Shown: one piece after another, positions 1 to 64,000 of the stretch
Position numbering within the stretch: position 1 is the first letter of the stretch
Layout of the letters: each line of letters starts with the position of its first letter
Assembly: GCF_019739195.1 (NCBI RefSeq)
Contig: NZ_JAHHDS010000003.1
Location: 1,488,001-1,552,000 of the forward strand
DNA from: Microcella sp.
Lineage (GTDB): Bacteria > Actinomycetota > Actinomycetes > Actinomycetales > Microbacteriaceae
Length of the DNA stretch: 64,000 bases
Reading direction: 5' to 3'
Translations under genes and position numbers: made by a program
The notes under the pieces: generated by a model
Databases searched by the model: none
The model's input: only the letters and a program-made list of their open reading frames with translations
What the model was told of the DNA's origin: nothing

Positions 1-68
1 GCCACCGCGAAAATCAGGATGCGCAGCCAGGCCGGGCCGGGCAGAATGCGCCAGAGCGATGCGTACAC
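1..68 (-). CDS. Small hypothetical protein, N-terminal part only (cut by window edge)
   Basis: A minus-strand frame opens with GTG at 66-68 and runs off the left edge. The 22 visible residues begin VYASLWRILPGPAWLRILI, a short polar start followed by a hydrophobic stretch that looks like the beginning of a membrane segment. It lies just downstream of the sortase gene on the same strand, 21 nt after its stop, so it is probably co-transcribed. From memory, small one-helix proteins with this type of start follow the sortase gene in Microbacteriaceae. No function is known to me. Confidence 0.6.
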   Translation of the reverse strand, partial: MYASLWRILPGPAWLRILIFAV

Positions 69-89
69 GTCAGTCGCCGCCTCGAGCGC

Positions 90-1049
90 TCACGAGCCGG
101 CCGCCTCGACGAGACCGCTGATGGCGGCGGGCGGGCCTCCTGCGCGGGGGTACCAGTTCTCCATCACGGCGTAGGCGATGATGCGCTCGGCCGATGAGAA
201 CCGAGGGTTGCAGCTCGTCATGGTGAGAAAGCGATCGGTTGCTTCGACCGACGGCTCGCGTGGCACGGGCTCCAGCACCGAGACGTAGGTTGGCCACACG
301 TACTCGAGGCCTCTGAAGCCGTACTCGTACCAGCCGTCGGCGGTCTCGACGTAGATCAGGTCGCCGACCCGCAGCTCAGCGATGTTGGCGAAGGGCGCCC
401 CGAAGGTCGTGCGGTGCGCGGCGATGGCGAAGTTGCCCATCTCGCCGGGCATCTGCGTGTCGAGGTAGTGCCCCACACCGATCTGTCGATTGTTGAGCAC
501 GGTGCTCAGGTCGATGCCGCCCGCGATCGGGCGCACCCAGTCGGCACCGAATCGCGGAACGATGAGCGTGCCGAACACTTCACCAGCCGCGGCAGGCTCA
601 GCCACCACAGGTTCGCCGTTGTCCACCGCCGGTCGCTCGGTGATGGCTTCCGCCCGCTCCCACTCCTGCTGCAGCTGCTGCTGCACCTCAACACCCGCGG
701 CCTGCTGCTCGGTGCCCGAGATGATGTCGTCGAGCCAGACGTACCAGCCCAAAAAGAGCATCACGACGACACCCGCGGTGATCAGCAGCTCACCGAGCAC
801 TCCCACGATGGTGATCTTCGGTGCGGCCTTTGGCGGGGTCGCGTCGGTCGAGCCGAACTCTGAGGGGCTGGTCTCGAAAGCGCTGTCGTCTGACGATCGT
901 GATTGTGCCGAGCGGGTGCGCTTCGACGCGGCACGTTCGCGCTCGCGAGCCTCTTTGCGGCTCAACGGCGCGCTCGCTTCTGGCTCCACCCCGGGCCCAG
1001 CGGCCTCGTCGGGCGAGAGACCGTCGTGAGGCCGGTCGTTCTCAATCAC
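90..1049 (-). CDS. Class E sortase
   Basis: Membrane-anchored cysteine transpeptidase that joins sorted surface proteins to the cell wall or to each other. The 319 residues comprise a charged cytoplasmic N-terminus (1-78), one membrane segment (about 79-103), a linker, and the sortase barrel. Catalytic residues are visible: H212 in AAHRTT, C280 in TMTSC and R289 in SSAERI. The N-terminal anchor and the TMTSC motif suit class E, common in actinobacteria in place of class A. The start is GTG at 1049, preceded by TACAAT six nt upstream, so the mRNA is probably leaderless. It is divergent from crgA. No LAXTG-type substrate gene was seen nearby. Confidence 0.9.
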   Translation of the reverse strand: MIENDRPHDGLSPDEAAGPGVEPEASAPLSRKEARERERAASKRTRSAQSRSSDDSAFETSPSEFGSTDATPPKAAPKITIVGVLGELLITAGVVVMLFLGWYVWLDDIISGTEQQAAGVEVQQQLQQEWERAEAITERPAVDNGEPVVAEPAAAGEVFGTLIVPRFGADWVRPIAGGIDLSTVLNNRQIGVGHYLDTQMPGEMGNFAIAAHRTTFGAPFANIAELRVGDLIYVETADGWYEYGFRGLEYVWPTYVSVLEPVPREPSVEATDRFLTMTSCNPRFSSAERIIAYAVMENWYPRAGGPPAAISGLVEAAGS

Positions 1050-1055
1050 CCGCTC

Positions 1056-1095
1056 ATTGTAGGCGCAGGTGCTGTGCGGCCTGTCGGGCTAGACT
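1056..1095. promoter_or_regulatory. Divergent -10 elements of the sortase gene and crgA
   Basis: On the minus strand TACAAT (1056-1061) lies six nt before the sortase GTG. On the plus strand TAGACT (1090-1095) lies seven nt before the crgA ATG. Both distances place transcription start at or next to the start codon. No clear -35 box or Shine-Dalgarno is seen for either gene. Confidence 0.6.
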
Positions 1096-1102
1096 CGACC
1101 GC

Positions 1103-1342
1103 ATGGCACGGTCAACTGCGCGCAGCGCCGAGAACCCCGAGACCCCCCGCGGCAACGACGCCCCGAACCCCGTCTGGTTCAAGCCCGTGATGTTCGGGTT
1201 CATGCTCGTCGGCCTTATCTGGATTCTCGTCTACTACGTGAGCCAGGCATCGTGGCCGGTGCCGAGCCTCGGCCCCTGGAACATCATGGTGGGCTTCGGC
1301 ATCATGTTCATCGGGTTCTTGATGACCACCCGGTGGCGCTGA
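1103..1342 (+). CDS. crgA: Cell division protein CrgA
   Basis: Small actinobacterial division-site membrane protein (79 aa), known in mycobacteria and Streptomyces to bind FtsZ, FtsQ, FtsI and CwsA and to influence septum placement. The sequence has a polar N-terminal tail with the NPVWFKP motif typical of the family, then two membrane helices (about 27-46 and 57-74) and a short TTRWR end. The ATG at 1103 is chosen because it gives the family's normal length and follows a -10 box by seven nt; the frame itself is open further upstream. Its position beside the origin block matches other actinobacteria. Confidence 0.92.
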   Translation: MARSTARSAENPETPRGNDAPNPVWFKPVMFGFMLVGLIWILVYYVSQASWPVPSLGPWNIMVGFGIMFIGFLMTTRWR

Positions 1343-1374
1343 CCGGGGCTTTCTCGAAAACTACAGCGGTGTGA

Positions 1375-1405
1375 TTATCCCCACTGTGGAATCGTCTGTG
1401 GATAA
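1375..1405. other. Pair of facing DnaA boxes between crgA and the rhomboid gene
   Basis: The 81-bp gap between crgA and the convergent rhomboid gene holds TTATCCCCA at 1375-1383 (one mismatch to TTATCCACA) and a perfect box in the other orientation, TGTGGATAA at 1397-1405. They are 13 nt apart and face each other. A gap this short would hardly carry both by chance. The site lies about 12 kb from the dnaA-dnaN gap. Confidence 0.6.
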
Positions 1406-1423
1406 CTTTCCACCCGCGCCCCT

Positions 1424-2272
1424 TTAGAGCAGGGCGAAACGCGCGATCGTCGCGAGCACGAGCACGCCGCCGACGAGCGCCAGCAGCAGCGCTTGCCGTC
1501 GCTGCTGGTCGGCGCGACGGGTGCGCAGCATCACGGCCGCGCACGCAGCGCCGACGAGCAGACCGCCAATGTGCGCCTGCCATGAGAGTCCCGGCACGAT
1601 GAAGCCGAGCCCCAGGTTGATCGCAATGATCACCACGAGCTGAATGCTGGTTCCGCCCAAGCGCCGCTGAATGACGAAAAAGGCACCCAGCAGGCCGAAG
1701 ATCGCACCGGATGCTCCCACAATGGCGGTGTCCGGTGCGAGCCACAGCGCCGCGACGGAGCCGCCGAGCGTCGAGAGCACATATGTCGCCGCGAAGCGGA
1801 CTCGACCGATGAGAGCCTCGAGCAGCGGCCCGAGCACGAACAGCGAGTACATGTTGAACAGAATGTGGAAGAACGAGCGGTCGCTGTGCACGAGGGCCAC
1901 GGTGAGCATGCGCCACGGCTCTTGCAGCGTGAACGGCGGGTAGTAGGCGAGCGCGTTCGTCACGGCGCCCTGCGACAGCAGTTGCAGCACGAAGACCACG
2001 AGCGTCACAGCCAGGATGCTGTAGCTGACGACCGGAACTCGACTGCCCGGCCGAAAGGCGCGCTGCAGGGCTGATGGTCTGCGGGGTTGAGCGGCCCGCG
2101 CACCTGCGACGCAGTCCGGGCAGTGCACGCCGACGGGCGCCGGCGTCTGGCATTGCGGGCACACCGTGCGCCCGCACCGTTGGCACAGCACGAAGCTACG
2201 GCGGTCCGGGTGCCGGTAGCACGTGTCGGAGTCAGCGCCGGCGCGCGGCCCTCCCCCGACCGGATCGGTCAC
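1424..2272 (-). CDS. Rhomboid family intramembrane serine protease with N-terminal zinc-binding module
   Basis: Membrane protease that cuts transmembrane helices. The first 55 residues form a B-box-like Cys/His cluster (C18, H21, C30, C33, C41, C51, C54), usual in actinobacterial rhomboids. About six membrane helices follow from residue 80. The catalytic pair is S188 in GASGAIFG and H234 in WQAHIGG. Its GTG start (2270-2272) overlaps the cyclophilin stop by 4 nt (GTGA), so the two genes are co-translated. The substrate cannot be told from the sequence. Confidence 0.9.
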   Translation of the reverse strand: MTDPVGGGPRAGADSDTCYRHPDRRSFVLCQRCGRTVCPQCQTPAPVGVHCPDCVAGARAAQPRRPSALQRAFRPGSRVPVVSYSILAVTLVVFVLQLLSQGAVTNALAYYPPFTLQEPWRMLTVALVHSDRSFFHILFNMYSLFVLGPLLEALIGRVRFAATYVLSTLGGSVAALWLAPDTAIVGASGAIFGLLGAFFVIQRRLGGTSIQLVVIIAINLGLGFIVPGLSWQAHIGGLLVGAACAAVMLRTRRADQQRRQALLLALVGGVLVLATIARFALL

Positions 2273-2811
2273 GCGACCTCGACGACCTCGATAGACGTGA
2301 TGATGACGTCGTCGAGAGGCTTGTCGTTGGCATTCGTGGGCACGGCCTCGATCGCGTCTACGACCGCACGCGACGCCTCATCGGCCACAACGCCGAAGAT
2401 CGTGTGGTTGCCGTTCAGCCACGTGGTCGGCTTCGTCGTGATGAAGAATTGCGAGCCGTTCGTGCCCTTGCCCATGCGCTTTCCGGCGTTGGCCATGGCG
2501 AACAGGTACGGCTCGGTGAACTGCAGCTCGGGGTGGATCTCGTCGTCGAACTCGTATCCTGGGCCGCCAATGCCCTGACCGAGCGGGTCGCCGCCCTGCA
2601 GCATGAAGTCTTTGATGATGCGGTGGAAGATCACGCCGTTGTAGAGCGGGGCGGTGGTGGTCTCTCCCGTGGCCGGGTTCTTCCACTCCTTCGTGCCCGT
2701 GGCGAGGCCGACGAAGTTGTCGACTGTCTTGGGCGCGTGGTTGCCGAAGAGATTGACGACGATGTCGCCGTGGTTGGTGTGGATGGTCGCAACAGCGGTG
2801 TGGATCGTCAT
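2269..2811 (-). CDS. Peptidyl-prolyl cis-trans isomerase, cyclophilin type
   Basis: Cytoplasmic proline isomerase of 180 aa with no signal peptide. Cyclophilin landmarks are present: the FHRIIKDFMLQGGDP block with the active-site arginine, then GSQFFIT and the WLNGNHTIFG segment. The start is ATG at 2811; the frame is open 33 codons further upstream, but the 2811 start fits the family and has CAGAAT six nt before it, suggesting a leaderless message. It is first of a two-gene unit with the rhomboid protease. Confidence 0.93.
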   Translation of the reverse strand: MTIHTAVATIHTNHGDIVVNLFGNHAPKTVDNFVGLATGTKEWKNPATGETTTAPLYNGVIFHRIIKDFMLQGGDPLGQGIGGPGYEFDDEIHPELQFTEPYLFAMANAGKRMGKGTNGSQFFITTKPTTWLNGNHTIFGVVADEASRAVVDAIEAVPTNANDKPLDDVIITSIEVVEVA

Positions 2812-2933
2812 ACCCCAATTCTGGCACGGTGGGCGCTGGTCGCTTCCTGAGCATTCGGTCGATGCCTGTTGGGTGCCCTGGTCATCAGTGCCAGGATGGT
2901 GGTGTCGCACATTGTCGACCAGGGGAGGACGTC

Positions 2934-3503
2934 ATGGAACTGTCACGCAAGCGCCGTCGCGAGATCAAGAAGCTGCGCCGAGAGGCCGAAGGCGTCTGGG
3001 ACGAGCAGCGCGAGGTTCTCGAGCACGCGGCGAGCATCCTGCGTGATGCCAGCCGTCAAGCCGCCAGCGTCGCCCGCGATGATGTCGCACCCCGCGTGCG
3101 CAGCACCTACGAGAAGCGCGTCGTGCCAACGGTCGAGGCCGGTGTCGATTCGGTCAAGCACGCTGCGAGCGCGACGCGCGACCGCTTCGTCGACGACGTG
3201 ATCCCCGCCGTGACGGGCGCGATCGGGTCAGCCATCGCCGTTCTCGACGTCGCGCGCGACAAGCGCATTCGGGATGCTCTCAAGTCGGTGTCGTCGACCG
3301 GTCGCGAGCTCGCCACCAAAGCGGGCCAGAGGGTCGGCCTCATCGAGGTCAAGCCGCAGCGCGGCCCGGGAACCTACATTCTCATCGGCCTCGGTGTTGT
3401 CGCCACGGCCGCCATCGCCTACGCCGCCTGGCAGACGCTGCGCGCCGACGACGACCTCTGGGTCGAAGAAGACGAGACGGTCGACCCGACGCCTGCCGCC
3501 TAG
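2934..3503 (+). CDS. Hypothetical protein with long amphipathic helices and a C-terminal membrane anchor
   Basis: The protein has 189 residues. The first part is very rich in Arg, Lys, Glu and Ala and predicts long charged helices. One hydrophobic helix follows (about 147-166, YILIGLGVVATAAIAYAAW), then a short acidic tail (DDDLWVEEDETVD). The ATG at 2934 has a good ribosome site (GGGGAGG). The layout resembles single-pass actinobacterial proteins sometimes annotated as DNA-binding or apolipoprotein-like. I do not recognise a domain. It is convergent with the gdx gene. Confidence 0.75.
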   Translation: MELSRKRRREIKKLRREAEGVWDEQREVLEHAASILRDASRQAASVARDDVAPRVRSTYEKRVVPTVEAGVDSVKHAASATRDRFVDDVIPAVTGAIGSAIAVLDVARDKRIRDALKSVSSTGRELATKAGQRVGLIEVKPQRGPGTYILIGLGVVATAAIAYAAWQTLRADDDLWVEEDETVDPTPAA

Positions 3504-3512
3504 CGCCGGTTC

Positions 3513-3839
3513 TCAGTGCTCGACGTCGCTCACGAGCTTGAGCGCCACGACGCACGCGACGATGCCGAGCACGAGTAGCAGCTTGATCACTGAGGCGGTC
3601 TCGGCGCCGGTGATCATGGCCCAGACGATCGTCAGGCTCGCGCCGACGCCAACCCACACTGCATACGCGGTGCCGGTCGGAATCTCGCGCATGGCGATAG
3701 CGAGTCCGAGCATGCTGAGGGCGAGGGCGACGAGAAAGACGATCGACGGCACGATCTTGGTGAAGCCTTTGGATGCTCCCAAGGCGGTAGCCCAGACGGC
3801 TTCGAGCACGCCCGAGGCGAGCAAGATGATCCACGACAT
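3513..3839 (-). CDS. gdx: SMR-family guanidinium exporter (Gdx/SugE type)
   Basis: Four-helix small multidrug resistance protein (108 aa) working as a dual-topology dimer that exports guanidinium in exchange for protons. The essential glutamate is E13 in GVLEAVWA, and the IPTGTAYAVW stretch in helix 3 matches the SugE/Gdx branch rather than the EmrE branch. The decisive evidence is upstream: the leader holds a guanidine-III riboswitch ending close to the start codon. The ATG at 3839 follows a hairpin whose loop contains the AAGG ribosome site. It is a single-gene unit, convergent with the preceding gene. Confidence 0.9.
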   Translation of the reverse strand: MSWIILLASGVLEAVWATALGASKGFTKIVPSIVFLVALALSMLGLAIAMREIPTGTAYAVWVGVGASLTIVWAMITGAETASVIKLLLVLGIVACVVALKLVSDVEH

Positions 3840-3841
3840 GA

Positions 3842-3896
3842 GGTCAGCCTTCTGACCCGTCTTGTCGCTGTCCGGGTACGGGATACCTCGTCCGGG
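3842..3896 (-). promoter_or_regulatory. Guanidine-III (ykkC-III) riboswitch with alternative ribosome-site hairpin
   Basis: Read on the minus strand, 3896-3856 gives CCGGACGAGGU, then CCCGUACCCGG, then GACAAGACGGG. These are the conserved segments of the guanidine-III class. The CCGG/CCGG and CCCGU/ACGGG pairings of its pseudoknot are both possible. Directly downstream (3857-3842) GGTCAG and CTGACC form a hairpin with AAGG, the likely Shine-Dalgarno, in the loop. Its 5' arm shares bases with ACGGG, so aptamer and hairpin compete. Guanidine binding would then open the ribosome site (inference). This fits the exporter it precedes. Confidence 0.9.
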
Positions 3897-3953
3897 GGCT
3901 CTCTCTCGAGCTCAACTCTAGAGTTGCACGGCAACCTGCTCATGCACTGTGCA

Positions 3954-4529
3954 TCACGCGCCGCGCACGATGAGGTCGGCACGGCCGTGCGGTTCGTGTT
4001 CGGCGCGATAGCGCGCGTCGTTGCTCGACCAGAGCTCCCAGTGCTGAGCATTCTCGTTGCCAGCGTCGCGCGCTCGGCCCCGCTCGAGAGCGATCATCGC
4101 ATCGGTCTCGACCCAGATCGCGAGATCCCAGTGCGGTGCCAGCGTCGGGTGCAGCGCCGTGATGCCTTCCACGATCACGATCGAGGCTCCGGGCACAGCG
4201 ATCGGATCGCTCAGAGAATTCGACGACCACTCCCGTCGCTGATAGACGACAGGTTCGCCGCGGCGTAACGGAGTGATGACCTGCTGCAGAAGCCGATCGT
4301 GATCCCAACCCCGATCCCACGAGTCGTCGAGCATGCGTTCGCGCACGATGAAGTCGTCCATCGGAATCACGACGGCGTCGGCGCCGAGCCTTTCCGCAAT
4401 CGCGGCCGCGAGGGTGCTTTTGCCGGAGCCGCCCGCGCCGTCGATCCCCACGATCACGGGCGTGCGAGCATCCCGCAGCGCAGTGATCTGCGTGACGACC
4501 TCGTCGATGCCGACCGTACGAGGGCTCAT
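3954..4529 (-). CDS. Uridine kinase-like P-loop kinase
   Basis: P-loop protein of about 191 aa. Walker A is GIDGAGGSGKST near the N-terminus, followed by the PMDDF segment typical of uridine and pantothenate kinase folds, and a Walker B-like strand IVIVEGITAL. Nucleoside phosphorylation is likely but the substrate is not certain. The ATG at 4529 is preferred to one nine codons upstream: GACAAT sits six nt before it, as in other leaderless genes here, while the upstream ATG lies inside a dispersed palindromic repeat. Confidence 0.8.
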   Translation of the reverse strand: MSPRTVGIDEVVTQITALRDARTPVIVGIDGAGGSGKSTLAAAIAERLGADAVVIPMDDFIVRERMLDDSWDRGWDHDRLLQQVITPLRRGEPVVYQRREWSSNSLSDPIAVPGASIVIVEGITALHPTLAPHWDLAIWVETDAMIALERGRARDAGNENAQHWELWSSNDARYRAEHEPHGRADLIVRGA

Positions 4530-4548
4530 CGCCCCATTGTCTCGCGGA

Positions 4549-4573
4549 AGCGGCATCGCGCCGCAGGAGCGCC
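4549..4573. repeat. Partial copy of the tRNA-linked palindromic repeat
   Basis: GCGGAAGCGGCATCGCGCCG is followed by CAGGAGCG as in the fuller copies nearby, but the right half of the hairpin is missing. It lies just upstream of the uridine-kinase-like gene. Confidence 0.6.
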
Positions 4574-4593
4574 TCCGTGCAACCCCGAGCCGA

Positions 4594-4667
4594 GACGCGA
4601 AGCGTCGCGACCGCGCTCGTGACGCGGAAGCGGCATCGCGCCGCAGGAGCGGCGGCGCGATCAGAAA
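4594..4667. repeat. Palindromic repeat element, full copy A (two hairpins)
   Basis: A 74-bp segment nearly identical to 55569-55642. The right hairpin pairs ATCGCGCCGC (4635-4644) with GCGGCGCGAT (4652-4661) perfectly around the loop AGGAGCG. A left hairpin can pair GCGTC with GACGC. The far copy keeps both stems with different base pairs. It lies between the uridine-kinase-like gene and tRNA-Ala and has no reading frame. Confidence 0.7.
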
Positions 4668-4670
4668 ATG

Positions 4671-4693
4671 GAGTGGAGCCTAGGAGAATCGAA
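4671..4693 (-). repeat. Duplicate of the 3' end of tRNA-Ala
   Basis: The 23 bp at 4671-4693 are identical to 4760-4782, which cover the acceptor 3' strand and T arm of tRNA-Ala plus three flanking bases. After that the match ends, so this is a fragment and not a tRNA gene. The two copies are in direct orientation 89 bp apart. Confidence 0.75.
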
Positions 4694-4762
4694 CCCCGCG
4701 ACCGCAGGTTATGCGGTTGCGCGTCGAGCCTGAGCGCGGGCAAGAGAGCGGCGGGCAAGGAG

Positions 4763-4835
4763 TGGAGCCTAGGAGAATCGAACTCCTGACCTCCTGCTTG
4801 CAAAGCAGGCGCTCTACCAATTGAGCTAAGGCCCC
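4763..4835 (-). tRNA. tRNA-Ala (TGC)
   Basis: 73 nt on the minus strand: acceptor GGGGCCT pairs with AGGCTCC, the D arm has AGCTCAATTGGTAGAGC, the anticodon loop is TTTGCAA (anticodon TGC) and the T loop TTCGATT. CCA is not encoded. It is followed downstream (lower coordinates) by the duplicated 3' fragment. Confidence 0.97.
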
Positions 4836-4860
4836 GTTGCTTCGATTCTACCGAAGCGGC

Positions 4861-4887
4861 ATCGCGCCGTAGGAGCGGCGGCGCGAT
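4861..4887. repeat. Palindromic repeat element, short copy between tRNA-Ala and tRNA-Ile
   Basis: ATCGCGCCGT (4861-4870), loop AGGAGCG, and GCGGCGCGAT (4878-4887) form the same hairpin as copy A with one G-T pair. The flank CCGAAGCGGC is shared too. It fills most of the 66-bp spacer between the two tRNA genes. Confidence 0.7.
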
Positions 4888-4901
4888 AGAAGAACATCGC
4901 G

Positions 4902-4975
4902 TGGGGATACGAGGACTTGAACCTCGGACCTCTTCGTTATCAGCGAAGCGCTCTAACCGCCTGAGCTATATCCCC
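4902..4975 (-). tRNA. tRNA-Ile (GAT)
   Basis: 74 nt on the minus strand: acceptor GGGGATA pairs with TATCCCC, the D arm is GCTCAGGCGGTTAGAGC, the anticodon loop CTGATAA (anticodon GAT) and the T loop TTCAAGT. CCA is not encoded. The Ile-Ala pair just downstream of gyrA is typical of actinobacteria. Confidence 0.97.
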
Positions 4976-5039
4976 GTAAGACCGGGTACGACTGTACCGC
5001 ACCCGGTGAGCCTCCTCCCAATCGGGCGGAGGCGGCCGA

Positions 5040-5447
5040 TCAGTTGTTGGTGAAGCCGACGAGCAGTCCGCCGGTGAGGCGCACGCTGAGGTTGTAGAGA
5101 AGGGCGCTGATCGCGCCGATGGCGGTGCCGCCCACGATGTTCAGCACGGCCACAATGCTCGCGAAGAACATGACCTGACCGAGCGAGAAGACGCTGGCAA
5201 GGCTCGTCGCTTCGTCGCCGATGATGTCGCTGAAGACCGAGTCGACCTGCTCGATGACGCCGAGCGAGTTGAGCACGATCCACACGAACAGCGTGGCAAC
5301 GAGCAGCAGGATCGCGCCGCAGATGGCGACGAGGAACGAGAGCTTCACCGCCGACCAGAAGTCGATGTAGACGAGCTTGAGGCGCACCTGTTTGGTGGGG
5401 GCCTGGCGCTGCGACTTGCGCTGCAGCTTCTCGGCGACAGTACTCAC
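5040..5447 (-). CDS. DUF3566 domain membrane protein
   Basis: 135-aa membrane protein with a basic N-terminus and two hydrophobic segments (about 36-58 and 91-112) separated by a segment that could lie outside. DUF3566 proteins sit directly after gyrA in most actinobacteria and their role is unknown. Here the GTG start (5445-5447) overlaps the gyrA stop by 4 nt (GTGA), so it is translated with gyrase. Confidence 0.88.
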
Positions 5448-8050
5448 TCGTTCTCGTCCTTTCCGACCTCGACCTGTGATGCAGTCTCGGCGGTGTCGTC
5501 TGTGTTTTCAATACTGGCCGCTTCTCGGCCATCGGTTTCAGCCTCTACGGGCTCCGCGTCAGGGTCGACCAGGTTGCGTTCGCTGTTGCGGGCGATCGCG
5601 ATGATGCGGTCGTCGTCGTCCGGCCTGGCGAACACGACCCCCATGGTGTCGCGGCCCTTAGCGGGCACTTCGGCCACCGAGGAGCGTACCACCTTGCCGT
5701 TTTGCATCACCACGAGCACCTCGTCGTCGTCGGCCACGATCAGACCGCCGGCGAGCGCGCCGCGGTCGTCACTGAGCTTCGCGACCTTGATGCCGAGGCC
5801 ACCGCGCTGCTGGATGCGGTACTGGTCGACATCGGTGCGTTTGGCGTAGCCGCCCTCGGTGACGACGAAGACGTAGCCGCGGTCGCCCACCACGGAGGCC
5901 GAGAGCAGTTCGTCGTTCGCGCGGAACTTCATACCCGTGACACCCGAGGTCGAGCGGCCCATCGGGCGCAAGGCCGAGTCGTCGGCCGTGAAGCGCAACG
6001 ACATTCCGAGCCGTGAGACGAGCAGGATGTCGTCGGAGTCGTCGGCGAGCATGGCCGAGACCAGAGTGTCTCCCTCGCGCAGGTTGATGGCGATGATGCC
6101 GCCCGTGCGGTTGGTGTCGTACTCGGTCAGCGCCGTCTTCTTGACGAGGCCCCGCCGGGTCGCGAGCACGAGATGCTGCGCGACGGAGTAGTCGCGAATG
6201 TCGAGAATCTGCGCGATCTCCTCCCCCGGCTGCAGCGCCAGCAGGTTGGCGACGTGTTGGCCCTTGGCGTCGCGGCCGGCCTCTTGAATCTCGTAGGTCT
6301 TCAGGCGGTAGACCCGGCCCGTGGTGGTGAAGAACAGCAGCCAGTGGTGCGTCGTGGTCACGAAGAAGTGCTCGACGACATCGTCGGCGCGCAGCTGCGC
6401 ACCCTTGACGCCCTTGCCGCCGCGGTGCTGCGAGCGGTAGTTGTCGCTGCGCGTGCGCTTGATGTAGCCGCCGCGCGTGACGGTGACAACCATCTCCTCT
6501 TCGGGAATCAGGTCTTCGACGCTCATGTCTCCGTCGAAGCCGAACATGATCTCGGTGCGCCGGTCATCGCCGTAGCGGTCGACGATCTCGGTGAGCTCAT
6601 CGCTCACGATCGAGCGCTGCCGCTCGGGGCTCGCAAGAATCGCCTGGTAATCAGCGATGAGCCGCTCGAGCTCTTCCGCCTGATCTTGGATCTTCTGGCG
6701 CTCGAGCGCAGCGAGTCGGCGCAGTTGCAGGTTGAGGATCGCCGTCGCCTGCAGCTCGTCAACGTCGAGCAGCTGCATGAGGCCGTCGCGGGCTTCTTCC
6801 GTGGTCTGCGAGCGACGAATGAGGGCGATGACCTCGTCGAGAGCATCCAGCGCCTTGAGGTAGCCGCGCAGAATGTGAGCGTCTGCCTCGGCCTTCGCAA
6901 GGCGGAACGCCGTGCGGCGCACGATGACCTCGATCTGGTGCGACACCCAGTAGGTGATGAAGCCGTCGATCGGCAGCGTGCGCGGCACGCCATCGACGAT
7001 CGCGAGCATGTTGGCGCCGAAGTTGTCTTGCAGCTGCGTGTGCTTGTAGAGGTTGTTGAGCACGACCTTCGCGACCGCGTCGCGCTTGAGCACGATGACG
7101 AGGCGCTGGCCCGTGCGGCCCGATGACTCGTCGCGAATGTCGGCGATGCCGCCGAGCTTGCCCTCTTTGACGAGGTCGGCGATCTTGATCGCCAGGTTGT
7201 CGGGGTTGACCTGGTACGGCAGCTCGGTGATGACAAGGCAGGTGCGGCCCTGGATCTCTTCGACGGTGACGACCGCGCGCATGGTGATGGAGCCGCGGCC
7301 GGTGCGATAAGCATCGTGGATGCCCTTGACGCCGAGAATCTGTGCACCGGTCGGGAAGTCGGGGCCCTTGACCCGCTGCAGTATGGCCTCGAGCAGGCTC
7401 TCGCGGTCGGCGTCAGGATTCTCGAGGTGCCACAGTGCGGCCGAGGCGACTTCGCGCAGGTTGTGGGGAGGAATGTTGGTGGCCATGCCAACCGCGATGC
7501 CGACCGAGCCGTTGACGAGCAGGTTCGGGAAGCGGGCGGGCAGGATGCTCGGCTCGCGCGTTCTGCCGTCGTAGTTGTCTTGGAAGTCGACGGTGTCTTC
7601 CTCGATGTCGCGCACCATCTCCATGGCGAGCGGAGCCATCTTGGTCTCGGTGTACCGAGGGGCCGCGGCACCGTCGTTGCCGGGCGACCCGAAGTTGCCC
7701 TGCCCGGCGGCGAGCGGATACCGCATCGACCACGGCTGCACCAGGCGCACGAGCGCGTCGTAGATGGCCGAGTCGCCGTGCGGGTGGAACTGCCCCATGA
7801 CGTCACCGACGACGCGCGAGCACTTCGAGTAGGCCTTGTCGGGGCGGTAGCCGCCGTCGAACATCGCGTAGATCACGCGGCGGTGCACGGGCTTGAGACC
7901 GTCGCGCACGTCGGGCAGGGCGCGCCCGACGATGACGCTCATGGCGTAGTCGAGGTACGACCGCTGCATCTCGAGCTGGAGGTCGACCTGGTTGACCCTG
8001 CCGCCCGGTCCGTAGTCGACCGGCTCGGTGCCGGTGGTGTCGTCTGCCAT
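5444..8050 (-). CDS. gyrA: DNA gyrase subunit A
   Basis: Cleavage and rejoining subunit of gyrase (868 aa), acting with GyrB to put in negative supercoils. The active tyrosine is Y133 in PRYTE. The quinolone region reads [12 protein letters not shown] with Ser and Asp at the key places (S94, D98), the sensitive form. The C-terminal beta-pinwheel carries the GyrA box in the variant QHRGGKG. The start is ATG at 8050 with AAAAGGA upstream; an in-frame ATG 14 codons earlier has no such site. It lies 48 bp after gyrB. The acidic C-terminal tail beyond about residue 815 is of low complexity. Confidence 0.97.
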
Positions 8051-8098
8051 GAGGGGAATCCTTTTGGTGGTGGTGTGATCGGAGTGCGGCAACCAGCA

Positions 8099-10255
<2,157 letters not shown>

Positions 10256-10771
10256 TCAACCGTAGGTGTCGCGGGGCCCTCGGCCCGGAACGGAGCGCGG
10301 GCCCCGCTTCCAGCTCGGTGCTCCGGGCCCGGTGAAGCGGATGCTCGACACCTGCGCCTCGGGATACCGACGCAGAATCGTGGTGAGAATGTCGGCCCGC
10401 ATGAGGCGCAACTGGGTCGCCCAGGCGGTCGAGTCGCACTGCACCGTGAGCACGCCCTCGTCGATGCCCGCGGGCTCGCAGTGCGCGGCGACGTCAGCGC
10501 CGACGAGCTCGGGCCACGAGGTGAGCAGCTCGCCGCGCGCGAGCGGCGAGGTCCAGCCGAGAGACCGGGTCATGCCCTCGAGCACGTCGCCGATGCCTTC
10601 CGGGTCTCGACCGGCACCGAAGGGTGACGATGCTCCAGGAGTCTTGATCGCGCGTCGGCGCGCATCGGAGGAACGCATCGACGGGTCGCCGAACACCCGG
10701 CGCAACCGGCGGTAGACGGCGACCGCCTCGCTTTCCGGGGTCGGCTCGGTGTCGTCAGGCATCGCGGTCAT
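10256..10771 (-). CDS. dciA: DUF721 protein, DciA-type helicase loader candidate
   Basis: 171-aa protein with the DUF721 fold in the middle (SLGWTSPLARGELLTSWPELVG, then the CDSTAWATQLRLM segment). DciA proteins in other bacteria interact with the replicative helicase DnaB and help load it; this organism also has dnaB in the window, in line with that role. Function is inferred from family and place. The ATG at 10771 overlaps the recF stop by 4 nt (ATGA). N- and C-terminal tails are basic and of low complexity. Confidence 0.82.
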   Translation of the reverse strand: MTAMPDDTEPTPESEAVAVYRRLRRVFGDPSMRSSDARRRAIKTPGASSPFGAGRDPEGIGDVLEGMTRSLGWTSPLARGELLTSWPELVGADVAAHCEPAGIDEGVLTVQCDSTAWATQLRLMRADILTTILRRYPEAQVSSIRFTGPGAPSWKRGPRSVPGRGPRDTYG

Positions 10772-11916
10772 TCGGCACCCCGTTGCTCGATCGCGCCGGC
10801 GGCGATGCCGATGCGCGTCGCGGCGAGCCGCTTGGGTACATCAGCGCCGACTGCCGCGGTGATGAGCACCTGCTCGAACCCGCCGACAGCGTCAGCCAGA
10901 CGCTCTCGGCGCCCTTCGTCGAGTTCGGCGAAGACGTCGTCGAGAATCAGAACCGGATCGCCGGCGACCGCGTCCGCTCGCAGCACCTCGGCCGAGGCGA
11001 GCTTGAGTGCGAGTGCGTACGACCAGCTCTCGCCGTGGCTCGCGTAGCCACGGGCGGGTAGCTCGTTGAGCGTCAGCACGAGGTCGTCGCGGTGCGGCCC
11101 GATGAGCGTCACCGCGCGGTCGAGCTCGGCCCGTCGCACACTCGCCAACCGTGAGCGAAATTTTTCTGCGAGCGCCTCTGTGATCTCGATGTGCTCGACG
11201 GATTCGCCCTCGATCTCGCCATCAATACTGAGCTTCAGAGAGAGTCGGGTGGTGTGATCATCGCCGGCAACGGCGGCGTAGGCCTGGGCGACGTGAGGCC
11301 GAAGAGCGTCGATGAGCTCAGCGCGCGCAACGATGAGCTCGGTGCCCAGACTCACCAGCCGCTCGTCCCACACGTCGAGCGTGGGCAGGTTGTCGGCAGA
11401 GAGCCGTGATGCTCTCGCCGACTTGAGCAGCGAGTTGCGCTGGCGCACGACGCGGTCATAGTCGGCGATGACCCCCGCGAACCGCGGCGACCGCTGCACG
11501 ACGAGGGTGTCGAGAAAAGAACGACGCACGCCCGGGTCGCCCCGCACGAGCGAGAGGTCTTCGGGGGCAAAAATGACGCTCGCGAAATAGCGGGGCAGTT
11601 CACGCACCCGAACCGACGAGCGGTTGACTTGCGCGCGATTCGGCGAAGAGCGATTCAGTTCGACATCGATGACGAGCGCGCGATCGTCGTGCTGCACCCG
11701 CAACCGTACAGTCGCCGACTCTGCACCGAAGCGGATGAGTGCCTGGTCGGTCGAGACGCGGTGCGACGCCGCGCTACCCGCATACGCGATCGCCTCAACG
11801 AGGTTCGTCTTTCCCTGGCCGTTGCGGCCGACGAAAAGCACCGCACCCGGGGCGAGTGCGACCTCGGCGCGCTCGTAGTTGCGAAAGTCGGTGAGCGCGA
11901 GGTGCGTGACGTGCAC
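10768..11916 (-). CDS. recF: DNA replication and repair protein RecF
   Basis: SMC-like ATPase (382 aa) that helps RecO and RecR place RecA on gapped DNA. Walker A is GRNGQGKTN near residue 30, Walker B is VLILDDVFAELD near the C-terminus, and the N-terminal LTDFRNYE block is the family hallmark. The start is GTG at 11914-11916, 5 bp after dnaN. Confidence 0.95.
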   Translation of the reverse strand: MHVTHLALTDFRNYERAEVALAPGAVLFVGRNGQGKTNLVEAIAYAGSAASHRVSTDQALIRFGAESATVRLRVQHDDRALVIDVELNRSSPNRAQVNRSSVRVRELPRYFASVIFAPEDLSLVRGDPGVRRSFLDTLVVQRSPRFAGVIADYDRVVRQRNSLLKSARASRLSADNLPTLDVWDERLVSLGTELIVARAELIDALRPHVAQAYAAVAGDDHTTRLSLKLSIDGEIEGESVEHIEITEALAEKFRSRLASVRRAELDRAVTLIGPHRDDLVLTLNELPARGYASHGESWSYALALKLASAEVLRADAVAGDPVLILDDVFAELDEGRRERLADAVGGFEQVLITAAVGADVPKRLAATRIGIAAGAIEQRGAE

Positions 11917-11921
11917 GCGCG

Positions 11922-13064
11922 TCAGCGCAGCAGCAGATTGGGCTGCAGCAGGTAGCGGTAGTTGTCAGCGCCCGGCTGGTCTTTCGACGACTGGCTCGTG
12001 ATGAGCACAGGCCCCGGCTTGTTCGGGTTGTCGGTCTTGGTAAACGAGATGCGCACGAACTCGCTGTGCACCGCCGAGAGACCATCGATCAAGAACTGCG
12101 GCTTGAGCGACACCGTGGTGTCACCGCCGGTCAAGTGAGCGTCGATCGTCTCGGAGGCCTGGGCATTCTCAGAGCCGATGGCCTCGAGGGTGAGGCCATC
12201 GTCAGAGAAGCTGTAGCGCAGAGCGGCGTCGCGCTCGAGCACGAGCTGCACGCGGCGGGTGGCTTCGATCAGCTCGGCAGTGTTCATGACCGCGTAGTTG
12301 TCGACCGTCTCGGGGAAGAGGCGCTTTACGGGTGGGAAGTTGCCCTTGATGAGCAACGAGGTCACGGTCTTCTGGTCGGCCGAGAAGGCGATGAGTTCGC
12401 GGTCGCCCCCGCTGACGATCGTGACAGTCACGGTCGCTGCGTGCGCGAAGATCTTGCCGATCTCTGACAGCGTGCGTGAGGGAACCAGAGCGGTGACGCC
12501 CTCGGCGACAGCAGAGCTCTCCCAGTCGATCTCGCGAACGGCGACGCGATAGCGGTCGGTGGCCACGAGCGACAGCCTGTTGTCGGCGATCTCGAGCTGC
12601 ACGCCCGTGATGACCGGCGTCACATCGTCGCGAGAAGCCGCGACCGAGACTTGACCGACGGCGTCGGCGAACGCCTCACCCGGCAGAATTCCGCTGGCAC
12701 CATCGACGACGGGCAGGCTCGGGTACTCCTCGACGGGCATGCTCGACAAGGTGAAGCGCGCCGAACCGCAGCGCACAGCGATCTTGCCGTCGTCGGTGGA
12801 GAACTCGACGGGTGCATTCGGAAGGCGCGAGGCGATCTCGGCGAGCAGCCGGCCCGACACGAGCACGGTGCCGTCTTCGGTGACGTCAGCGGTGATCGAT
12901 GTCTGGGCAGACACCTCGTAGTCGAACGAGGAGAGCGTGACGGTCGAGCCTTCGGCACGCAGCAGCACGCCGCTGAGAATCGGCAGAGTAGTGCGCTGCG
13001 GAAGAAGCTTCACGGCGAATGACACGCCTTCGCTGAAGACATCGCGATTGACCTGGAACTTCAC
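11922..13064 (-). CDS. dnaN: DNA polymerase III sliding clamp (beta subunit)
   Basis: Ring-shaped processivity clamp (380 aa) with three repeats of the clamp fold. It opens VKFQVNRDVF, the usual beginning, from GTG at 13062-13064, with GAGGGAG ten nt upstream. Sixteen earlier codons are open but do not match the family. It is downstream of dnaA across the origin region and heads the block dnaN-recF-dciA. Confidence 0.97.
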   Translation of the reverse strand: MKFQVNRDVFSEGVSFAVKLLPQRTTLPILSGVLLRAEGSTVTLSSFDYEVSAQTSITADVTEDGTVLVSGRLLAEIASRLPNAPVEFSTDDGKIAVRCGSARFTLSSMPVEEYPSLPVVDGASGILPGEAFADAVGQVSVAASRDDVTPVITGVQLEIADNRLSLVATDRYRVAVREIDWESSAVAEGVTALVPSRTLSEIGKIFAHAATVTVTIVSGGDRELIAFSADQKTVTSLLIKGNFPPVKRLFPETVDNYAVMNTAELIEATRRVQLVLERDAALRYSFSDDGLTLEAIGSENAQASETIDAHLTGGDTTVSLKPQFLIDGLSAVHSEFVRISFTKTDNPNKPGPVLITSQSSKDQPGADNYRYLLQPNLLLR

Positions 13065-13463
13065 GCGGCTCCCTCTCGGTCGAACCTCACCCGTGGGCCC
13101 GGGGCCTTCCATACTGGCACAGCCCGTGCTCGTGGGGGTGCCGGGCTTCGAGACTCGAAAAGTTATCCCTCATCCGGCATGGAAGAAAGAAGAGAACAGC
13201 ATCATTAACCTCTGTTCACAGTGTGGATAACATCGCGGAGTCCGCCCATTCAGCGGGAACTACAACGGTGCAAGATGTGTGCGAGCCGGGGAGAACCTGC
13301 GTGGTGAGCGTGGGATGTTCACCCGCAGCTCGGTCGACTTTCACATCCGACGACGAGTTGTGCCACGGTCATCCCCATGCAGACACGAAGTTATCCACAG
13401 GCTTTCCCCAGTGTGCGAAACGTGCAGTGAAACTGGACGTTGACTGGGTCGGGCGACAAAAGA
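13065..13463. other. oriC: Origin of replication candidate (dnaN-dnaA gap, oriC)
   Basis: A 399-bp gap without a gene between dnaA and dnaN, the place of oriC in actinobacteria. Perfect DnaA boxes: TGTGGATAA at 13222-13230 and TTATCCACA at 13391-13399, facing each other. Weaker ones: TTATCCCTC at 13163 and TCATCCCCA at 13369. The 13179-13215 stretch (a purine run, then ATCATTAACC) is the most AT-rich part and may be the unwinding element. The dnaN promoter must also be here. Confidence 0.8.
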
Positions 13464-14876
13464 TCAGCTGTAGCGGTGATTCTGCTTGATACGACTGGTC
13501 AACTCGGTGACCTGGTTGTAGATCGAGCGGCGCTCTTTCATGAGGTCGCTGATTTTCTTGTTCGCGTACATCACGGTGGTGTGATCGCGGTTGCCGAAGA
13601 GCTGGCCGATCTTCGGCAGCGAGAGGTTCGTGAGCTCACGGCACAGGTACATGGCGATCTGTCGGGCGGTGGCCACAGCCTGTGAACGCGATGAACCGTA
13701 GAGGTCGTCGACCGTCAGCTTGAAGTAGGCGGCGGTGTGATTGATGATGTCGACCGGTGCGATGACGTTGTCTTCATCGAGGGTGATGAGATCTTTCAGT
13801 ACCGTCTGCACGAGCTGCATGTCGACCGGAGTGCGGTTCAAGTTGGCGAACGCGGTGACGCGGATGAGCGTGCCTTCGAGCTCGCGGATGTTGCTCGAGA
13901 CCTTCGAGGCTATGTACTCGAGCACGTCGTCGCGAACTTGCAGTTTGTCGTTCTGCGCCTTCTTGCGCAGGATCGCGATGCGCGTCTCGAGATCGGGAGC
14001 CTGCACGTCGGTGATGAGGCCCCACTCGAAACGGCTGCGCATGCGGTCTTCGAAGCCGGTGAGGTGCTTCGGCGGCAGGTCGCTCGTGATGACCACCTGC
14101 TTGTTGTGATCATGCAGCGTGTTGAAGGTGTGGAAGAACGCTTCCTGCGTCGAGTCCTTCCCCTGGAGAAACTGGATGTCGTCGATGAGCAGAATGTCGA
14201 TCTCGCGATAGCGCGACTGGAAGAGGCTCGCGCGGTTGTTGGCGATCGAGTTGATGAAGTCGTTCGTGAACTCCTCGCTCGAGACGTATCGCACCCGGAT
14301 GCCCGGGTACAGGCTTTCGGCGTAGTGACCGATGGCGTGAAGGAGGTGGGTCTTGCCCAGGCCCGACTCGCCATAGATGAAGAGCGGGTTGTAGGCCTTG
14401 GCGGGCGCTTCGGCCACGGCGACGGCCGCAGCATGGGCGAATCGGTTCGAGCCGCCGATGACGAAGTTGTCGAAGCTGTACTTGTCGTTGAGTCGGCTGT
14501 CGCCGCGCCGACCCGAGGCTTCTGCGGTGGCGGGTGGCACCGATTGCTCGATGTACGAGGGGCTCGCCTCGAGCGGCTCGGACCTGCCCTCGAGGTCTTC
14601 ATGCTGGATCTCGGGATTGACGACGATCGCGAAGCTCGAGACCGTCTCACCGGCTGCAGAGGTGAGGGCACTGAGCAGAGGAAGACGGATGCGCTGCTCG
14701 AGCATGCCCCGGGTCAGCTCGTTGGGAACCTCGAGATACAAGGTGCCGGCCATGACGCCACGCGGCTCGACGAGGTTGATGAACCCATGCAGCTGAGGGG
14801 TGATGCGTTCGTCGGCGGTGAGCACCGCCTTCACCGACTCCCACAGCTCGAGGGGGGATTCGGTGTCGTCCGACAT
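13464..14876 (-). CDS. dnaA: Chromosomal replication initiator DnaA
   Basis: Initiator ATPase (470 aa) that binds DnaA boxes and opens the origin. Domain I occupies about 1-90 with a variable linker to 130. The AAA+ domain has Walker A GESGLGKT (169-176) and Walker [10 protein letters not shown]. The DNA-binding domain IV carries the signature GNRDHTTV (428-435). The ATG at 14876 has a strong AAGGAG site six nt away. DnaA boxes upstream suggest self-regulation. Confidence 0.98.
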
Positions 14877-14899
14877 CGCGGAACTCCTTGGGATGAGTC

Positions 14900-15020
14900 A
14901 GTGGATAACCAGGTGGATAAGTCTGTGGGCACCGCGCACGGAGGGGCGCGGGGGCCGTGCGCCTACTGTAGTTCGACACGGCGCGTCGTTACCAACGATG
15001 CAATGGGCAGGTGTGGATAA
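14900..15020. other. DnaA-box cluster upstream of dnaA
   Basis: The 282-bp gap between dnaA and rpmH holds AGTGGATAA (14900-14908) and GGTGGATAA (14912-14920), each one base from the consensus, and a perfect TGTGGATAA at 15012-15020. All three point the same way. They overlap the dnaA leader and likely promoter, so autoregulation or a second part of a bipartite origin is possible. The rpmH promoter must lie in the right part of the gap; I could not assign it with confidence. Confidence 0.7.
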
Positions 15021-15158
15021 TGCGGCCGCGCCGCGTGCAGTTTGACCGGTACCGAGTCGGGACCTATTGTTAACCGGTTGACTTCTGTCTGACGCCGATT
15101 CACGGCATCTAGACATTCTCGTTCCATCGTCGCTGGCCTCCGGGCCGAGGAGATAGCC

Positions 15159-15296
15159 ATGACCAAGCGCACCTTCCAACCGAACAACCGCCGTCGCGCC
15201 AAGGTTCACGGCTTCCGCCTGCGCATGCGCACGCGCGCCGGCCGCTCGATCCTGGCCGCTCGTCGCCGCAAGGGTCGCACCGAACTCTCGGCCTGA
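15159..15296 (+). CDS. rpmH: Ribosomal protein L34
   Basis: 45-aa basic protein of the large subunit, with the standard beginning [18 protein letters not shown] and end GRTELSA. Start ATG at 15159 with GAGGAGA upstream. It is the first gene of the rightward block and is divergent from dnaA, as usual in bacteria. Confidence 0.97.
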
Positions 15297-15304
15297 GCAC
15301 TATC

Positions 15305-15646
15305 GTGCTCCCGCGAGCACACCGGATCTCCCGGGGCGCCGAAATTGTCATGACTGTGCGTCGTGGCAGGCGAACCGTGACGCCTCACGCGGTGGTGCAT
15401 CGCATCCCGAACGGCAGCGATAGCGCTGCACGCTTCGGCGTCGTCGTGTCGAAGAAGGTCGGGGGCGCGGTCGTGCGCAACCGGGTGCGCCGTCGCATCC
15501 AGTCGATCTGCGCCGATCACCTGTCGACCGTTCCGCACGGCGATCTGATCGTGGTGCGGGCACTCCCCGGCTCACCCGAGGTCGGGTGGGATACTCTGCG
15601 CTCGGAGATCGGCGACGGATTGCGACGGGCGGTGGTGGCACGGTGA
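15305..15646 (+). CDS. rnpA: Ribonuclease P protein component
   Basis: Protein part of RNase P (113 aa), which helps the RNA part cut tRNA 5' leaders. The family signature is seen as the KKVGGAVVRNRVRRRI block. Start GTG at 15305, eight nt after the rpmH stop, so both are co-expressed. Its last bases overlap yidD (GTGA). Confidence 0.95.
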   Translation: MLPRAHRISRGAEIVMTVRRGRRTVTPHAVVHRIPNGSDSAARFGVVVSKKVGGAVVRNRVRRRIQSICADHLSTVPHGDLIVVRALPGSPEVGWDTLRSEIGDGLRRAVVAR

Positions 15647-15960
15647 CGACGACGGTGGTGCGCGCCGCGCAGACGGTCGCTCTGATCCCGCGCAACGCCG
15701 TGGTCATCGTGCTGCGGGCCTATCGAGCGGTGATCTCACCGTTGTACGGTGATGTCTGCCGCTATTACCCGAGCTGCTCGGCCTACGCGCTGGGCTCTGT
15801 GCAAGAGCACGGGGTGACGAAGGGCGGCTGGCTCGCCGCACGTCGGCTGGCTCGTTGCCACCCGTGGGCAGAGGGCGGCATCGACGACTGGCCCGTCCGT
15901 GACAACTCTCCCTACCGCCGCACGCGGTGGGGCCTGATCGTGCTCGAGAGAAAGGCATAA
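15643..15960 (+). CDS. yidD: Membrane protein insertion efficiency factor YidD
   Basis: 105-aa small protein thought to assist YidC in inserting membrane proteins. The core YRAVISPLYGDVCRYYPSC with its SCSAYA and CHPW motifs is diagnostic. Start GTG at 15643 overlaps the rnpA stop by 4 nt. An N-terminal hydrophobic helix could bind the membrane. Confidence 0.95.
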   Translation: MTTTVVRAAQTVALIPRNAVVIVLRAYRAVISPLYGDVCRYYPSCSAYALGSVQEHGVTKGGWLAARRLARCHPWAEGGIDDWPVRDNSPYRRTRWGLIVLERKA

Positions 15961-15969
15961 CCCGCCACC

Positions 15970-16929
15970 ATGGACATCTTCGCCATCATCCTCTGGCCCA
16001 TCAAATGGGCCATCGAGGCGATTCTCGTGGGCTTCCACTGGCTGTTCACGTTCATGGGTCTCGAGAGCGAGGCCGGCCTCACGTGGGTGCTCTCGATCGC
16101 GGGCCTCGTCGTCGTCGTGCGTGCCGCCCTCATCCCCGTCTTCGTGCGCCAGATCAAGAACCAGCGCAAGATGCTCGAGATCTCACCCGACCTCAAGAAG
16201 ATCCAAGACAAGTACAAGGGCAAACGCGACCAGTTCTCGCGTGAGGCCATGTCGCGCGAGACCATGGCGCTCTACAAGAAGCACGGCACGAACCCTCTGT
16301 CGTCGTGCCTGCCGATCCTGCTGCAGATGCCGATCTTCTTCGGCCTGTTCTCGGTGCTCAACAGCTCGTTCAACGGACTCTCGGGCGTAGGCCTTCTCAA
16401 CGAGCAGCTCTCGGCGGAGTTCGGCAGCGCGACGCTCTTCGGCATCGCCCCCCTCGGCTCGACCATGCTCACCTCAGACGGCAATGTCTGGGTCATCGTG
16501 ATCGCGATCGTGCTCATCATCCTCATGACGGCATCGCAGTTCATCACGCAGCTGCAGATCATGTCGAAGAACCAGAGCCCAGAGATGAAGGCCTCGCCGA
16601 TGTACCGGCAGCAGCGCATCCTGCTCTACATCCTGCCGCTGGTCTTCCTCTTCTCCGGCGTGGCCTTCCCCCTCGGCGTGATGTTCTACTGGTTCGTCTC
16701 GAACATCTGGACGATGGTGCAGCAGTTCATCGTCATCAGGAACATGCCGACCCCGGGCAGCGATGCGGCCCTCGCACGCGAGGCCCGTCTTGCCAAGCGC
16801 CGGCAACGTCGGGGCCTCCCCGAGATCATTGAAGACGAGCCAGGAACCCTGGCCGTCGAGGAGCCCAAGAAGCCGCAGCGCACTCAACCTGTCAGCAAGA
16901 ACCGTGCGAAGAAGAAGGGCGGCCGCTGA
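15970..16929 (+). CDS. yidC: Membrane protein insertase YidC
   Basis: Insertase (319 aa) of the five-helix Oxa1 type without the large periplasmic domain of Gram-negative forms. The first core helix holds the buried arginine (VVVVRAALIPV) that takes up the substrate tail. A charged coiled hairpin follows (DLKKIQDKYKGKRDQF). The last 60 residues are basic and probably touch the ribosome. It begins nine nt after the yidD stop. Confidence 0.96.
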   Translation: MDIFAIILWPIKWAIEAILVGFHWLFTFMGLESEAGLTWVLSIAGLVVVVRAALIPVFVRQIKNQRKMLEISPDLKKIQDKYKGKRDQFSREAMSRETMALYKKHGTNPLSSCLPILLQMPIFFGLFSVLNSSFNGLSGVGLLNEQLSAEFGSATLFGIAPLGSTMLTSDGNVWVIVIAIVLIILMTASQFITQLQIMSKNQSPEMKASPMYRQQRILLYILPLVFLFSGVAFPLGVMFYWFVSNIWTMVQQFIVIRNMPTPGSDAALAREARLAKRRQRRGLPEIIEDEPGTLAVEEPKKPQRTQPVSKNRAKKKGGR

Positions 16930-16932
16930 CTC

Positions 16933-17454
16933 ATGAGCGACACCACTGAGACCCCGACCATCACCGACGCTCCCACCGACGCTCCGGAGGTCGACGAGTC
17001 ATCCGCGATCGACGAGGGCGACATCGCGGCCGATTACCTCGAAGAGCTGCTCGACCTGGCCGACCTCGATGGAGACATCGAGATCGCCACGCGCGCTGGT
17101 CGGGTGTACCTGACCGTCGAGGCTGACGAACCGGATGCCCTCCGCCTGCTGTCGAAGCCCGACACCGTCGGCGCGCTGCAAGAACTCACTCGACTCGCGG
17201 TGCACGCCAAGACCGGCGAGTTCTCCCGCCTGATCCTCGACATCGCCGGCTCGCGCGATGCCCGCGCCGAAGAGCTTCAGCGCCTGGTCGATCGTGCGGT
17301 CGAGCGCATCGAGGCCGGCGCAGCGTCGGCCGCCCTGCCGCCGATGTCGAGCTACGAGCGCAAGCTCGTGCACGACCTCGTCTCTGAGCGCGGCTTCACC
17401 TCCGAGTCCGAGGGTGAGGGTTCTGAGCGCCACACCGTCATTCGACGTGGCTGA
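16933..17454 (+). CDS. KhpB/Jag-type RNA-binding protein (KH and R3H domains)
   Basis: 173-aa protein with an acidic N-terminal tail (1-40), a KH-like domain (about 45-110) and a C-terminal R3H domain with the MSSYERKLVH motif. Homologues bind RNA and influence cell division and sporulation in other bacteria. Its place between yidC and rsmG is conserved. It starts three nt after the yidC stop. Confidence 0.92.
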   Translation: MSDTTETPTITDAPTDAPEVDESSAIDEGDIAADYLEELLDLADLDGDIEIATRAGRVYLTVEADEPDALRLLSKPDTVGALQELTRLAVHAKTGEFSRLILDIAGSRDARAEELQRLVDRAVERIEAGAASAALPPMSSYERKLVHDLVSERGFTSESEGEGSERHTVIRRG

Positions 17455-18160
17455 CGACTCCCCCACTGTTTCACGTGAAACATTCGGCCCCTCATCGGGT
17501 CGACCCGCCGCGCCCCTGGAGTCGGAGCCGGAGAGCGCCCTGCAGGTGTTCGGAGATCGCATCGAGCTTGCACGTCGATTCACGGCCGACCTCGCGCAGT
17601 TCGGCGAGCAGCTCGGTCTGATCGGTCCGCTCGAGGCCTCGCGCCTGTGGTCGCGCCACATCATCAACTGCGCTCTCGTCGGCCCGTACCTGCGTGCTGG
17701 CGGGAGAGTGGGTGATGTCGGCAGCGGTGTCGGCCTGCCCGGACTCGTGCTCGCCATTGCCCGCCCCGACGTCGACCTCGTGCTCATCGAACCCATGGAG
17801 CGACGCACTGACTGGCTGCTGGCCGAGACTCAGCGCCTCGGCCTCACGAACGTCACAGTGCTGCGAGCCAGAGCAGAAGAGGTCGCCGGTACGGGCGCGC
17901 TCGAGGCGGGTCGCTTCGACCAGGTGACGGCGCGCGCGGTGAGCGCATTGTCGAAGCTCATCCCCCTCGTTGCTCCGCTCGTGCGGCCGGAGGGCGAGCT
18001 GCTGTTCCTCAAGGGCGCACGTGTGAGTGATGAGATCGCGGCGGCTTCAGCGGTCATCCGCAAGCATCGGGTGCATGATGTCGAAGTGCTAGAGCTCGGG
18101 GCTGGAGTCGTGCCCGAAGTCACGCGACTGTTTCGGGCTACAGTAGGCGGGGCATCCTGA
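17447..18160 (+). CDS. rsmG: 16S rRNA (guanine-N7) methyltransferase RsmG
   Basis: Methylates G527 (E. coli number) of 16S rRNA in the decoding centre; loss gives low-level streptomycin resistance in several bacteria. The SAM-binding motif is GDVGSGVGLPG, and the SRLWSRHIINC block is typical. The GTG at 17447 gives 237 aa and overlaps jag by 8 nt; the true start may be a little different because no strong ribosome site is seen. The early codons TVSRET are read from a parS site. Confidence 0.9.
   Translation: MADDSPTVSRETFGPSSGRPAAPLESEPESALQVFGDRIELARRFTADLAQFGEQLGLIGPLEASRLWSRHIINCALVGPYLRAGGRVGDVGSGVGLPGLVLAIARPDVDLVLIEPMERRTDWLLAETQRLGLTNVTVLRARAEEVAGTGALEAGRFDQVTARAVSALSKLIPLVAPLVRPEGELLFLKGARVSDEIAAASAVIRKHRVHDVEVLELGAGVVPEVTRLFRATVGGAS
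17467..17482. promoter_or_regulatory. parS site inside the 5' end of rsmG
   Basis: TGTTTCACGTGAAACA, a perfect match to the 16-bp palindromic parS consensus bound by ParB. It is read as codons of rsmG. It lies 0.8 kb before parA and about 4 kb from the dnaN-dnaA gap. Confidence 0.96.
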
Positions 18161-18229
18161 CGGAGAGCGGCACCGCGACTGCGGTGCAGGGCTCGCGAGT
18201 CGATGCCGCACGGGGGCCGCGGGGCCGAC

Positions 18230-18245
18230 CGTTTCACGTGAAACA
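18230..18245. promoter_or_regulatory. parS site in the rsmG-parA gap
   Basis: CGTTTCACGTGAAACA, one base from the consensus (first position C in place of T). It lies 22 bp before the parA start codon, so ParB binding here could also influence parAB expression. Confidence 0.92.
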
Positions 18246-18266
18246 TTGCAAGCTGGAGGCTGGGCT

Positions 18267-19160
18267 GTGACGACCGAGACGCCGTACGACGAGACCACGC
18301 CGCTGGCGCGGGAGGTCGCGGAGATCACCCGGCGTCGGCTTGCTCTCGCCGACACCGACCTGCCGCTGCCTGCGGTCACGCGCGTGATTACCGTCTCGAA
18401 TCAGAAGGGCGGAGTCGGCAAGACCACCACGACCGTCAACCTTGCCGCCGCGCTCGCGCGCTCGGGTGCCCGAGTTCTCGTGATCGACCTCGACCCGCAG
18501 GGCAATGCGTCGACGGCGCTCGGGGTCGAGCATCGTGCTGACACGCCCAGCGTCTACGACGTGGTCGTCGGCGACTCGCCCCTCGCCGATGTCGTGCAGA
18601 AGAGCCCCGAGTTCGAGCAGCTGTACTGCGTGCCCGCGACCATCCACCTCGCCGGTGCCGAGATCGAGCTCGTCTCGCTCGTCGCGCGCGAGCAGCGACT
18701 GCGCACGGCGCTCGACACCTTTCTCACGACGACCAACGAGCAGTTCCACTACGTCTTCATCGACTGCCCGCCCTCGCTCGGCCTGCTGACGATCAACGCC
18801 TTCGTCGCGGCGCGCGAGGTTCTCATCCCCATCCAGTGCGAGTACTACGCCCTCGAAGGGCTGAGCCAGCTACTCAACAGCATTCAGCTCATCGAGCGGC
18901 ACCTGAACCCGCAGTTGCGGGTCTCGACGATCCTGCTGACCATGTACGACTCGCGTACCAACCTCGCCAACCAGGTCGTGAGCGATGTGCGCGAGCACTT
19001 TCCCGAGCAGGTGCTCGACACTCTGATTCCGCGCTCGGTGCGCATCAGCGAGGCGCCGAGCTACGGCCAGAGCGTCATCAGCTATGACGAGGGCTCCCCC
19101 GGGTCGCTCTCGTACCTCGAGGCCGCCGCCGAGATCGCCCGTCGCGGGAGCGCCGCCTGA
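18267..19160 (+). CDS. parA: Chromosome partition ATPase ParA
   Basis: Walker-type ATPase (297 aa) that moves ParB-parS complexes to the poles. The deviant Walker A is NQKGGVGKTTTTVN with the signature lysine in KGG, then DLDPQGN and the Walker B-like FIDCPPSLG. The start is GTG at 18267 with CTGGAGG upstream; a TTG seven codons earlier is open but less likely. The 40-residue N-terminal tail before the ATPase fold is usual in actinobacterial ParA. Confidence 0.95.
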   Translation: MTTETPYDETTPLAREVAEITRRRLALADTDLPLPAVTRVITVSNQKGGVGKTTTTVNLAAALARSGARVLVIDLDPQGNASTALGVEHRADTPSVYDVVVGDSPLADVVQKSPEFEQLYCVPATIHLAGAEIELVSLVAREQRLRTALDTFLTTTNEQFHYVFIDCPPSLGLLTINAFVAAREVLIPIQCEYYALEGLSQLLNSIQLIERHLNPQLRVSTILLTMYDSRTNLANQVVSDVREHFPEQVLDTLIPRSVRISEAPSYGQSVISYDEGSPGSLSYLEAAAEIARRGSAA

Positions 19161-20107
19161 TGGCCGGACCCAAGCGCACCGGTCTCGGTCGCGGCATCGG
19201 AGCACTCATCCCGACCGGCGAGGGCGAGCGCCCCGTCGACGTCTTCTTTCCTGCTCCCGTCAACGCGGCCGATCTGGCTGCGGTTCCTGGCGCCCGGCTT
19301 GCGGCGATCGCGCCGAGCGACATCGTGCCCAACCCGCAGCAGCCGCGCACGGAGTTCCGCGAAGAAGAGCTCGCCGAGCTCGTGCACTCGGTGCGTGAGT
19401 TCGGCATTCTGCAGCCGATCGTGGTGCGCGAGCGCGCGGGTGCGGCAGCCGGCGAGGCGCAGTACGAGCTGATCATGGGCGAGCGGCGGTTGCGAGCATC
19501 CACGATCGCGGGCCTCGAGACGATTCCTGCGATCGTGCGCAATACGGCTGACGACGCCATGCTGCGGGATGCTCTGCTCGAGAATCTGCACCGTGCCCAG
19601 CTGAACGCGCTCGAAGAAGCGAGCGCCTACCACCAGCTGCTCGACGACTTCGGCATCACTCAGGAGCAACTCGCCGAGCGCCTCGGTCGGTCGCGACCGC
19701 AGATCACCAACACCCTGCGGCTGCTGAAGCTGCCCGAGGCCGTGCAGGCGCGCGTCGCCGCCGGCGTTCTGACGGCCGGCCACGCGAGGGCGATTCTCGC
19801 CGCCCCGAATGCGCAGGCCATGCTCAAGCTCTCTGACAAGATCGTCAACGAAGAGCTTTCGGTGCGACAGGCTGAAGCCGCGGCCGCGCTGCTCAACGGC
19901 ACGTCGGCGAAGAAGGCGGCCAAGAAGCCCGTAGCGGGCTCGCGCCAGGGTCAGCTCAACGAGATCGCGGAACGGCTAGGTGATCGGCTCAACACCCGCG
20001 TCTCGATCTCGCTCGGCCAAAAGAAGGGCTCGCTCGTGATCGACTTCGCGACCGTGGCCGACCTCAACCGCATTCTCGGCGAACTCGGCGACGACGGCTT
20101 CCGCTAG
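19160..20107 (+). CDS. parB: Chromosome partition protein ParB
   Basis: CTP-dependent DNA clamp (315 aa) that loads at parS and spreads. Motifs are GERRLRA and ENLHRAQLNALEEA of the CTP-binding domain, then the helix-turn-helix QEQLAERLGRSRPQITN that reads parS, and a C-terminal dimer domain. The ATG shares one base with the parA stop (TGATG). The stop codon TAG lies inside GCTAGG, the target site of the IS481 element that begins two nt later; the protein is intact. Confidence 0.96.
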   Translation: MAGPKRTGLGRGIGALIPTGEGERPVDVFFPAPVNAADLAAVPGARLAAIAPSDIVPNPQQPRTEFREEELAELVHSVREFGILQPIVVRERAGAAAGEAQYELIMGERRLRASTIAGLETIPAIVRNTADDAMLRDALLENLHRAQLNALEEASAYHQLLDDFGITQEQLAERLGRSRPQITNTLRLLKLPEAVQARVAAGVLTAGHARAILAAPNAQAMLKLSDKIVNEELSVRQAEAAAALLNGTSAKKAAKKPVAGSRQGQLNEIAERLGDRLNTRVSISLGQKKGSLVIDFATVADLNRILGELGDDGFR

Positions 20108-20108
20108 G
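20103..20108. repeat. Left target-site duplication of the IS element
   Basis: GCTAGG, identical to 21187-21192 on the other side. It contains the parB stop codon TAG. IS481-type elements favour NCTAGN targets and make 6-bp duplications. Confidence 0.93.
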
Positions 20109-21186
20109 TGTACCCGGTCAGCAGGTTGGTGACACGGAGTTGAGGAGAAGGCCTTCATTCTGAGTGGTGTCTAACGCCATCGAAGAGGAAGGCCTTCTCT
20201 TGGTCCACCGTAATGCGAGGCTGGCGCCCGCCGGCCGAATGATCCTGGTTCAACGGGTGCTGCAGGGCCGCCCGATCTCGCACGTCGCGAAAGAACTCGG
20301 TGTTTCGCGCCAGTGCGCGCACCGATGGGTGGGCCGCTTCCGCAGCCACGGCGCTGCGGGTTTAATCGATCGCTCATCGAGGCCACGGCGATCACCGACG
20401 GCGACGCCGTCCACGGTCGTCAGGGAGCTGATTGCGGTCCGTCAGGCCGAACGCATCGGCCGTGACGAGTTGGCGTTGCGCTTCACGGTCAGCGCCTCGA
20501 CGGCGTCTCGGATCATCGCTCGAGCAGGGCTGCCGCGCCTGCATGAGCTGGACCCGGTCACCGGGATTCGTATTCGCGCCTCCCGGACCACGCAGCTGCG
20601 TTACGAGCACGAGAGGCCCGGCGATCTGATCCACGTCGACGTGAAGAAGCTCGGTCGCATTCCTGACGGCGGCGGGTGGAGAATCGACGGCCCTGCCGTC
20701 ATCGATCACAATCGCGGCCGCGTGAAGTCAGCCAAGCTCGGGTTCGACTACGTTCACGTCGCCGTCGATGACCACTCCCGGCTCGCGTTTGCGCAGATTC
20801 TGCCGGATGAGAAAGGCGCCACGTGCGCGGCGTTCCTCACCGCCGCGGCAGCGTTCTTCGCCCAGCACGGCGTGGCGATTCGAGCGGTGATGACGGACAA
20901 CGCCAAGAACTACGTCATCTCCCACGCGTTCCAAGACACGTTGAGACTGCTGGGCGCACGGCACGTGACGACGCGGCCGCACTGCCCATGGCAGAACGGC
21001 AAGGCTGAACGGTTCAACAGAACCCTGCAGGAGAACTGGGCTTATCGGCATCCGTTCTTGACCAACCAAGCTCGTCACGATGCTCTCTCGCCGTGGCTTG
21101 AGCATTACAACTACGCTCGAGGCCACACCGCTTGCGGAGGCCTGCCGCCGATCAGCCGAGTGTCACCAACGTCATGACCGGGTACA
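20109..21186 (+). mobile_element. IS481-family insertion sequence, intact
   Basis: 1078-bp element. Terminal inverted repeats are 27 bp with 3 mismatches: both ends open TGTACCCGGTCA and close GTTGGTGACAC with four partly different bases between. The ends are flanked by the 6-bp duplication GCTAGG. One full-length transposase is inside, and its stop codon is within the right repeat. The complete structure and exact duplication indicate a recent insertion. A 12-bp inverted repeat (20145-20156 and 20188-20199) encloses the transposase start. Confidence 0.95.
20164..21177 (+). CDS. IS481-family transposase
   Basis: DDE transposase of 337 aa. An N-terminal helix-turn-helix (ISHVAKELGVSRQCAHRWVG) is followed by a second DNA-binding region and the RNase H-like core. 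The catalytic acids are visible in HVDVKK, MTDNAKNY and NGKAERFNRT. The start is one of two adjacent GTG codons (20164 or 20167), with GAGGAGAAGG rather far upstream. The start sits in the loop of an inverted repeat, which could lower translation from outside transcripts (inference). No frameshift or stop breaks the gene. Confidence 0.95.
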   Translation: MVSNAIEEEGLLLVHRNARLAPAGRMILVQRVLQGRPISHVAKELGVSRQCAHRWVGRFRSHGAAGLIDRSSRPRRSPTATPSTVVRELIAVRQAERIGRDELALRFTVSASTASRIIARAGLPRLHELDPVTGIRIRASRTTQLRYEHERPGDLIHVDVKKLGRIPDGGGWRIDGPAVIDHNRGRVKSAKLGFDYVHVAVDDHSRLAFAQILPDEKGATCAAFLTAAAAFFAQHGVAIRAVMTDNAKNYVISHAFQDTLRLLGARHVTTRPHCPWQNGKAERFNRTLQENWAYRHPFLTNQARHDALSPWLEHYNYARGHTACGGLPPISRVSPTS

Positions 21187-21192
21187 GCTAGG
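21187..21192. repeat. Right target-site duplication of the IS element
   Basis: GCTAGG, identical to 20103-20108. Read on the minus strand it contains the TAG stop of ddl. Confidence 0.93.
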
Positions 21193-22159
21193 CGCGAGCC
21201 TCGCGCCACGCCGTCTGCGCGAGCTCGGCGTAGACCCACCCGACGTCGTGCCCTGCGGCCTCGAGCGCGAGCGCGAAGGTCGAGGTCTCGGTGAGTCCTG
21301 GCATGACGCTGGCCTCGAGAAACCACGGCGTTCCCGCGCCGTCGATGATGAGGTCGATGCGGCTGATGTGCCGCAGCCCGAGCGCGCGATGCGCGGCGAG
21401 CGCCACCTCGGTGGCGCGGGCGGCCGTGTCATCGTCGATGCGCGCCGGAGCGTAGAAGCGGGTCTCCCCCGCGTTGTAGCGCGCCTCGAAGCCGTACACG
21501 CCCGACAGCGGCTCGATCTCGACGGGCGGCAGAGCAACCGGACCATCACCGGTGTCGATGATGCCGATGGCCACCTCGACGCCCGTGATGCGCTGCTCGA
21601 TGAGCGCGACATCGCAGTAGGTGTAGGCGAGCACCATCGCACGCCGCAGCTCGTCGTCGGTGCTCACGAGGCTCACGCCCTGCGCCGAGCCGCCCTGGGC
21701 AGGCTTCACCGCGACGGGGGGCGGCAGCTCGTGCTGCACGGCCGAGAGCACGCTCTCGGCGCCGAGCTCGCGGAACGCGTCACGCGTCAGTGTGATCGAG
21801 TGCGGCGTCGGAACCCCCGCGCGCTCGACGAGCGTCTTGGCCCGGGGCTTGTCCCAGGCCAGCCGTGTCGCGCTCGCGGTCGAGCCCACGTAGGGGATGC
21901 CGAGAAACTCGAGCAGGCTGCGCAGGGCCCCGTCTTCTCCGCTCGCGCCGTGCAGCGTCGGCCAGATGACCTCGGGTCGATCGGCGAGCAGCGCGGGCAG
22001 CAGGGTGGCATCGGGGTCGCGAAGCTCGACCTGCAGCCCGTGCGCGGCGAGCCCGTCGGCGACACGTCGACCCGACTTGAGCGAGATGTCACGCTCGTGC
22101 GAGATGCCGCCGGCGAGCACGAGCACGCGCTGCGCGGCACTGGAGTCTGTACCGGTCAT
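21188..22159 (-). CDS. ddl: D-alanine-D-alanine ligase family protein
   Basis: ATP-grasp ligase (323 aa) expected to make the D-Ala-D-Ala end of peptidoglycan precursors. Seen are the N-terminal GGISHERDISLKSG block, the ATP-binding KPAQGGSAQGVS loop, and the metal-binding FLEASVMPGLTETS near the end. It is somewhat shorter than typical Ddl (about 340-370 aa), so a second Ddl elsewhere would not surprise. The stop codon is in the IS target duplication. It begins five nt after the upstream aminotransferase gene. Confidence 0.85.
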   Translation of the reverse strand: MTGTDSSAAQRVLVLAGGISHERDISLKSGRRVADGLAAHGLQVELRDPDATLLPALLADRPEVIWPTLHGASGEDGALRSLLEFLGIPYVGSTASATRLAWDKPRAKTLVERAGVPTPHSITLTRDAFRELGAESVLSAVQHELPPPVAVKPAQGGSAQGVSLVSTDDELRRAMVLAYTYCDVALIEQRITGVEVAIGIIDTGDGPVALPPVEIEPLSGVYGFEARYNAGETRFYAPARIDDDTAARATEVALAAHRALGLRHISRIDLIIDGAGTPWFLEASVMPGLTETSTFALALEAAGHDVGWVYAELAQTAWREARA

Positions 22160-22164
22160 GATCG

Positions 22165-23475
22165 CTACGACAGGTTCGGCGGCGGGCTCGTGACGTGCGG
22201 GTCGTAGCGCACCGCCTCGATGGGTCCGGTCGGCGAGAAGGTCTGCAGAAGCTCTTGCTCCGACCGCACGACGGTGGCCAGGCGACGGATGCCCTCGCGC
22301 ACTTCAGCGGGCGGCGGGTAGCAGAACGCGAGCCGCAGGTGACCCCGGCCCGAGCCGTCGGCGAAGAAGGCGGTGCCCGGGGTGTAGGCCACGAGCTCTT
22401 TCACCGCACGCGGCAGCATGTCTTTTGAGTCGAGGCCGTCGCCGAGGGAAAGCCAGACGTAGAAGCCGCCGTTCGGCACGGTCCACGTGAGATCGGGCAG
22501 GTGGTGCTCAAGTGCGTCGATCATCGCGTCGCGCCGCTCGCGGTACAGATCGCGGAACACGTCGATCTGGCCGCGCCAGTCGGCCTGGTCGAGGTAATCG
22601 CTGATGACCATTTGGTTGAGCGACGAGGGGCTGAGGATCGCTGACTCGGCGGCGAGCACGAGTTTCTCGCGGATGGCGTGGGGGGCGAGAGCCCACCCGA
22701 CGCGGAAGCCCGGGGCGAGAGTCTTCGAGAACGACCCGAGGTAGATGATGCCGTCGCTCTCGACCGAGCGCATCGCGGCAGGAGCGGGCCGATCGAACCA
22801 AAGCAACCCATAGGGGTTGTCTTCCAGGATCAGAATGCCTTCGGAGCGGGCGATGTCGATGATCTGGAGGCGCCGCTCGCTGCTGAGAGTCACCCCTGCA
22901 GGGTTGTGGAAGTTGGGAATGAGGTAGAGGAGCTTGATGCTGCGCCCCTCGGCCTTGAGGCTCTGGATGCGCTCGCTGAGGGCGGCGGGGATCATGCCGT
23001 CAGCATCCATCGGAATGTGCGCGACCGCCGCTTGATACGACCGGAAGATGCCCATGGCGCCCACGTACGAGGGCGACTCGGCGAGCACCACGTCGCCCGG
23101 ATCGAGGAAGAGCTTCGCGACGAGGTCGAGAGCCTGCTGTGAGCCGGTCGTGACGACGACATCGTCGACGCCGGCGCGAATGCCTTCGAGCGCCATGATC
23201 TCGAGAATGTGCTCGCGCAGCTCGGGCGTGCCCTGCCCCGAGCCGTACTGCAGGGCGGCCGAGCCGCGGTCGCGCATGACGCGCTGCATCGACTCGGTGA
23301 TCGTCTCGTGCGGCAGAGCCGAGACGGCGGGCATGCCGCCGGCGAGCGAGACGACCTCGGGGCGCGAGGCGACGGCAAACAACGCGCGCACTTCTGAGGC
23401 GCTCAGCCCCGAGGTGCGGTCGGCGTAGTGGCCGTACCAGGGGTCGAGGTTGGTGCCCTCGCGCGAGATCGTCAT
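22165..23475 (-). CDS. PLP-dependent aminotransferase (2-aminoadipate/MocR-type fold I)
   Basis: 436-aa fold-type I aminotransferase with no N-terminal DNA-binding domain, so an enzyme rather than a MocR regulator. The PLP lysine is in GSFSKTLAPGFRVGW, and the nucleotide-like segment DNPYGLL and NPAG motif support the LysN/2-aminoadipate group. The substrate is unknown. The ATG at 23475 is chosen by the fit of the N-terminus; the open frame continues 16 codons upstream. A hairpin (GCACTGCC/GGCAGTGC, 23520-23540) lies in its leader. It is co-directional with trxA and ddl. Confidence 0.85.
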   Translation of the reverse strand: MTISREGTNLDPWYGHYADRTSGLSASEVRALFAVASRPEVVSLAGGMPAVSALPHETITESMQRVMRDRGSAALQYGSGQGTPELREHILEIMALEGIRAGVDDVVVTTGSQQALDLVAKLFLDPGDVVLAESPSYVGAMGIFRSYQAAVAHIPMDADGMIPAALSERIQSLKAEGRSIKLLYLIPNFHNPAGVTLSSERRLQIIDIARSEGILILEDNPYGLLWFDRPAPAAMRSVESDGIIYLGSFSKTLAPGFRVGWALAPHAIREKLVLAAESAILSPSSLNQMVISDYLDQADWRGQIDVFRDLYRERRDAMIDALEHHLPDLTWTVPNGGFYVWLSLGDGLDSKDMLPRAVKELVAYTPGTAFFADGSGRGHLRLAFCYPPPAEVREGIRRLATVVRSEQELLQTFSPTGPIEAVRYDPHVTSPPPNLS

Positions 23476-23566
23476 GCTCGTCGTTTCTGATCGCCTCGAC
23501 GCGCCAGAACGGCCGGCGCGCACTGCCGGAGGGGCAGTGCGTTCCAGAATACGGGTCGACAGGAGA

Positions 23567-23595
23567 AAACCCGCCCCCGCGAACGGGGACGGGCT
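23567..23595 (-). terminator. Intrinsic terminator after trxA
   Basis: On the minus strand GCCCGTCCCC, loop GTTC, then GCGGGGGCGGG and TTTTCT. A strong GC hairpin followed by a T run, 39 bp after the trxA stop. Confidence 0.8.
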
Positions 23596-23633
23596 TCTGG
23601 TCGCAGCGGGTCGGTAACCCGTAGACGGATGCT

Positions 23634-23957
23634 TTACGCCAGGAACTCGGCCAGGTCGGCCTCAAGCGCCGGCTTGGGCTTCGCGCCGATGACGGTCTTG
23701 ACGACCTCGCCTCCGCGGAACACCTTCATCGCGGGGATCGAGGTGATCTGGTACTTCATCGCCGTCGCCGGGTTGTCGTCGACGTTGAGCTTGACGATCT
23801 CGATCTTGTCGCTGTTCTCTGACGCGATCGCGTCGAGAATCGGCGAGACGGCGCGGCACGGGCCGCACCACTCTGCCCAGAAGTCGACCATGATCGTCTT
23901 CTCGCTCTGCAGCACCTCGCTGTCGAAGGTGGCATCGGTGACATCGCGCGTGGACAT
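23634..23957 (-). CDS. trxA: Thioredoxin
   Basis: 107-aa disulfide reductase with active site WCGPC (C31, C34) in the canonical VDFWAEWCGPCR segment and the cis-proline loop SIPAM. Start ATG at 23957 with AAAGGGG upstream. It is 29 bp after trxB and is reduced by it. Confidence 0.96.
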   Translation of the reverse strand: MSTRDVTDATFDSEVLQSEKTIMVDFWAEWCGPCRAVSPILDAIASENSDKIEIVKLNVDDNPATAMKYQITSIPAMKVFRGGEVVKTVIGAKPKPALEADLAEFLA

Positions 23958-23986
23958 GGGTCCCCTTTCGGTGGGTGGTAGGTGGG

Positions 23987-24940
23987 TCAGACGGTCGCGG
24001 CCGTGCGGCGCACGTCGTCGGCGATCGTCTCGAGGTAGTGCTGGGCGTCGAGGGCGGCCACGGTGCCGCTGCCGGCCGCTGTGATCGCCTGGCGGTAGGT
24101 CGGGTCGACGACATCGCCCGCAGCGAAGACGCCCGGCAGGCTCGTGCGCGACGAGCGCCCTTCGACCGCGATCGTGCCTTGATCGGTCAGGTCGAGCAGA
24201 CCGTGCACGAGGTGCGTACGCGGGTCGGCGCCGATCGCGATGAACAGCCCCTGCAGGTCGAGCGTCGACTCGACGCCCGTCACGGTGTCAACAAGGCCGA
24301 CGCCCGTCACAAGGTCGGTGCCGAAGATGCGGTCGACGCGCGCGTTGAAGATGAATTCGATCTTCGGGTCGTTCGAGGCGCGGTCAACCATCGCAGCCGA
24401 GGCGCGAAGAGTCTCACTGCGGTGAATGACGTAGACCTTGTCGGCGAAACGAGTCAGAAAGGTCGCTTCCTCCATGGCCGAGTCGCCACCGCCGACGACC
24501 GCGACGGTCTTCTGCCGGAAGAACGCGCCGTCGCACGTGGCGCACCACGAGACGCCGTAGCCGCTCAACCGCTCTTCATCGGGCAGCCCGAGCTTGCGGT
24601 AGGCCGAGCCGGTCGCGTAGATGATCGCGTGGGCTTCGTGCCGGTCGCCGTTGCCGAGCGTCACGGCCTTGACGGGCCCGTCGAGCTCGAGCGAGACGAC
24701 ATCGTCATAGACGATCTCGGCGCCGAACTTCTCGGCCTGCTGCTGCATGCGGGTCATGAGGTCGGGGCCCATGATGCCCTCGGGGAAGCCCGGAAAGTTC
24801 TCGACGTCGGTGGTCTTCATGAGCTCGCCGCCGAACTCGACTGAGCTCGCGATGACGAGCGGCTCGAGGTTCGCGCGCCCGGCGTAGATCGCTGCGGTGT
24901 ACCCCGCAGGGCCTGAGCCGATGATGATGACGTGTCGCAT
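23987..24940 (-). CDS. trxB: Thioredoxin reductase
   Basis: FAD- and NADPH-dependent enzyme (317 aa) that reduces thioredoxin. The FAD motif GSGPAGYTAAIYA is at residues 8-20, the redox pair CATC at 133-136, the NADPH motif GGGDSAMEEA near 150 and the second FAD motif GVFAAGDVVD near the end. Start ATG at 24940 with AGGGGA upstream. Confidence 0.97.
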   Translation of the reverse strand: MRHVIIIGSGPAGYTAAIYAGRANLEPLVIASSVEFGGELMKTTDVENFPGFPEGIMGPDLMTRMQQQAEKFGAEIVYDDVVSLELDGPVKAVTLGNGDRHEAHAIIYATGSAYRKLGLPDEERLSGYGVSWCATCDGAFFRQKTVAVVGGGDSAMEEATFLTRFADKVYVIHRSETLRASAAMVDRASNDPKIEFIFNARVDRIFGTDLVTGVGLVDTVTGVESTLDLQGLFIAIGADPRTHLVHGLLDLTDQGTIAVEGRSSRTSLPGVFAAGDVVDPTYRQAITAAGSGTVAALDAQHYLETIADDVRRTAATV

Positions 24941-25070
24941 GGTTCCCCTCGCGGTCGTACCGGCGCCCGACGGGCGCGTCGCTCGAACGGCGACAGCAGT
25001 GACAACCCAGTGTAGGTCGGCCGTATTCCGACCCGCGTGCTCGTGCGGGGGCGATTCAGCGGCTGTTCAC

Positions 25071-26723
25071 TCAGCGCCCGCGACGCAGCCGACGCATCAC
25101 GGGGTCGGTGATCGCCGCGAGCTCGGGGATGCGCATCGCCCGCAGGGCCCCGCCATAGACGAGCGTCATCACGATCGCGATGAGCACCATCGTGCTGCCG
25201 GCGGCCCACTCGCTCGCTCGCGCCGCGCCGGCCGGGTCGTAGGCGCCGAGTGCCCAGCCCAGCAGCACCCCGACGAGCGCTGCGGGAATCGACGCGAGAG
25301 CGTATTGCCCGAGGCGGCGCATGATCGCGCGGCCGCCGATGCCCTGCAGGCGTCGACGGAGCAGGGCCACGCCGAGCAGGCACTGTACGGTGCCCGCGAA
25401 CGAGGTGACGAGCGCCAGGCCGATTGCGATGAGCGGCGTCGGAGCCATCGACACGAGCAGCGCCCCGCCGACGAAGACGAGGGCCTGCACGACCTGGATG
25501 ACGAAGGGCGTTCGTGTGTCGTTCAGGGCGTAGAACACGCGCTGCACCACGAACAGCACCGTGAACGGGATCAGGCCAAGCACGTAGGCCGAGATCACGA
25601 GCGCCATCGCATCGACGACCGCCTGGTTGCTGCCGAAGAGACGGGCGAAGGGCGCGGCGACGACGAGCAGGCCCACGGCGGCGAGCACCATGATCATGAG
25701 GATGCGCCGTAGCGACTCGCTGACGTCGGCGCGCACCGCGACGCGATCACCGTCGCGGGCGTGCGCACTCATGCGCGTGAAGTACGCGGTGGCGAGCGAG
25801 ACGGTGACGACCGAGTGCGGCAGCATGAAGATGAGCCATGAGAATCGCAGCACCGCGAGCGAGGGGTCGTCGCCGGCGGCCGCGAGCGAAGCGACGTTCG
25901 CCTGCACGATGCCCGCGAGTTGCGTCACGATCACCATGCCGAACACCCAGCCCGCGGCGCGGCCCGTGTCGCGCAGGCCCACCCCGCGCCAGCGGAAGTC
26001 GGGGCGGTAGCGCAGGCCCGCGCGGCGCCAGAAGAAGGTCAGCACGAGGGCTTGAGCCGCGATGCCGAGGGTCGCCGAGCCGGCGAGCACGCTGATCATC
26101 GCCGGGGTCCACGCGGTGGCGTCGGTGACGTCGGCGGAGAAGAGCAGCGTGAACGCGACGAGTCCCGCGATCGTCACGACGTTGTTGAGCGCGGGCGCCC
26201 AGGTGAAGGGGCCGAAGACCTTGCGGGCGTTGAGCACTTCGCCGAGCAGGGCATAGAGCGCGTAGAAGAGCACTTGCGGCAGGCACCAGTAGGCAAACGC
26301 CACGGCGAGGGCGAGTTCATCGTCGGAGAAGCCCCGGCCGCTGTCGCCCGCCTGCTGCGCATAGAGGGCCACCAGCAGCGGGGCTGCGAGCGTGGCGATG
26401 ACGGCTGCCGCGAGAAAGATGACGACACCCAGGGTGACGAGCTTGTTGACGAACCGCGTTCCGCCGTCGTCGTTGAGCCCGGCCTTCACGATCTGCGGCA
26501 CGAGCACGGCGCTGAGCACACCGCCCGCGACGATCGCGTAGATGTTGTTGGGCAACTGGTTCGCGAGCGCGAAAGCGTCGGCACCGGCGCCGACCGTGCC
26601 GATCGTCTGCGCGAGCACGACAGCGCTCACGAAGCCCAGCAGTCGCGAGACGATCGTGCCCGAGGCGAGCATCATGCTCGCTCGGCCGATACCCCCGTTG
26701 CCGGCGACGGCGGGCGCGCTCAC
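25071..26723 (-). CDS. murJ: Lipid II flippase MurJ
   Basis: Polytopic membrane protein (550 aa, about 14 helices) that moves the cell-wall precursor lipid II across the membrane. The conserved first block GRASMMLASGTIVSRLLGF and the PNNIYAIVAGGVLSAVLVPQ region match. Start GTG at 26723 overlaps the DUF6049 stop by 4 nt (GTGA); a much longer open frame upstream is out-of-frame shadow of DUF6049. It lacks the large kinase-like C-terminal domain of mycobacterial MviN. Confidence 0.93.
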   Translation of the reverse strand: MSAPAVAGNGGIGRASMMLASGTIVSRLLGFVSAVVLAQTIGTVGAGADAFALANQLPNNIYAIVAGGVLSAVLVPQIVKAGLNDDGGTRFVNKLVTLGVVIFLAAAVIATLAAPLLVALYAQQAGDSGRGFSDDELALAVAFAYWCLPQVLFYALYALLGEVLNARKVFGPFTWAPALNNVVTIAGLVAFTLLFSADVTDATAWTPAMISVLAGSATLGIAAQALVLTFFWRRAGLRYRPDFRWRGVGLRDTGRAAGWVFGMVIVTQLAGIVQANVASLAAAGDDPSLAVLRFSWLIFMLPHSVVTVSLATAYFTRMSAHARDGDRVAVRADVSESLRRILMIMVLAAVGLLVVAAPFARLFGSNQAVVDAMALVISAYVLGLIPFTVLFVVQRVFYALNDTRTPFVIQVVQALVFVGGALLVSMAPTPLIAIGLALVTSFAGTVQCLLGVALLRRRLQGIGGRAIMRRLGQYALASIPAALVGVLLGWALGAYDPAGAARASEWAAGSTMVLIAIVMTLVYGGALRAMRIPELAAITDPVMRRLRRGR

Positions 26724-28843
26724 GAGAGATCGCTCTCGCTCGCGAGCGACGCGTCGTCGTCGGGGTCTGCCTTCTCGGCAGCGCGCCGCCCGCGCTTGCG
26801 CAGGTCGCGCGCGATGCCGACCACGAACAGCAGCGCGACAGCGATCGCCACGATGATCACGCCCGCCGTCTCCCACCCCGCCTGCAGGTTCAGCGAGACG
26901 CGCGTGGGCTCTGAGAGCACGCGGTTCTGCGCATCCCGCACCGTCACGGTGATGTCGACCTCGCCGTTCGTCAGCGATTCGACCGGCACGAGCACTCGTG
27001 CTTGCGATCGCGGCTCGACGGTCGCCTCGACGGCTGAGTCGAGCACCCGCAGTTGCGCGGTATCGGGCTCGACGCGCACGAAGACGCGCACGGCGACGTC
27101 GAGATCGTTCTGCACGGTGACGGGCAGCGTCGAACGGTCGGAGAGCAGCAAGATGGGCACGCTCTCGACCACCTGAACGGATGCTCGCAGAGCCTGCGAC
27201 TGAGCGCTGAAGCCGCGCAGCGCCTCGACCGAGGTCTCGCCCCAGCCGAGCGAGAGGGCCGAGAGCAGCTCGAGCCGGCGCACGTCGGTGATGAGGGCGG
27301 GGGTCAGGGCGATCTGCGCGAACTGGCGGTCGGCTGTCTCGGCGTCGAGCGCAGCGACCACGGCCATCTGCCGCGCCTCGCCTAGCGGAGCGTCGATGAT
27401 GACGGCGTCGGCGGCCGGTCGAGCGATGGCAGCGGCTGTCGAGCCCGCCGATGACCACGGCAGCGAGATCGTCTGCGCGAGCGTGTCGAGCAGTCGGTCG
27501 GCGCCGCGAGGCACTTCGCGGTCGAGGGCGATGATCGCCGGGGCTCCCGGCGCACGCGCGGCGCTCGTCGCCAGCAATGCAGACACCCGCGCCATCGCCC
27601 GGTCGAACTGCTGTTGCGAGGGGGCTCGTACGGCGTCGCGGGCGGCGATGCCGAGGGCATCGTCGGTGCGTAGCAACACCGTGCCCTGATAGCGCTGCAC
27701 GGCGTCGTCGCTCTCGAGCACCGACGAGGGCGCGATCACGACGCGAGTGCCTTCGGCCGCGGCCGACTCGAGTGCTGCGGCGCTGAACCCCTCGGCGCCG
27801 GGCCAGCTGACGCCGTCGAGCGTCGCGCTGACGCCGATCAGTCCGGCGACGGGCTGCGTCATGAGCTCGCTCTCGTCGGGGTCGTCGGCGGGAGCCTCAC
27901 TGGGCTCTGCAGTCGCCTCCGTCTCGTCGACGCCCTGATCGCCCGTGACCAGGCCCGTTCCCTCGGGCTGCGGCAGCACGACGTCGGCCGTCGCGATCGT
28001 CGCCAAGGGGTCGGCATCGGCCCAGGGCAGCACGAAGCTCTCGTTCGGCGCTGTCGCGAGCCGGTCGAGAAAGTCGAGCGCGCTCGCCGGCGCGGCCTCA
28101 CCGAGAGCTCGGATCGACGCGATCACGCGCGGGTCGATCGCGAGCAGCACCGATCGGCCGGCGCTCGCCGACAGCGTGCGACTCAGCACGCCTGCCTCGG
28201 CGGTGAGAGCCTCAAGCGTCTCTGCCGAGAGAAGCCCCGCCGTCTCGCCGGGGGTCGTCAGCGGTTGCACGAACACCGTCGCCGCCGACCCCGGCGTCGT
28301 GCCGTCGGGCACACGTACGACCGCCGTGCGGTCGACCGCGAGCAACTGGTCGCCGTCGGCGACCAGCACTTCGGCAAGGCGTGCGCCGAAGGCTCCGCCC
28401 CACAAGGCGCTCGAGCCAGCGACCGAGAGATCGAGCACGGCACTCGCCCCGGGCGCCAGCGCGCCGATCGAGGCCCGTGCCGCGATCAGCCCGACATCGA
28501 GCAGCGGCGCAGGGTCTTCGCCGCCCTCGAACCAGGCCGCCAGCTCGTCAGCAGGGGCGACACGCGAACCGTCGAGCCGCAGCTCAATGTCGAGCGGCCC
28601 GGTTGCCTGCTCACCGTCGTTCGACAGAGTGACCCGCACGGTGAGCGGCTGCCCCTCACGCACTGCTCCGCTCGCGCTCGGCGCGGCGAGCACCTCGAGT
28701 TCAGCAGACTCTTCCGTGACGGTCGCGGCGCTCGGAGCGCCCGCATCCACGACCGTCGGCAGGGCCAGCCCCAGCGCGATCGCCACCCCCAGTACCGAGC
28801 GGAGAGGGGTGCGGCGACCCCCTCGTTCCCGCACGGCCGACAT
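26720..28843 (-). CDS. DUF6049 family secreted, membrane-anchored protein
   Basis: 707-aa protein. A signal peptide (about 1-34, hydrophobic core SVLGVAIALGLALPTVV) leads to a large outer part rich in Ala, Val and Asp with immunoglobulin-like segments at both ends. One membrane helix (about 655-678) and a charged cytoplasmic tail end it. The family always lies between murJ and the CCA transferase gene in actinobacteria, and a role in cell-wall work with MurJ has been supposed. No enzyme motif is seen. Confidence 0.85.
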   Translation of the reverse strand: MSAVRERGGRRTPLRSVLGVAIALGLALPTVVDAGAPSAATVTEESAELEVLAAPSASGAVREGQPLTVRVTLSNDGEQATGPLDIELRLDGSRVAPADELAAWFEGGEDPAPLLDVGLIAARASIGALAPGASAVLDLSVAGSSALWGGAFGARLAEVLVADGDQLLAVDRTAVVRVPDGTTPGSAATVFVQPLTTPGETAGLLSAETLEALTAEAGVLSRTLSASAGRSVLLAIDPRVIASIRALGEAAPASALDFLDRLATAPNESFVLPWADADPLATIATADVVLPQPEGTGLVTGDQGVDETEATAEPSEAPADDPDESELMTQPVAGLIGVSATLDGVSWPGAEGFSAAALESAAAEGTRVVIAPSSVLESDDAVQRYQGTVLLRTDDALGIAARDAVRAPSQQQFDRAMARVSALLATSAARAPGAPAIIALDREVPRGADRLLDTLAQTISLPWSSAGSTAAAIARPAADAVIIDAPLGEARQMAVVAALDAETADRQFAQIALTPALITDVRRLELLSALSLGWGETSVEALRGFSAQSQALRASVQVVESVPILLLSDRSTLPVTVQNDLDVAVRVFVRVEPDTAQLRVLDSAVEATVEPRSQARVLVPVESLTNGEVDITVTVRDAQNRVLSEPTRVSLNLQAGWETAGVIIVAIAVALLFVVGIARDLRKRGRRAAEKADPDDDASLASESDLS

Positions 28844-28853
28844 GGGGGAAGTC

Positions 28854-28859
28854 TAGACT
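28854..28859 (+). promoter_or_regulatory. -10 element of the CCA transferase gene
   Basis: TAGACT, nine nt before the ATG at 28869. Start of transcription is expected within three or so nt of the start codon. Confidence 0.5.
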
Positions 28860-28868
28860 CTGGTGACT

Positions 28869-30299
28869 ATGCAGAGCGTGGCCGAGGCCGTCACTCGGTT
28901 GCAGGCTCTCGCCGCATCCGAGCCTTTGGCGACGCTCGCCGAGCGGTTCACCGCGGCAGGGCACGAGCTCGCGCTCGTCGGCGGACCGGTGCGTGATGCG
29001 TTCTTGGGTCGCCCCGTGAACGACCTCGACTTCGCGACCTCCGCGCATCCCGACGACATCGTTCGCATCGTGCGCCCGATCGCCGATGCCCACTGGGAGA
29101 TCGGCCGGGCGTTCGGCACCATCGGCGCGAGGCTCGGCGACCAGACGGTCGAGATCACGACCTACCGCTCTGACGACTACTCGGCCAATTCGCGCAAGCC
29201 CGAGGTGCACTTCGGCGACACGCTCGACGGCGATCTGGTGAGGCGCGACTTCACCATGAACGCCCTCGCGCTGCGCCTGCCGTCCCTCACCCTCGTTGAC
29301 CCCTCTGGCGGACTCGAGCACCTACTCGCCCGACGGCTGCTCACCCCCGGGGGGCCCGAGCAGTCGTTCGGCGACGACCCGCTGCGCATGCTGCGTGCCG
29401 CACGTTTCGCGGCGCAGCTCGACGTCGAGGTCGACCCGGCGGTCATCGAGGCCATGACGGGAATGCGTGACCGGCTGTCGATCGTGTCGGCCGAGCGCGT
29501 GCGCGACGAGCTCGTGAAGCTACTCAGCACCGAGAGGCCGCGACCTGGCCTCGAGCTGCTCGTCGACACCGGCATCGCCGAGCTCGTGCTGCCCGAGCTG
29601 CCCGCCCTGCGGCTCGAAGTCGACGAGCACGCGCACCACAAAGACGTTTATGAGCACACTCTGACCGTGCTCGAGCAAGCCATCGACCTCGAGCGCGAGC
29701 GTCACCCCGAGCAGCCTGCCGATGTCGTGCTGCGCCTCGCGGCGCTGCTGCATGACATCGGCAAACCCGCCACGAAGAAGGTCGAGTCGGGCGGAGCGGT
29801 GAGCTTTCACCACCACGATGTCGTCGGCGCGAAGCTCGCCCGCAAGCGACTGACCGCGCTGCGGTTCGATAAAGACACCATCGCCGCGGTCTCGCGACTG
29901 ATCGAGCTGCATTTGCGGTTCTTCGGCTACAGCGATGCGCCGTGGACCGACTCAGGCGTGCGGCGCTATGTGCGGGATGCTGGCGATGAGCTCGAACGAC
30001 TTCACATGCTCACCCGTGCCGATGTCACGACGCGCAATCGGCGCAAGGAGGCGCGGCTGCGAGGCGCCTACGACGAGCTCGAAAGCCGCATCACCGAACT
30101 GGCCGAGCAGGAAGAGTTGCAGGCCATTCGCCCTGATCTCGACGGCGAGCAGATCATGGCTCTGCTGGGGGTGCGGCCCGGACCGATCGTCGGCGAGGCC
30201 TACCGCTTCCTGCTCGAGCAGCGGCTCGATGAGGGCCCGCTCGGCGAGGACGAAGCCGAGCGCCGGCTGCGCGACTGGTACGCCGCGCGCGAGGAGTGA
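28869..30299 (+). CDS. CCA-adding tRNA nucleotidyltransferase
   Basis: Adds or repairs the CCA end of tRNA (476 aa), needed here because the tRNA genes seen do not encode CCA. The nucleotidyltransferase domain has LVGGPVRDAFLGR and the metal-binding DLDFAT. An HD domain in the C-terminal half shows LLHDIGKPATKK and HHHDVVGAKLA. The ATG at 28869 is used; a GTG two codons before is possible. It is divergent from DUF6049 with about 25 bp between. Confidence 0.93.
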   Translation: MQSVAEAVTRLQALAASEPLATLAERFTAAGHELALVGGPVRDAFLGRPVNDLDFATSAHPDDIVRIVRPIADAHWEIGRAFGTIGARLGDQTVEITTYRSDDYSANSRKPEVHFGDTLDGDLVRRDFTMNALALRLPSLTLVDPSGGLEHLLARRLLTPGGPEQSFGDDPLRMLRAARFAAQLDVEVDPAVIEAMTGMRDRLSIVSAERVRDELVKLLSTERPRPGLELLVDTGIAELVLPELPALRLEVDEHAHHKDVYEHTLTVLEQAIDLERERHPEQPADVVLRLAALLHDIGKPATKKVESGGAVSFHHHDVVGAKLARKRLTALRFDKDTIAAVSRLIELHLRFFGYSDAPWTDSGVRRYVRDAGDELERLHMLTRADVTTRNRRKEARLRGAYDELESRITELAEQEELQAIRPDLDGEQIMALLGVRPGPIVGEAYRFLLEQRLDEGPLGEDEAERRLRDWYAAREE

Positions 30300-30333
30300 A
30301 CGACCGCGGTTGGAGACCCGGGCCGCATGCGAC

Positions 30334-30443
30334 TAGACTCTGCAGGTTGCCCCGGCGGTTCTCTGCGTGGGTGCACACGATGCCATAACCCTCCTGCTGC
30401 AGACCGTCTGCAGCCGTTCGAGTCCGAAGGAGGTGGGTGAGTC
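30334..30443 (+). promoter_or_regulatory. Promoter and long leader of the rpsF operon
   Basis: TAGACT (30334-30339) is a -10 candidate and leaves an RNA leader near 98 nt. The leader holds the hairpin CTGCAG/CTGCAG at about 30398-30414 and a strong AAGGAGGT (30427-30434) before the rpsF ATG. Such leaders often take part in S6:S18 feedback in other bacteria; the consensus was not verified here. Confidence 0.45.
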
Positions 30444-30845
30444 ATGCATCAGTACGAATTGATGGTCATTCTCGACCCGGAGATCGATGAGCGCACTGTC
30501 GCTCCGAGCCTGGACAAGTTCCTTGGCGTGATCCGGAACGACGGCGGCACCATCGAGAACGTCGACATCTGGGGCCGGCGCCGGCTCGCGTACGAGATCA
30601 ACAAGAAGAACGAGGGCATCTACGCCGTCGTCAACTTCTCGGCGACTCCGGCCGCGACGCAAGAGCTCGACCGTCAGCTGAAGCTCAGCGAAGCAGTCAT
30701 GCGCACGAAGGTGCTCCGCACCGAAGAGGCCGTGGCACGCGCTGCGTCGATCGAGGCCGAGAACGCTGCTCGCGCCGAGGCGAAGGCCGCTCGCGCGACT
30801 GTTGCCGCCGGAAAGGCTGCCGCCGCCGCGAAAGCTGCGGAGTAG
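30444..30845 (+). CDS. rpsF: Ribosomal protein S6
   Basis: Small-subunit protein that binds S18. The fold occupies about 1-95 ([18 protein letters not shown], then [18 protein letters not shown]). A 35-residue tail rich in Ala, Glu and Lys extends it to 133 aa, longer than E. coli mature S6 core and often seen in actinobacteria. First gene of rpsF-ssb-rpsR-rplI. Confidence 0.97.
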
Positions 30846-30847
30846 TC

Positions 30848-31369
30848 ATGGCCGGCGAGACGATCATCACCGTCGTCGGCAACCTCACCGCCGACCCTGA
30901 ACTGCGGTACACGCAGAGCGGGCTCGCCGTCGCGAACTTCACGATCGCCTCGACTCCTCGGTCGTTCGACCGCGCGTCGAACGATTGGAAAGACGGTGAA
31001 GCCCTGTTCCTGCGCGCGAGCGTCTGGCGCGAGTTCGCCGAGCACGTCGCGTCGTCGCTGACGAAGGGCTCGCGTGTCATCGCGCAGGGTCGCCTGAAGC
31101 AGCGTTCGTACGAGACCAAAGAGGGCGAGAAGCGCACCGCGATCGAGCTCGAGGTCGACGAGATCGGCCCGAGTCTGCGTTACGCGACCGCGCAGGTCAC
31201 GCGCAGCCAGAGCAGTGGCGGCGGCGGCGGTCAGATGGGCCAGCGCTCCGGCGCCGCACCCGTGGCCGACGAGCCGTGGGGCGCACCGGCCGGCGGAGCT
31301 GCTGCTCCCGCCAGCGGCGGCGATGTCTGGAACACGCCTGGGTCGTTCTCGGACGACACTCCCTTCTGA
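30848..31369 (+). CDS. ssb: Single-stranded DNA-binding protein
   Basis: 173 aa: OB fold in about 1-112 ([21 protein letters not shown]), a Gly/Ala/Pro linker, and the acidic tip DDTPF that docks partner proteins. It begins two nt after the rpsF stop. It would work with DnaB and RecF encoded nearby. Confidence 0.97.
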
Positions 31370-31423
31370 TCCGGTCGTCGACCGCATCTCTTCGTAATTT
31401 CTCAGTAAGCAAAGGACAACCAC

Positions 31424-31684
31424 ATGGCTGGCAAGAGCAGCGGCGATCGCCGCAAGCCTCGCGGTGGCAAGGGCGCGAAGAACGCTGCCCCCGCGAAAGC
31501 AATCCGCGTCGGCGTCATCGACTACAAAGATGTCGCGACGCTGCGCAAGTTCATCTCCGAGCGCGGGAAGATCCGTGCACGCCGCATCACCGGTGTCTCC
31601 GTCCAGGAGCAGCGCCTCATCGCCCGCGCCGTCAAGAACGCGCGTGAGATGGCACTGCTCCCCTATGCCGGCGCCGGCCGTTAG
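31424..31684 (+). CDS. rpsR: Ribosomal protein S18
   Basis: 86 aa with the standard core [19 protein letters not shown] and [12 protein letters not shown]. It has a basic N-terminal tail. No CxxC pair is seen. Start ATG at 31424 after AAAGGA. Confidence 0.96.
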
Positions 31685-31693
31685 GAGCATCTG

Positions 31694-32146
31694 ATGTCGA
31701 AGCTCATTCTCACGCAGGATGTCACGGGCCTCGGTGCCCCCGGCGACGTGGTCGAGGTCAAGAACGGCTACGCACGCAACTATCTCGTTCCGCAGGGCCT
31801 CGCCGTGGCGTGGACCCGCGGTGGCGAGAAGCAGATCGAGTCGATCAAGGCCGCTCGCGCCGCTCGCGAGCACGCCACGATCGAAGAGGCGCAAGACCTC
31901 AAGGCCCGCCTTGAAGCGAACCCCGTCACGCTCGTCGTCAAGGCCGGAGCCGAAGGCCGACTGTTCGGCTCGGTGAAGACCGGAGACGTGGCCGACGCGG
32001 TTGCTGCAGCGGGCCTCGGTTCGATCGACAAGCGACTGCTCGAGCTCGTCACGCCCGTCAAGACGGTCGGGCAGTACGAGGCGATCCTCAAGCTGCGCGA
32101 CGGCATCGTCGCCACGATCACCCTCAAGGTGGTTGCGGCGAAGTAG
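31694..32146 (+). CDS. rplI: Ribosomal protein L9
   Basis: 150 aa: N-terminal domain beginning [17 protein letters not shown] with [14 protein letters not shown], a long linking helix, and a C-terminal domain. Last gene of the rpsF operon, followed at once by a terminator. Confidence 0.97.
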
Positions 32147-32162
32147 CCGGCAGACTCTGCAC

Positions 32163-32197
32163 AGCGGTAGCCGGGCGCTCGCCCGGCTACCGCTTTT
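32163..32197 (+). terminator. Intrinsic terminator of the rpsF-rplI operon
   Basis: Perfect 14-bp stem AGCGGTAGCCGGGC / GCCCGGCTACCGCT with loop GCTC, followed by TTTTCTG. Confidence 0.9.
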
Positions 32198-32588
32198 CTG
32201 TGCGCGCTGTCAAGTCGCTGTCGGCGTGTTCGTCCACAGCCCGACCCTGCGCATCCACAACTCTCAGGCGGCACTTGAAGGCTGTTTCTACACACACGGT
32301 GTGCATGAAGAAAAGCCTGGTCAGGGTTCGTTTCATGGCCGAAACTACTGAAAAGTGCACAGGACTTTCCCCAGGTTGTCCCCACGATCAGCGGCGTTTC
32401 TCCGCAGAAGTCCACATAGTTATCCACAGGCCGGCTTGCCCGCTACTCTCACCCGTTCCTAGGGTGAACCGTCACGCTCCGATCACGGTCGCAGGGCGCG
32501 TCGTCAGCCCGTGCGTCGGGGGTCGGCGGTAGACCAGACACAGCGGTACGGCGCGAGCGCGCACCATGAATTCGGGGAGGGAGTCACT
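32198..32588. other. Gene-free gap before dnaB with DnaA-box-like sites
   Basis: About 390 bp with no supportable reading frame. It holds a perfect TTATCCACA at 32420-32428 and the weaker TTGTCCCCA at 32376-32384. CTTTCCCCAG (32365-32374) recurs in the oriC gap next to its box (CTTTCCCCAG at 13402). An ACACACGGTGTGCA stretch near 32292 is partly palindromic. The dnaB promoter must lie here. Confidence 0.6.
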
Positions 32589-33965
32589 ATGTCGATCACG
32601 CACATCTCGGCAGCTCCTGAGACGCGGGCGACCTCCGACTCGCGCGGCCCCGACCGGGTTCCCCCGCACGATCTGCTGGCAGAGCAGAGTGCGCTTGGCG
32701 GCATGCTGCTGAGCAAAGACGCCGTCGCCGATGTCATTGAGGTCGTGCGCGGCATCGACTTCTATATTCCGAAGCACGAAGTCATCTTCGAAGCGATCAT
32801 GACGCTCTACTCGCACGGCGAGCCGACCGACGTCATCGCGGTGACCGACGAGCTCACCAAGGGAGGCGCCCTCGGGCGGGCTGGCGGCGCCGACTACCTG
32901 CACACGCTCACCGCGATCGTGCCGACTGCGGCGAACGCGGGGTACTACGCCTCACTCGTGGCCGAGAAGGCCGTGCTGCGCCGGCTCGTCGAGGCCGGCA
33001 CGCGCATCGTGCAAATGGGCTACGCCTCGGAGGGCGAGGTCACCGACCTCGTGAACAACGCGCAGGCCGAGATCTACCAGGTGGCCGGCGGGGTCGAGTC
33101 AGAAGACTTCATCCCGCTCACCGAGGCGGTCACGGTCGCCATCGATGAGATCGAGGCTGCGAAGGGCCGCGACGGTTCGATGACGGGCGTGCCCACGGGC
33201 TTCGCTGATCTCGACGAGCTCACGAACGGTTTTCACGGCGGCCAGCTCATTCTCGTGGCGGCGCGGCCCGCGCTGGGCAAGTCGACCCTCGCGCTCGACT
33301 TCGCGCGCGGCGCGGCGATCAAGCACGACATGCCCACGATCATCTTCTCGCTCGAGATGGGCCGCAGCGAGATCGCGATGCGCCTGCTCTCGGCCGAGGC
33401 CTCCGTTCCGCTGCAGTCGATGCGCAAGGGCACCGTCGACGCCCGCGATTGGACGACGATCGCCCAGGTGCGCGGGCGCATCAACGATGCACCGCTCTAC
33501 ATCGACGACAGCCCGAACATGACGCTCGTCGAGATTCGCGCCAAGTGTCGGCGGCTCAAGCAGAAAGTCGGCCTGAAGATGGTCGTCATCGACTACCTGC
33601 AGCTCATGACGAGCGGCAAGCGCGTCGAGAGTCGGCAGCAAGAGGTCAGCGAGTTCTCGCGGGCTCTCAAGCTCATGTCGAAAGAACTGCAGGTTCCGGT
33701 CGTCGCCCTCTCGCAGCTCAACCGTGGTCCCGAGCAGCGAGCCGACAAGATGCCGGCGCTGAGCGACCTTCGCGAGTCGGGCTCGCTCGAACAAGACGCT
33801 GACATGGTCATCTTGTTGCACCGCGACAATGCCTTCGAGAAAGAGAGCGCCCGCCCGGGCGAGGCCGACCTCATCGTCGCGAAGCACCGCAACGGCCCGA
33901 CCAAGACCATCACCGTCGCCTTCCAGGGTCACTTCTCGCGCTTCGCCGACATGCCCCGCATCTAG
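32589..33965 (+). CDS. dnaB: Replicative DNA helicase DnaB
   Basis: Hexameric fork helicase (458 aa). The N-terminal domain starts PPHDLLAEQSALGGML. The RecA-like motor has Walker A ARPALGKST, the DYLQLM strand and the SQLNRGPE and DLRESGSLEQDAD blocks. No intein interrupts it, unlike the gene in some mycobacteria. ATG at 32589 with GGGAGGGAG upstream; an earlier in-frame ATG lacks family match. Confidence 0.96.
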   Translation: MSITHISAAPETRATSDSRGPDRVPPHDLLAEQSALGGMLLSKDAVADVIEVVRGIDFYIPKHEVIFEAIMTLYSHGEPTDVIAVTDELTKGGALGRAGGADYLHTLTAIVPTAANAGYYASLVAEKAVLRRLVEAGTRIVQMGYASEGEVTDLVNNAQAEIYQVAGGVESEDFIPLTEAVTVAIDEIEAAKGRDGSMTGVPTGFADLDELTNGFHGGQLILVAARPALGKSTLALDFARGAAIKHDMPTIIFSLEMGRSEIAMRLLSAEASVPLQSMRKGTVDARDWTTIAQVRGRINDAPLYIDDSPNMTLVEIRAKCRRLKQKVGLKMVVIDYLQLMTSGKRVESRQQEVSEFSRALKLMSKELQVPVVALSQLNRGPEQRADKMPALSDLRESGSLEQDADMVILLHRDNAFEKESARPGEADLIVAKHRNGPTKTITVAFQGHFSRFADMPRI

Positions 33966-34068
33966 TTCTTCCACTGGCCCGCGAGCAGCAGTCTCGTCGT
34001 GGCCGGTGCCGTCGTGGGTCGGCGGTCGCGACCGCCGCATGCGCAGAGACTTCACGGCATACCCGCTC

Positions 34069-34074
34069 TACGAT
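34069..34074 (+). promoter_or_regulatory. -10 element of the DUF308-like gene
   Basis: TACGAT, seven nt before the ATG at 34082. It covers an upstream ATG at 34073, which argues that 34082 is the true start. Confidence 0.5.
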
Positions 34075-34081
34075 GAAGGTC

Positions 34082-34696
34082 ATGACGACCGCGCCTGACG
34101 CCGACCCGCGTGCCGCAGCGCGCTCGCCCTGGCTCGCCCCTGTGCTGCGGGCCGTTCCCGCCATCGCGGTTGGCCTCGCCATCACGTTCATCGCCGACCA
34201 CTCGGCTCTGCTCGGCCTCGTTATGCTCGCGGTCTTCGGCATGACGTCGGCGCTCGTGCTGCTCGCCACGAGCCTGCGGCTCGACAGCACCGAGCCCGTG
34301 CGCGGACTACACCGAGGCCTCGCGCTTGTCGCAGCCGTGGTCGGCGTGCTCGCGGCGGTGGCTGCAGCGCTCGTCGGCTCGGCGCTGCCCGTGCTGCTGT
34401 TGCTCGTCGGCGGGTACGCCGTGCTCGCGGGGGCGCTCGAACTCGTCTGGGGCATCCGTCATCGAGGACGCAGCGCGCTCGCTCGCGACGGCGTGGTCAT
34501 CGGCATTGGCACTCTCGCCCTCGCGATCGTGCTCGCGCTCGTGGCCGACCCGGTCAGCGCGGTCGGGTTTTTCGGGGCCTACGCCGTGATGCTCGGCATC
34601 TTCCTCATCATCGCCGGGCTCAGCGCGCGGTGGTCGGACGCGACCACGCCCGAGACGACCACGCCCGTCACAACCCAGGAGGCGTCGGCCGCATGA
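34082..34696 (+). CDS. DUF308/HdeD-like membrane protein
   Basis: 204-aa protein with six hydrophobic helices in three pairs, similar to the HdeD/DUF308 group of small membrane proteins with unknown role. It is followed by a second small membrane protein with a 4-nt overlap. No catalytic motif is seen. Confidence 0.7.
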   Translation: MTTAPDADPRAAARSPWLAPVLRAVPAIAVGLAITFIADHSALLGLVMLAVFGMTSALVLLATSLRLDSTEPVRGLHRGLALVAAVVGVLAAVAAALVGSALPVLLLLVGGYAVLAGALELVWGIRHRGRSALARDGVVIGIGTLALAIVLALVADPVSAVGFFGAYAVMLGIFLIIAGLSARWSDATTPETTTPVTTQEASAA

Positions 34697-34932
34697 GCGA
34701 ACCCCGTCAGCGCATCACTCTCAAGCCGGGCGAACTCGTTGCCCTTGCTGGCATCATCGCCGTCTTCATCGGGCTCATCACGCTCATGGTGACGCGCGAC
34801 CCGGTGATTGCCGCGATCGCCTTCGGCGCGACGTTCGTACTCGACCTCGTGACACTCGCGATGCTCATGCTTGCGGTCACCCCCAACCGCCCGGCCGACG
34901 GCGAACGTCAGCCTGAGACTCTCAACGATTGA
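34693..34932 (+). CDS. Small two-helix membrane protein, unknown function
   Basis: 79 aa with hydrophobic helices at about 16-33 and 41-62 and polar ends. The ATG overlaps the stop of the preceding gene (ATGA). Its last codons and stop lie in a 16-bp direct repeat (34915-34946). Confidence 0.75.
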   Translation: MSEPRQRITLKPGELVALAGIIAVFIGLITLMVTRDPVIAAIAFGATFVLDLVTLAMLMLAVTPNRPADGERQPETLND

Positions 34933-34962
34933 GACTCTCAACGATTGAGTCGTTTAACGACT
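34915..34962. repeat. Short tandem repeat and hairpin between convergent genes
   Basis: GAGACTCTCAACGATT occurs twice back to back (34915-34930, 34931-34946). A related 16-mer follows, in which AGTCGTT and AACGACT form a hairpin around one base (34948-34962). It lies between the ends of two convergent genes, so the hairpin may act as a weak terminator for both. Confidence 0.6.
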
Positions 34963-34988
34963 GAGCTGCTGCTCGACGGGGAGCGTCG

Positions 34989-36386
34989 CTACGAAGCAGT
35001 GTCGGATTCGACGAAATCGACAAGCTGCGAGGCCGCGCCGACATACGTCCACGGCGTCAGCTCGCGCAGTCGTGACTTCGCCTCAGCGCCGATGTCGAGC
35101 CCGTCGATGAACTGGCGCAACTCGTCGGCGCCGACCCGATGGCCGCGCGTGAGCTGCTTGAGCAAGGCGTACGGGTCGGCGATCGAGCTGCGCCCCGCGG
35201 TCACCTCGGCGCGGATGACAGTCTGGATCGCCTCGCCGAGCACCTCCCAGTTGGCGTCGAGGTCGCGGCCGAGCGCTGCCTCGTCGATCGCGATCTCGCC
35301 CAGGCCCTTCTCGATGTTGTCGAGCGCGAGTAGCGAGTGCCCGAGAGCCACGCCGATGTTGCGCTGCGTCGTCGAGTCGGTGAGGTCGCGTTGCAGCCGC
35401 GAGGTCACGAGGGTGGCCGCGAGCGAGTCGAGCAGTGCGCTCGCGAGCTCGAGGTTCGCCTCGGCGTTCTCAAAGCGGATGGGGTTAATCTTGTGGGGCA
35501 TCGTTGACGAGCCTGTCGCGCCCTCCTGCGGAATCTGCCGGAAGTAGCCCATCGAGATGTAGCTCCACACGTCAGTGCAGAGGTTGTGCAGCACGCGGCC
35601 GACGTGGCTGATGCGCTGGTAGAGCTGCGCCTGCCAGTCGTGCGACTCGATCTGCGTGGTGAGCGGGTTCCAGGTGAGACCGAGCGAGGTGACGAAGTCG
35701 CGGGATGCGCTGATCCAGTCGTGGTCGGGATCAGCGGCGAGGTGCGCCGAGAAGGTGCCGGTCGCGCCCGAGAACTTGCCGCGGTATTCGACCTCATCGA
35801 CCGTTGCGAGCAGCAGTTCTAGGCGGTGCACGACAACGGCGAGCTCTTTGCCCATCGTGGTGGGGGTCGCGGGTTGACCGTGGGTGTGAGCAAGCATCGG
35901 CACGTCGCGCAGCGCGAGCGCCTGCTGTCGCAACGCGTCGACGACCGAGTGGGCCTTGGGCATCCAGGCATCCCGCACAGCCGCACGGATCGTGATGGCG
36001 TAGGCGAGGTTGTTGATGTCTTCGCTCGTGCAGGCGAAGTGCGTGAGCTCGGCGATCTCGGTGAGCCCGAGGTCGGCGAGCTTGTCGCGTACGAGGTACT
36101 CGACGGCCTTGACGTCGTGCCGTGTTACGGCTTCACGGCGGGCGAGGTCGGCGATGTCGTCGTCACCGAACTCGGTGACGAGTTGCCGCAGCTGCCGCAG
36201 CTGCTCAGGGTTCAACCGGCGCGAGCCGAAGAGCTCGTGGTCGGTGAGGTGGATGAGCCACTCGACCTCGACTTGAATGCGAGCGCGGTTGAGTCCGGCC
36301 TCGCTGAGGTGCTCGCCGAGGGCCGCGACCTGGGCTCGGTAGCGCCCGTCGAGCGGGCTGAGGGGCTGGATGTTGAGCGGACTCAT
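34989..36386 (-). CDS. purB: Adenylosuccinate lyase
   Basis: Acts twice in purine synthesis (465 aa), splitting SAICAR and adenylosuccinate with release of fumarate. The superfamily signature is GSSTMPHKINPI; other blocks are TSEDINN and HTHGQPATPTTMGKE. The ATG at 36386 overlaps the stop of the phosphatase gene (ATGA). It belongs to the longer E. coli type of PurB. Confidence 0.95.
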   Translation of the reverse strand: MSPLNIQPLSPLDGRYRAQVAALGEHLSEAGLNRARIQVEVEWLIHLTDHELFGSRRLNPEQLRQLRQLVTEFGDDDIADLARREAVTRHDVKAVEYLVRDKLADLGLTEIAELTHFACTSEDINNLAYAITIRAAVRDAWMPKAHSVVDALRQQALALRDVPMLAHTHGQPATPTTMGKELAVVVHRLELLLATVDEVEYRGKFSGATGTFSAHLAADPDHDWISASRDFVTSLGLTWNPLTTQIESHDWQAQLYQRISHVGRVLHNLCTDVWSYISMGYFRQIPQEGATGSSTMPHKINPIRFENAEANLELASALLDSLAATLVTSRLQRDLTDSTTQRNIGVALGHSLLALDNIEKGLGEIAIDEAALGRDLDANWEVLGEAIQTVIRAEVTAGRSSIADPYALLKQLTRGHRVGADELRQFIDGLDIGAEAKSRLRELTPWTYVGAASQLVDFVESDTAS

Positions 36387-36907
36387 GACACTCCCTGTCG
36401 GATTCCGGGTTCGAGTTGTCGGAACAGTGCCGCGCACGCCCGTTCGATCATGCCGAGCACCGAGTCGAACATCGCGGTGTCGGAGTAGTACGGGTCGGGC
36501 ACATCGAGCGCGCCATTGCCCTCGGGGTCGAAGCTCATCAGCAGGTGCACTTTCGACCGGGCGTCGTCGTCGGGCGCCCAGGTCTTCAAGATGCGCTCGT
36601 GCGTGCGGTCGAACGCGATGATGAGGTCGAGCTTGTCGAACCAGTCGACCTCGAACTGCCGTGCTCGGTGAGCGGTGCCGTCGTAGCCTCGCGCGGTCAG
36701 CGAGGTGAGGGTGCGAGGGTCGCTGCGCTCGCCGACGTGCCACTCTCCCGTGCCGGCTGAGAGCACCGTCACGTGGTTCTCCCACCCGCGCGCGCGAATC
36801 AGCTCTCGAAACACGGCCTCCGCCATAGGCGACCGGCAGATGTTGCCGGTGCACACGAAGCAGATGCGGAACGCTCCGGGTTCAGCGAGGACCCGGTCGA
36901 AGCTCAT
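36383..36907 (-). CDS. Low-molecular-weight protein-tyrosine phosphatase
   Basis: 174 aa with the N-terminal P-loop CTGNICRS (C19, R25) and the general acid in the PDPYY segment, the full active site of the family. Actinobacterial members (PtpA group) act on phosphotyrosine proteins. The ATG at 36907 follows CACAAT by six nt, so it may be leaderless. It is co-translated with purB. Confidence 0.92.
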   Translation of the reverse strand: MSFDRVLAEPGAFRICFVCTGNICRSPMAEAVFRELIRARGWENHVTVLSAGTGEWHVGERSDPRTLTSLTARGYDGTAHRARQFEVDWFDKLDLIIAFDRTHERILKTWAPDDDARSKVHLLMSFDPEGNGALDVPDPYYSDTAMFDSVLGMIERACAALFRQLEPGIRQGVS

Positions 36908-37051
36908 GCCCCCATTGTGTCCCAGTTGGCCCTCCTCCACACTCGGCGGCCGGCCGAGGCCGAGCGGCGGTCGGAGTCTTGGCGGCAGCCTGTGCCGCGC
37001 GGGCCGTCATGCTCGACGCCGACTGATCCGCTGCGAGAAGAGGGCGAAGCT

Positions 37052-37360
37052 GTGGGCGATGATGCGATCGGATGCCCGGCGCCGGGCTCGACGGCCGACC
37101 GGGCCGCCGAACTGCGGCGCCAGGCGCGACTCGTCGATGACCTCTTCGACCGCATCGTCGCCATCAGGCGCGGGCTGCCGACCGGTGCCGATCTCGAAGG
37201 GTGGCGAGGTGCCGCGGCCGATCTCTTCACGGCGGCGGTTGACGAGCAGGGTGCGCACCTCGGTCGTCAGGTGTATCGGCTCGACACTGTGCGGTCGAGC
37301 TTGAGGGCCGACGCGTACTTCATCGAGACCGAGACAGTCTCGCTCGGGGGCATGCCGTGA
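37052..37360 (+). CDS. WXG-like small helical protein
   Basis: 102 aa, mostly helical, with a WRG in the middle (residues about 48-50, LEGWRGAAADLF). This recalls the helix-turn-helix WXG100 layout of ESAT-6-like proteins. Start GTG at 37052 after AAGAGGG; the frame is open before it, but those codons overlap the phosphatase promoter region and are unlike a protein. It overlaps the following hydrolase gene by 4 nt (GTGA), so the two products should work together. No secretion ATPase gene is in the window. Confidence 0.7.
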   Translation: MGDDAIGCPAPGSTADRAAELRRQARLVDDLFDRIVAIRRGLPTGADLEGWRGAAADLFTAAVDEQGAHLGRQVYRLDTVRSSLRADAYFIETETVSLGGMP

Positions 37361-38751
37361 CCGGCTCAATCACGATCGGCGGTCCAGCCTCTATCGCGAC
37401 CGAGCACCTCGAGTTGCTCGCTGGGCGGCTGCGGCGCGCGAGTGCAGAGTGCCACGAGATCATCGTGCGCCTTCCGCCGTTGCGCACCGGCGACAACGCG
37501 GCGCGCGAGGCCGACCTCGCCGATATCGATCGCACCGTGCGTCAGGTGCGCGAGAGACTCAGCGACCTCGCCGCGTCGTTGCAGGCCGCCGTCGAGCTCT
37601 ACACGCAGACAGAGCGAGCAGCGGCCTCGGCGGTCGAGATGGTCATGGCCCAGCTCGCCGCGACGGTCGGGCTCGTCGCGGCGCGGCTCGGCCTCATGAT
37701 CGTGCCCGCGCTCGTCAACGCCGCGATCGCGGCTGCCGCCGTCTGGGCGGTACTGCCCCCGGCGCTGCGCGAGGCTGCGAGCCACGGGGCGGCCGTCGCT
37801 CTCGACCAGGGGGTTCCCGCGCTGAGCGACCCACGATTCGTTGACACGCTGCGCCACGCGCTCACGTTTGTCGACGATGCGGCGCTCGGCGCTATCGGGG
37901 TGCCACCCGCGCTCGTCGCGGCCCTCGGCGAGACCGGCACCGAGGTGTCGGGCATCGACTCTGCGGCGCTCGCCGTGCTGGGGCTCGCGGCGCTCGCCGG
38001 GTCGAGCGGAGTCGACCCCGTGCGCGTCGACCGCGTCGGCGCCGACCGGCGACGCGGCGAGGGCCAGACCGCGAGCACCCCTCCTGCCTCGATCGCTGAC
38101 CGGGTGGGCAGGGTTCCCGACCCGGCCACGCCGATCGTGATCGAGCGCTACCCCCTGCCCGACGGCACGTGGCACTTCGAGGTGTACATCGCGGGCACCG
38201 ACTCGTCTGCCGAGCTCGGGGGCGATCGGCCGTGGGACATGGCGAGCAACGTCGCACTTGTCGCCGAGCAGAACGCGAGCTCGTTGCAGGCGGTGCAGGC
38301 GGCGCTGCTCGACGCCGGCGCGACGTCGGCGAGCTCGGTGGTGTTCACCGGCTACTCGCAGGGCGGGGCCATCGCCACAGCACTCGCCGCGTCGGGTCAG
38401 TGGAGCACCACGGGGCTCGTGACGGTCGGCGCCCCCACCGGCGGCATGCCCGTGCAGGGCGACTACCCCGCCGTCGTGATCGAGCACCGCGAGGATCTCG
38501 TGCCGGTGCTCTCGGGCATCCGTCGCGAGACGAACGCCGTCATCGTGCGCGGTGATGCGCTCACCTCAGCAACGGGGCACGACAGCGCGCTGCCCGCGCA
38601 CGAGCTCGAACGCTACGAGACGACCGCGACGGCCGCCGATGCGCACACCCATGCCGCGCTACAAGCGGCCATTGCGGGCCTACCGTCTCCGTCGACGAAC
38701 GGCGAGCGCCTGACGTACACGGCGACGCGCGTCGCTCGAGGCGAGCAGTGA
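37357..38751 (+). CDS. Alpha/beta hydrolase with N-terminal helical domain
   Basis: 464 aa. Residues 1-90 form helices like a WXG/LXG partner domain. A hydrophobic stretch follows (about 97-130). The C-terminal third is an alpha/beta hydrolase with nucleophile elbow GYSQGG (S334) and a likely His near the C-terminus (ATGHDSALPAH). The pairing of a WXG-like protein and a helical-domain hydrolase suggests an exported lipase or esterase. Export and substrate are inference. Confidence 0.7.
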   Translation: MTGSITIGGPASIATEHLELLAGRLRRASAECHEIIVRLPPLRTGDNAAREADLADIDRTVRQVRERLSDLAASLQAAVELYTQTERAAASAVEMVMAQLAATVGLVAARLGLMIVPALVNAAIAAAAVWAVLPPALREAASHGAAVALDQGVPALSDPRFVDTLRHALTFVDDAALGAIGVPPALVAALGETGTEVSGIDSAALAVLGLAALAGSSGVDPVRVDRVGADRRRGEGQTASTPPASIADRVGRVPDPATPIVIERYPLPDGTWHFEVYIAGTDSSAELGGDRPWDMASNVALVAEQNASSLQAVQAALLDAGATSASSVVFTGYSQGGAIATALAASGQWSTTGLVTVGAPTGGMPVQGDYPAVVIEHREDLVPVLSGIRRETNAVIVRGDALTSATGHDSALPAHELERYETTATAADAHTHAALQAAIAGLPSPSTNGERLTYTATRVARGEQ

Positions 38752-38761
38752 TGCCGTCAGA

Positions 38762-39166
38762 TCAAGAGCGCTTGCGACCGACGAGCGGCCGCAGCAGGAT
38801 GCCGATGAGCCAGCTCAGCAGGCCGAGCACGATGGCTCCGAGCACGCCCCACCAGAAGCCGTCGACCGTGAGGCCGAAACCGAGCAGGCTCGAGATCCAC
38901 GCCACGAGCAGCAGCAGCAGGCCGTTCACGATGAGCGCGATGAGGCCGAGGGTGAGGATGTAAAGCGGAAAGGCGACAATGCGGATGAGGTTGCCGATGA
39001 TGCCGTTGACGAGGCCGAAGATCAGACCCACCAGCAGATAGGTGAGCACGAGGGCCACCGTGTCGCCCTCGGTGCCGTACGAGACGACCGAGACGCCAGC
39101 GACGATGAGGGTCGTGAGCCACAGGGCGATGGTGTTGATGATGAGGCGGATCAGAAAGCGGGCCAT
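38762..39166 (-). CDS. Four-helix membrane protein, mycobacterial phage-holin-like family (PF04020 type)
   Basis: 134 aa with four hydrophobic helices and few charges. Features of the family are the NGIIGNLIRI segment and the GFWWGVLGA segment before the last helix. Despite the holin name these are ordinary chromosomal membrane proteins with unknown role. A -10-like CATAGT lies six nt before the ATG at 39166. Confidence 0.85.
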   Translation of the reverse strand: MARFLIRLIINTIALWLTTLIVAGVSVVSYGTEGDTVALVLTYLLVGLIFGLVNGIIGNLIRIVAFPLYILTLGLIALIVNGLLLLLVAWISSLLGFGLTVDGFWWGVLGAIVLGLLSWLIGILLRPLVGRKRS

Positions 39167-39231
39167 GGGTCAACTATGCCGAGGCGGGCACGGCCGTGGC
39201 AAACGAGCATCAGGTGACGGGTCACTCGACA

Positions 39232-39237
39232 TAGGCT
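39232..39237 (+). promoter_or_regulatory. -10 element of hisC
   Basis: TAGGCT, six nt before the GTG start at 39244, with no ribosome site between. A leaderless message is expected. Confidence 0.55.
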
Positions 39238-39243
39238 GACGAC

Positions 39244-40305
39244 GTGTCTTCACCCGTGCGCTTGCGCCCTGAGATCGTCGCCCTGCCGGCCTATGCGCAG
39301 GGTCGCCCGGCGGCGCCCGATGCCTTCAAGCTCTCGAGCAACGAGAACCCCTTCCCTCCGCATCCCGCCGTGCTCGCCGCGATTCGTGATCTCGACATCA
39401 ACCGGTACCCGGATGCCTCGGCGCTCGTCGTGCGAGAGCGATTGGCGTCGCGCCATGGAGTGACGGCAGACGAGATCATCGTCGGCGCAGGCTCAGTCGC
39501 GGTGCTCGCGCAACTCATCAGCGCGGCCGCCTCGGTCGGCGACGAGGTCGTGCACGCCTGGCGCAGCTTCGAGGCCTACCCCGGGCTCATCACCGTCGCG
39601 GGTGCAACTGGTGTTGCGGTCGCGCTGCTGCCCGACGCCCGCCACGATCTGCCTGCCATGGCCGCCGCGATCACCGACCGCACGCGGGTCGTCATCGTCT
39701 GCACCCCCAACAACCCCACGGGCACGATCGTGACGGCCGACGAGTTTGAAGCGTTCATGGCGACCGTGCCCGACGACCTGCTCGTCATTCTCGACGAGGC
39801 CTACGTTGAGTTCGTGCGTGACGACACCTCGGTCGACGGTGCAGCCCTCCTCGGGCGCTACCCGAACCTGGTCGTGCTGCGCACCTTCTCGAAGGCCTAC
39901 GGACTCGCCGGCCTGCGCGTCGGCTACGCGATCGCGCACGAGGCGATCGTGCGTGCGGCGCGCAGCACTGCGATTCCGCTCTCAGTGACCGAGGCAGCCC
40001 AGCGCGCGGTGCTCGCCGCCCTCGATCACGAGGCTGAGCTGCTCGAGCATGTGGCCGTGCTCGCGGCGCGGCGCGACGAGGTGCAACAGCAGCTGTGCGC
40101 GCAGGGCTGGCAGTTGCCCGTCTCGCACGGCAACTTCGTGTGGCTGCCGACGGGCCAGGCGACGGCGGAGGCGGCGTCGGCATTTGCCGGTGCAGGGCTC
40201 GTCGTGCGCGCTTTCGCTCCGGAGGGCATCCGCATCTCGATCGCCGAAGCCGAGTCTGTCGCCACTCTCGTGCGCGTCGCGGGTGAGGTTGTGCGAACCC
40301 TCTGA
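39244..40305 (+). CDS. hisC: Histidinol-phosphate / aromatic aminotransferase
   Basis: PLP enzyme (353 aa) of the HisC group: [12 protein letters not shown] near the start, [15 protein letters not shown], and the PLP lysine in [16 protein letters not shown]. No other his gene is near, so a role as aromatic aminotransferase (PatA type), which actinobacteria often have besides HisC, is equally possible. Confidence 0.88.
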
Positions 40306-40327
40306 CGAGTCGGCATATGGTCGGGCC

Positions 40328-40333
40328 TAGAGT
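40328..40333 (+). promoter_or_regulatory. -10 element of the E1 alpha gene
   Basis: TAGAGT, seven nt before the ATG at 40341. Leaderless start of the three-gene dehydrogenase operon is likely. Confidence 0.55.
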
Positions 40334-40340
40334 GGAATCC

Positions 40341-41456
40341 ATGTCGTACACGCCGGAGACCCTCCAGCTACTGGCACCGGACGGAACTCGCGTCGACAGC
40401 GAGGCCACCGAGGCCTATCTCCCCTACGTGGATGCCCTCACCGAGCAGCAGTTGCGCGAGTTCTACCGCACCATGACCGTCGTGCGCCGCTTCGACGTGG
40501 AAGCGGGCAATCTGCAGCGCCAGGGCCAGCTTGCCCTCTGGATCCCCAGCATCGGGCAGGAAGCGGCCCAGGTCGGCTCCGGTTTTGCCGCCCGGGCGCA
40601 CGACCACATCTTTCCCGCGTACCGCGAGCACGCGGTCGGGCACATTCGCGGCCTCGACCTCGTTCAGATCATCACGATGCTGCGCGGCCACACCCACGGC
40701 GGCTGGAACCCGGCCGAGACCGGCAACTTTCACCTCTACACCCTGGTCATCGGGTCGCAGGCGCTGCACGCGACGGGCTACGCGATGGGCGTGCAGCTCG
40801 ACGGCCTTGTCGGCACGGGAGACCCCGAGCGCGACACCGCGGTCATGGTCTACTTCGGCGACGGCGCGACGAGCCAGGGCGATGTCAACGAGGCCTTCGT
40901 CTTCGCGCAGAGCTATCAGACGCCGCAGGTCTTCTTCTTGCAGAACAACCACTGGGCCATCTCGGTGCCCGTGCGCGTGCAGTCGCGCACGCCGCTCTTC
41001 CACCGCCCGCGCGGCTTCGGTATTCCGAGCGTGCAGATCGACGGCAACGACGTGCTCATGAGCTACGCCGCCACGGCGTCGAGCCTCGACGCCGCTCGCA
41101 GCGGTGAGGGCCCGCAGTTCATCGAGGCGCTGACCTATCGCATCGGTGCCCACACGACGAGCGACGACCCCAGCAAGTACCGCGACGACGACGAGCTGCA
41201 CTACTGGCAAGAGCGCGACCCTATCGCGCGCTTTGAGACCTACCTGCGCGGTCTCGGCGAGGGCGAGGCCTTCTTCACCGACGTGCACGACGAAGCCGAG
41301 CAGTTCGCGGCAGAGGCCCGGGCGCGCACCCTCGCTCTCGAACCGCCGCCCGCCGAATCGATGTTCGCCCACGTCTACAGCGAGGCGCATCCGGTCATGG
41401 ATGCTCAGCGCCAGCAGCTCGCCGACTACGAGGCCTCGTTTGAGGGTGGTGCCTGA
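40341..41456 (+). CDS. 2-oxo acid dehydrogenase E1 component, alpha subunit
   Basis: Thiamine-diphosphate subunit (371 aa) of a branched-chain 2-oxo acid or pyruvate dehydrogenase complex. The ThDP motif runs GDGATSQGDVNE to QNNHWAIS, and the phosphorylation-loop-like region RIGAHTTSDDPSKYRDDDE is typical. With split alpha and beta subunits and a single-lipoyl E2, the branched-chain (BCKDH) type is more likely in actinobacteria, where pyruvate is mostly served by the fused AceE. Confidence 0.9.
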   Translation: MSYTPETLQLLAPDGTRVDSEATEAYLPYVDALTEQQLREFYRTMTVVRRFDVEAGNLQRQGQLALWIPSIGQEAAQVGSGFAARAHDHIFPAYREHAVGHIRGLDLVQIITMLRGHTHGGWNPAETGNFHLYTLVIGSQALHATGYAMGVQLDGLVGTGDPERDTAVMVYFGDGATSQGDVNEAFVFAQSYQTPQVFFLQNNHWAISVPVRVQSRTPLFHRPRGFGIPSVQIDGNDVLMSYAATASSLDAARSGEGPQFIEALTYRIGAHTTSDDPSKYRDDDELHYWQERDPIARFETYLRGLGEGEAFFTDVHDEAEQFAAEARARTLALEPPPAESMFAHVYSEAHPVMDAQRQQLADYEASFEGGA

Positions 41457-42436
41457 TGGCTGTCGAGACTCTCACGATGGCGAAGGCCCTGACGCTCGGG
41501 CTCGCGGCCGCGATGCAGGCCGACGAGAAGGTCGTCCTCATGGGTGAAGACATCGGTCCGCTGGGCGGCGTGTTCCGGGTGACCGAGGGGCTGCAGTCGC
41601 AGTTCGGTGCGACGCGCGTGCTCGATACGCCTCTCGCTGAGTCGGGCATCGTCGGCACCGCGATCGGTCTCGCCATGCGCGGTTACCGCCCGGTCTGCGA
41701 GATTCAGTTCGACGGCTTCATCTTTCCGGGCTTCGACCAGATCACGACGCAGCTCGCCAAGCTCACGGCTCGCCACGAAGGTTCTCTGCAGCTACCGGTC
41801 GTGATCCGCGTGCCCTACGGCGGGCACATCGGCGCCGTCGAGCACCACCAAGAGAGCCCTGAGGCCTACTTCGCGCACACGCCCGGCCTGCGTCTCGTCA
41901 GCCCGGCCACGCCGCACGACGCCTACTGGATGATTCAGCAGGCGATCACGAGCACCGACCCCGTGCTGTTCTTCGAGCCGAAGAGCCGCTATTGGCCGAA
42001 GGGCGAGGTCGACCTCGATGCCCCGGGTATCGAGCTGCACGCCTCGCGCGTCGTGCGCGCGGGCACCGATGTCACGGTCGTGGGCCACGGCGCCATGGTG
42101 AGCATGCTGCTCGACGCTGCCGAGCTCGCTGCCGAAGAGGGCACGAGCATCGAGGTGGTCGACCTGCGATCACTCTCACCCATCGACTACGGCCCGCTGC
42201 TCGACTCGGTGCGGCGCACTGGCCGGCTCGTCGTGGCGCAAGAGGCCCCGGGCTCGGTGAGCATCGGGTCGGAGATCGCAGCGACGATCACCGAGCGCGC
42301 CTTTTACTCGCTCGAAGCGCCGGTGCTGCGCGTGAGCGGCTACGACACCCCCTTCCCGCCCGCCAAGCTCGAGGGCGTCTATCTGCCCGACGTCGACCGC
42401 ATCCTGCACGCCGTCGACCGCGCCCTGGCATACTGA
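41456..42436 (+). CDS. 2-oxo acid dehydrogenase E1 component, beta subunit
   Basis: 326-aa partner of the alpha subunit. Family blocks: MGEDIGPLGGVFRVT, DTPLAESGIVGTAIG, PVVIRVPYGG and the C-terminal transketolase domain with VDLRSLSPID. Its ATG shares a base with the alpha stop (TGATG). Confidence 0.92.
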   Translation: MAVETLTMAKALTLGLAAAMQADEKVVLMGEDIGPLGGVFRVTEGLQSQFGATRVLDTPLAESGIVGTAIGLAMRGYRPVCEIQFDGFIFPGFDQITTQLAKLTARHEGSLQLPVVIRVPYGGHIGAVEHHQESPEAYFAHTPGLRLVSPATPHDAYWMIQQAITSTDPVLFFEPKSRYWPKGEVDLDAPGIELHASRVVRAGTDVTVVGHGAMVSMLLDAAELAAEEGTSIEVVDLRSLSPIDYGPLLDSVRRTGRLVVAQEAPGSVSIGSEIAATITERAFYSLEAPVLRVSGYDTPFPPAKLEGVYLPDVDRILHAVDRALAY

Positions 42437-42459
42437 CCGAAGCCTGACTGGAGGACACC

Positions 42460-43785
42460 GTGAGCGTCTCCGAGTTCCCCCTCCCCGATGTCGGGGAAGG
42501 CCTCACCGAGGCCGAGATCGTGTCGTGGCGCGTCAAGCCCGGCGACACTGTGACCATCAACCAGGTGCTCGTCGAGATCGAGACGGCGAAGTCGCTCGTC
42601 GAGCTGCCGTCGCCGTTCGCGGGCACGGTCGACGCGCTGCTGGTCGACGAGGGCCAGACCGTCGAGGTCGGCACGCCGATCATCACGGTGCGGGGGGATG
42701 CTGATCTCGCGTCGCCCGACACCGGTGCCGCCGACGGCGTCGCCGACACCGCCTCGAGCATCGCGAGCGAGGCCGAGCCGTCGACGTCGGGCGCCGTGCT
42801 TGTCGGCTACGGCTCGAAGGGGCACGTCGCTTCGCGCCGTACGCGGGGTCGACCCGCCGTGCCCGCCGAGACCGCCCCGCCCGCCGCGGCCCCGCGTCTG
42901 GCTTCGGTACCGGCTGCCGATTCGGGCCCGGTCATCGCGAAGCCGCCCATCCGCAAGCTCGCGAAAGACCTCGATGTCGACCTCTCGGCGGTCACCGCCA
43001 CGGGCCTCGCGGGTGAGATCACGCGCGACGACGTCATCCGTCACGCGCAGCAGGCGAGCGTGTTCCGCAACATTCAGACGCCCGCCTGGCCGAACGAGCG
43101 CGAAGACCGCATCCCCGTCAAGGGCGTGCGCAAGGCGATCGCCGCTGGCATGGTGAAGAGCGCCTTCAGCGCCCCGCACGTCGGGCTGTTCGTCGACGTC
43201 GACGCGACCCGCACGATGGAGTTCGTCAAGCGACTTAAGGCGAGCCCCGACTTCGCGGGCATCAAGGTTTCGCCGCTGCTGATCATGGCGAAGGCGATGA
43301 TCTGGGCCGTGCGCCGCAACCCCACGGTCAACTCGACCTGGACCGACACCGAGATCATCGTGCACCACTTCGTCAACTTCGGCTTCGCGGCGGCGACCCC
43401 CCGCGGGCTCGTCGTGCCGAACATCAAGAACGCGCAAGATCTCAGCCTGCGCGAGCTCGCCCAGGCGATCGAGGCCATGACCATCACGGCGCGTGACGGC
43501 AAGCTGCAGCCCGCCGACATGGCCGACGGCACGATCACGATCACGAACATCGGCGTCTTCGGCATGGATACCGGCACGCCGATCTTGAACCCCGGCGAGG
43601 TCGCGATCGTCGCGCTCGGCACGATCAAGCAGAAGCCGTGGGTCGTCGACGGCGAGGTGCGCCCGCGCTTCGTCACGACGCTCGGCGCCTCGTTCGACCA
43701 CCGCGTCGTCGACGGCGACGTGGCGAGCCGCTTCTTGGCCGATGTCGCGAGCGTGATCGAAGAGCCCGCGCTGCTGCTCGACTGA
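42460..43785 (+). CDS. Dihydrolipoamide acyltransferase (E2) of the 2-oxo acid dehydrogenase complex
   Basis: 441 aa: one lipoyl domain (1-78) with the lipoylated lysine K44 in [11 protein letters not shown], a long flexible linker, the peripheral-subunit-binding domain ([19 protein letters not shown], about 165-200) and the acyltransferase core ending in the catalytic DHRVVDGD. The E3 gene is not here. It ends one nt before the convergent deazaflavin protein. Confidence 0.93.
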
Positions 43786-43786
43786 T

Positions 43787-44245
43787 CTAGCTCGTCGGCA
43801 TCGGCTCGAGAATCACGACCGGTATCTCGCGCTCGGTCTTGCGCTGGTACGCGGCGTACCCGCTGTAGGCCTCGACCGCGAGCGGCCACAGCCGGGCGCG
43901 CTCGTCGCGATCCGCGGTGCGCGCCCGATACGGCGACGGATGCTCGCCCCACCGCGCCACCTGCACGCTCGGCTCGGCCAGCAGGTTGAGGTACCACGCC
44001 GGTTGCAGGTCGTCGCCACCCCGGCTCGCGATGACGACCAGCCGTTCGCCGCTCTGACGGTCGGGCATCGGCTCGCGGTGCGGAACGGTGAGGATCGTCG
44101 TGCGCGGCAGGCCGCTCGACCTGCCTATGGTGGTGAGCTCGACCACGGGCATTCCCCCGAGCCGGCGCCCGAGCCGACCGCCACTCAGCCGCAGCACGGC
44201 GCGGTGCAGCCCGGTCATGGTGAGCATCGAGCGACGGTTCGACAT
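43787..44245 (-). CDS. F420/deazaflavin-dependent nitroreductase-family protein
   Basis: 152-aa protein with the split beta-barrel of the deazaflavin-dependent nitroreductase (Ddn) group: LTTIGRSSGLPRTTIL, VVIASRGGDDLQPAWYLNL and PSVQV segments are standard. The substrate is unknown. TAGCGT lies six nt before the ATG at 44245, so it may be leaderless. Confidence 0.87.
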   Translation of the reverse strand: MSNRRSMLTMTGLHRAVLRLSGGRLGRRLGGMPVVELTTIGRSSGLPRTTILTVPHREPMPDRQSGERLVVIASRGGDDLQPAWYLNLLAEPSVQVARWGEHPSPYRARTADRDERARLWPLAVEAYSGYAAYQRKTEREIPVVILEPMPTS

Positions 44246-44294
44246 GGCGGCACGCTAGCGGGGCATCCTGAGGCGTAGCCGCAGCGCGGGCCTT

Positions 44295-44337
44295 ATTGAG
44301 AATCGTTTTGACAATCATTCTCGATAAGCTCTAGCAT
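44295..44337 (+). promoter_or_regulatory. Zinc-transporter promoter with Zur-box-like palindrome
   Basis: -35 TTGACA (44308-44313), 18-nt spacer and -10 TAGCAT (44332-44337), with the ATG six nt further. TGACAATCATTCTCGA (44309-44324) resembles the actinobacterial Zur box (TGAAAATGATTTTCA type), and TTGAGAAT just upstream (44296-44303) gives a second half site. A zinc-loaded repressor bound here would block the promoter. The repressor is probably the zur gene at the end of this operon. Confidence 0.7.
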
Positions 44338-44343
44338 CGAGCC

Positions 44344-45360
44344 ATGACCTACCGCCGCTCTCTACCCGCACTGCTCGTCGCCGCCACCGCCGGTCTCGCC
44401 CTCACGGGATGCGCCGCACCCGCACCGGAAGCGACCGGCATCTCCGTCGTCGCCTCGACCAACGTCTACGGCGACATTGCCGCCTCGATCGCCGGCGACT
44501 TCGCCACGGTCACGAGCATCATCAGCTCAGCCGCTATCGACCCGCACAGCTACGAGGCGAACGCGCAAGACCAGCTCGCTATCGCCGGTGCCGATGTCGT
44601 CATCGAGAACGGCGGGGGCTACGACCCCTTCGTTGACGTGCTCATTGACGGCTCTGGCTCGACCGCCCTGGTCGTCAACGCCGTTGAGGTGGCGGGGCTC
44701 GAGATCGAGGAGCACGGTCACAGCGACGAAGAGGCGCATGCAGAAGAAGAGGCGCATGCAGAAGACGAGGCGCACGCCGAAGACGAGGCAGACGCCCACT
44801 CTGAAGAGGGCGACGACCACGGTCACCTCGACGGCGCCAACGAGCACGTCTGGTACGACATTCACGTCATGGGCGATGTCGCCGCGGCGATCGCCGAGGC
44901 GCTCTCGACCGTCGACGCCGACAACGCCGAGGCCTACGCGCAGAACCTCAGCGACTTCGAAGCCGAGCTCGAGACCCTCGAGGCCGAGCTCGAGGTGCTC
45001 GCGAGCGAGCTCGGTGGCGGCATGGTCGCCTCGACCGAGCCGGTTCCGGCCTACCTGCTGGCCGAACTCGGTTTCGACGACGAGACCCCCGAAGCGTTTC
45101 TCGAGGCGATCGAAGAGGGTGCTGATGTGCCGCCGCTCGCACTGCAGCAGACGCTCGACATGATCGAGGCGGGCGACGTGCGACTGCTCGCCTACAACGA
45201 GCAGACTGCGAGCCCCGAGACCGAGCGCGTGCGCGCGGCCGCCGAGGCGGCGGGCATTCCCGTGGTCTCATTCGTCGAAACCCTGCCTGACGGTGAAGAC
45301 TACGTCTCGTGGATGCGCGCGAACCTCGAGGCCGTGAGCGGGGCACTGACGGCCGCGTGA
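44344..45360 (+). CDS. znuA: Zinc ABC transporter substrate-binding lipoprotein
   Basis: 338 aa. Lipoprotein signal with lipobox LTGC (C23). The cluster A-I metal-binding fold has histidines in PHSYE and in the NEHVWYD segment. Between them is a His/Asp/Glu-rich loop (residues about 122-162) with repeats of HAEEEA and HAEDEA, then EGDDHGH. Such loops are seen in zinc-specific ZnuA. First gene of the four-gene zinc operon. Confidence 0.92.
   Translation: MTYRRSLPALLVAATAGLALTGCAAPAPEATGISVVASTNVYGDIAASIAGDFATVTSIISSAAIDPHSYEANAQDQLAIAGADVVIENGGGYDPFVDVLIDGSGSTALVVNAVEVAGLEIEEHGHSDEEAHAEEEAHAEDEAHAEDEADAHSEEGDDHGHLDGANEHVWYDIHVMGDVAAAIAEALSTVDADNAEAYAQNLSDFEAELETLEAELEVLASELGGGMVASTEPVPAYLLAELGFDDETPEAFLEAIEEGADVPPLALQQTLDMIEAGDVRLLAYNEQTASPETERVRAAAEAAGIPVVSFVETLPDGEDYVSWMRANLEAVSGALTAA
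44720..44800 (+). repeat. Coding tandem repeat of the ZnuA His-rich loop
   Basis: Two near-identical 18-bp units beginning GAGGCGCATGCAGAAGA are followed by two units with more changes. They code HAEEEA/HAEDEA. The first two share rare codons (CAT, GCA), which suggests recent duplication by slippage. Confidence 0.6.
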
Positions 45361-46175
45361 CGGCTCGCGACGATGTGACCGACCCCGCCCCGGTGCTGAG
45401 CATTCGGGGCGGGGCTCTCGGCTTCGGCGACCGCGCACTCTGGAGCGGGCTCGACCTCGACGTGCAGCCCGGCGAGTTCATCGCCGTGCTCGGCGGAAAC
45501 GGAACGGGCAAGACGAGCCTGCTACGCGCCATGCTCGGCGAGCAGCGGCTCGACGCCGGCGCGGTGCTCGTCGACGGGCATCCGGCACATCGCGGTCATC
45601 GCCGCATCGGGTACATTCCCCAGCAGAAGATCGTCGCCCCTGGCACTCCCCTGCGAGGCCGCGATCTCGTCATGCTCGGCGTCAACGGTCAGCGCTTTGG
45701 GCCTCCGATCACGCGGCGCGACGATCGTGCGGCGGTGGATGCTCTGCTGACGGCAGTCGGCGCCGAGTCGTTCGCCGACCAGCCGCTCGGCAGCCTGTCG
45801 GGCGGCGAGCAGCAGCGCTTGCGCGTTGCCCAGGCGCTCGCCGACGACCCCAACCTGCTGCTGTGCGACGAACCGCTCATGAGCCTCGACCTTCAGCATC
45901 AGCGTGCCGTCAGCGAGCTCATCGACCGTCGGCGGCGCCAGCACGGCACGGCCGTCATTTTCGTGACGCACGACATCAACCCGGTGCTGGGCATGGTCGA
46001 CCGGGTGCTCTACCTCGCCCAGGGCCGCTTCACGATCGGCACACCTGACGAGGTGCTGCGCGACGACGTGCTCTCGCGCCTGTACGGAACCCCGGTCGAA
46101 GTGTTCCGCTCGCGCGGCCGGGTCGTCGTCGTCGGTGCACCCGAGGCCGAGCACCACCACGAGGTGATCGCGTGA
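45357..46175 (+). CDS. znuC: Zinc ABC transporter ATP-binding protein
   Basis: 272 aa: Walker A GGNGTGKTS, signature LSGGEQQRL, Walker B LLLCDEPLMSLD and the H-loop THDINP. Start GTG at 45357 overlaps the znuA stop (GTGA). Confidence 0.92.
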   Translation: MTARDDVTDPAPVLSIRGGALGFGDRALWSGLDLDVQPGEFIAVLGGNGTGKTSLLRAMLGEQRLDAGAVLVDGHPAHRGHRRIGYIPQQKIVAPGTPLRGRDLVMLGVNGQRFGPPITRRDDRAAVDALLTAVGAESFADQPLGSLSGGEQQRLRVAQALADDPNLLLCDEPLMSLDLQHQRAVSELIDRRRRQHGTAVIFVTHDINPVLGMVDRVLYLAQGRFTIGTPDEVLRDDVLSRLYGTPVEVFRSRGRVVVVGAPEAEHHHEVIA

Positions 46176-47041
46176 CCTTCGTCGACCCCGCCACCTACCT
46201 ACAGCTGCTCGCGCTCGTGCAGAACTCGATCATCGCCGCGGCCGTGCTCGGCATCGTCGGCGGTCTCATCGGGGTGTTCGTGATGCAGCGCGACATGGCG
46301 TTCGCCGTGCACGGCATCAGCGAGCTGTCGTTCGCGGGCGCCGCGGCGGCGCTGCTGCTGGGCATCAATGTCGTGGCCGGATCGATCGTGGGCTCGCTCA
46401 TCGCTGCGGCGCTGATCGGCGTGCTCGGCGCCAAGGCCCGCGATCGCAACTCGATCATCGGGGTGCTCATGCCGTTCGGCCTCGGTCTCGGCATTCTGTT
46501 CCTGGCCCTCTACCCGGGACGCAGCGGTAACAAGTTCGGCCTACTCACCGGGCAGATCATCAGTGTCGACCTTCCTCAACTCGGGCTGCTCATCGCGATC
46601 AGCATCGTCGTGCTCATCTCGCTGCTCATCGTCTGGCGGCCGCTCACCTTCGACAGCCTCGACCCCGAGGTGGCGAGCGCCCGCGGGGTGCCGAGCCGAG
46701 CCCTCAGCTTCGTGTTCATGACTCTTCTCGGTCTCACGGTGGCCGTGTCGGTGCAGATCATCGGGGCGCTGCTCGTGCTCGCGCTGCTCGTGACACCTGC
46801 CGCTGCGGCGTTGCGGGTCTCAGCGTCACCGGTGCTCGTGCCGATTCTCAGCATGGTCTTCGGCCTCGTCTCGGCGGTCGGCGGAATCCTGCTCGCGCTC
46901 GGCGGCTCCCTGCCGATAAGCCCGTACATCACGACGATCTCGTTCGCGATCTACGTCGTCTGCCGGGTCGTGGGTTCGCGTCGCGGTTCGGTGAAGGCGA
47001 GATCTGCTCTGGCTGAGGCGGCCGATGTGAGGGCGGCATGA
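46172..47041 (+). CDS. znuB: Zinc ABC transporter permease
   Basis: 289 aa with about eight hydrophobic helices, of the ABC-3 metal permease family (GVFVMQRDMAFAVHGISELSFAG start block, and VQIIGALLVLALLVTPAAAA). GTG start overlaps znuC by 4 nt; its end overlaps the zur gene by 4 nt. Confidence 0.92.
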   Translation: MTFVDPATYLQLLALVQNSIIAAAVLGIVGGLIGVFVMQRDMAFAVHGISELSFAGAAAALLLGINVVAGSIVGSLIAAALIGVLGAKARDRNSIIGVLMPFGLGLGILFLALYPGRSGNKFGLLTGQIISVDLPQLGLLIAISIVVLISLLIVWRPLTFDSLDPEVASARGVPSRALSFVFMTLLGLTVAVSVQIIGALLVLALLVTPAAAALRVSASPVLVPILSMVFGLVSAVGGILLALGGSLPISPYITTISFAIYVVCRVVGSRRGSVKARSALAEAADVRAA

Positions 47042-47442
47042 AGCGCAATACGTGGCAGCGTGAGGCCGTGCGCACGGCTCTCAGCGAGAACGAGAATTTC
47101 GTCAGTGCTCAGGCCCTCCACGGGGCCCTGCGAGAGTCGGGCTCGAGCATTGGGCTCGCGACCGTCTACCGGGCCCTCGCCGACCTCGCGGATGAGGGCG
47201 AGGCCGACTCGCTGCAGCAGGAGGGTGAGGCGCTCTACCGCGCCTGCACGCCCGGCAGCCACCATCACCACCTCATCTGCCGCAACTGCGGTCTCACAGT
47301 CGAGATCGAGGCGACGGCGGTCGAAGACTGGGCGCGCCAGGTGGCGTCGCAGCATGGATTCACCAGGGCTGAGCACGTCGTCGACGTCTTCGGCCTGTGC
47401 GAGCGTTGTTCCAAATTGCAGGCCGGCCCCTCTTCGTCGTAA
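47038..47442 (+). CDS. zur: Fur-family regulator, probable zinc repressor Zur
   Basis: 134 aa. Winged helix with the SIGLATVYRALADLAD recognition part, then HHHHLICRNCG and LCERC, giving the two CxxC pairs of the structural zinc site, and the regulatory histidines. As the last gene of the zinc importer operon, Zur is more likely than Fur. It would repress the operon through the site at 44295-44337. Confidence 0.9.
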   Translation: MKRNTWQREAVRTALSENENFVSAQALHGALRESGSSIGLATVYRALADLADEGEADSLQQEGEALYRACTPGSHHHHLICRNCGLTVEIEATAVEDWARQVASQHGFTRAEHVVDVFGLCERCSKLQAGPSSS

Positions 47443-47460
47443 GCTAGGGGTTTGTGTTGA

Positions 47461-47482
47461 GCGGCCATCCGCTCTTCTTGTA
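47461..47482 (+). terminator. Terminator after zur
   Basis: GAGCGG / CCGCTC with loop CCAT, then TTCTTG, 18 bp after the zur stop. Confidence 0.6.
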
Positions 47483-47550
47483 CGCGCTCTCGCCCTTCCA
47501 GTGTCATCGGAAGGACCAGCGGGTGTCTGCGTGCCGACAAGTGACCTTGG

Positions 47551-47567
47551 GTACGGCGCTCGCCGTA
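47551..47567 (+). promoter_or_regulatory. Hairpin just before the rpmB ribosome site
   Basis: GTACGGC / GCCGTAC with loop GCT, ending about 15 nt before TTGGAGGA. It lies in the expected leader of rpmB-rpmG-rpsN. No clear Zur box was found in this 149-bp gap. Confidence 0.4.
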
Positions 47568-47591
47568 CGGTAACCACATATTGGAGGAACC

Positions 47592-47827
47592 ATGGCAGCC
47601 GTCTGCCAGGTGACCGGAGCCGTTCCCGGCTTTGGGCACAACATCTCGCACTCGCACCGGCGCACCAAGCGCCGTTTCGATCCGAACATTCAGAAGAAGA
47701 CGTACTTCGTGCCGTCGCTTCGCCGCAATGTGACCCTCACCCTGTCGGCCAAGGGCATCAAGACCATTGATGCTCGCGGTATCGAGTCGGTCGTCAAAGA
47801 CCTGCTCGCTCGTGGGGTGAAGATCTA

Positions 47828-47828
<1 letters not shown>
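47592..47828 (+). CDS. rpmB: Ribosomal protein L28, zinc-independent form
   Basis: 78 aa beginning [20 protein letters not shown]. It lacks the CxxC pairs of the zinc-binding form and resembles the C-minus L28 of actinobacteria. In Mycobacterium and Streptomyces this form is in the Zur regulon. First gene of rpmB-rpmG-rpsN. Confidence 0.95.
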
Positions 47829-47995
<167 letters not shown>

Positions 47996-47998
47996 GTC

Positions 47999-48304
47999 AT
48001 GGCCAAGAAGAGCAAGATCGCGCGCAACGAGCAGCGCAAGGTCGTCGTCGAGCGATACGCCGCGAAGCGACTCGAACTGAAGAAGGCCCTCGTCGACCCG
48101 AACGGCACCGACGAGTCGCGCGAGGCTGCCCGCAAGGGTCTGCAGAAGCTGCCCCGCAACGCCTCGCCCGTGCGCGTGCGTTCACGCGATGCCGTCGACG
48201 GCCGTCCCCGTGGTGTGCTGACGAAGTTCGGCATCTCGCGTGTGCGGTTCCGCGACATGGCGCACCGCGGCGAGCTGCCCGGCATCACCAAGTCGAGCTG
48301 GTAG
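47999..48304 (+). CDS. rpsN: Ribosomal protein S14, zinc-independent form
   Basis: 101 aa, the long S14 type without CxxC motifs ([20 protein letters not shown] start, end GITKSSW). It starts three nt after the rpmG stop. Together the three genes give a zinc-free set of ribosomal proteins beside the zinc-uptake genes. Confidence 0.96.
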
Positions 48305-48320
48305 TCAGAACAGTCTGCGA

Positions 48321-48354
48321 AGGCGGGGTCCCCGAGCCGGGGTACCCCGCCTTT
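48321..48354 (+). terminator. Terminator after rpsN
   Basis: GGCGGGG and CCCCGCC arms with an inner CCCC/GGGG pairing, followed by TTTCG. Confidence 0.8.
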
Positions 48355-48502
48355 CGCGTTCTCGACCGCGGAATCCCCAGTTTCGGCGCACCGAGGTGAA
48401 TTGCCCGGAAACACGCGGGTCTGCTGATACCGTCAAGGCGGTTCGCAGTCATTCATGACTCGCGAATTATCACCACCAACGTTGAGGTCCGAGGAGGACA
48501 CC

Positions 48503-48775
48503 ATGAACCGTTCCGAGCTTGTCGCCGCTGTGGCCGCTGAGTCGGGCCTGAGCCAGGCAGATGTGAACCGCACCGTCGACGCACTCTTCTCGGTCGTCTC
48601 GGGCGCCGTCGCGTCGGGCACCAAGGTCTCGATCCCGGGCTGGATCTCGTTCGAGCAGACGCACCGCAAGGCGCGCACCGGCCGCAACCCCCAGACGGGT
48701 GCGACGATTCAGATCGCCGCGTCGAACGGCGTGAAGGTCAGCGCCGGTAGCAAGCTGAAGGCTGCTGCCAAGTAG
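48503..48775 (+). CDS. hup: HU-family DNA-binding protein
   Basis: 90-aa histone-like protein (NRSELVAAVAAESGLSQADV start; arm segment RKARTGRNPQTGATIQI). It has no long Lys/Pro/Ala tail, unlike mycobacterial HupB. ATG at 48503 after GAGGAGGA. Confidence 0.95.
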   Translation: MNRSELVAAVAAESGLSQADVNRTVDALFSVVSGAVASGTKVSIPGWISFEQTHRKARTGRNPQTGATIQIAASNGVKVSAGSKLKAAAK

Positions 48776-48797
48776 TCTTCGGTCTCGCACCGCTGTG

Positions 48798-48832
48798 AGG
48801 GCGGCTTCCCGTTTCGACGGGGGGTCGCCCTT
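48798..48832 (+). terminator. Terminator after the HU gene
   Basis: AGGGCGG and a CCC/GGG inner stem, closing with TCGCCCTT. Confidence 0.65.
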
Positions 48833-48879
48833 CGCGCATTCCGGATGCTCAGCCGAAGCCCCCGCACAGCACCGTCGCC

Positions 48880-48885
48880 TACCCT
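48880..48885 (+). promoter_or_regulatory. -10 element of the copD-ctaG fusion gene
   Basis: TACCCT, six nt before the GTG at 48892. Confidence 0.5.
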
Positions 48886-48891
48886 GAGATC

Positions 48892-50913
48892 GTGACCACG
48901 ACTGCTCCGGCGACCCGCACTACTGCGCTGCCCTGGGCTCTCGTCGGCACCGCATCGCTCGTGTCGGGCGCGATCGTCGCCTTGCTCATCGGGCTCGCGA
49001 TCGGGGGCGGCGCCGACGCCCCCCTCGCCATCGACCCCGGGGCGATCGTGCGGTACGGCCTGCCGATCGCGAAGATCGCCTCGACGCTGGGTGCCGCCGG
49101 CACCATCGGTGGCCTGCTGCTCGCACTGCTCGCGCTGAGCCCGACGCGCGCCGAGTTCTCGAGGGCCCTCGACGTGGCCGCCGCCTCGGCCGCGGTCTGG
49201 ACCATCGCAGCGGTCGCGACGGGCTTCTTCACTTTCATGAGCGTCTACAACGAGCCGCTCTCGATCGATGAGCGGTTCGGCGCACTGCTCGGGGCGTACT
49301 TCAGCACCACCGACCTCGGGCAGGCCTGGCTCTCGACGGCGCTCTTGGCCGCGGTCGTGACGGTGCTGTGCTTCGCCGTGCGCAGCCCCGCGCTGCTCGC
49401 GGGCGTTGCCGCGATCGCCGCGGCCGCCCTGTGGCCGGTCGCGCAGACCGGTCACACCGGCGGCACCGCCGACCACGATGCCGCCGTCACCGCGGTCTAC
49501 CTGCACAGCGTGTTCGCGGCCGTCTGGATCGGCGGGCTGCTGGTGATCGCGACACTGCGCCCGGTGCTCGACGAGCGCCTCACGGTCGTGCTTCGGCGTT
49601 ATTCGACGGTCGCACTCATCTCGTTCATCGTCGTGGCGGCATCCGGACTCGTGAGCGCGCAGCTGCGCGTCGGCGGCCTCGAGGCGCTGGCGACTCCTTA
49701 CGGGCTCCTCGTGATCGCGAAGGTCGTCGCCCTCATCGGGCTGGGCGCCTTCGGCGCGTACTACCGACTGCGCATGATCGCGCGCATGGAGCGCGACGAC
49801 CGCGGGCGCAGCGCCTTCTGGATCATCGTGGCGGCCGAGCTCGCGCTCATGGGTGCCGCCGCCGGGCTCGCCACGGCGCTCGCGCGCACGGCCACCCCGG
49901 TGCCGCAGGTGCCCGTCGATCAACTAGCCGACCCGTCTCCGGCAGAGATTCTCACGGGCGCGCCCCTGCCGCCGGCCTTCGAGCCGTGGCGCCTTGCGAC
50001 CGAGTGGGATCTCAACCTGCTGTGGGCGCTCATCGCAGTGTTCGGCGCCTTCTTCTACCTCGCGGGCGCTGCGCGCCTGCATCGCCGAGGAGACGCGTGG
50101 CCCCTGCACCGCACGATTCTCTTCACGCTCGGCATGCTGTCGCTCGTGCTCGTGACGAGCAGCGGCCTCGCTGTGTACGAGCGCTACCTGTTCAGCGTCC
50201 ACATGCTCGGCCACATGGTGCTCAGCATGGGCATTCCCGTGATGCTCGTGCTGGGGGCGCCCGTGACGCTCGCGTCGCGGGCCATCCACGCCCGCACAGA
50301 CGGTTCGCGGGGCCCGCGCGAATGGATTCTCGCCATCGTGCACTCGCGCTTCGCGGGCATCATGGGGCACCCGCTCGTCGCCTCGGTCGTCTTTGCGGTG
50401 TCGCTGCTGGTGTTCTACTACTCGCCGCTGTTCTCGTGGGCGGTGAGCGACCACCTCGGGCACCAGTGGATGATTCTGCACTTCTTGCTCAGCGGCTACC
50501 TGTTCGTCAACGCGCTCATCGGCGTCGACCCGTCGCCGTACCGGCCGGTGTACCCGATCCGGCTCATCATCCTGCTCGCGACCATGGCGTTCCATGCGTT
50601 CTTCGGGCTCTCGCTCATCACGGGCACCGGGCTGCTGCTGCCCGAGTGGTTCGGCGCGATGGGGCGCGAGTGGGGGCAGACGCCGCTCGCTGATCAGCAG
50701 ACTGGCGGCGGCATCGCCTGGAGCGTCGGCGAGATTCCCACCCTGGTGCTGGCGATGCTCGTGGTCTGGTCGTGGAGCCGAGCCGACGGCCGCGAGTCGA
50801 AACGTCGCGATCGGCAGGCTGATCGTGACGGCGATGCCGACCTGGCGGCCTGGAACGCGATGCTCGCCGAGCGAGCCGAGCGCCAGAAGGTCGATCAGCC
50901 GGGCGGCGGATAG
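48892..50913 (+). CDS. Fused copper-resistance CopD and cytochrome c oxidase assembly (CtaG/caa3 type) membrane protein
   Basis: 673 aa with about 16 helices. The N-terminal half has the CopD-like part (VYLHSVFAAVWIGGLLVI with histidine, and VAASGLVSAQLRV), the C-terminal half the caa3_CtaG part (FSVHMLGHMVLSMGIPVMLVLGAP, HQWMILHFLLSGYLF, MAFHAFFGLSL) with conserved histidines for copper. It is expected to bring copper to cytochrome oxidase. The fusion is common in actinobacteria. Its end overlaps the convergent gene by 19 bp. Confidence 0.9.
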   Translation: MTTTAPATRTTALPWALVGTASLVSGAIVALLIGLAIGGGADAPLAIDPGAIVRYGLPIAKIASTLGAAGTIGGLLLALLALSPTRAEFSRALDVAAASAAVWTIAAVATGFFTFMSVYNEPLSIDERFGALLGAYFSTTDLGQAWLSTALLAAVVTVLCFAVRSPALLAGVAAIAAAALWPVAQTGHTGGTADHDAAVTAVYLHSVFAAVWIGGLLVIATLRPVLDERLTVVLRRYSTVALISFIVVAASGLVSAQLRVGGLEALATPYGLLVIAKVVALIGLGAFGAYYRLRMIARMERDDRGRSAFWIIVAAELALMGAAAGLATALARTATPVPQVPVDQLADPSPAEILTGAPLPPAFEPWRLATEWDLNLLWALIAVFGAFFYLAGAARLHRRGDAWPLHRTILFTLGMLSLVLVTSSGLAVYERYLFSVHMLGHMVLSMGIPVMLVLGAPVTLASRAIHARTDGSRGPREWILAIVHSRFAGIMGHPLVASVVFAVSLLVFYYSPLFSWAVSDHLGHQWMILHFLLSGYLFVNALIGVDPSPYRPVYPIRLIILLATMAFHAFFGLSLITGTGLLLPEWFGAMGREWGQTPLADQQTGGGIAWSVGEIPTLVLAMLVVWSWSRADGRESKRRDRQADRDGDADLAAWNAMLAERAERQKVDQPGGG

Positions 50914-51845
50914 ATCGTCAGCTCAGGGCCATCGTCAGTGATCACGACCTCCCCGCCGAGGTTTGCCGTGACTGTCTCGTCGAGATCGCTCACGAGTCCG
51001 TCGCGCAGGCGTTGCACCTGCACCGTCAGTCGCAGCTCGGCCTCGCCGACCACGGCCCACGTTCCGGGTGACCGCCCCGCGACGATCTCGATGTCGGGCG
51101 GCGACGTGAGCTGCCAGGTCGGCCGATCGACAACGCGTTCCGTCACCGAACGCCCGAACGGGCACCCGGTGGGCAGCAGCACGCGCTGCTCGGTGCAGGC
51201 GATGAGGAACGACTCGAACTCGACAGCGACGTCGCGCGTCAAGAGAGCGGTGGGTTTCGCCTCGAGCACGATCGCCGTCGGGGTCGAACCGTTGACGCGA
51301 CGCGAGACCGCGTCTGCCTGCACGTGTGGGTCGACGACGCGAGCCGTGACGCGGCTCGGCACGAAGACCGCGAGAGACACGGCCTCGCCCGCCTCGGGGG
51401 TCTGTACGATCTGACCGTTCACCCGCAGACGATCATGCTGGTCGACCTCGACGGATGCGCTGTCGATCGGCGAGCGAGCGAACTGCCAGACCGGCACGAT
51501 GCCGAGATGCGCGGGGCCGGGCGTGAGCAAGAACACCGCCGTGACCGCATCCTGCTCTGTGCCGTACTCGGCGATCACCCGCGCGTCGCCGTCGGTGCTG
51601 TCGGTGCGTTCGATGATGCGCACGATGCTCGGTTCGCCGTCGTCTCCGAGGGGCAGCGCGTCGCCGTCCGGCACTCCCGCGAGTCGCGCTGCGGCGACGA
51701 GGTCGTCGGCGGCGAGCGCCTCTAGGTAGCGCAGCACATGCGCTTCAGGAGTGGCCGTCGCGACCACGGCGAGCGCGAACGACGCCGCGCCCAGGCCGAG
51801 CACTGCGGCGGCGGCTCCTCCCCAGAGCTGGGCTTCGCGTCTCAT
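50895..51845 (-). CDS. Hypothetical protein with N-terminal membrane anchor
   Basis: 316 aa. One hydrophobic helix (about 7-30) and a long outer part of beta-rich character with no motif I know. Two cysteines (in FLIACTEQ and PTGCPFG) may pair. TAGGCT lies six nt before the ATG at 51845, the same arrangement as dcd. It is convergent with and overlaps the copD-ctaG fusion gene. Confidence 0.8.
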   Translation of the reverse strand: MRREAQLWGGAAAAVLGLGAASFALAVVATATPEAHVLRYLEALAADDLVAAARLAGVPDGDALPLGDDGEPSIVRIIERTDSTDGDARVIAEYGTEQDAVTAVFLLTPGPAHLGIVPVWQFARSPIDSASVEVDQHDRLRVNGQIVQTPEAGEAVSLAVFVPSRVTARVVDPHVQADAVSRRVNGSTPTAIVLEAKPTALLTRDVAVEFESFLIACTEQRVLLPTGCPFGRSVTERVVDRPTWQLTSPPDIEIVAGRSPGTWAVVGEAELRLTVQVQRLRDGLVSDLDETVTANLGGEVVITDDGPELTIYPPPG

Positions 51846-51958
51846 GCGGTCAGCCTAGGCGCGCGCGTCGACGACCACCCGGGGGTCGCGCCAGGCTGTC
51901 GAGGTGCCACGGCTACAGTGGAGGATCGTCGGCCGATCGCCGACGGGTCAGGAGACGC

Positions 51959-53305
51959 ATGACGATGCAGGCCGAGGGTCGCACCGCGCCCGACGGCACG
52001 CCTCTCAGCCCCGAGCAGTCGGCTGTGCTCGACCTCATCGAGTCGACGCGCGAGCACGTCTTCGTGACGGGTCGCGCCGGCACGGGCAAGTCGACCCTGC
52101 TCGAGTCGTTCATCGCTGCGACCGACCGCCAGGTCGTCGTCTGCGCCCCCACGGGTGTGGCGGCGCTCAATGTCGGCGGGCAGACCATCCACTCGCTCTT
52201 CCGGCTGCCGATCGGGCTCATCGCCGATCATGATTTCGACGACCCACCCGAGCTGCGTCGCCTGCTCGCCTCGATCGACACGGTCGTCATCGACGAGGTC
52301 TCGATGGTGAGCGCCGACCTCATGGATGCGATCGATCGACGCCTGCGCCAGGCCCGTGCGCGCCGTCACGAGCCGTTCGGCGGCGTGCAGGTCGTGCTCT
52401 TCGGCGACCCGTACCAGCTCGCGCCCGTGCCCGGCCGCGATGAGGGCGAGCGTGCGTACTACGCCGACCACTACCGCTCGATGTGGTTCTTCGATGCTTC
52501 GGTGTGGAACGAGGCCTCCTTACGCATCGTCGAGCTGCAGACGATTCATCGGCAGCACGACGCTGACTTCCGGGCCATGCTCACCGCCGTGCGCCACGGC
52601 ACGGTGACCCCCGAGATCGGCTGGGCGCTCAACGAGGCGGGTGCGCGCCCCGCGCCGAGCGAGGGCGTGCTGACCCTGGCGACGACGAACGCGACCGTGA
52701 CGCGCATCAATATGGATGCCCTCCGCCGCTTGCCCGGAGAACCGAAGACGGCTCGGGCCGACGTGCAGGGCGAGTTCGGGCCGAAGGGCGGCTACCCCGC
52801 CGACGAAGAGCTGCAGCTCAAGATCGGTGCGCAGGTCATGTTCTTGCGCAATGACACCGGGGGTGATGGCACCCCGCGCTGGGTCAACGGCTCGCTCGGC
52901 ACCGTCGAGCGCATCGGTCGCACGGTCTTCGTCGAGGTCGACGGCGTGAGCCACGAGGTCGTGCCGGCCACGTGGGAGAAGTACCGCTACACCTATTCGA
53001 GCGCGACGAAGCGGGTCTCGAAAGACATCGTGGCCGAATTCACCCAGTTTCCGTTGCGCCTGGCCTGGGCGGTGACGATTCACAAGTCGCAGGGCTCGAC
53101 CTACGACGCGGCGATCGTCGACCTCGGCCCGCGAGCCTTCGCGCCGGGGCAGACGTATGTGGCGCTCAGCCGCATCCGCTCGCTCGACGGCCTGCACCTG
53201 GCACGCCCGCTGCGGCCGAGTGACATCATCGTCGACGAGAACGTGCGGCGCTTCATGGCCGACGTCGAGCCGCTCATCGGCCGGGCGGTCGCTCAGTCGG
53301 TGTAG
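51959..53305 (+). CDS. Pif1/RecD-like SF1B DNA helicase
   Basis: 448-aa ATPase: Walker A GRAGTGKST (38-46), VIDEVSMVSADLMD, GDPYQLAPVPG, VTIHKSQGSTYD and YVALSRIRSLDGL, the full set of SF1B motifs. It resembles the small Pif1-type helicases of bacteria. TACAGT (51914-51919) and GGAG before the ATG give this gene an ordinary leader. Role in repair or replication is inference. Confidence 0.88.
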   Translation: MTMQAEGRTAPDGTPLSPEQSAVLDLIESTREHVFVTGRAGTGKSTLLESFIAATDRQVVVCAPTGVAALNVGGQTIHSLFRLPIGLIADHDFDDPPELRRLLASIDTVVIDEVSMVSADLMDAIDRRLRQARARRHEPFGGVQVVLFGDPYQLAPVPGRDEGERAYYADHYRSMWFFDASVWNEASLRIVELQTIHRQHDADFRAMLTAVRHGTVTPEIGWALNEAGARPAPSEGVLTLATTNATVTRINMDALRRLPGEPKTARADVQGEFGPKGGYPADEELQLKIGAQVMFLRNDTGGDGTPRWVNGSLGTVERIGRTVFVEVDGVSHEVVPATWEKYRYTYSSATKRVSKDIVAEFTQFPLRLAWAVTIHKSQGSTYDAAIVDLGPRAFAPGQTYVALSRIRSLDGLHLARPLRPSDIIVDENVRRFMADVEPLIGRAVAQSV

Positions 53306-53844
53306 CCCTCGTGCCCACTGTGGTCACCGAAGACGACGGCCCGTTCGACCTCGACGACCTCGGGCGCGACGCTCGGTGCCGGCAGCGTGGCAGCGACCGA
53401 GGGCGTGACGACGAGCACCGTCAGTGCGGCGGAGGCCGCCAGGGCGATCGCGGCGCGGGCCGGGCGCACGCGGGCCCCCACCCGCGTGCGCCGCGCATCC
53501 GCCCCCGCGAATGCAGCCCCGGCCAGCCCCAGAATCGATGCTCCGACGAGCGGAGCGGTCGCGAGCGCACTCGCGATCGCCGGTGAATCGGCGGTGACGG
53601 CGACCAGCAGCAACGTCGCCCACAGCAGCACCGGTGCCACGAGCACCAGTGCGACCGTGCGTGCGGCGGGGAGCCATCGGGCGGCGAGTGCGGCCCCCAC
53701 CGCGATCGCCAGCTCGATGGCTGCCACCACCCAGAGAACAGCGCCGACGCTCCCCGACGTCGTCGTGAGAGCAGCGGCGGCGTGAATGACGGCGGCCCCC
53801 ACCGCTGCCATGGTCACGAGTGCCCGGTTCACTGCGGTTCTCAT
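53293..53844 (-). CDS. Hypothetical membrane protein
   Basis: 183 aa with about five hydrophobic helices, a basic patch in the middle (ADARRTRVGARVRP) and an acidic, His-ending tail (VVFGDHSGHEGYTD). The ATG at 53844 with GGGGGAGAA upstream is chosen over earlier ATGs. It overlaps the end of the convergent helicase gene by 13 bp. Function unknown. Confidence 0.75.
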   Translation of the reverse strand: MRTAVNRALVTMAAVGAAVIHAAAALTTTSGSVGAVLWVVAAIELAIAVGAALAARWLPAARTVALVLVAPVLLWATLLLVAVTADSPAIASALATAPLVGASILGLAGAAFAGADARRTRVGARVRPARAAIALAASAALTVLVVTPSVAATLPAPSVAPEVVEVERAVVFGDHSGHEGYTD

Positions 53845-53925
53845 TTCTCCCCCTTGCGTGTGCATGGAGTTCGGCACCCGGCGCAGAGTGGTTTGGTGGA
53901 ACTTTCTCAACCCTCATCGCCGCCC

Positions 53926-53931
53926 TAGGCT
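53926..53931 (+). promoter_or_regulatory. -10 element of the Abhydrolase_9 gene
   Basis: TAGGCT, six nt before the ATG at 53938. Confidence 0.55.
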
Positions 53932-53937
53932 GACGCC

Positions 53938-55560
53938 ATGACCCGGCGCTGGTGGCACCTCGACCCGGGCGGAGTGCTCATCGGCCTCGCGCTCGTGGCC
54001 CTCTCGCTCACGCCCTCGTTGCTGCCGCGCCCCGCGATTCTGCAGGGGGTGCTCGCGGGCGTCGCGTTCGGCCTCGGGTACATGGTCGGCGCCCTCGTCT
54101 GGTGGATCATCCGGTCGTCTCTCGGGTGGCGGCCGACTGCGCGCGTGCGTCGCGCGTTCTGGTGGGGGATGCTCGCTCTCGCCGCGTTCATCATCATCGT
54201 GATCGGTCTCGTGGCCGTGGGCTGGCAGAACGAGGTGCGCGCGCTCGTCGAGGTCTCCCCGCTCGACGCGGTCGCGGTCGGCGCCTTCCTCGCCGGTGCG
54301 CTCGTCACCGCCGTTCTGCTCGTGGTGATCGGCCGCGGCGTGCGGCGGATGAGCGCCCACCCCGTGCGGCTCGCCGGTCCGGCGATCGGCCTGCTCACGG
54401 CGACGGTCGCGGTCGCAGCGGGAGTGCTCGCGCTCGGCATGGTAGTCGTCGCGGCGATCGACGCGATCTACGCCGACCGCAACGGTGCGCCCGATGCCGC
54501 GCTCGTCGAGCCCTCGAGCGAGTTCCGCTCGGCCGGGCCCCAGTCGGCCGTCGAGTGGCAGGGCCTCGGCCGGCACGGTGGCACCTTCATCGCGGGCGGC
54601 CCGACGGCGGCGCAGATCAGCGAGCAGACGGGTGTCGACGCCCTCGAGCCCATTCGCGTGTACGTGGGGCTCGCTCATGCCGAGACGGTCGTCGAGCGGG
54701 CCGAGCTCGCGGTCGCCGAGCTGCGCCGCACGGGCGCGTTCGAGCGCGAGCTACTCGTCGTCGCGACCACGACCGGCTCGGGGTGGCTCGAAGACCAGGG
54801 GGTCGACTCGGTCGAGTACCTGCACGCGGGCGACACGGCGATCGTGGCGGTGCAGTACGCCTACACCCCGAGCTGGGTGTCGTTCTTGTTCGATCAGGAT
54901 GCTCCGATCGGGGCCGCGCAGGCGACCTTCGAGGCGGTCTACGCCGAGTGGTCGAGTCTGCCTGCTGATGATCGCCCTCGGCTCGTGACCTATGGGCTCA
55001 GCCTCGGTGCGCACGGCGGGCAGGAGACGTTCGCCGATGTCGACGAGCTGCGCGAGCGCACCGACGGCGCACTCTTCGTGGGCAGCCCGGCGAGCTCGAC
55101 CATGTGGCGCGAGCTGCAGGCCGCGCGCGACGCCGGCACTCCTGCCTGGCAGCCCGTGCTCGACGGCGGCGCCGAAGTGCGGTGGATGTCGCAGCCGGGT
55201 GACACCGAGCGTCTGCCCGGCCCGTGGGCCGAGCCCCGGGTGCTGTACCTGCAGCACGCAACCGACCCGATCACGTGGCTGACGCCTGAGCTGCTGTGGT
55301 CACCGCCCGAGTGGCTCGAGCCCGAGCAGCGCGGTGCCGACGTAAGCCCGTCGATGCGCTGGATTCCCGTGGTCACCGGCTTGCAGGTCACGATCGACAT
55401 GCTCATGGGGCAGAGCGTTCCGGCGCGGCACGGCCACAACTTCGGCGACGTCATGGTCGACGGCTGGCGTGACGTGACCGGTGACGCGGGCCTCACCCCG
55501 GCCGCCCTCGACGCCCTGCGAGCCGAGATCGCCAGCTACGCGATCACCGACGAAGACTGA
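53938..55560 (+). CDS. Membrane-bound alpha/beta hydrolase (Abhydrolase_9 type)
   Basis: 540 aa. The N-terminal third has four or five membrane helices; the rest is a hydrolase domain with nucleophile elbow GLSLGAHG (S355) and SPASSTMWRE. This two-part form matches the actinobacterial Abhydrolase_9 family, substrate unknown. The last gene before the tRNA-Gly region. Confidence 0.87.
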   Translation: MTRRWWHLDPGGVLIGLALVALSLTPSLLPRPAILQGVLAGVAFGLGYMVGALVWWIIRSSLGWRPTARVRRAFWWGMLALAAFIIIVIGLVAVGWQNEVRALVEVSPLDAVAVGAFLAGALVTAVLLVVIGRGVRRMSAHPVRLAGPAIGLLTATVAVAAGVLALGMVVVAAIDAIYADRNGAPDAALVEPSSEFRSAGPQSAVEWQGLGRHGGTFIAGGPTAAQISEQTGVDALEPIRVYVGLAHAETVVERAELAVAELRRTGAFERELLVVATTTGSGWLEDQGVDSVEYLHAGDTAIVAVQYAYTPSWVSFLFDQDAPIGAAQATFEAVYAEWSSLPADDRPRLVTYGLSLGAHGGQETFADVDELRERTDGALFVGSPASSTMWRELQAARDAGTPAWQPVLDGGAEVRWMSQPGDTERLPGPWAEPRVLYLQHATDPITWLTPELLWSPPEWLEPEQRGADVSPSMRWIPVVTGLQVTIDMLMGQSVPARHGHNFGDVMVDGWRDVTGDAGLTPAALDALRAEIASYAITDED

Positions 55561-55568
55561 GAGCCCGT

Positions 55569-55642
55569 CGCCAGCGAAGCGCCGCGACCGCGCTCGTGGC
55601 GCGAAGCGCGCTGCGCCGCAGGAGCGGCGGCGCAGCCAGAAA
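55569..55642. repeat. Palindromic repeat element, full copy B
   Basis: Nearly the same as 4594-4667. The right hairpin pairs CTGCGCCGC (55611-55619) and GCGGCGCAG (55627-55635) around the same loop AGGAGCG; the left stem is GCGCC/GGCGC in place of GCGTC/GACGC. Both changes keep pairing. It lies 150 bp from tRNA-Gly. The rest of the 55561-55792 gap holds no gene that I can support. Confidence 0.7.
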
Positions 55643-55792
55643 TCAACACAGAGGGGATTACGGGAATCGTCCCCACCGCCCCTCCACACGCCGCTTCCCG
55701 GCGCGCGGAGCCTCTGGCGGCGTGGGCCCACCCCGCAGACGCGTCAGCGTCTGCGCGTCGAGCATCGTGCCGGGAAACTTTCGGCGGGCCAG

Positions 55793-55863
55793 AGGGGATG
55801 ACGGGAATCGAACCCGCGCTATCAGCTTGGGAAGCTGAAGTTCTGCCATTGAACTACATCCCC
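55793..55863 (-). tRNA. tRNA-Gly (CCC)
   Basis: 71 nt on the minus strand: acceptor GGGGATG pairs with CATCCCC, D arm GTTCAATGGCAGAAC, anticodon loop TTCCCAA (anticodon CCC), T loop TTCGATT. CCA is not encoded. Confidence 0.95.
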
Positions 55864-55966
55864 GCGCTGGAGCTCAGAGCGAAGATCATTTCTGATCTTC
55901 GCCGCGACGCCAGCGCTGGTGCCCGTCTTGGGCACCAGGTCGCGTGAGCAGTGTAGCAAGCGTCGC

Positions 55967-55972
55967 TAGGCT
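55967..55972 (+). promoter_or_regulatory. -10 element of dcd
   Basis: TAGGCT, six nt before the ATG at 55979. Confidence 0.55.
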
Positions 55973-55978
55973 GACCGC

Positions 55979-56569
55979 ATGCTGCTGAGCGACCGCGATA
56001 TCCGCACTGAACTGTCTTCGGGCCGCATCGGCCTCGACCCGCTCGACCTGGCGATGGTGCAGCCCTCGAGCGTCGACGTGCGGCTCGACTCGCTCTTCCG
56101 GCTGTTCGACAACCACAAGTACCCGTTCATCGATCCGGCTGACGAGCAGCCCGAGCTGACGCGCCTGGTCGAGGCGAGGCCCGACGAGCCGTTCATTCTG
56201 CACCCGGGCGAGTTCGTGCTCGGTTCGACCTACGAGCAGGTCAGCCTGCCCGATGACGTCGCGGCTCGGCTCGAGGGCAAGAGCTCGCTCGGGCGACTGG
56301 GCCTGCTCACCCACTCGACGGCGGGCTTCATCGACCCGGGGTTCACGGGACACGTCACGCTCGAGCTGAGCAACGTCGCGACCCTGCCCATCAAGCTGTG
56401 GCCGGGCATGAAGATCGGGCAGCTGTGCTTCTTCCGGCTCAGCTCTCCGGCAGAGAACCCCTATGGCACGGGCGGGTACCTGAACCGCTATCAGGGGCAG
56501 CGCGGGCCGACGGCGTCGCGCTCGTGGCAGAACTTCCACCGCACTGAGATCGCACCGACCGCCGAGTAG
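55979..56569 (+). CDS. dcd: dCTP deaminase
   Basis: 196 aa. Key blocks: [10 protein letters not shown], the [10 protein letters not shown] phosphate loop, and [15 protein letters not shown] with the catalytic glutamate. The mycobacterial form is bifunctional and goes from dCTP to dUMP; the sequence here is close enough that this may hold too. Confidence 0.94.
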
Positions 56570-56581
56570 GCCGGTCGGGCG

Positions 56582-56947
56582 TCACGCGCCGGCGAGGCTC
56601 GCGATGCGCTCGATGAGGTCGCGCGAGCTGAACGGCTTCACGATGTAGTCGTCGGCCCCCGCGGCATAGGCACGATCGATATCGCTCTGCTGCGACTTCG
56701 CGGTCAGCATGAGCACCTTGACCTCGTGGTCGGGGTCGTCGACGCGCAGCTTCTCGAGCACGTCGATGCCGCTGACGCGCGGCATCATCCAGTCGAGCAC
56801 GATGACACCCGGGCGGCGCTCGGCGATCATCTCGAGCGCCGTCTCGCCGTCGGTGGCGCTCTCGACGTCGTGCCCGGCCGCGCGAACTCGGTTCTCGAGC
56901 AGCAGCAGCACGTCGGGCTCATCCTCGACGATCAAGATCTGCGCCAT
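56582..56947 (-). CDS. Receiver-only response regulator
   Basis: 121 aa, a single receiver domain with phosphoryl-accepting D52 (VLDWMMP), the acid pair near E8-D9, the threonine in MLTAKS and K in VKPF. No output domain. ATG at 56947 follows GGGGTGG. It is divergent from two histidine kinases, its likely partners. Confidence 0.9.
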   Translation of the reverse strand: MAQILIVEDEPDVLLLLENRVRAAGHDVESATDGETALEMIAERRPGVIVLDWMMPRVSGIDVLEKLRVDDPDHEVKVLMLTAKSQQSDIDRAYAAGADDYIVKPFSSRDLIERIASLAGA

Positions 56948-57042
56948 GCCACCCCACGTCCCCTCGTGATGTCGATAGTCTCTCACGCAGATCGACGTTC
57001 GCCTTATGCGAAGGGACGCCTGTCGCCGAGAGAGGAGTCCGC

Positions 57043-59004
57043 GTGAGCATCATCGCACGACTCGCCGCCTCCTCCGACGCGGTGCGCCGGGTTGCCATCG
57101 CCTTGTTGATCGGGGCCACGGCTGTCGCCGCATACGCGGCGGTCGCGTTCAGCTTCGTTGATCCGGAACTGGCGGCATGGTGGCCGGCGGCCGGCTTCGC
57201 TTCGGTGGCCGCGATGCTCGCTCGCGGCCGCGAGAGGTGGCTGGTGCTCCTGCTCGTCGTGGTGGCGACGGGCAGCGGCAATCTGCTGGCCGGCCGCGAC
57301 CCCCTCTTCGCGGCGCTGCTGGCGGTGGGAAACACCCTCGAGGTGGCGATCATCGCTGCGATGCTGGCGCCGGCTGGGGTGCCTTCCCGGTTGTCGACAC
57401 TTCTGCACAGTGTGCGCTTCATCGCGGTCGCGTTGCTCGCCGCTGCCGCGACGGGCGCGGCTCTTGCGATCGCGGCAATGCTGTTTCTTCAGCGACCTCT
57501 TCTTGAAGGTTTCGCGCAGTTAACCGCGTCGCATGCGTCTGCGACCCTAGTCATGCTGCCCCTCTTCATGGTGCCGATCCCTCAAGGTCTGGGTCGACGC
57601 TGGCTAGAAGTCGTGACGCAGTCAACCTTCTTGATCGGCCTGGTCTTGCTCGTGTTCTGGCCTGGCAACACATGGCCGATCGCCTTCCTTCCTGTAGTCG
57701 CGTTCCTCTGGTCGGCGTTTCGCTTTCCGATGCTGGTGAGCGCTGCGCAGATGCTCGCCACCGCGGCCGCGGTGATCGTGTTGACGTTGTTGGGGGGAGG
57801 ACCGTTCGCGCTCGTCGACGACGGTGGCGGGCGCATTCCGGTCGTCTTGATCCAGACCTTTCTTCTCGTCTATGCCATCACCGCACTGCTGACGTGTGCT
57901 GCTCGAGCGGACTGGCTTGCCGTGGTCGTTCGGCTGCGAGCGCAAGAAGAGTTGCTGAGAGAGGGAATCGTCGCCGCCGACGCGGGCATCTTCATCGCTG
58001 AACGTGCAGAACACGGGTTGCGCGAGGTGGCTCGAAATGATCTCGCGCTTCGCGTCTTCGGCGCGGATGGCCCCCCGTTCGGGATCGCCGCGATCGACCA
58101 GCTGGTCAAGAATTCTGACTCTGGCCAAGTTGTCTTCGAGCGCGACGATCGCACGTATGAGGCGTCGATTGCCGAACGAGGTGTGAGCGAAGGACCTGGG
58201 CTCGTCACCATCGTGATTTCTGACGTGACCGAGCGCGATGAGCGCGAGCGAGTCGCTCTCGAGAGCGCTGACCAGTTGCGTCGCCTGAACGACCAGAAAG
58301 ACGACTTCATCTCTGCAGTCAGCCACGAGCTGCGCACGCCGGTGACGAGTATTCTCGGCTTCAGCGAGCAGCTCGAAGCATCGCCTCTGCCCCCCGAGGC
58401 TGCGCAGGCCGGTGCGATCATCGCCCGCAACGCGCGCCGACTGGCCGATGTCATCGACGACGTGCTCGAGCTCAGCCGGTTGAGCGCCCTCGGAGGCCCG
58501 CGCACGGCGCCCGAGACGATCGACCTCGTGACGCTCGCGGCCGAGTGCGCGCGCGACTCCGAAGGTCTCGTGCTGAGCCGCCGCGTGAGCGTGACCGTGT
58601 CGGCACCCGATGGTCCCGTCGTCGTGCGATCGCGCACTCGCGAGCTGGAGCGAGTGTGCGCGAATCTGCTCTCGAACGCGGTCAAGTTCTCGCACGACGA
58701 CGGAACCGTCACGATCGAAATTCAGCGCGACGGCGAGGGTGCCGTGGTGCACGTCATCGACCACGGGCTCGGCATTCCGGCCGAGCACCGCGACATGGTG
58801 TGGGAGCGCTTCGCACGGGCTCCCGTCGACAGCCACCGTGCAGTGCCGGGCACGGGGCTGGGGCTGCCGATCGTCAGGGCACTCGTCGAGACTCGGCTCG
58901 GCGGAACCGTGTCGATCACCGAGACCCAAGGCGGAGGAACGACCGCGATTGTTCGCCTGCCCAGCGAGGCTCCGGCGCTATCGTTGGCGCACGAGGGTGA
59001 TTAA
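57043..59004 (+). CDS. MASE1-type membrane histidine kinase (first of two)
   Basis: 653 aa. About eight N-terminal helices with the WWPAAGFA segment of MASE1-like sensors, then a PAS-like region (about 310-400), the HisKA domain with H428 in SAVSHELRTP, and the ATPase domain (NLLSNAVKFS, GLGIPAEH, GTGLGLPIVR). Start GTG at 57043 after GAGAGGAG. It is the longer paralogue of the next gene. Signal unknown. Confidence 0.9.
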   Translation: MSIIARLAASSDAVRRVAIALLIGATAVAAYAAVAFSFVDPELAAWWPAAGFASVAAMLARGRERWLVLLLVVVATGSGNLLAGRDPLFAALLAVGNTLEVAIIAAMLAPAGVPSRLSTLLHSVRFIAVALLAAAATGAALAIAAMLFLQRPLLEGFAQLTASHASATLVMLPLFMVPIPQGLGRRWLEVVTQSTFLIGLVLLVFWPGNTWPIAFLPVVAFLWSAFRFPMLVSAAQMLATAAAVIVLTLLGGGPFALVDDGGGRIPVVLIQTFLLVYAITALLTCAARADWLAVVVRLRAQEELLREGIVAADAGIFIAERAEHGLREVARNDLALRVFGADGPPFGIAAIDQLVKNSDSGQVVFERDDRTYEASIAERGVSEGPGLVTIVISDVTERDERERVALESADQLRRLNDQKDDFISAVSHELRTPVTSILGFSEQLEASPLPPEAAQAGAIIARNARRLADVIDDVLELSRLSALGGPRTAPETIDLVTLAAECARDSEGLVLSRRVSVTVSAPDGPVVVRSRTRELERVCANLLSNAVKFSHDDGTVTIEIQRDGEGAVVHVIDHGLGIPAEHRDMVWERFARAPVDSHRAVPGTGLGLPIVRALVETRLGGTVSITETQGGGTTAIVRLPSEAPALSLAHEGD

Positions 59005-59031
59005 GCCCTCGCACTGAGTCGAGGACGAACG

Positions 59032-60714
59032 ATGGATGCTCGAGGGCTGGCCGCTCGTCTACACGACCTGCCCGCCCTGCCCCGGCGCATCCTCATCGCA
59101 GCACTCATCGTCGCCGCGATCGGCGTCGCGCGGCTGAGCCTGTCAGCCATCAGCCCTGACGCCCCGATCGCGCTCTGGTGGCCGGCGATCGGCGTGCTCT
59201 TCTTCGCGGTGCTCGCCAGTCGCGGTCGCCGCCTCGCCGTGAGCGGCGTCGTGGCCGTGGCCGTGGCGGTCGGAAACTACCTCGGGGGTCAGCCTCTCGA
59301 GCTTTCTCTCGCCTACGGGCTCACCAATGCGATCGAGGTCTGGATCGTCGTGCGTATTCTGACCGGCGGCGCAGCGCACGCCCGGTTCACGACTCTGACG
59401 CAGATCGGGCGCTTCTTGATCAGCGTCGCCGTCGGCACGCTGCTCTTCGCTATCTTGACCGCGGGGGCGGCGGCCCTGCTCGCCGGCGCCGAACCGGCGC
59501 TCGTCGCCTCATCGCTCATCACCTCGCACGCCAGCGCCTTCTTCGCCATCGGGCCGCTCGCCCTGGTCTCGCCGAGCATTCCGCTGCGGGTGCCTGCGTG
59601 GGAGCCCCTCGTGCAGACCCTTGCTCTCGTGTTTCTCACAGTCGTCGTCTTCGCTCTCGCGGGTGGCCTCGCGCTGACGTTCTTGATCATCACGACGCTC
59701 ATGTGGGGTGCCTATCGACTGCCGCCGATGACCGTCGCGTTGCAGACCGTCGCCCTCGCGGTCGCGGCGACCCTGGCCACCGCTACGGGCATCGGCCCCT
59801 TCGCACTACTGCTCGACACCGATCAGCGCGGAGCCATCTTCGCCCTGCAGCTCTTCATCATGACCCATGCCGCCGCCGCCCTGTTCGTCTCGGGCCAGAG
59901 CTCCGATTGGAACACTGCCGCAGAAGCCCTCGCTACCCGCGAGCGCGATGCCACGCTGGTGGCCGATGAGCTCTTGCAGCTCAACGCACAGAAAGACGAC
60001 TTCATCTCGGCCGTCAGCCATGAGCTGCGCACGCCCGTGACGAGCATCTTGGGCTTCGCTGAGCAGCTCGTCGACGCAGACCTCGACCCCGAGACTGATC
60101 AAGCCGGGCGCATCATCCACCGCAATGCACGCCGACTCGCCGACGTCATCGAAGACGTTCTCGAGCTCAGTCGCTTGAGCACCTCAGAGGGCAGCACTCG
60201 CCCACCCGCCGATCTCGACCTGCGCGAGCTGCTCGACAACTGCATCGACGACACGCTGATTCTCGTGCCGGCGGCGCGCGCCGTCACGGTCGAGCGGCGA
60301 CTGCCCGACGAGCCGGTGATGATCCACGGCATCGAACCAGATCTCGTGCGGGTCTTCTCGAATCTGCTCACTAATGCCCTCAAGTTCAGCCCCGCCGAGG
60401 GCACGGTCGTCGTCACGCTCGATGCACCGCCTGCGTCGGCGTGGCTCGATGTGCGCATCGACGATGAGGGGCCCGGCATTCCGCTGGCTGAGCAGGAGGC
60501 GGTCTGGGAGCGCTTCTACCGCGTGCAGACGCCTCAGCACCGCGACGTGCCGGGCACCGGGCTCGGCCTGCCGATCGTGCGCGCGCTCGTTGAGCACCGC
60601 ATCGGCGGGCAGGTGGCCTTGAGCTCTGATGGCGTGGCCGGCACGAGTGTGGTCGTGCGCATTCCGCGGTCGCCGTTGTCGATCGCTCCGCCGACTCAGT
60701 CGGCCGCGCGGTAG
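59032..60714 (+). CDS. MASE1-type membrane histidine kinase (second of two)
   Basis: 560 aa. The same plan as the preceding kinase without the PAS-like region: MASE1-like helices (WWPAIGVLFFA), H330 in SAVSHELRTP, and ATPase blocks (NLLTNALKFS, GPGIPLAEQ, GTGLGLPIVR). The HisKA blocks of the two are almost the same, so they arose by tandem duplication. The end overlaps the convergent idi by 19 bp. Confidence 0.9.
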   Translation: MDARGLAARLHDLPALPRRILIAALIVAAIGVARLSLSAISPDAPIALWWPAIGVLFFAVLASRGRRLAVSGVVAVAVAVGNYLGGQPLELSLAYGLTNAIEVWIVVRILTGGAAHARFTTLTQIGRFLISVAVGTLLFAILTAGAAALLAGAEPALVASSLITSHASAFFAIGPLALVSPSIPLRVPAWEPLVQTLALVFLTVVVFALAGGLALTFLIITTLMWGAYRLPPMTVALQTVALAVAATLATATGIGPFALLLDTDQRGAIFALQLFIMTHAAAALFVSGQSSDWNTAAEALATRERDATLVADELLQLNAQKDDFISAVSHELRTPVTSILGFAEQLVDADLDPETDQAGRIIHRNARRLADVIEDVLELSRLSTSEGSTRPPADLDLRELLDNCIDDTLILVPAARAVTVERRLPDEPVMIHGIEPDLVRVFSNLLTNALKFSPAEGTVVVTLDAPPASAWLDVRIDDEGPGIPLAEQEAVWERFYRVQTPQHRDVPGTGLGLPIVRALVEHRIGGQVALSSDGVAGTSVVVRIPRSPLSIAPPTQSAAR

Positions 60715-61235
60715 TCGCCGGGCCAGGCGGCCAACTGCCAGCCGAGCCAGGGGCTGAACGCGAACGGTGCCGCCTCGACCGAGGCACGCAGTTCAGCGGG
60801 GTCGACCCACGCCCACTCGGCGACTTCGTCGTCAGCCGGGGCGACGTCGGTCGCGGCGCGGGCGACGTAGACCGGGCAGATCTCGTTTTCGACGACTCCT
60901 GAGGCGTCGACCGCGCGGTAGCGGAACTCGGGCAGGGCGACCTGCACGTCGGTGAGGGCAAGCCCGAGCTCGCGCTGCGCTCGGCGCACGATCGCCTCGA
61001 CCGTGTCTTCGCCGGGCGCCGGATGCCCGCAGAACGAGTTCGTCCACACTCCCGGCCAGGTGGCCTTGCTCAGTGCCCGACGGGTGACGAGCACGCGGCC
61101 GGCTCCATCGAACACGTGGCAGGAGAACGCCAGATGCAGGGGAGTCTCGGTGGTGTGCACGGTCGCCTTGGGGGCCGTACCGATGGCGGTGCCGTCGTCA
61201 GACAGCAGCACGACGGTTTCAGGAAGTTCGTTCAT
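60696..61235 (-). CDS. idi: Isopentenyl-diphosphate delta-isomerase, type I
   Basis: Interconverts IPP and DMAPP (179 aa). The active-site cysteine is in NSFCGHP and the glutamate in VENEICPVY; a Nudix-like helix REL follows. It feeds the prenyl synthase encoded divergently at 61257, 21 bp away. Confidence 0.94.
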   Translation of the reverse strand: MNELPETVVLLSDDGTAIGTAPKATVHTTETPLHLAFSCHVFDGAGRVLVTRRALSKATWPGVWTNSFCGHPAPGEDTVEAIVRRAQRELGLALTDVQVALPEFRYRAVDASGVVENEICPVYVARAATDVAPADDEVAEWAWVDPAELRASVEAAPFAFSPWLGWQLAAWPGDYRAAD

Positions 61236-61244
61236 GGGCCGCGG

Positions 61245-61250
61245 TAGTCT
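61245..61250 (+). promoter_or_regulatory. -10 element of the crtE operon
   Basis: TAGTCT, six nt before the GTG at 61257. The carotenoid operon is probably leaderless. Confidence 0.55.
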
Positions 61251-61256
61251 GCTCGG

Positions 61257-62327
61257 GTGAAGAGGAACGACCAGTCGAGCATCGCAGAGGCGCGAGCTGC
61301 CTTGGTCGACGCTGTGCTGCAGCGCTTCTTCAGCCTATCCAAGAAGCGCGCGGCGCCTCTCGGCGCGCATTACGAGCACCTCTGGGGTTTGCTCGAGCGC
61401 AACACCCAGGGCGGCAAGCGCTTCAGGCCTCGCATGGTCATGGCCGCGTATGAAGGACTCGGCGGCGATGATCGGGATGCTGCCGCCTACGTGGGAGCCG
61501 CCTTCGAGCTGCTGCACACCGCCCTCATCGTGCACGACGATGTGATCGATCGCGATTTCGTGCGGAGGGGCATCCCGAACATCTCTGGCGCCTATCGCGA
61601 CCACGCCGTCGATCGGGGCGTGAGCGTCGAGATCGCCGAGCACCGCGGAGTGTCGGCGGCGGTCATCGCGGGCGACCTCGCACTCTTCAACGCGTACCGC
61701 CTCATCGACAAGAGCGGCGTCGGCTCGCCCGTTCGAGAGCGTCTGCTCGACGTGCTCGACGAGGCGATGTTCACGAGTGCTGCGGGCGAGCTCATCGACG
61801 TCGACTTCTCGATCGACCCCGAGATGCCGCTCGTCGACGACATTCTCACCATGGAGCGCCTCAAGACGGCCGTCTATTCGTTCGAGTCGCCTCTGCAGGC
61901 CGGCGCGATCCTTGCGGGGGCTCCCGAGAGCACCGTCGCGACTCTCGGCGAGTTCGGCCGTGACATCGGCATCGCCTACCAGATCGTCGACGATGTGCTC
62001 GGGGTCTTCGGCGAAGAAGAGGCGACCGGCAAGACGACGATCGGCGACCTGCGCGAGGGCAAGCGCACCGTCATGATCGCGTTCGCGTGCTCGACGCCCG
62101 CGTGGGCCCGTTTGTGCGAGCTCATCGGCAAGCCAGACCTCTCGCTCGACGAAGCGAGCGAAGCGCGACTGCTGCTCATCGAGTGCGGCGCCCGCGCCTT
62201 CGCCGAAGACCTCGCTCGCGGCTACGCCAACCGGGCTCTCGCACGGCTCGCCGAGCCGCACATCCCCTCCGCCCTGCGCGACGAGCTGCACCCCGTCGCC
62301 GAGACCGTGCTGAAACGGGTGCGATGA
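61257..62327 (+). CDS. crtE: Geranylgeranyl diphosphate synthase
   Basis: Polyprenyl synthetase (356 aa). The first aspartate-rich motif is HDDVIDRD and the second is YQIVDDVLG. The context of crtB and crtI makes GGPP the likely product. GTG start; end overlaps crtB by 4 nt. Confidence 0.92.
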   Translation: MKRNDQSSIAEARAALVDAVLQRFFSLSKKRAAPLGAHYEHLWGLLERNTQGGKRFRPRMVMAAYEGLGGDDRDAAAYVGAAFELLHTALIVHDDVIDRDFVRRGIPNISGAYRDHAVDRGVSVEIAEHRGVSAAVIAGDLALFNAYRLIDKSGVGSPVRERLLDVLDEAMFTSAAGELIDVDFSIDPEMPLVDDILTMERLKTAVYSFESPLQAGAILAGAPESTVATLGEFGRDIGIAYQIVDDVLGVFGEEEATGKTTIGDLREGKRTVMIAFACSTPAWARLCELIGKPDLSLDEASEARLLLIECGARAFAEDLARGYANRALARLAEPHIPSALRDELHPVAETVLKRVR

Positions 62328-63229
62328 ACCGCCTCAGTCTCTACGACCGGGTTGCCGACGAAACCGCGTCGATGGTGATCCGCCGCTATTCGACCTCGTT
62401 CGGTCTCGCCTCGAGCCTGCTCGACGCCCGCGTGCGCCAGCACGTCGAGAACATCTACGCGCTTGTGCGCGTCGCCGACGAGATCGTCGACGGCGGCGTC
62501 ACCGACGCCGGCCTCGACAGCGTGCACGCCGCGCGTTACCTCAACGAGTTCGAGGCCGAGACCGAGGCCGCTATGCAGTCGGGCTACTCAACCAATCTCG
62601 TCGTGCACGCTTTCGCCCGCACAGCGCGCGAAGTGGGGTTCGGCACCGAGCTCACCGAGCCCTTCTTCCACTCGATGCGCATGGATCTCACCGATACCGA
62701 GCACGACCAGGCGAGCTTCGACCGCTACGTCTACGGCTCGGCCGAGGTCGTCGGGCTCATGTGCCTGCGGGCATTCGTTCAGGGGATGTCCATCGACGCA
62801 GAGCAGGATGAGCGCCTGGTCACCGGAGCACGGGCACTGGGCGCGGCCTTCCAGAAGGTCAACTTCTTGCGCGACCTCGCGGCTGACTTCGAGACGCTCG
62901 GGCGCAGCTACTTTCCCGGAATCCGCGTCGACTCGTTCACCGAAGAGGAGAAGCACCGCTTGCTCGACGACATCGACGCCGACCTGCGTACCTCTGCCGC
63001 GGTGATTCCCGAACTGCCCAAGGGCAGCCGCCGGGCTGTCGCCCTCGCGCAAGGCCTCTTCGCCGAGCTCTCTGTGCGACTGCGCAAGACCCCCGCGTCG
63101 CAGCTCGTGCGCGCGCGGGTGCGAGTGCCCGACCCCGTCAAGGCCCGCATCGCCCTCGGGGCGCTCGCCGGCCGCACTCCTCGACCGCGGCCCGCCGCGG
63201 CAACCCTTTCGATCGGAGCAGCATCATGA
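62324..63229 (+). CDS. crtB: Phytoene synthase
   Basis: Joins two GGPP to phytoene (301 aa). Motifs: RRYSTSFGLAS, VADEIVDGG and NFLRDLAADFE, the two metal-binding motifs of the squalene/phytoene synthase family. ATG overlaps the crtE stop (ATGA); its end overlaps crtI. Confidence 0.94.
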   Translation: MNRLSLYDRVADETASMVIRRYSTSFGLASSLLDARVRQHVENIYALVRVADEIVDGGVTDAGLDSVHAARYLNEFEAETEAAMQSGYSTNLVVHAFARTAREVGFGTELTEPFFHSMRMDLTDTEHDQASFDRYVYGSAEVVGLMCLRAFVQGMSIDAEQDERLVTGARALGAAFQKVNFLRDLAADFETLGRSYFPGIRVDSFTEEEKHRLLDDIDADLRTSAAVIPELPKGSRRAVALAQGLFAELSVRLRKTPASQLVRARVRVPDPVKARIALGALAGRTPRPRPAAATLSIGAAS

Positions 63230-64000
63230 GTCGCGTCGTCGTCATCGGTGGAGGCATCGCCGGCCTCGCGAGCGCAGCCCTGCTTGCTCGCGATGGTCAC
63301 CAGGTGACGCTCGTCGAGAAGCAGCCCGAGGTGGGTGGCAGGGCAGGGTCGTGGGAGAAAGACGGCTTCCGCTTCGACATGGGCCCCTCGTGGTACCTCA
63401 TGCCCGAGGTGTTCGACCACTTCTTCAAGTTGTGCGGCACGAGCGCAGCAGAGCAGCTCGAGCTCGTGCAGCTCGACCCGGGCTACCGCGTCATCACGCA
63501 GGGCTTCGACGAGCCGACCGACATCGCGGCCACGCGCGACGAGAACATCGCCCTGTTCGAGTCGATCGAGCCCGGCGCGGGTGCCAAGCTCGACAAGTAC
63601 CTCGACTCGGCACTCGACACCTACGACATGGCCAAGAAGCGCTTTCTCTACACGAGCTTCGCCTCTTTCGGCCCGCTACTGCGCGGCGACGTGCTCAAGC
63701 GCACGGGAAAGCTCGTCAAGATGCTGCTGCAGAGTCTCGACGACTACGTGGGCCGCCGCTTCAGCGACTTGCGCCTACGTCAGGTGCTCGGCTACCCCGC
63801 GGTGTTCCTCGGCTCGTCGCCGTTCTTGACCCCGAGCATGTACCACCTCATGTCGCACCTCGACCTGACCGACGGCGTGCTCTACCCGATGGGCGGCTTC
63901 ACGAAACTCATCGAGCGCGTCGCCGCGGTGACAGAGCAGCAGGGCGTGAGCATCCGCACCTCCTCGCCCGTCGCGCGCATCCTCGTCGACGAGACCACGA
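63226..64000 (+). CDS. crtI: Phytoene desaturase, N-terminal part (cut by window edge)
   Basis: The visible 258 residues begin SRVVVIGGGIAGLASAALLA, the dinucleotide-binding motif of the CrtI flavoenzymes, then GGRAGSWEKDGFRFDMGPSWY. It desaturates phytoene towards lycopene. ATG at 63226 overlaps the crtB stop. The C-terminal half lies beyond the window. In Microbacteriaceae such operons often go on to C50 carotenoid genes (inference). Confidence 0.95.
   Translation, partial: MSRVVVIGGGIAGLASAALLARDGHQVTLVEKQPEVGGRAGSWEKDGFRFDMGPSWYLMPEVFDHFFKLCGTSAAEQLELVQLDPGYRVITQGFDEPTDIAATRDENIALFESIEPGAGAKLDKYLDSALDTYDMAKKRFLYTSFASFGPLLRGDVLKRTGKLVKMLLQSLDDYVGRRFSDLRLRQVLGYPAVFLGSSPFLTPSMYHLMSHLDLTDGVLYPMGGFTKLIERVAAVTEQQGVSIRTSSPVARILVDETT

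Follow-up and report, generated by a model that had tools for sequence, protein, structure and literature searches.

The aptamer and its exporter gene

The locus lies on the minus strand of the window (the whole 64,000-nucleotide stretch of Microcella sp. DNA that was analysed) and consists of a guanidine-III aptamer (3851..3916) followed by a gene for a 108-amino acid SMR transporter of the Gdx type (3513..3839). Assignment of the leader to the guanidine-III class, as made in a sequence-only reading of this DNA, is confirmed by cmscan of the whole window: the RF01763 (Guanidine-III) model matches positions 3916-3851 with 54.0 bits (gathering score 36; E 2.2e-8), and the alignment covers its full length (1-67). 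The aptamer stands in the leader of a guanidine-related gene, as is characteristic of RF01763, with 11 nt between the 3' end of the match and the ATG at 3839. The three segments quoted in the sequence-only reading are found on the minus strand at 3895-3885 (CCGGACGAGGU), 3882-3872 (CCCGUACCCGG) and 3866-3856 (GACAAGACGGG), and the conserved RF01763 core (CCGGACGAG, CGUACCCGG and GACAAGACG) is present in the alignment. The extent originally given, 3842-3896, is too short for the aptamer: the Rfam match runs on past 3896 to 3916. This is the one guanidine-III match in the source genome at E<=0.001. The window's other matches at gathering scores are three tRNAs, near which a short repeat (gaagcggcatcgcgccg) is found; a 25-bp fragment from the 3' end of the tRNA at 4835-4763 recurs some 90 bp from it (4670-4694 and 4759-4783).

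The 5' part of the leader contains a possible -10 element, TAGAGT (3915..3920), weakly indicated by the placement of TANNNT in relatives: among 100 of them it is found 68 times at 30-35 nt ahead of the CGGACGA core, and the window copy is at -26. A sigma-70 promoter scan found no consensus pair. A perfect palindrome, CAACTCTAGAGTTG (3913-3926), covers this presumed element and is not kept in locus L109. The upstream hairpin P0 of the Rfam model (GCUCG..AGAGC, 3898..3911) is followed by the strands that we take to be P1: CCGG at 3892..3895 (5' strand, leading into conserved ACGAGG) and CCGG at 3872..3875 (3' strand). The first of these is placed by sequence and by the class pseudoknot described in PMC5696562. 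The P2 5' strand CCCGU (3878..3882) pairs with ACGGG (3860-3856), and judged by sequence only, both pseudoknot pairings (P1 CCGG/CCGG and P2 CCCGU/ACGGG) are possible in the window.

The transporter matches PF00893 (Multi_Drug_Res) with 67.4 bits (cut-off 23.7; E 1.6e-18), and its closest solved relatives are 6wk5 (the best, E 1.3e-17) and 8vxu. We take 6wk5 to be Gdx-Clo; the structure record states the SMR family only. The window protein resembles it in aligning without gaps over residues 1-104 and in carrying E13, W16, S42, Y59 and W62 (read from the sequence and this alignment). It differs in that only 36 of the 104 residues are identical (manual count) and in its SugE score: NCBIfam SugE (NF008512) is the best of 21 SMR models for this protein, but its 82.9 bits fall below the cut-off of 126, and the protein is therefore not filed as an NF008512 equivalog. 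PMC7695847 gives W16 as a conserved residue of Gdx proteins, its place being taken by Gly or Ala in Qac proteins. The PF00893 match, the 6wk5 alignment and the five residues bear out the earlier claim that the downstream gene is of the Gdx type. The accompanying claim, that it exports guanidinium and not drugs, was too strong in excluding drugs: hydrophobic guanidinyl compounds are also carried by Gdx proteins (PMC7695847), and Gdx-linked resistance to quaternary ammonium compounds is described, without direct transport data (PMC12186494). The source genome has one SMR gene over the Pfam cut-off, the second match scoring 21.6 bits (below 23.7). Among the best 80 of 524 confirmed loci in a survey of genome contigs, the nearest named relatives of the protein belong to Microcella, together with bins labelled Actinomycetota; the aptamer was found by pattern in 74 of these 80, and 15 of the 20 that were scanned with Rfam matched. 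In locus L105 (match 1501-1566, from an incomplete genome), the N-terminal codons of the exporter run straight into its C-terminal part, which is either an internal deletion or an assembly error.

Both the class and its pairing with an exporter gene are already known, and the find itself is ordinary: the family to which Microcella belongs, the Microbacteriaceae, has guanidine-III at E<=0.001 in 100 of the 199 genomes sampled (over cut-off in 93), the genus has it over cut-off in 12 of 26 genomes, and the class has it in 175 of the 394 sampled. In PMC2864571, ykkC-III is described as occurring mainly in Actinobacteria, before emrE and speB genes. Bound guanidine-III is an H-type pseudoknot in the crystal structure from Thermobifida fusca (PMC5696562), where binding is said probably to destabilise competing structures and so to expose the ribosome site, 16 nt from the end of the aptamer. 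The window leader shares with this class its core segments, its P1 and P2 pseudoknot strands, its position before an SMR gene and a presumed ON switch that works by exposing the ribosome site. To all appearances it is a guanidine-sensing switch of known class, and a genuine one, before a guanidinium exporter gene, with a predicted response to the ligand.

A predicted start-codon hairpin

Downstream of the core, a 6-bp hairpin sharing bases with ACGGG had been proposed in the sequence-only reading, and it does exist: GGUCAG-AAGG-CUGACC (3857-3842) shares GG, and a G.U pair made by G3858 with U3841, with the P2 3' strand. Its loop holds the ribosome-site core AAGG (3848..3851), within GAAGGC, the best anti-SD match in the window leader. 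AAGG ends 8 nt before the ATG, and the earlier statement that it stands two nt before CTCATG is incorrect. With G3858.U3841 included, this apical hairpin folds with -10.0 kcal/mol when the P2 3' strand is free and with -2.4 kcal/mol when the five bases of that strand are withheld. Among 300 spacer shuffles, about 1% equalled the -10.0 kcal/mol of the local stem (p 0.013), and the contribution of the P2 strand to the 6-bp hairpin has a p of 0.037.

This hairpin is, however, only the top of a larger one. When a longer leader is folded, the stem grows outward on both sides: its 5' arm takes in the conserved GACAAG strand of the aptamer, and its 3' arm runs on through the start codon. The 39-nt piece 3869-3831 without ligand folds with -17.3 kcal/mol (z -3.5; of 200 dinucleotide shuffles, 1 folds as well) into GCGACA.GA..GGUCAG-AAGG-CUGACC.UC.A.UGUCGU, a hairpin of 14 bp in which GCGACA pairs with UGUCGU, GA with UC and GGUCAG with CUGACC, with AAGG looped and the A of AUG mismatched with another A. 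Its 3' arm, UC-AUG-UCGU (3833..3841), is made up of two leader bases, the start codon, codon 2 and the first base of codon 3. Because the conserved GACAAG and the P2 3' strand are used in both folds, the free and the guanidine-bound fold need the same strand, GCGACAAGACGGG (3856..3868), as delimited by the free-state folds and by outer pairs that are found in 11/11 distinct leaders of the genus. At the level of sequence, then, the leader is an aptamer with its core, a Gdx-type gene directly downstream, and GCGACAAGACGGG with two mutually exclusive pairings. Compared with the account of T. fusca in PMC5696562, the window offers a specific competing hairpin that can be named.

The folding program used does not handle pseudoknots, so bound and free states were compared indirectly, by withholding strands. 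Opening the ribosome region of the window was computed to cost 12.7 kcal/mol in the free leader and 5.7 kcal/mol with the aptamer core withheld; the p for this fall is 0.049 with a shuffled core and 0.13 with a shuffled spacer. Accessibility of the SD bases failed as a measure of switching (mean 0.63 both ways), since bases in the loop count as open.

Predicted start-codon pairing in related leaders

Twelve loci over cut-off make up the genus set, 11 of them distinct here (L108 is identical to L106; the sub-gathering matches L114-L128 were excluded). The outer six pairs, GCGACA/UGUCGU, fold in 11/11 leaders, and the inner GA(C)/(G)UC in 10/11, the exception being L103. The apical stems vary in sequence between leaders yet stay paired. 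Spacer-shuffle p values range from 0.007 to 0.118 and are <=0.05 in 7/11.

The family set consists of 100 oriented loci, the starts of 9 of which were set by eye; the sequences are related, and counts over leaders are not independent. When the energy needed to open the ribosome region was compared with the aptamer core free and withheld, the mean fall was 4.27 kcal/mol, versus 1.83 with a shuffled core and 0.93 with a shuffled spacer, and 49/100 loci had p<=0.1 on each of the two shuffles. The largest outside partner of the ribosome region was GACAAG or the P2 3' strand in 81/100 leaders. Restricting the test to the 6-bp hairpin, with GACAAG omitted, gave a weak result (p<=0.1 in 19/100 and <=0.05 in 10/100; mean p 0.40, median 0.29), and a switch from that hairpin alone was rejected.

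The pairing around the start has a sharp register. GCGACAAGACxx pairs at 78% of 11 positions at shift 0, compared with 23-53% at shifts 1-4, and at least 8 of the 11 positions are paired in 84/100 leaders (9/11 in the window); when the aptamer strand is combined with 85 control starts, this is reached in about 11%. These controls, unannotated starts selected with a crude rule based on ORFs and SD sites, supersede 26 window starts (GUC in 3/26). Two of the 11 positions are the U and G of the start codon, four lie in codons 2-3 and five are non-coding bases. As codons 2-3 are constrained by the protein, which begins Met-Ser/Ala-Trp, the non-coding positions are the better witness of pairing. Positions -3, -2 and -1 (mostly G, U and C) pair in 81, 83 and 98% of leaders versus 38, 19 and 50% of controls; positions -4 and -5 are mixed (45 and 83% versus 50 and 45%). 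GUC precedes the start in 68/100 family leaders versus 8/85 controls; the window itself has CUC. By duplex energy against the 85 control starts, 60/100 leaders have p<=0.1, 35 have p<=0.05 and none p<=0.01, and each half taken alone gives p<=0.1 in 39/100 (upstream) and 35/100 (downstream). Single pairs offer little room for covariation, as the aptamer side hardly varies.

Complementarity at the start could instead reflect an inherited start context plus protein constraint, with the ribosome site hidden in another way or only loosely. This explanation draws on 16 Gdx-like genes that lack the aptamer (L140, L153, L190, L268, L274, L276 and 10 of 17 further loci with 44-64% identity to the window protein where listed), in 5 of which (L140, L153, L274, L276 and L294) the start is preceded by GUC; some of the match may thus come from a regulated ancestor or serve another need. 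Absence of the aptamer was judged by pattern, and by cmscan as well for the six loci named first. Excluded from the 16 were L171 and L189, both with a degenerate aptamer-like leader, L196, which is the second of two paired genes, L279, an unclear case flagged by pattern, and six further loci that have the aptamer by pattern; GUC precedes the start in 4 of the 7 flagged rows. The weak result for the local hairpin alone and the small excess in class-wide leaders (see below) also favour inheritance. Against it stand the sharp register, the apical stems of the genus, which change in sequence but remain paired, and the rarity of GUC (2/40) before aptamer-free SMR genes of the family, although 37 of these 40 starts, hand-picked from the listed SMR matches of the family, are not Gdx-like. 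We consider inherited context unlikely as the full explanation.

Some of the aptamer-free leaders have features of their own. Upstream of the Gdx-like genes of L274 and L276 are GTCGCACAGTCGTGCGAC-type palindromes that resemble protein-repressor operators. The Arthrobacter-type Gdx leaders of L140 (751-1060) and L153 (351-660), which have no Rfam guanidine match, are long and similar to each other and have CCUGAC..GUCAGG ahead of the ribosome site, possibly another control element.

At the level of the class, 30 leaders show little excess: the mean fall in opening cost is 2.04 versus 1.70 and 1.03 for the two shuffles, with p<=0.1 in 3/30 and 5/30. GUC precedes the start in 8/30, and at least 8 register pairs form in 13/30. 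A class-wide start-codon platform is unsupported by these leaders, though they are the best-scoring matches and tend to have a longer P2: it has 8-10 pairs in 20/30 of them, whereas that of the window has 5 continuous pairs. Leaders L284, L287 and L288, from another family of the class (f11), carry ACUGACUC; in L287 and L288 it pairs with a GAGUC at the ribosome site, an arrangement shared with some Microbacteriaceae.

Proposed mechanism and a second target

Folding and comparison point to a translational ON switch in which guanidine turns on the guanidinium exporter by strand exchange, and we regard this as the probable mechanism in the window. Without guanidine, GCGACAAGACGGG would fold onto UC-AUG-UCGU and the stem above it, putting AAGG into a tetraloop and enclosing the start codon in a helix, so that translation would be off. 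With guanidine, GCGACAAGACGGG would be kept in the pseudoknot by the core contacts and P2; about 4 bp (-2.4 kcal/mol) of the hairpin would remain, and the ribosome site would be freed. An additional effect on mRNA stability is possible. The translation switch put forward in the sequence-only reading is in this respect supported by folding and comparison, with a competing hairpin larger than the one it described.

For the Microbacteriaceae more broadly, we propose that the aptamer is its own expression platform: CGACAAGAC would be antisense to GUC-AUG-UCG at the exporter start, binding and sequestration would compete for the same bases, and codons 2-3 would be part of the switch. Because the sequences are related and some tests were weak or contrary, strand exchange in the window is held to be no more than probable, and the odds of its family-wide form are about even. 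A search of the open-licence literature, a scope that leaves out Sherlock and Breaker 2017 and Richards and Belasco 2021, found no described pairing between a guanidine-binding strand and a start codon.

Less probable again than inherited context is a main route through mRNA stability, in which RNase E is kept off by the bound pseudoknot and the start-codon hairpin plays a subordinate part. A 2025 review (PMC12186494), citing Richards and Belasco 2021, ascribes such an effect to guanidine-III, stating that guanidine frees the Shine-Dalgarno sequence and shields the mRNA from RNase E. This route is compatible with strand exchange and does not exclude it, but it leaves unexplained why the aptamer strand matches the start codon in leaders of the family. 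A chance match or a degenerate, functionless aptamer is very improbable, as no point in its favour was found and the 54-bit score, the retained core segments and the 12/26 genus genomes over cut-off speak against it.

Not all guanidine-III aptamers of the family precede an SMR gene. At 8 of the 100 family loci (L040, L049, L069, L076, L085, L086, L096 and L099), the aptamer is followed by a membrane-like protein of 82-101 amino acids, with no SMR gene there. Each of the 8 proteins has a match to the NCBIfam CBU_0592 family at E<=1 (the best at 1.2e-11), and the one shown in full scores 37.1 bits, over the cut-off of 25; three of the 8 compared with Pfam gave no match over cut-off. Six of the 8 host genomes (G008, G055, G057, G091, G097 and G126) have no SMR match, in a set where 141/199 family genomes have one. 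In the class, a CBU_0592 relative is found in 34/384 genomes. Guanidine-III lies directly upstream in 7 of the 12 best class loci (L296 and L298-L303; two just below gathering), while the other 5 have none at E<=0.05. Judged by coordinates, aptamer and gene are also neighbours in G438, G339 and G306, in the last of which there is an internal stop. The motif LEGVWA, invariant in the 8 proteins save for one L, resembles LEAVWA around E13 and W16 of the window Gdx protein, perhaps by chance. The CBU_0592 protein is a candidate guanidine-handling membrane protein and may take the place of Gdx; no link between guanidine-III and the CBU_0592 family was found in the open-licence literature.

This second target of guanidine-III could lead to a new guanidine-handling protein. 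For the exporter leaders, PMC5696562 calls the mechanisms of guanidine classes II and III less well established, and for class III the Microbacteriaceae offer a specific, testable switching partner with comparative support.
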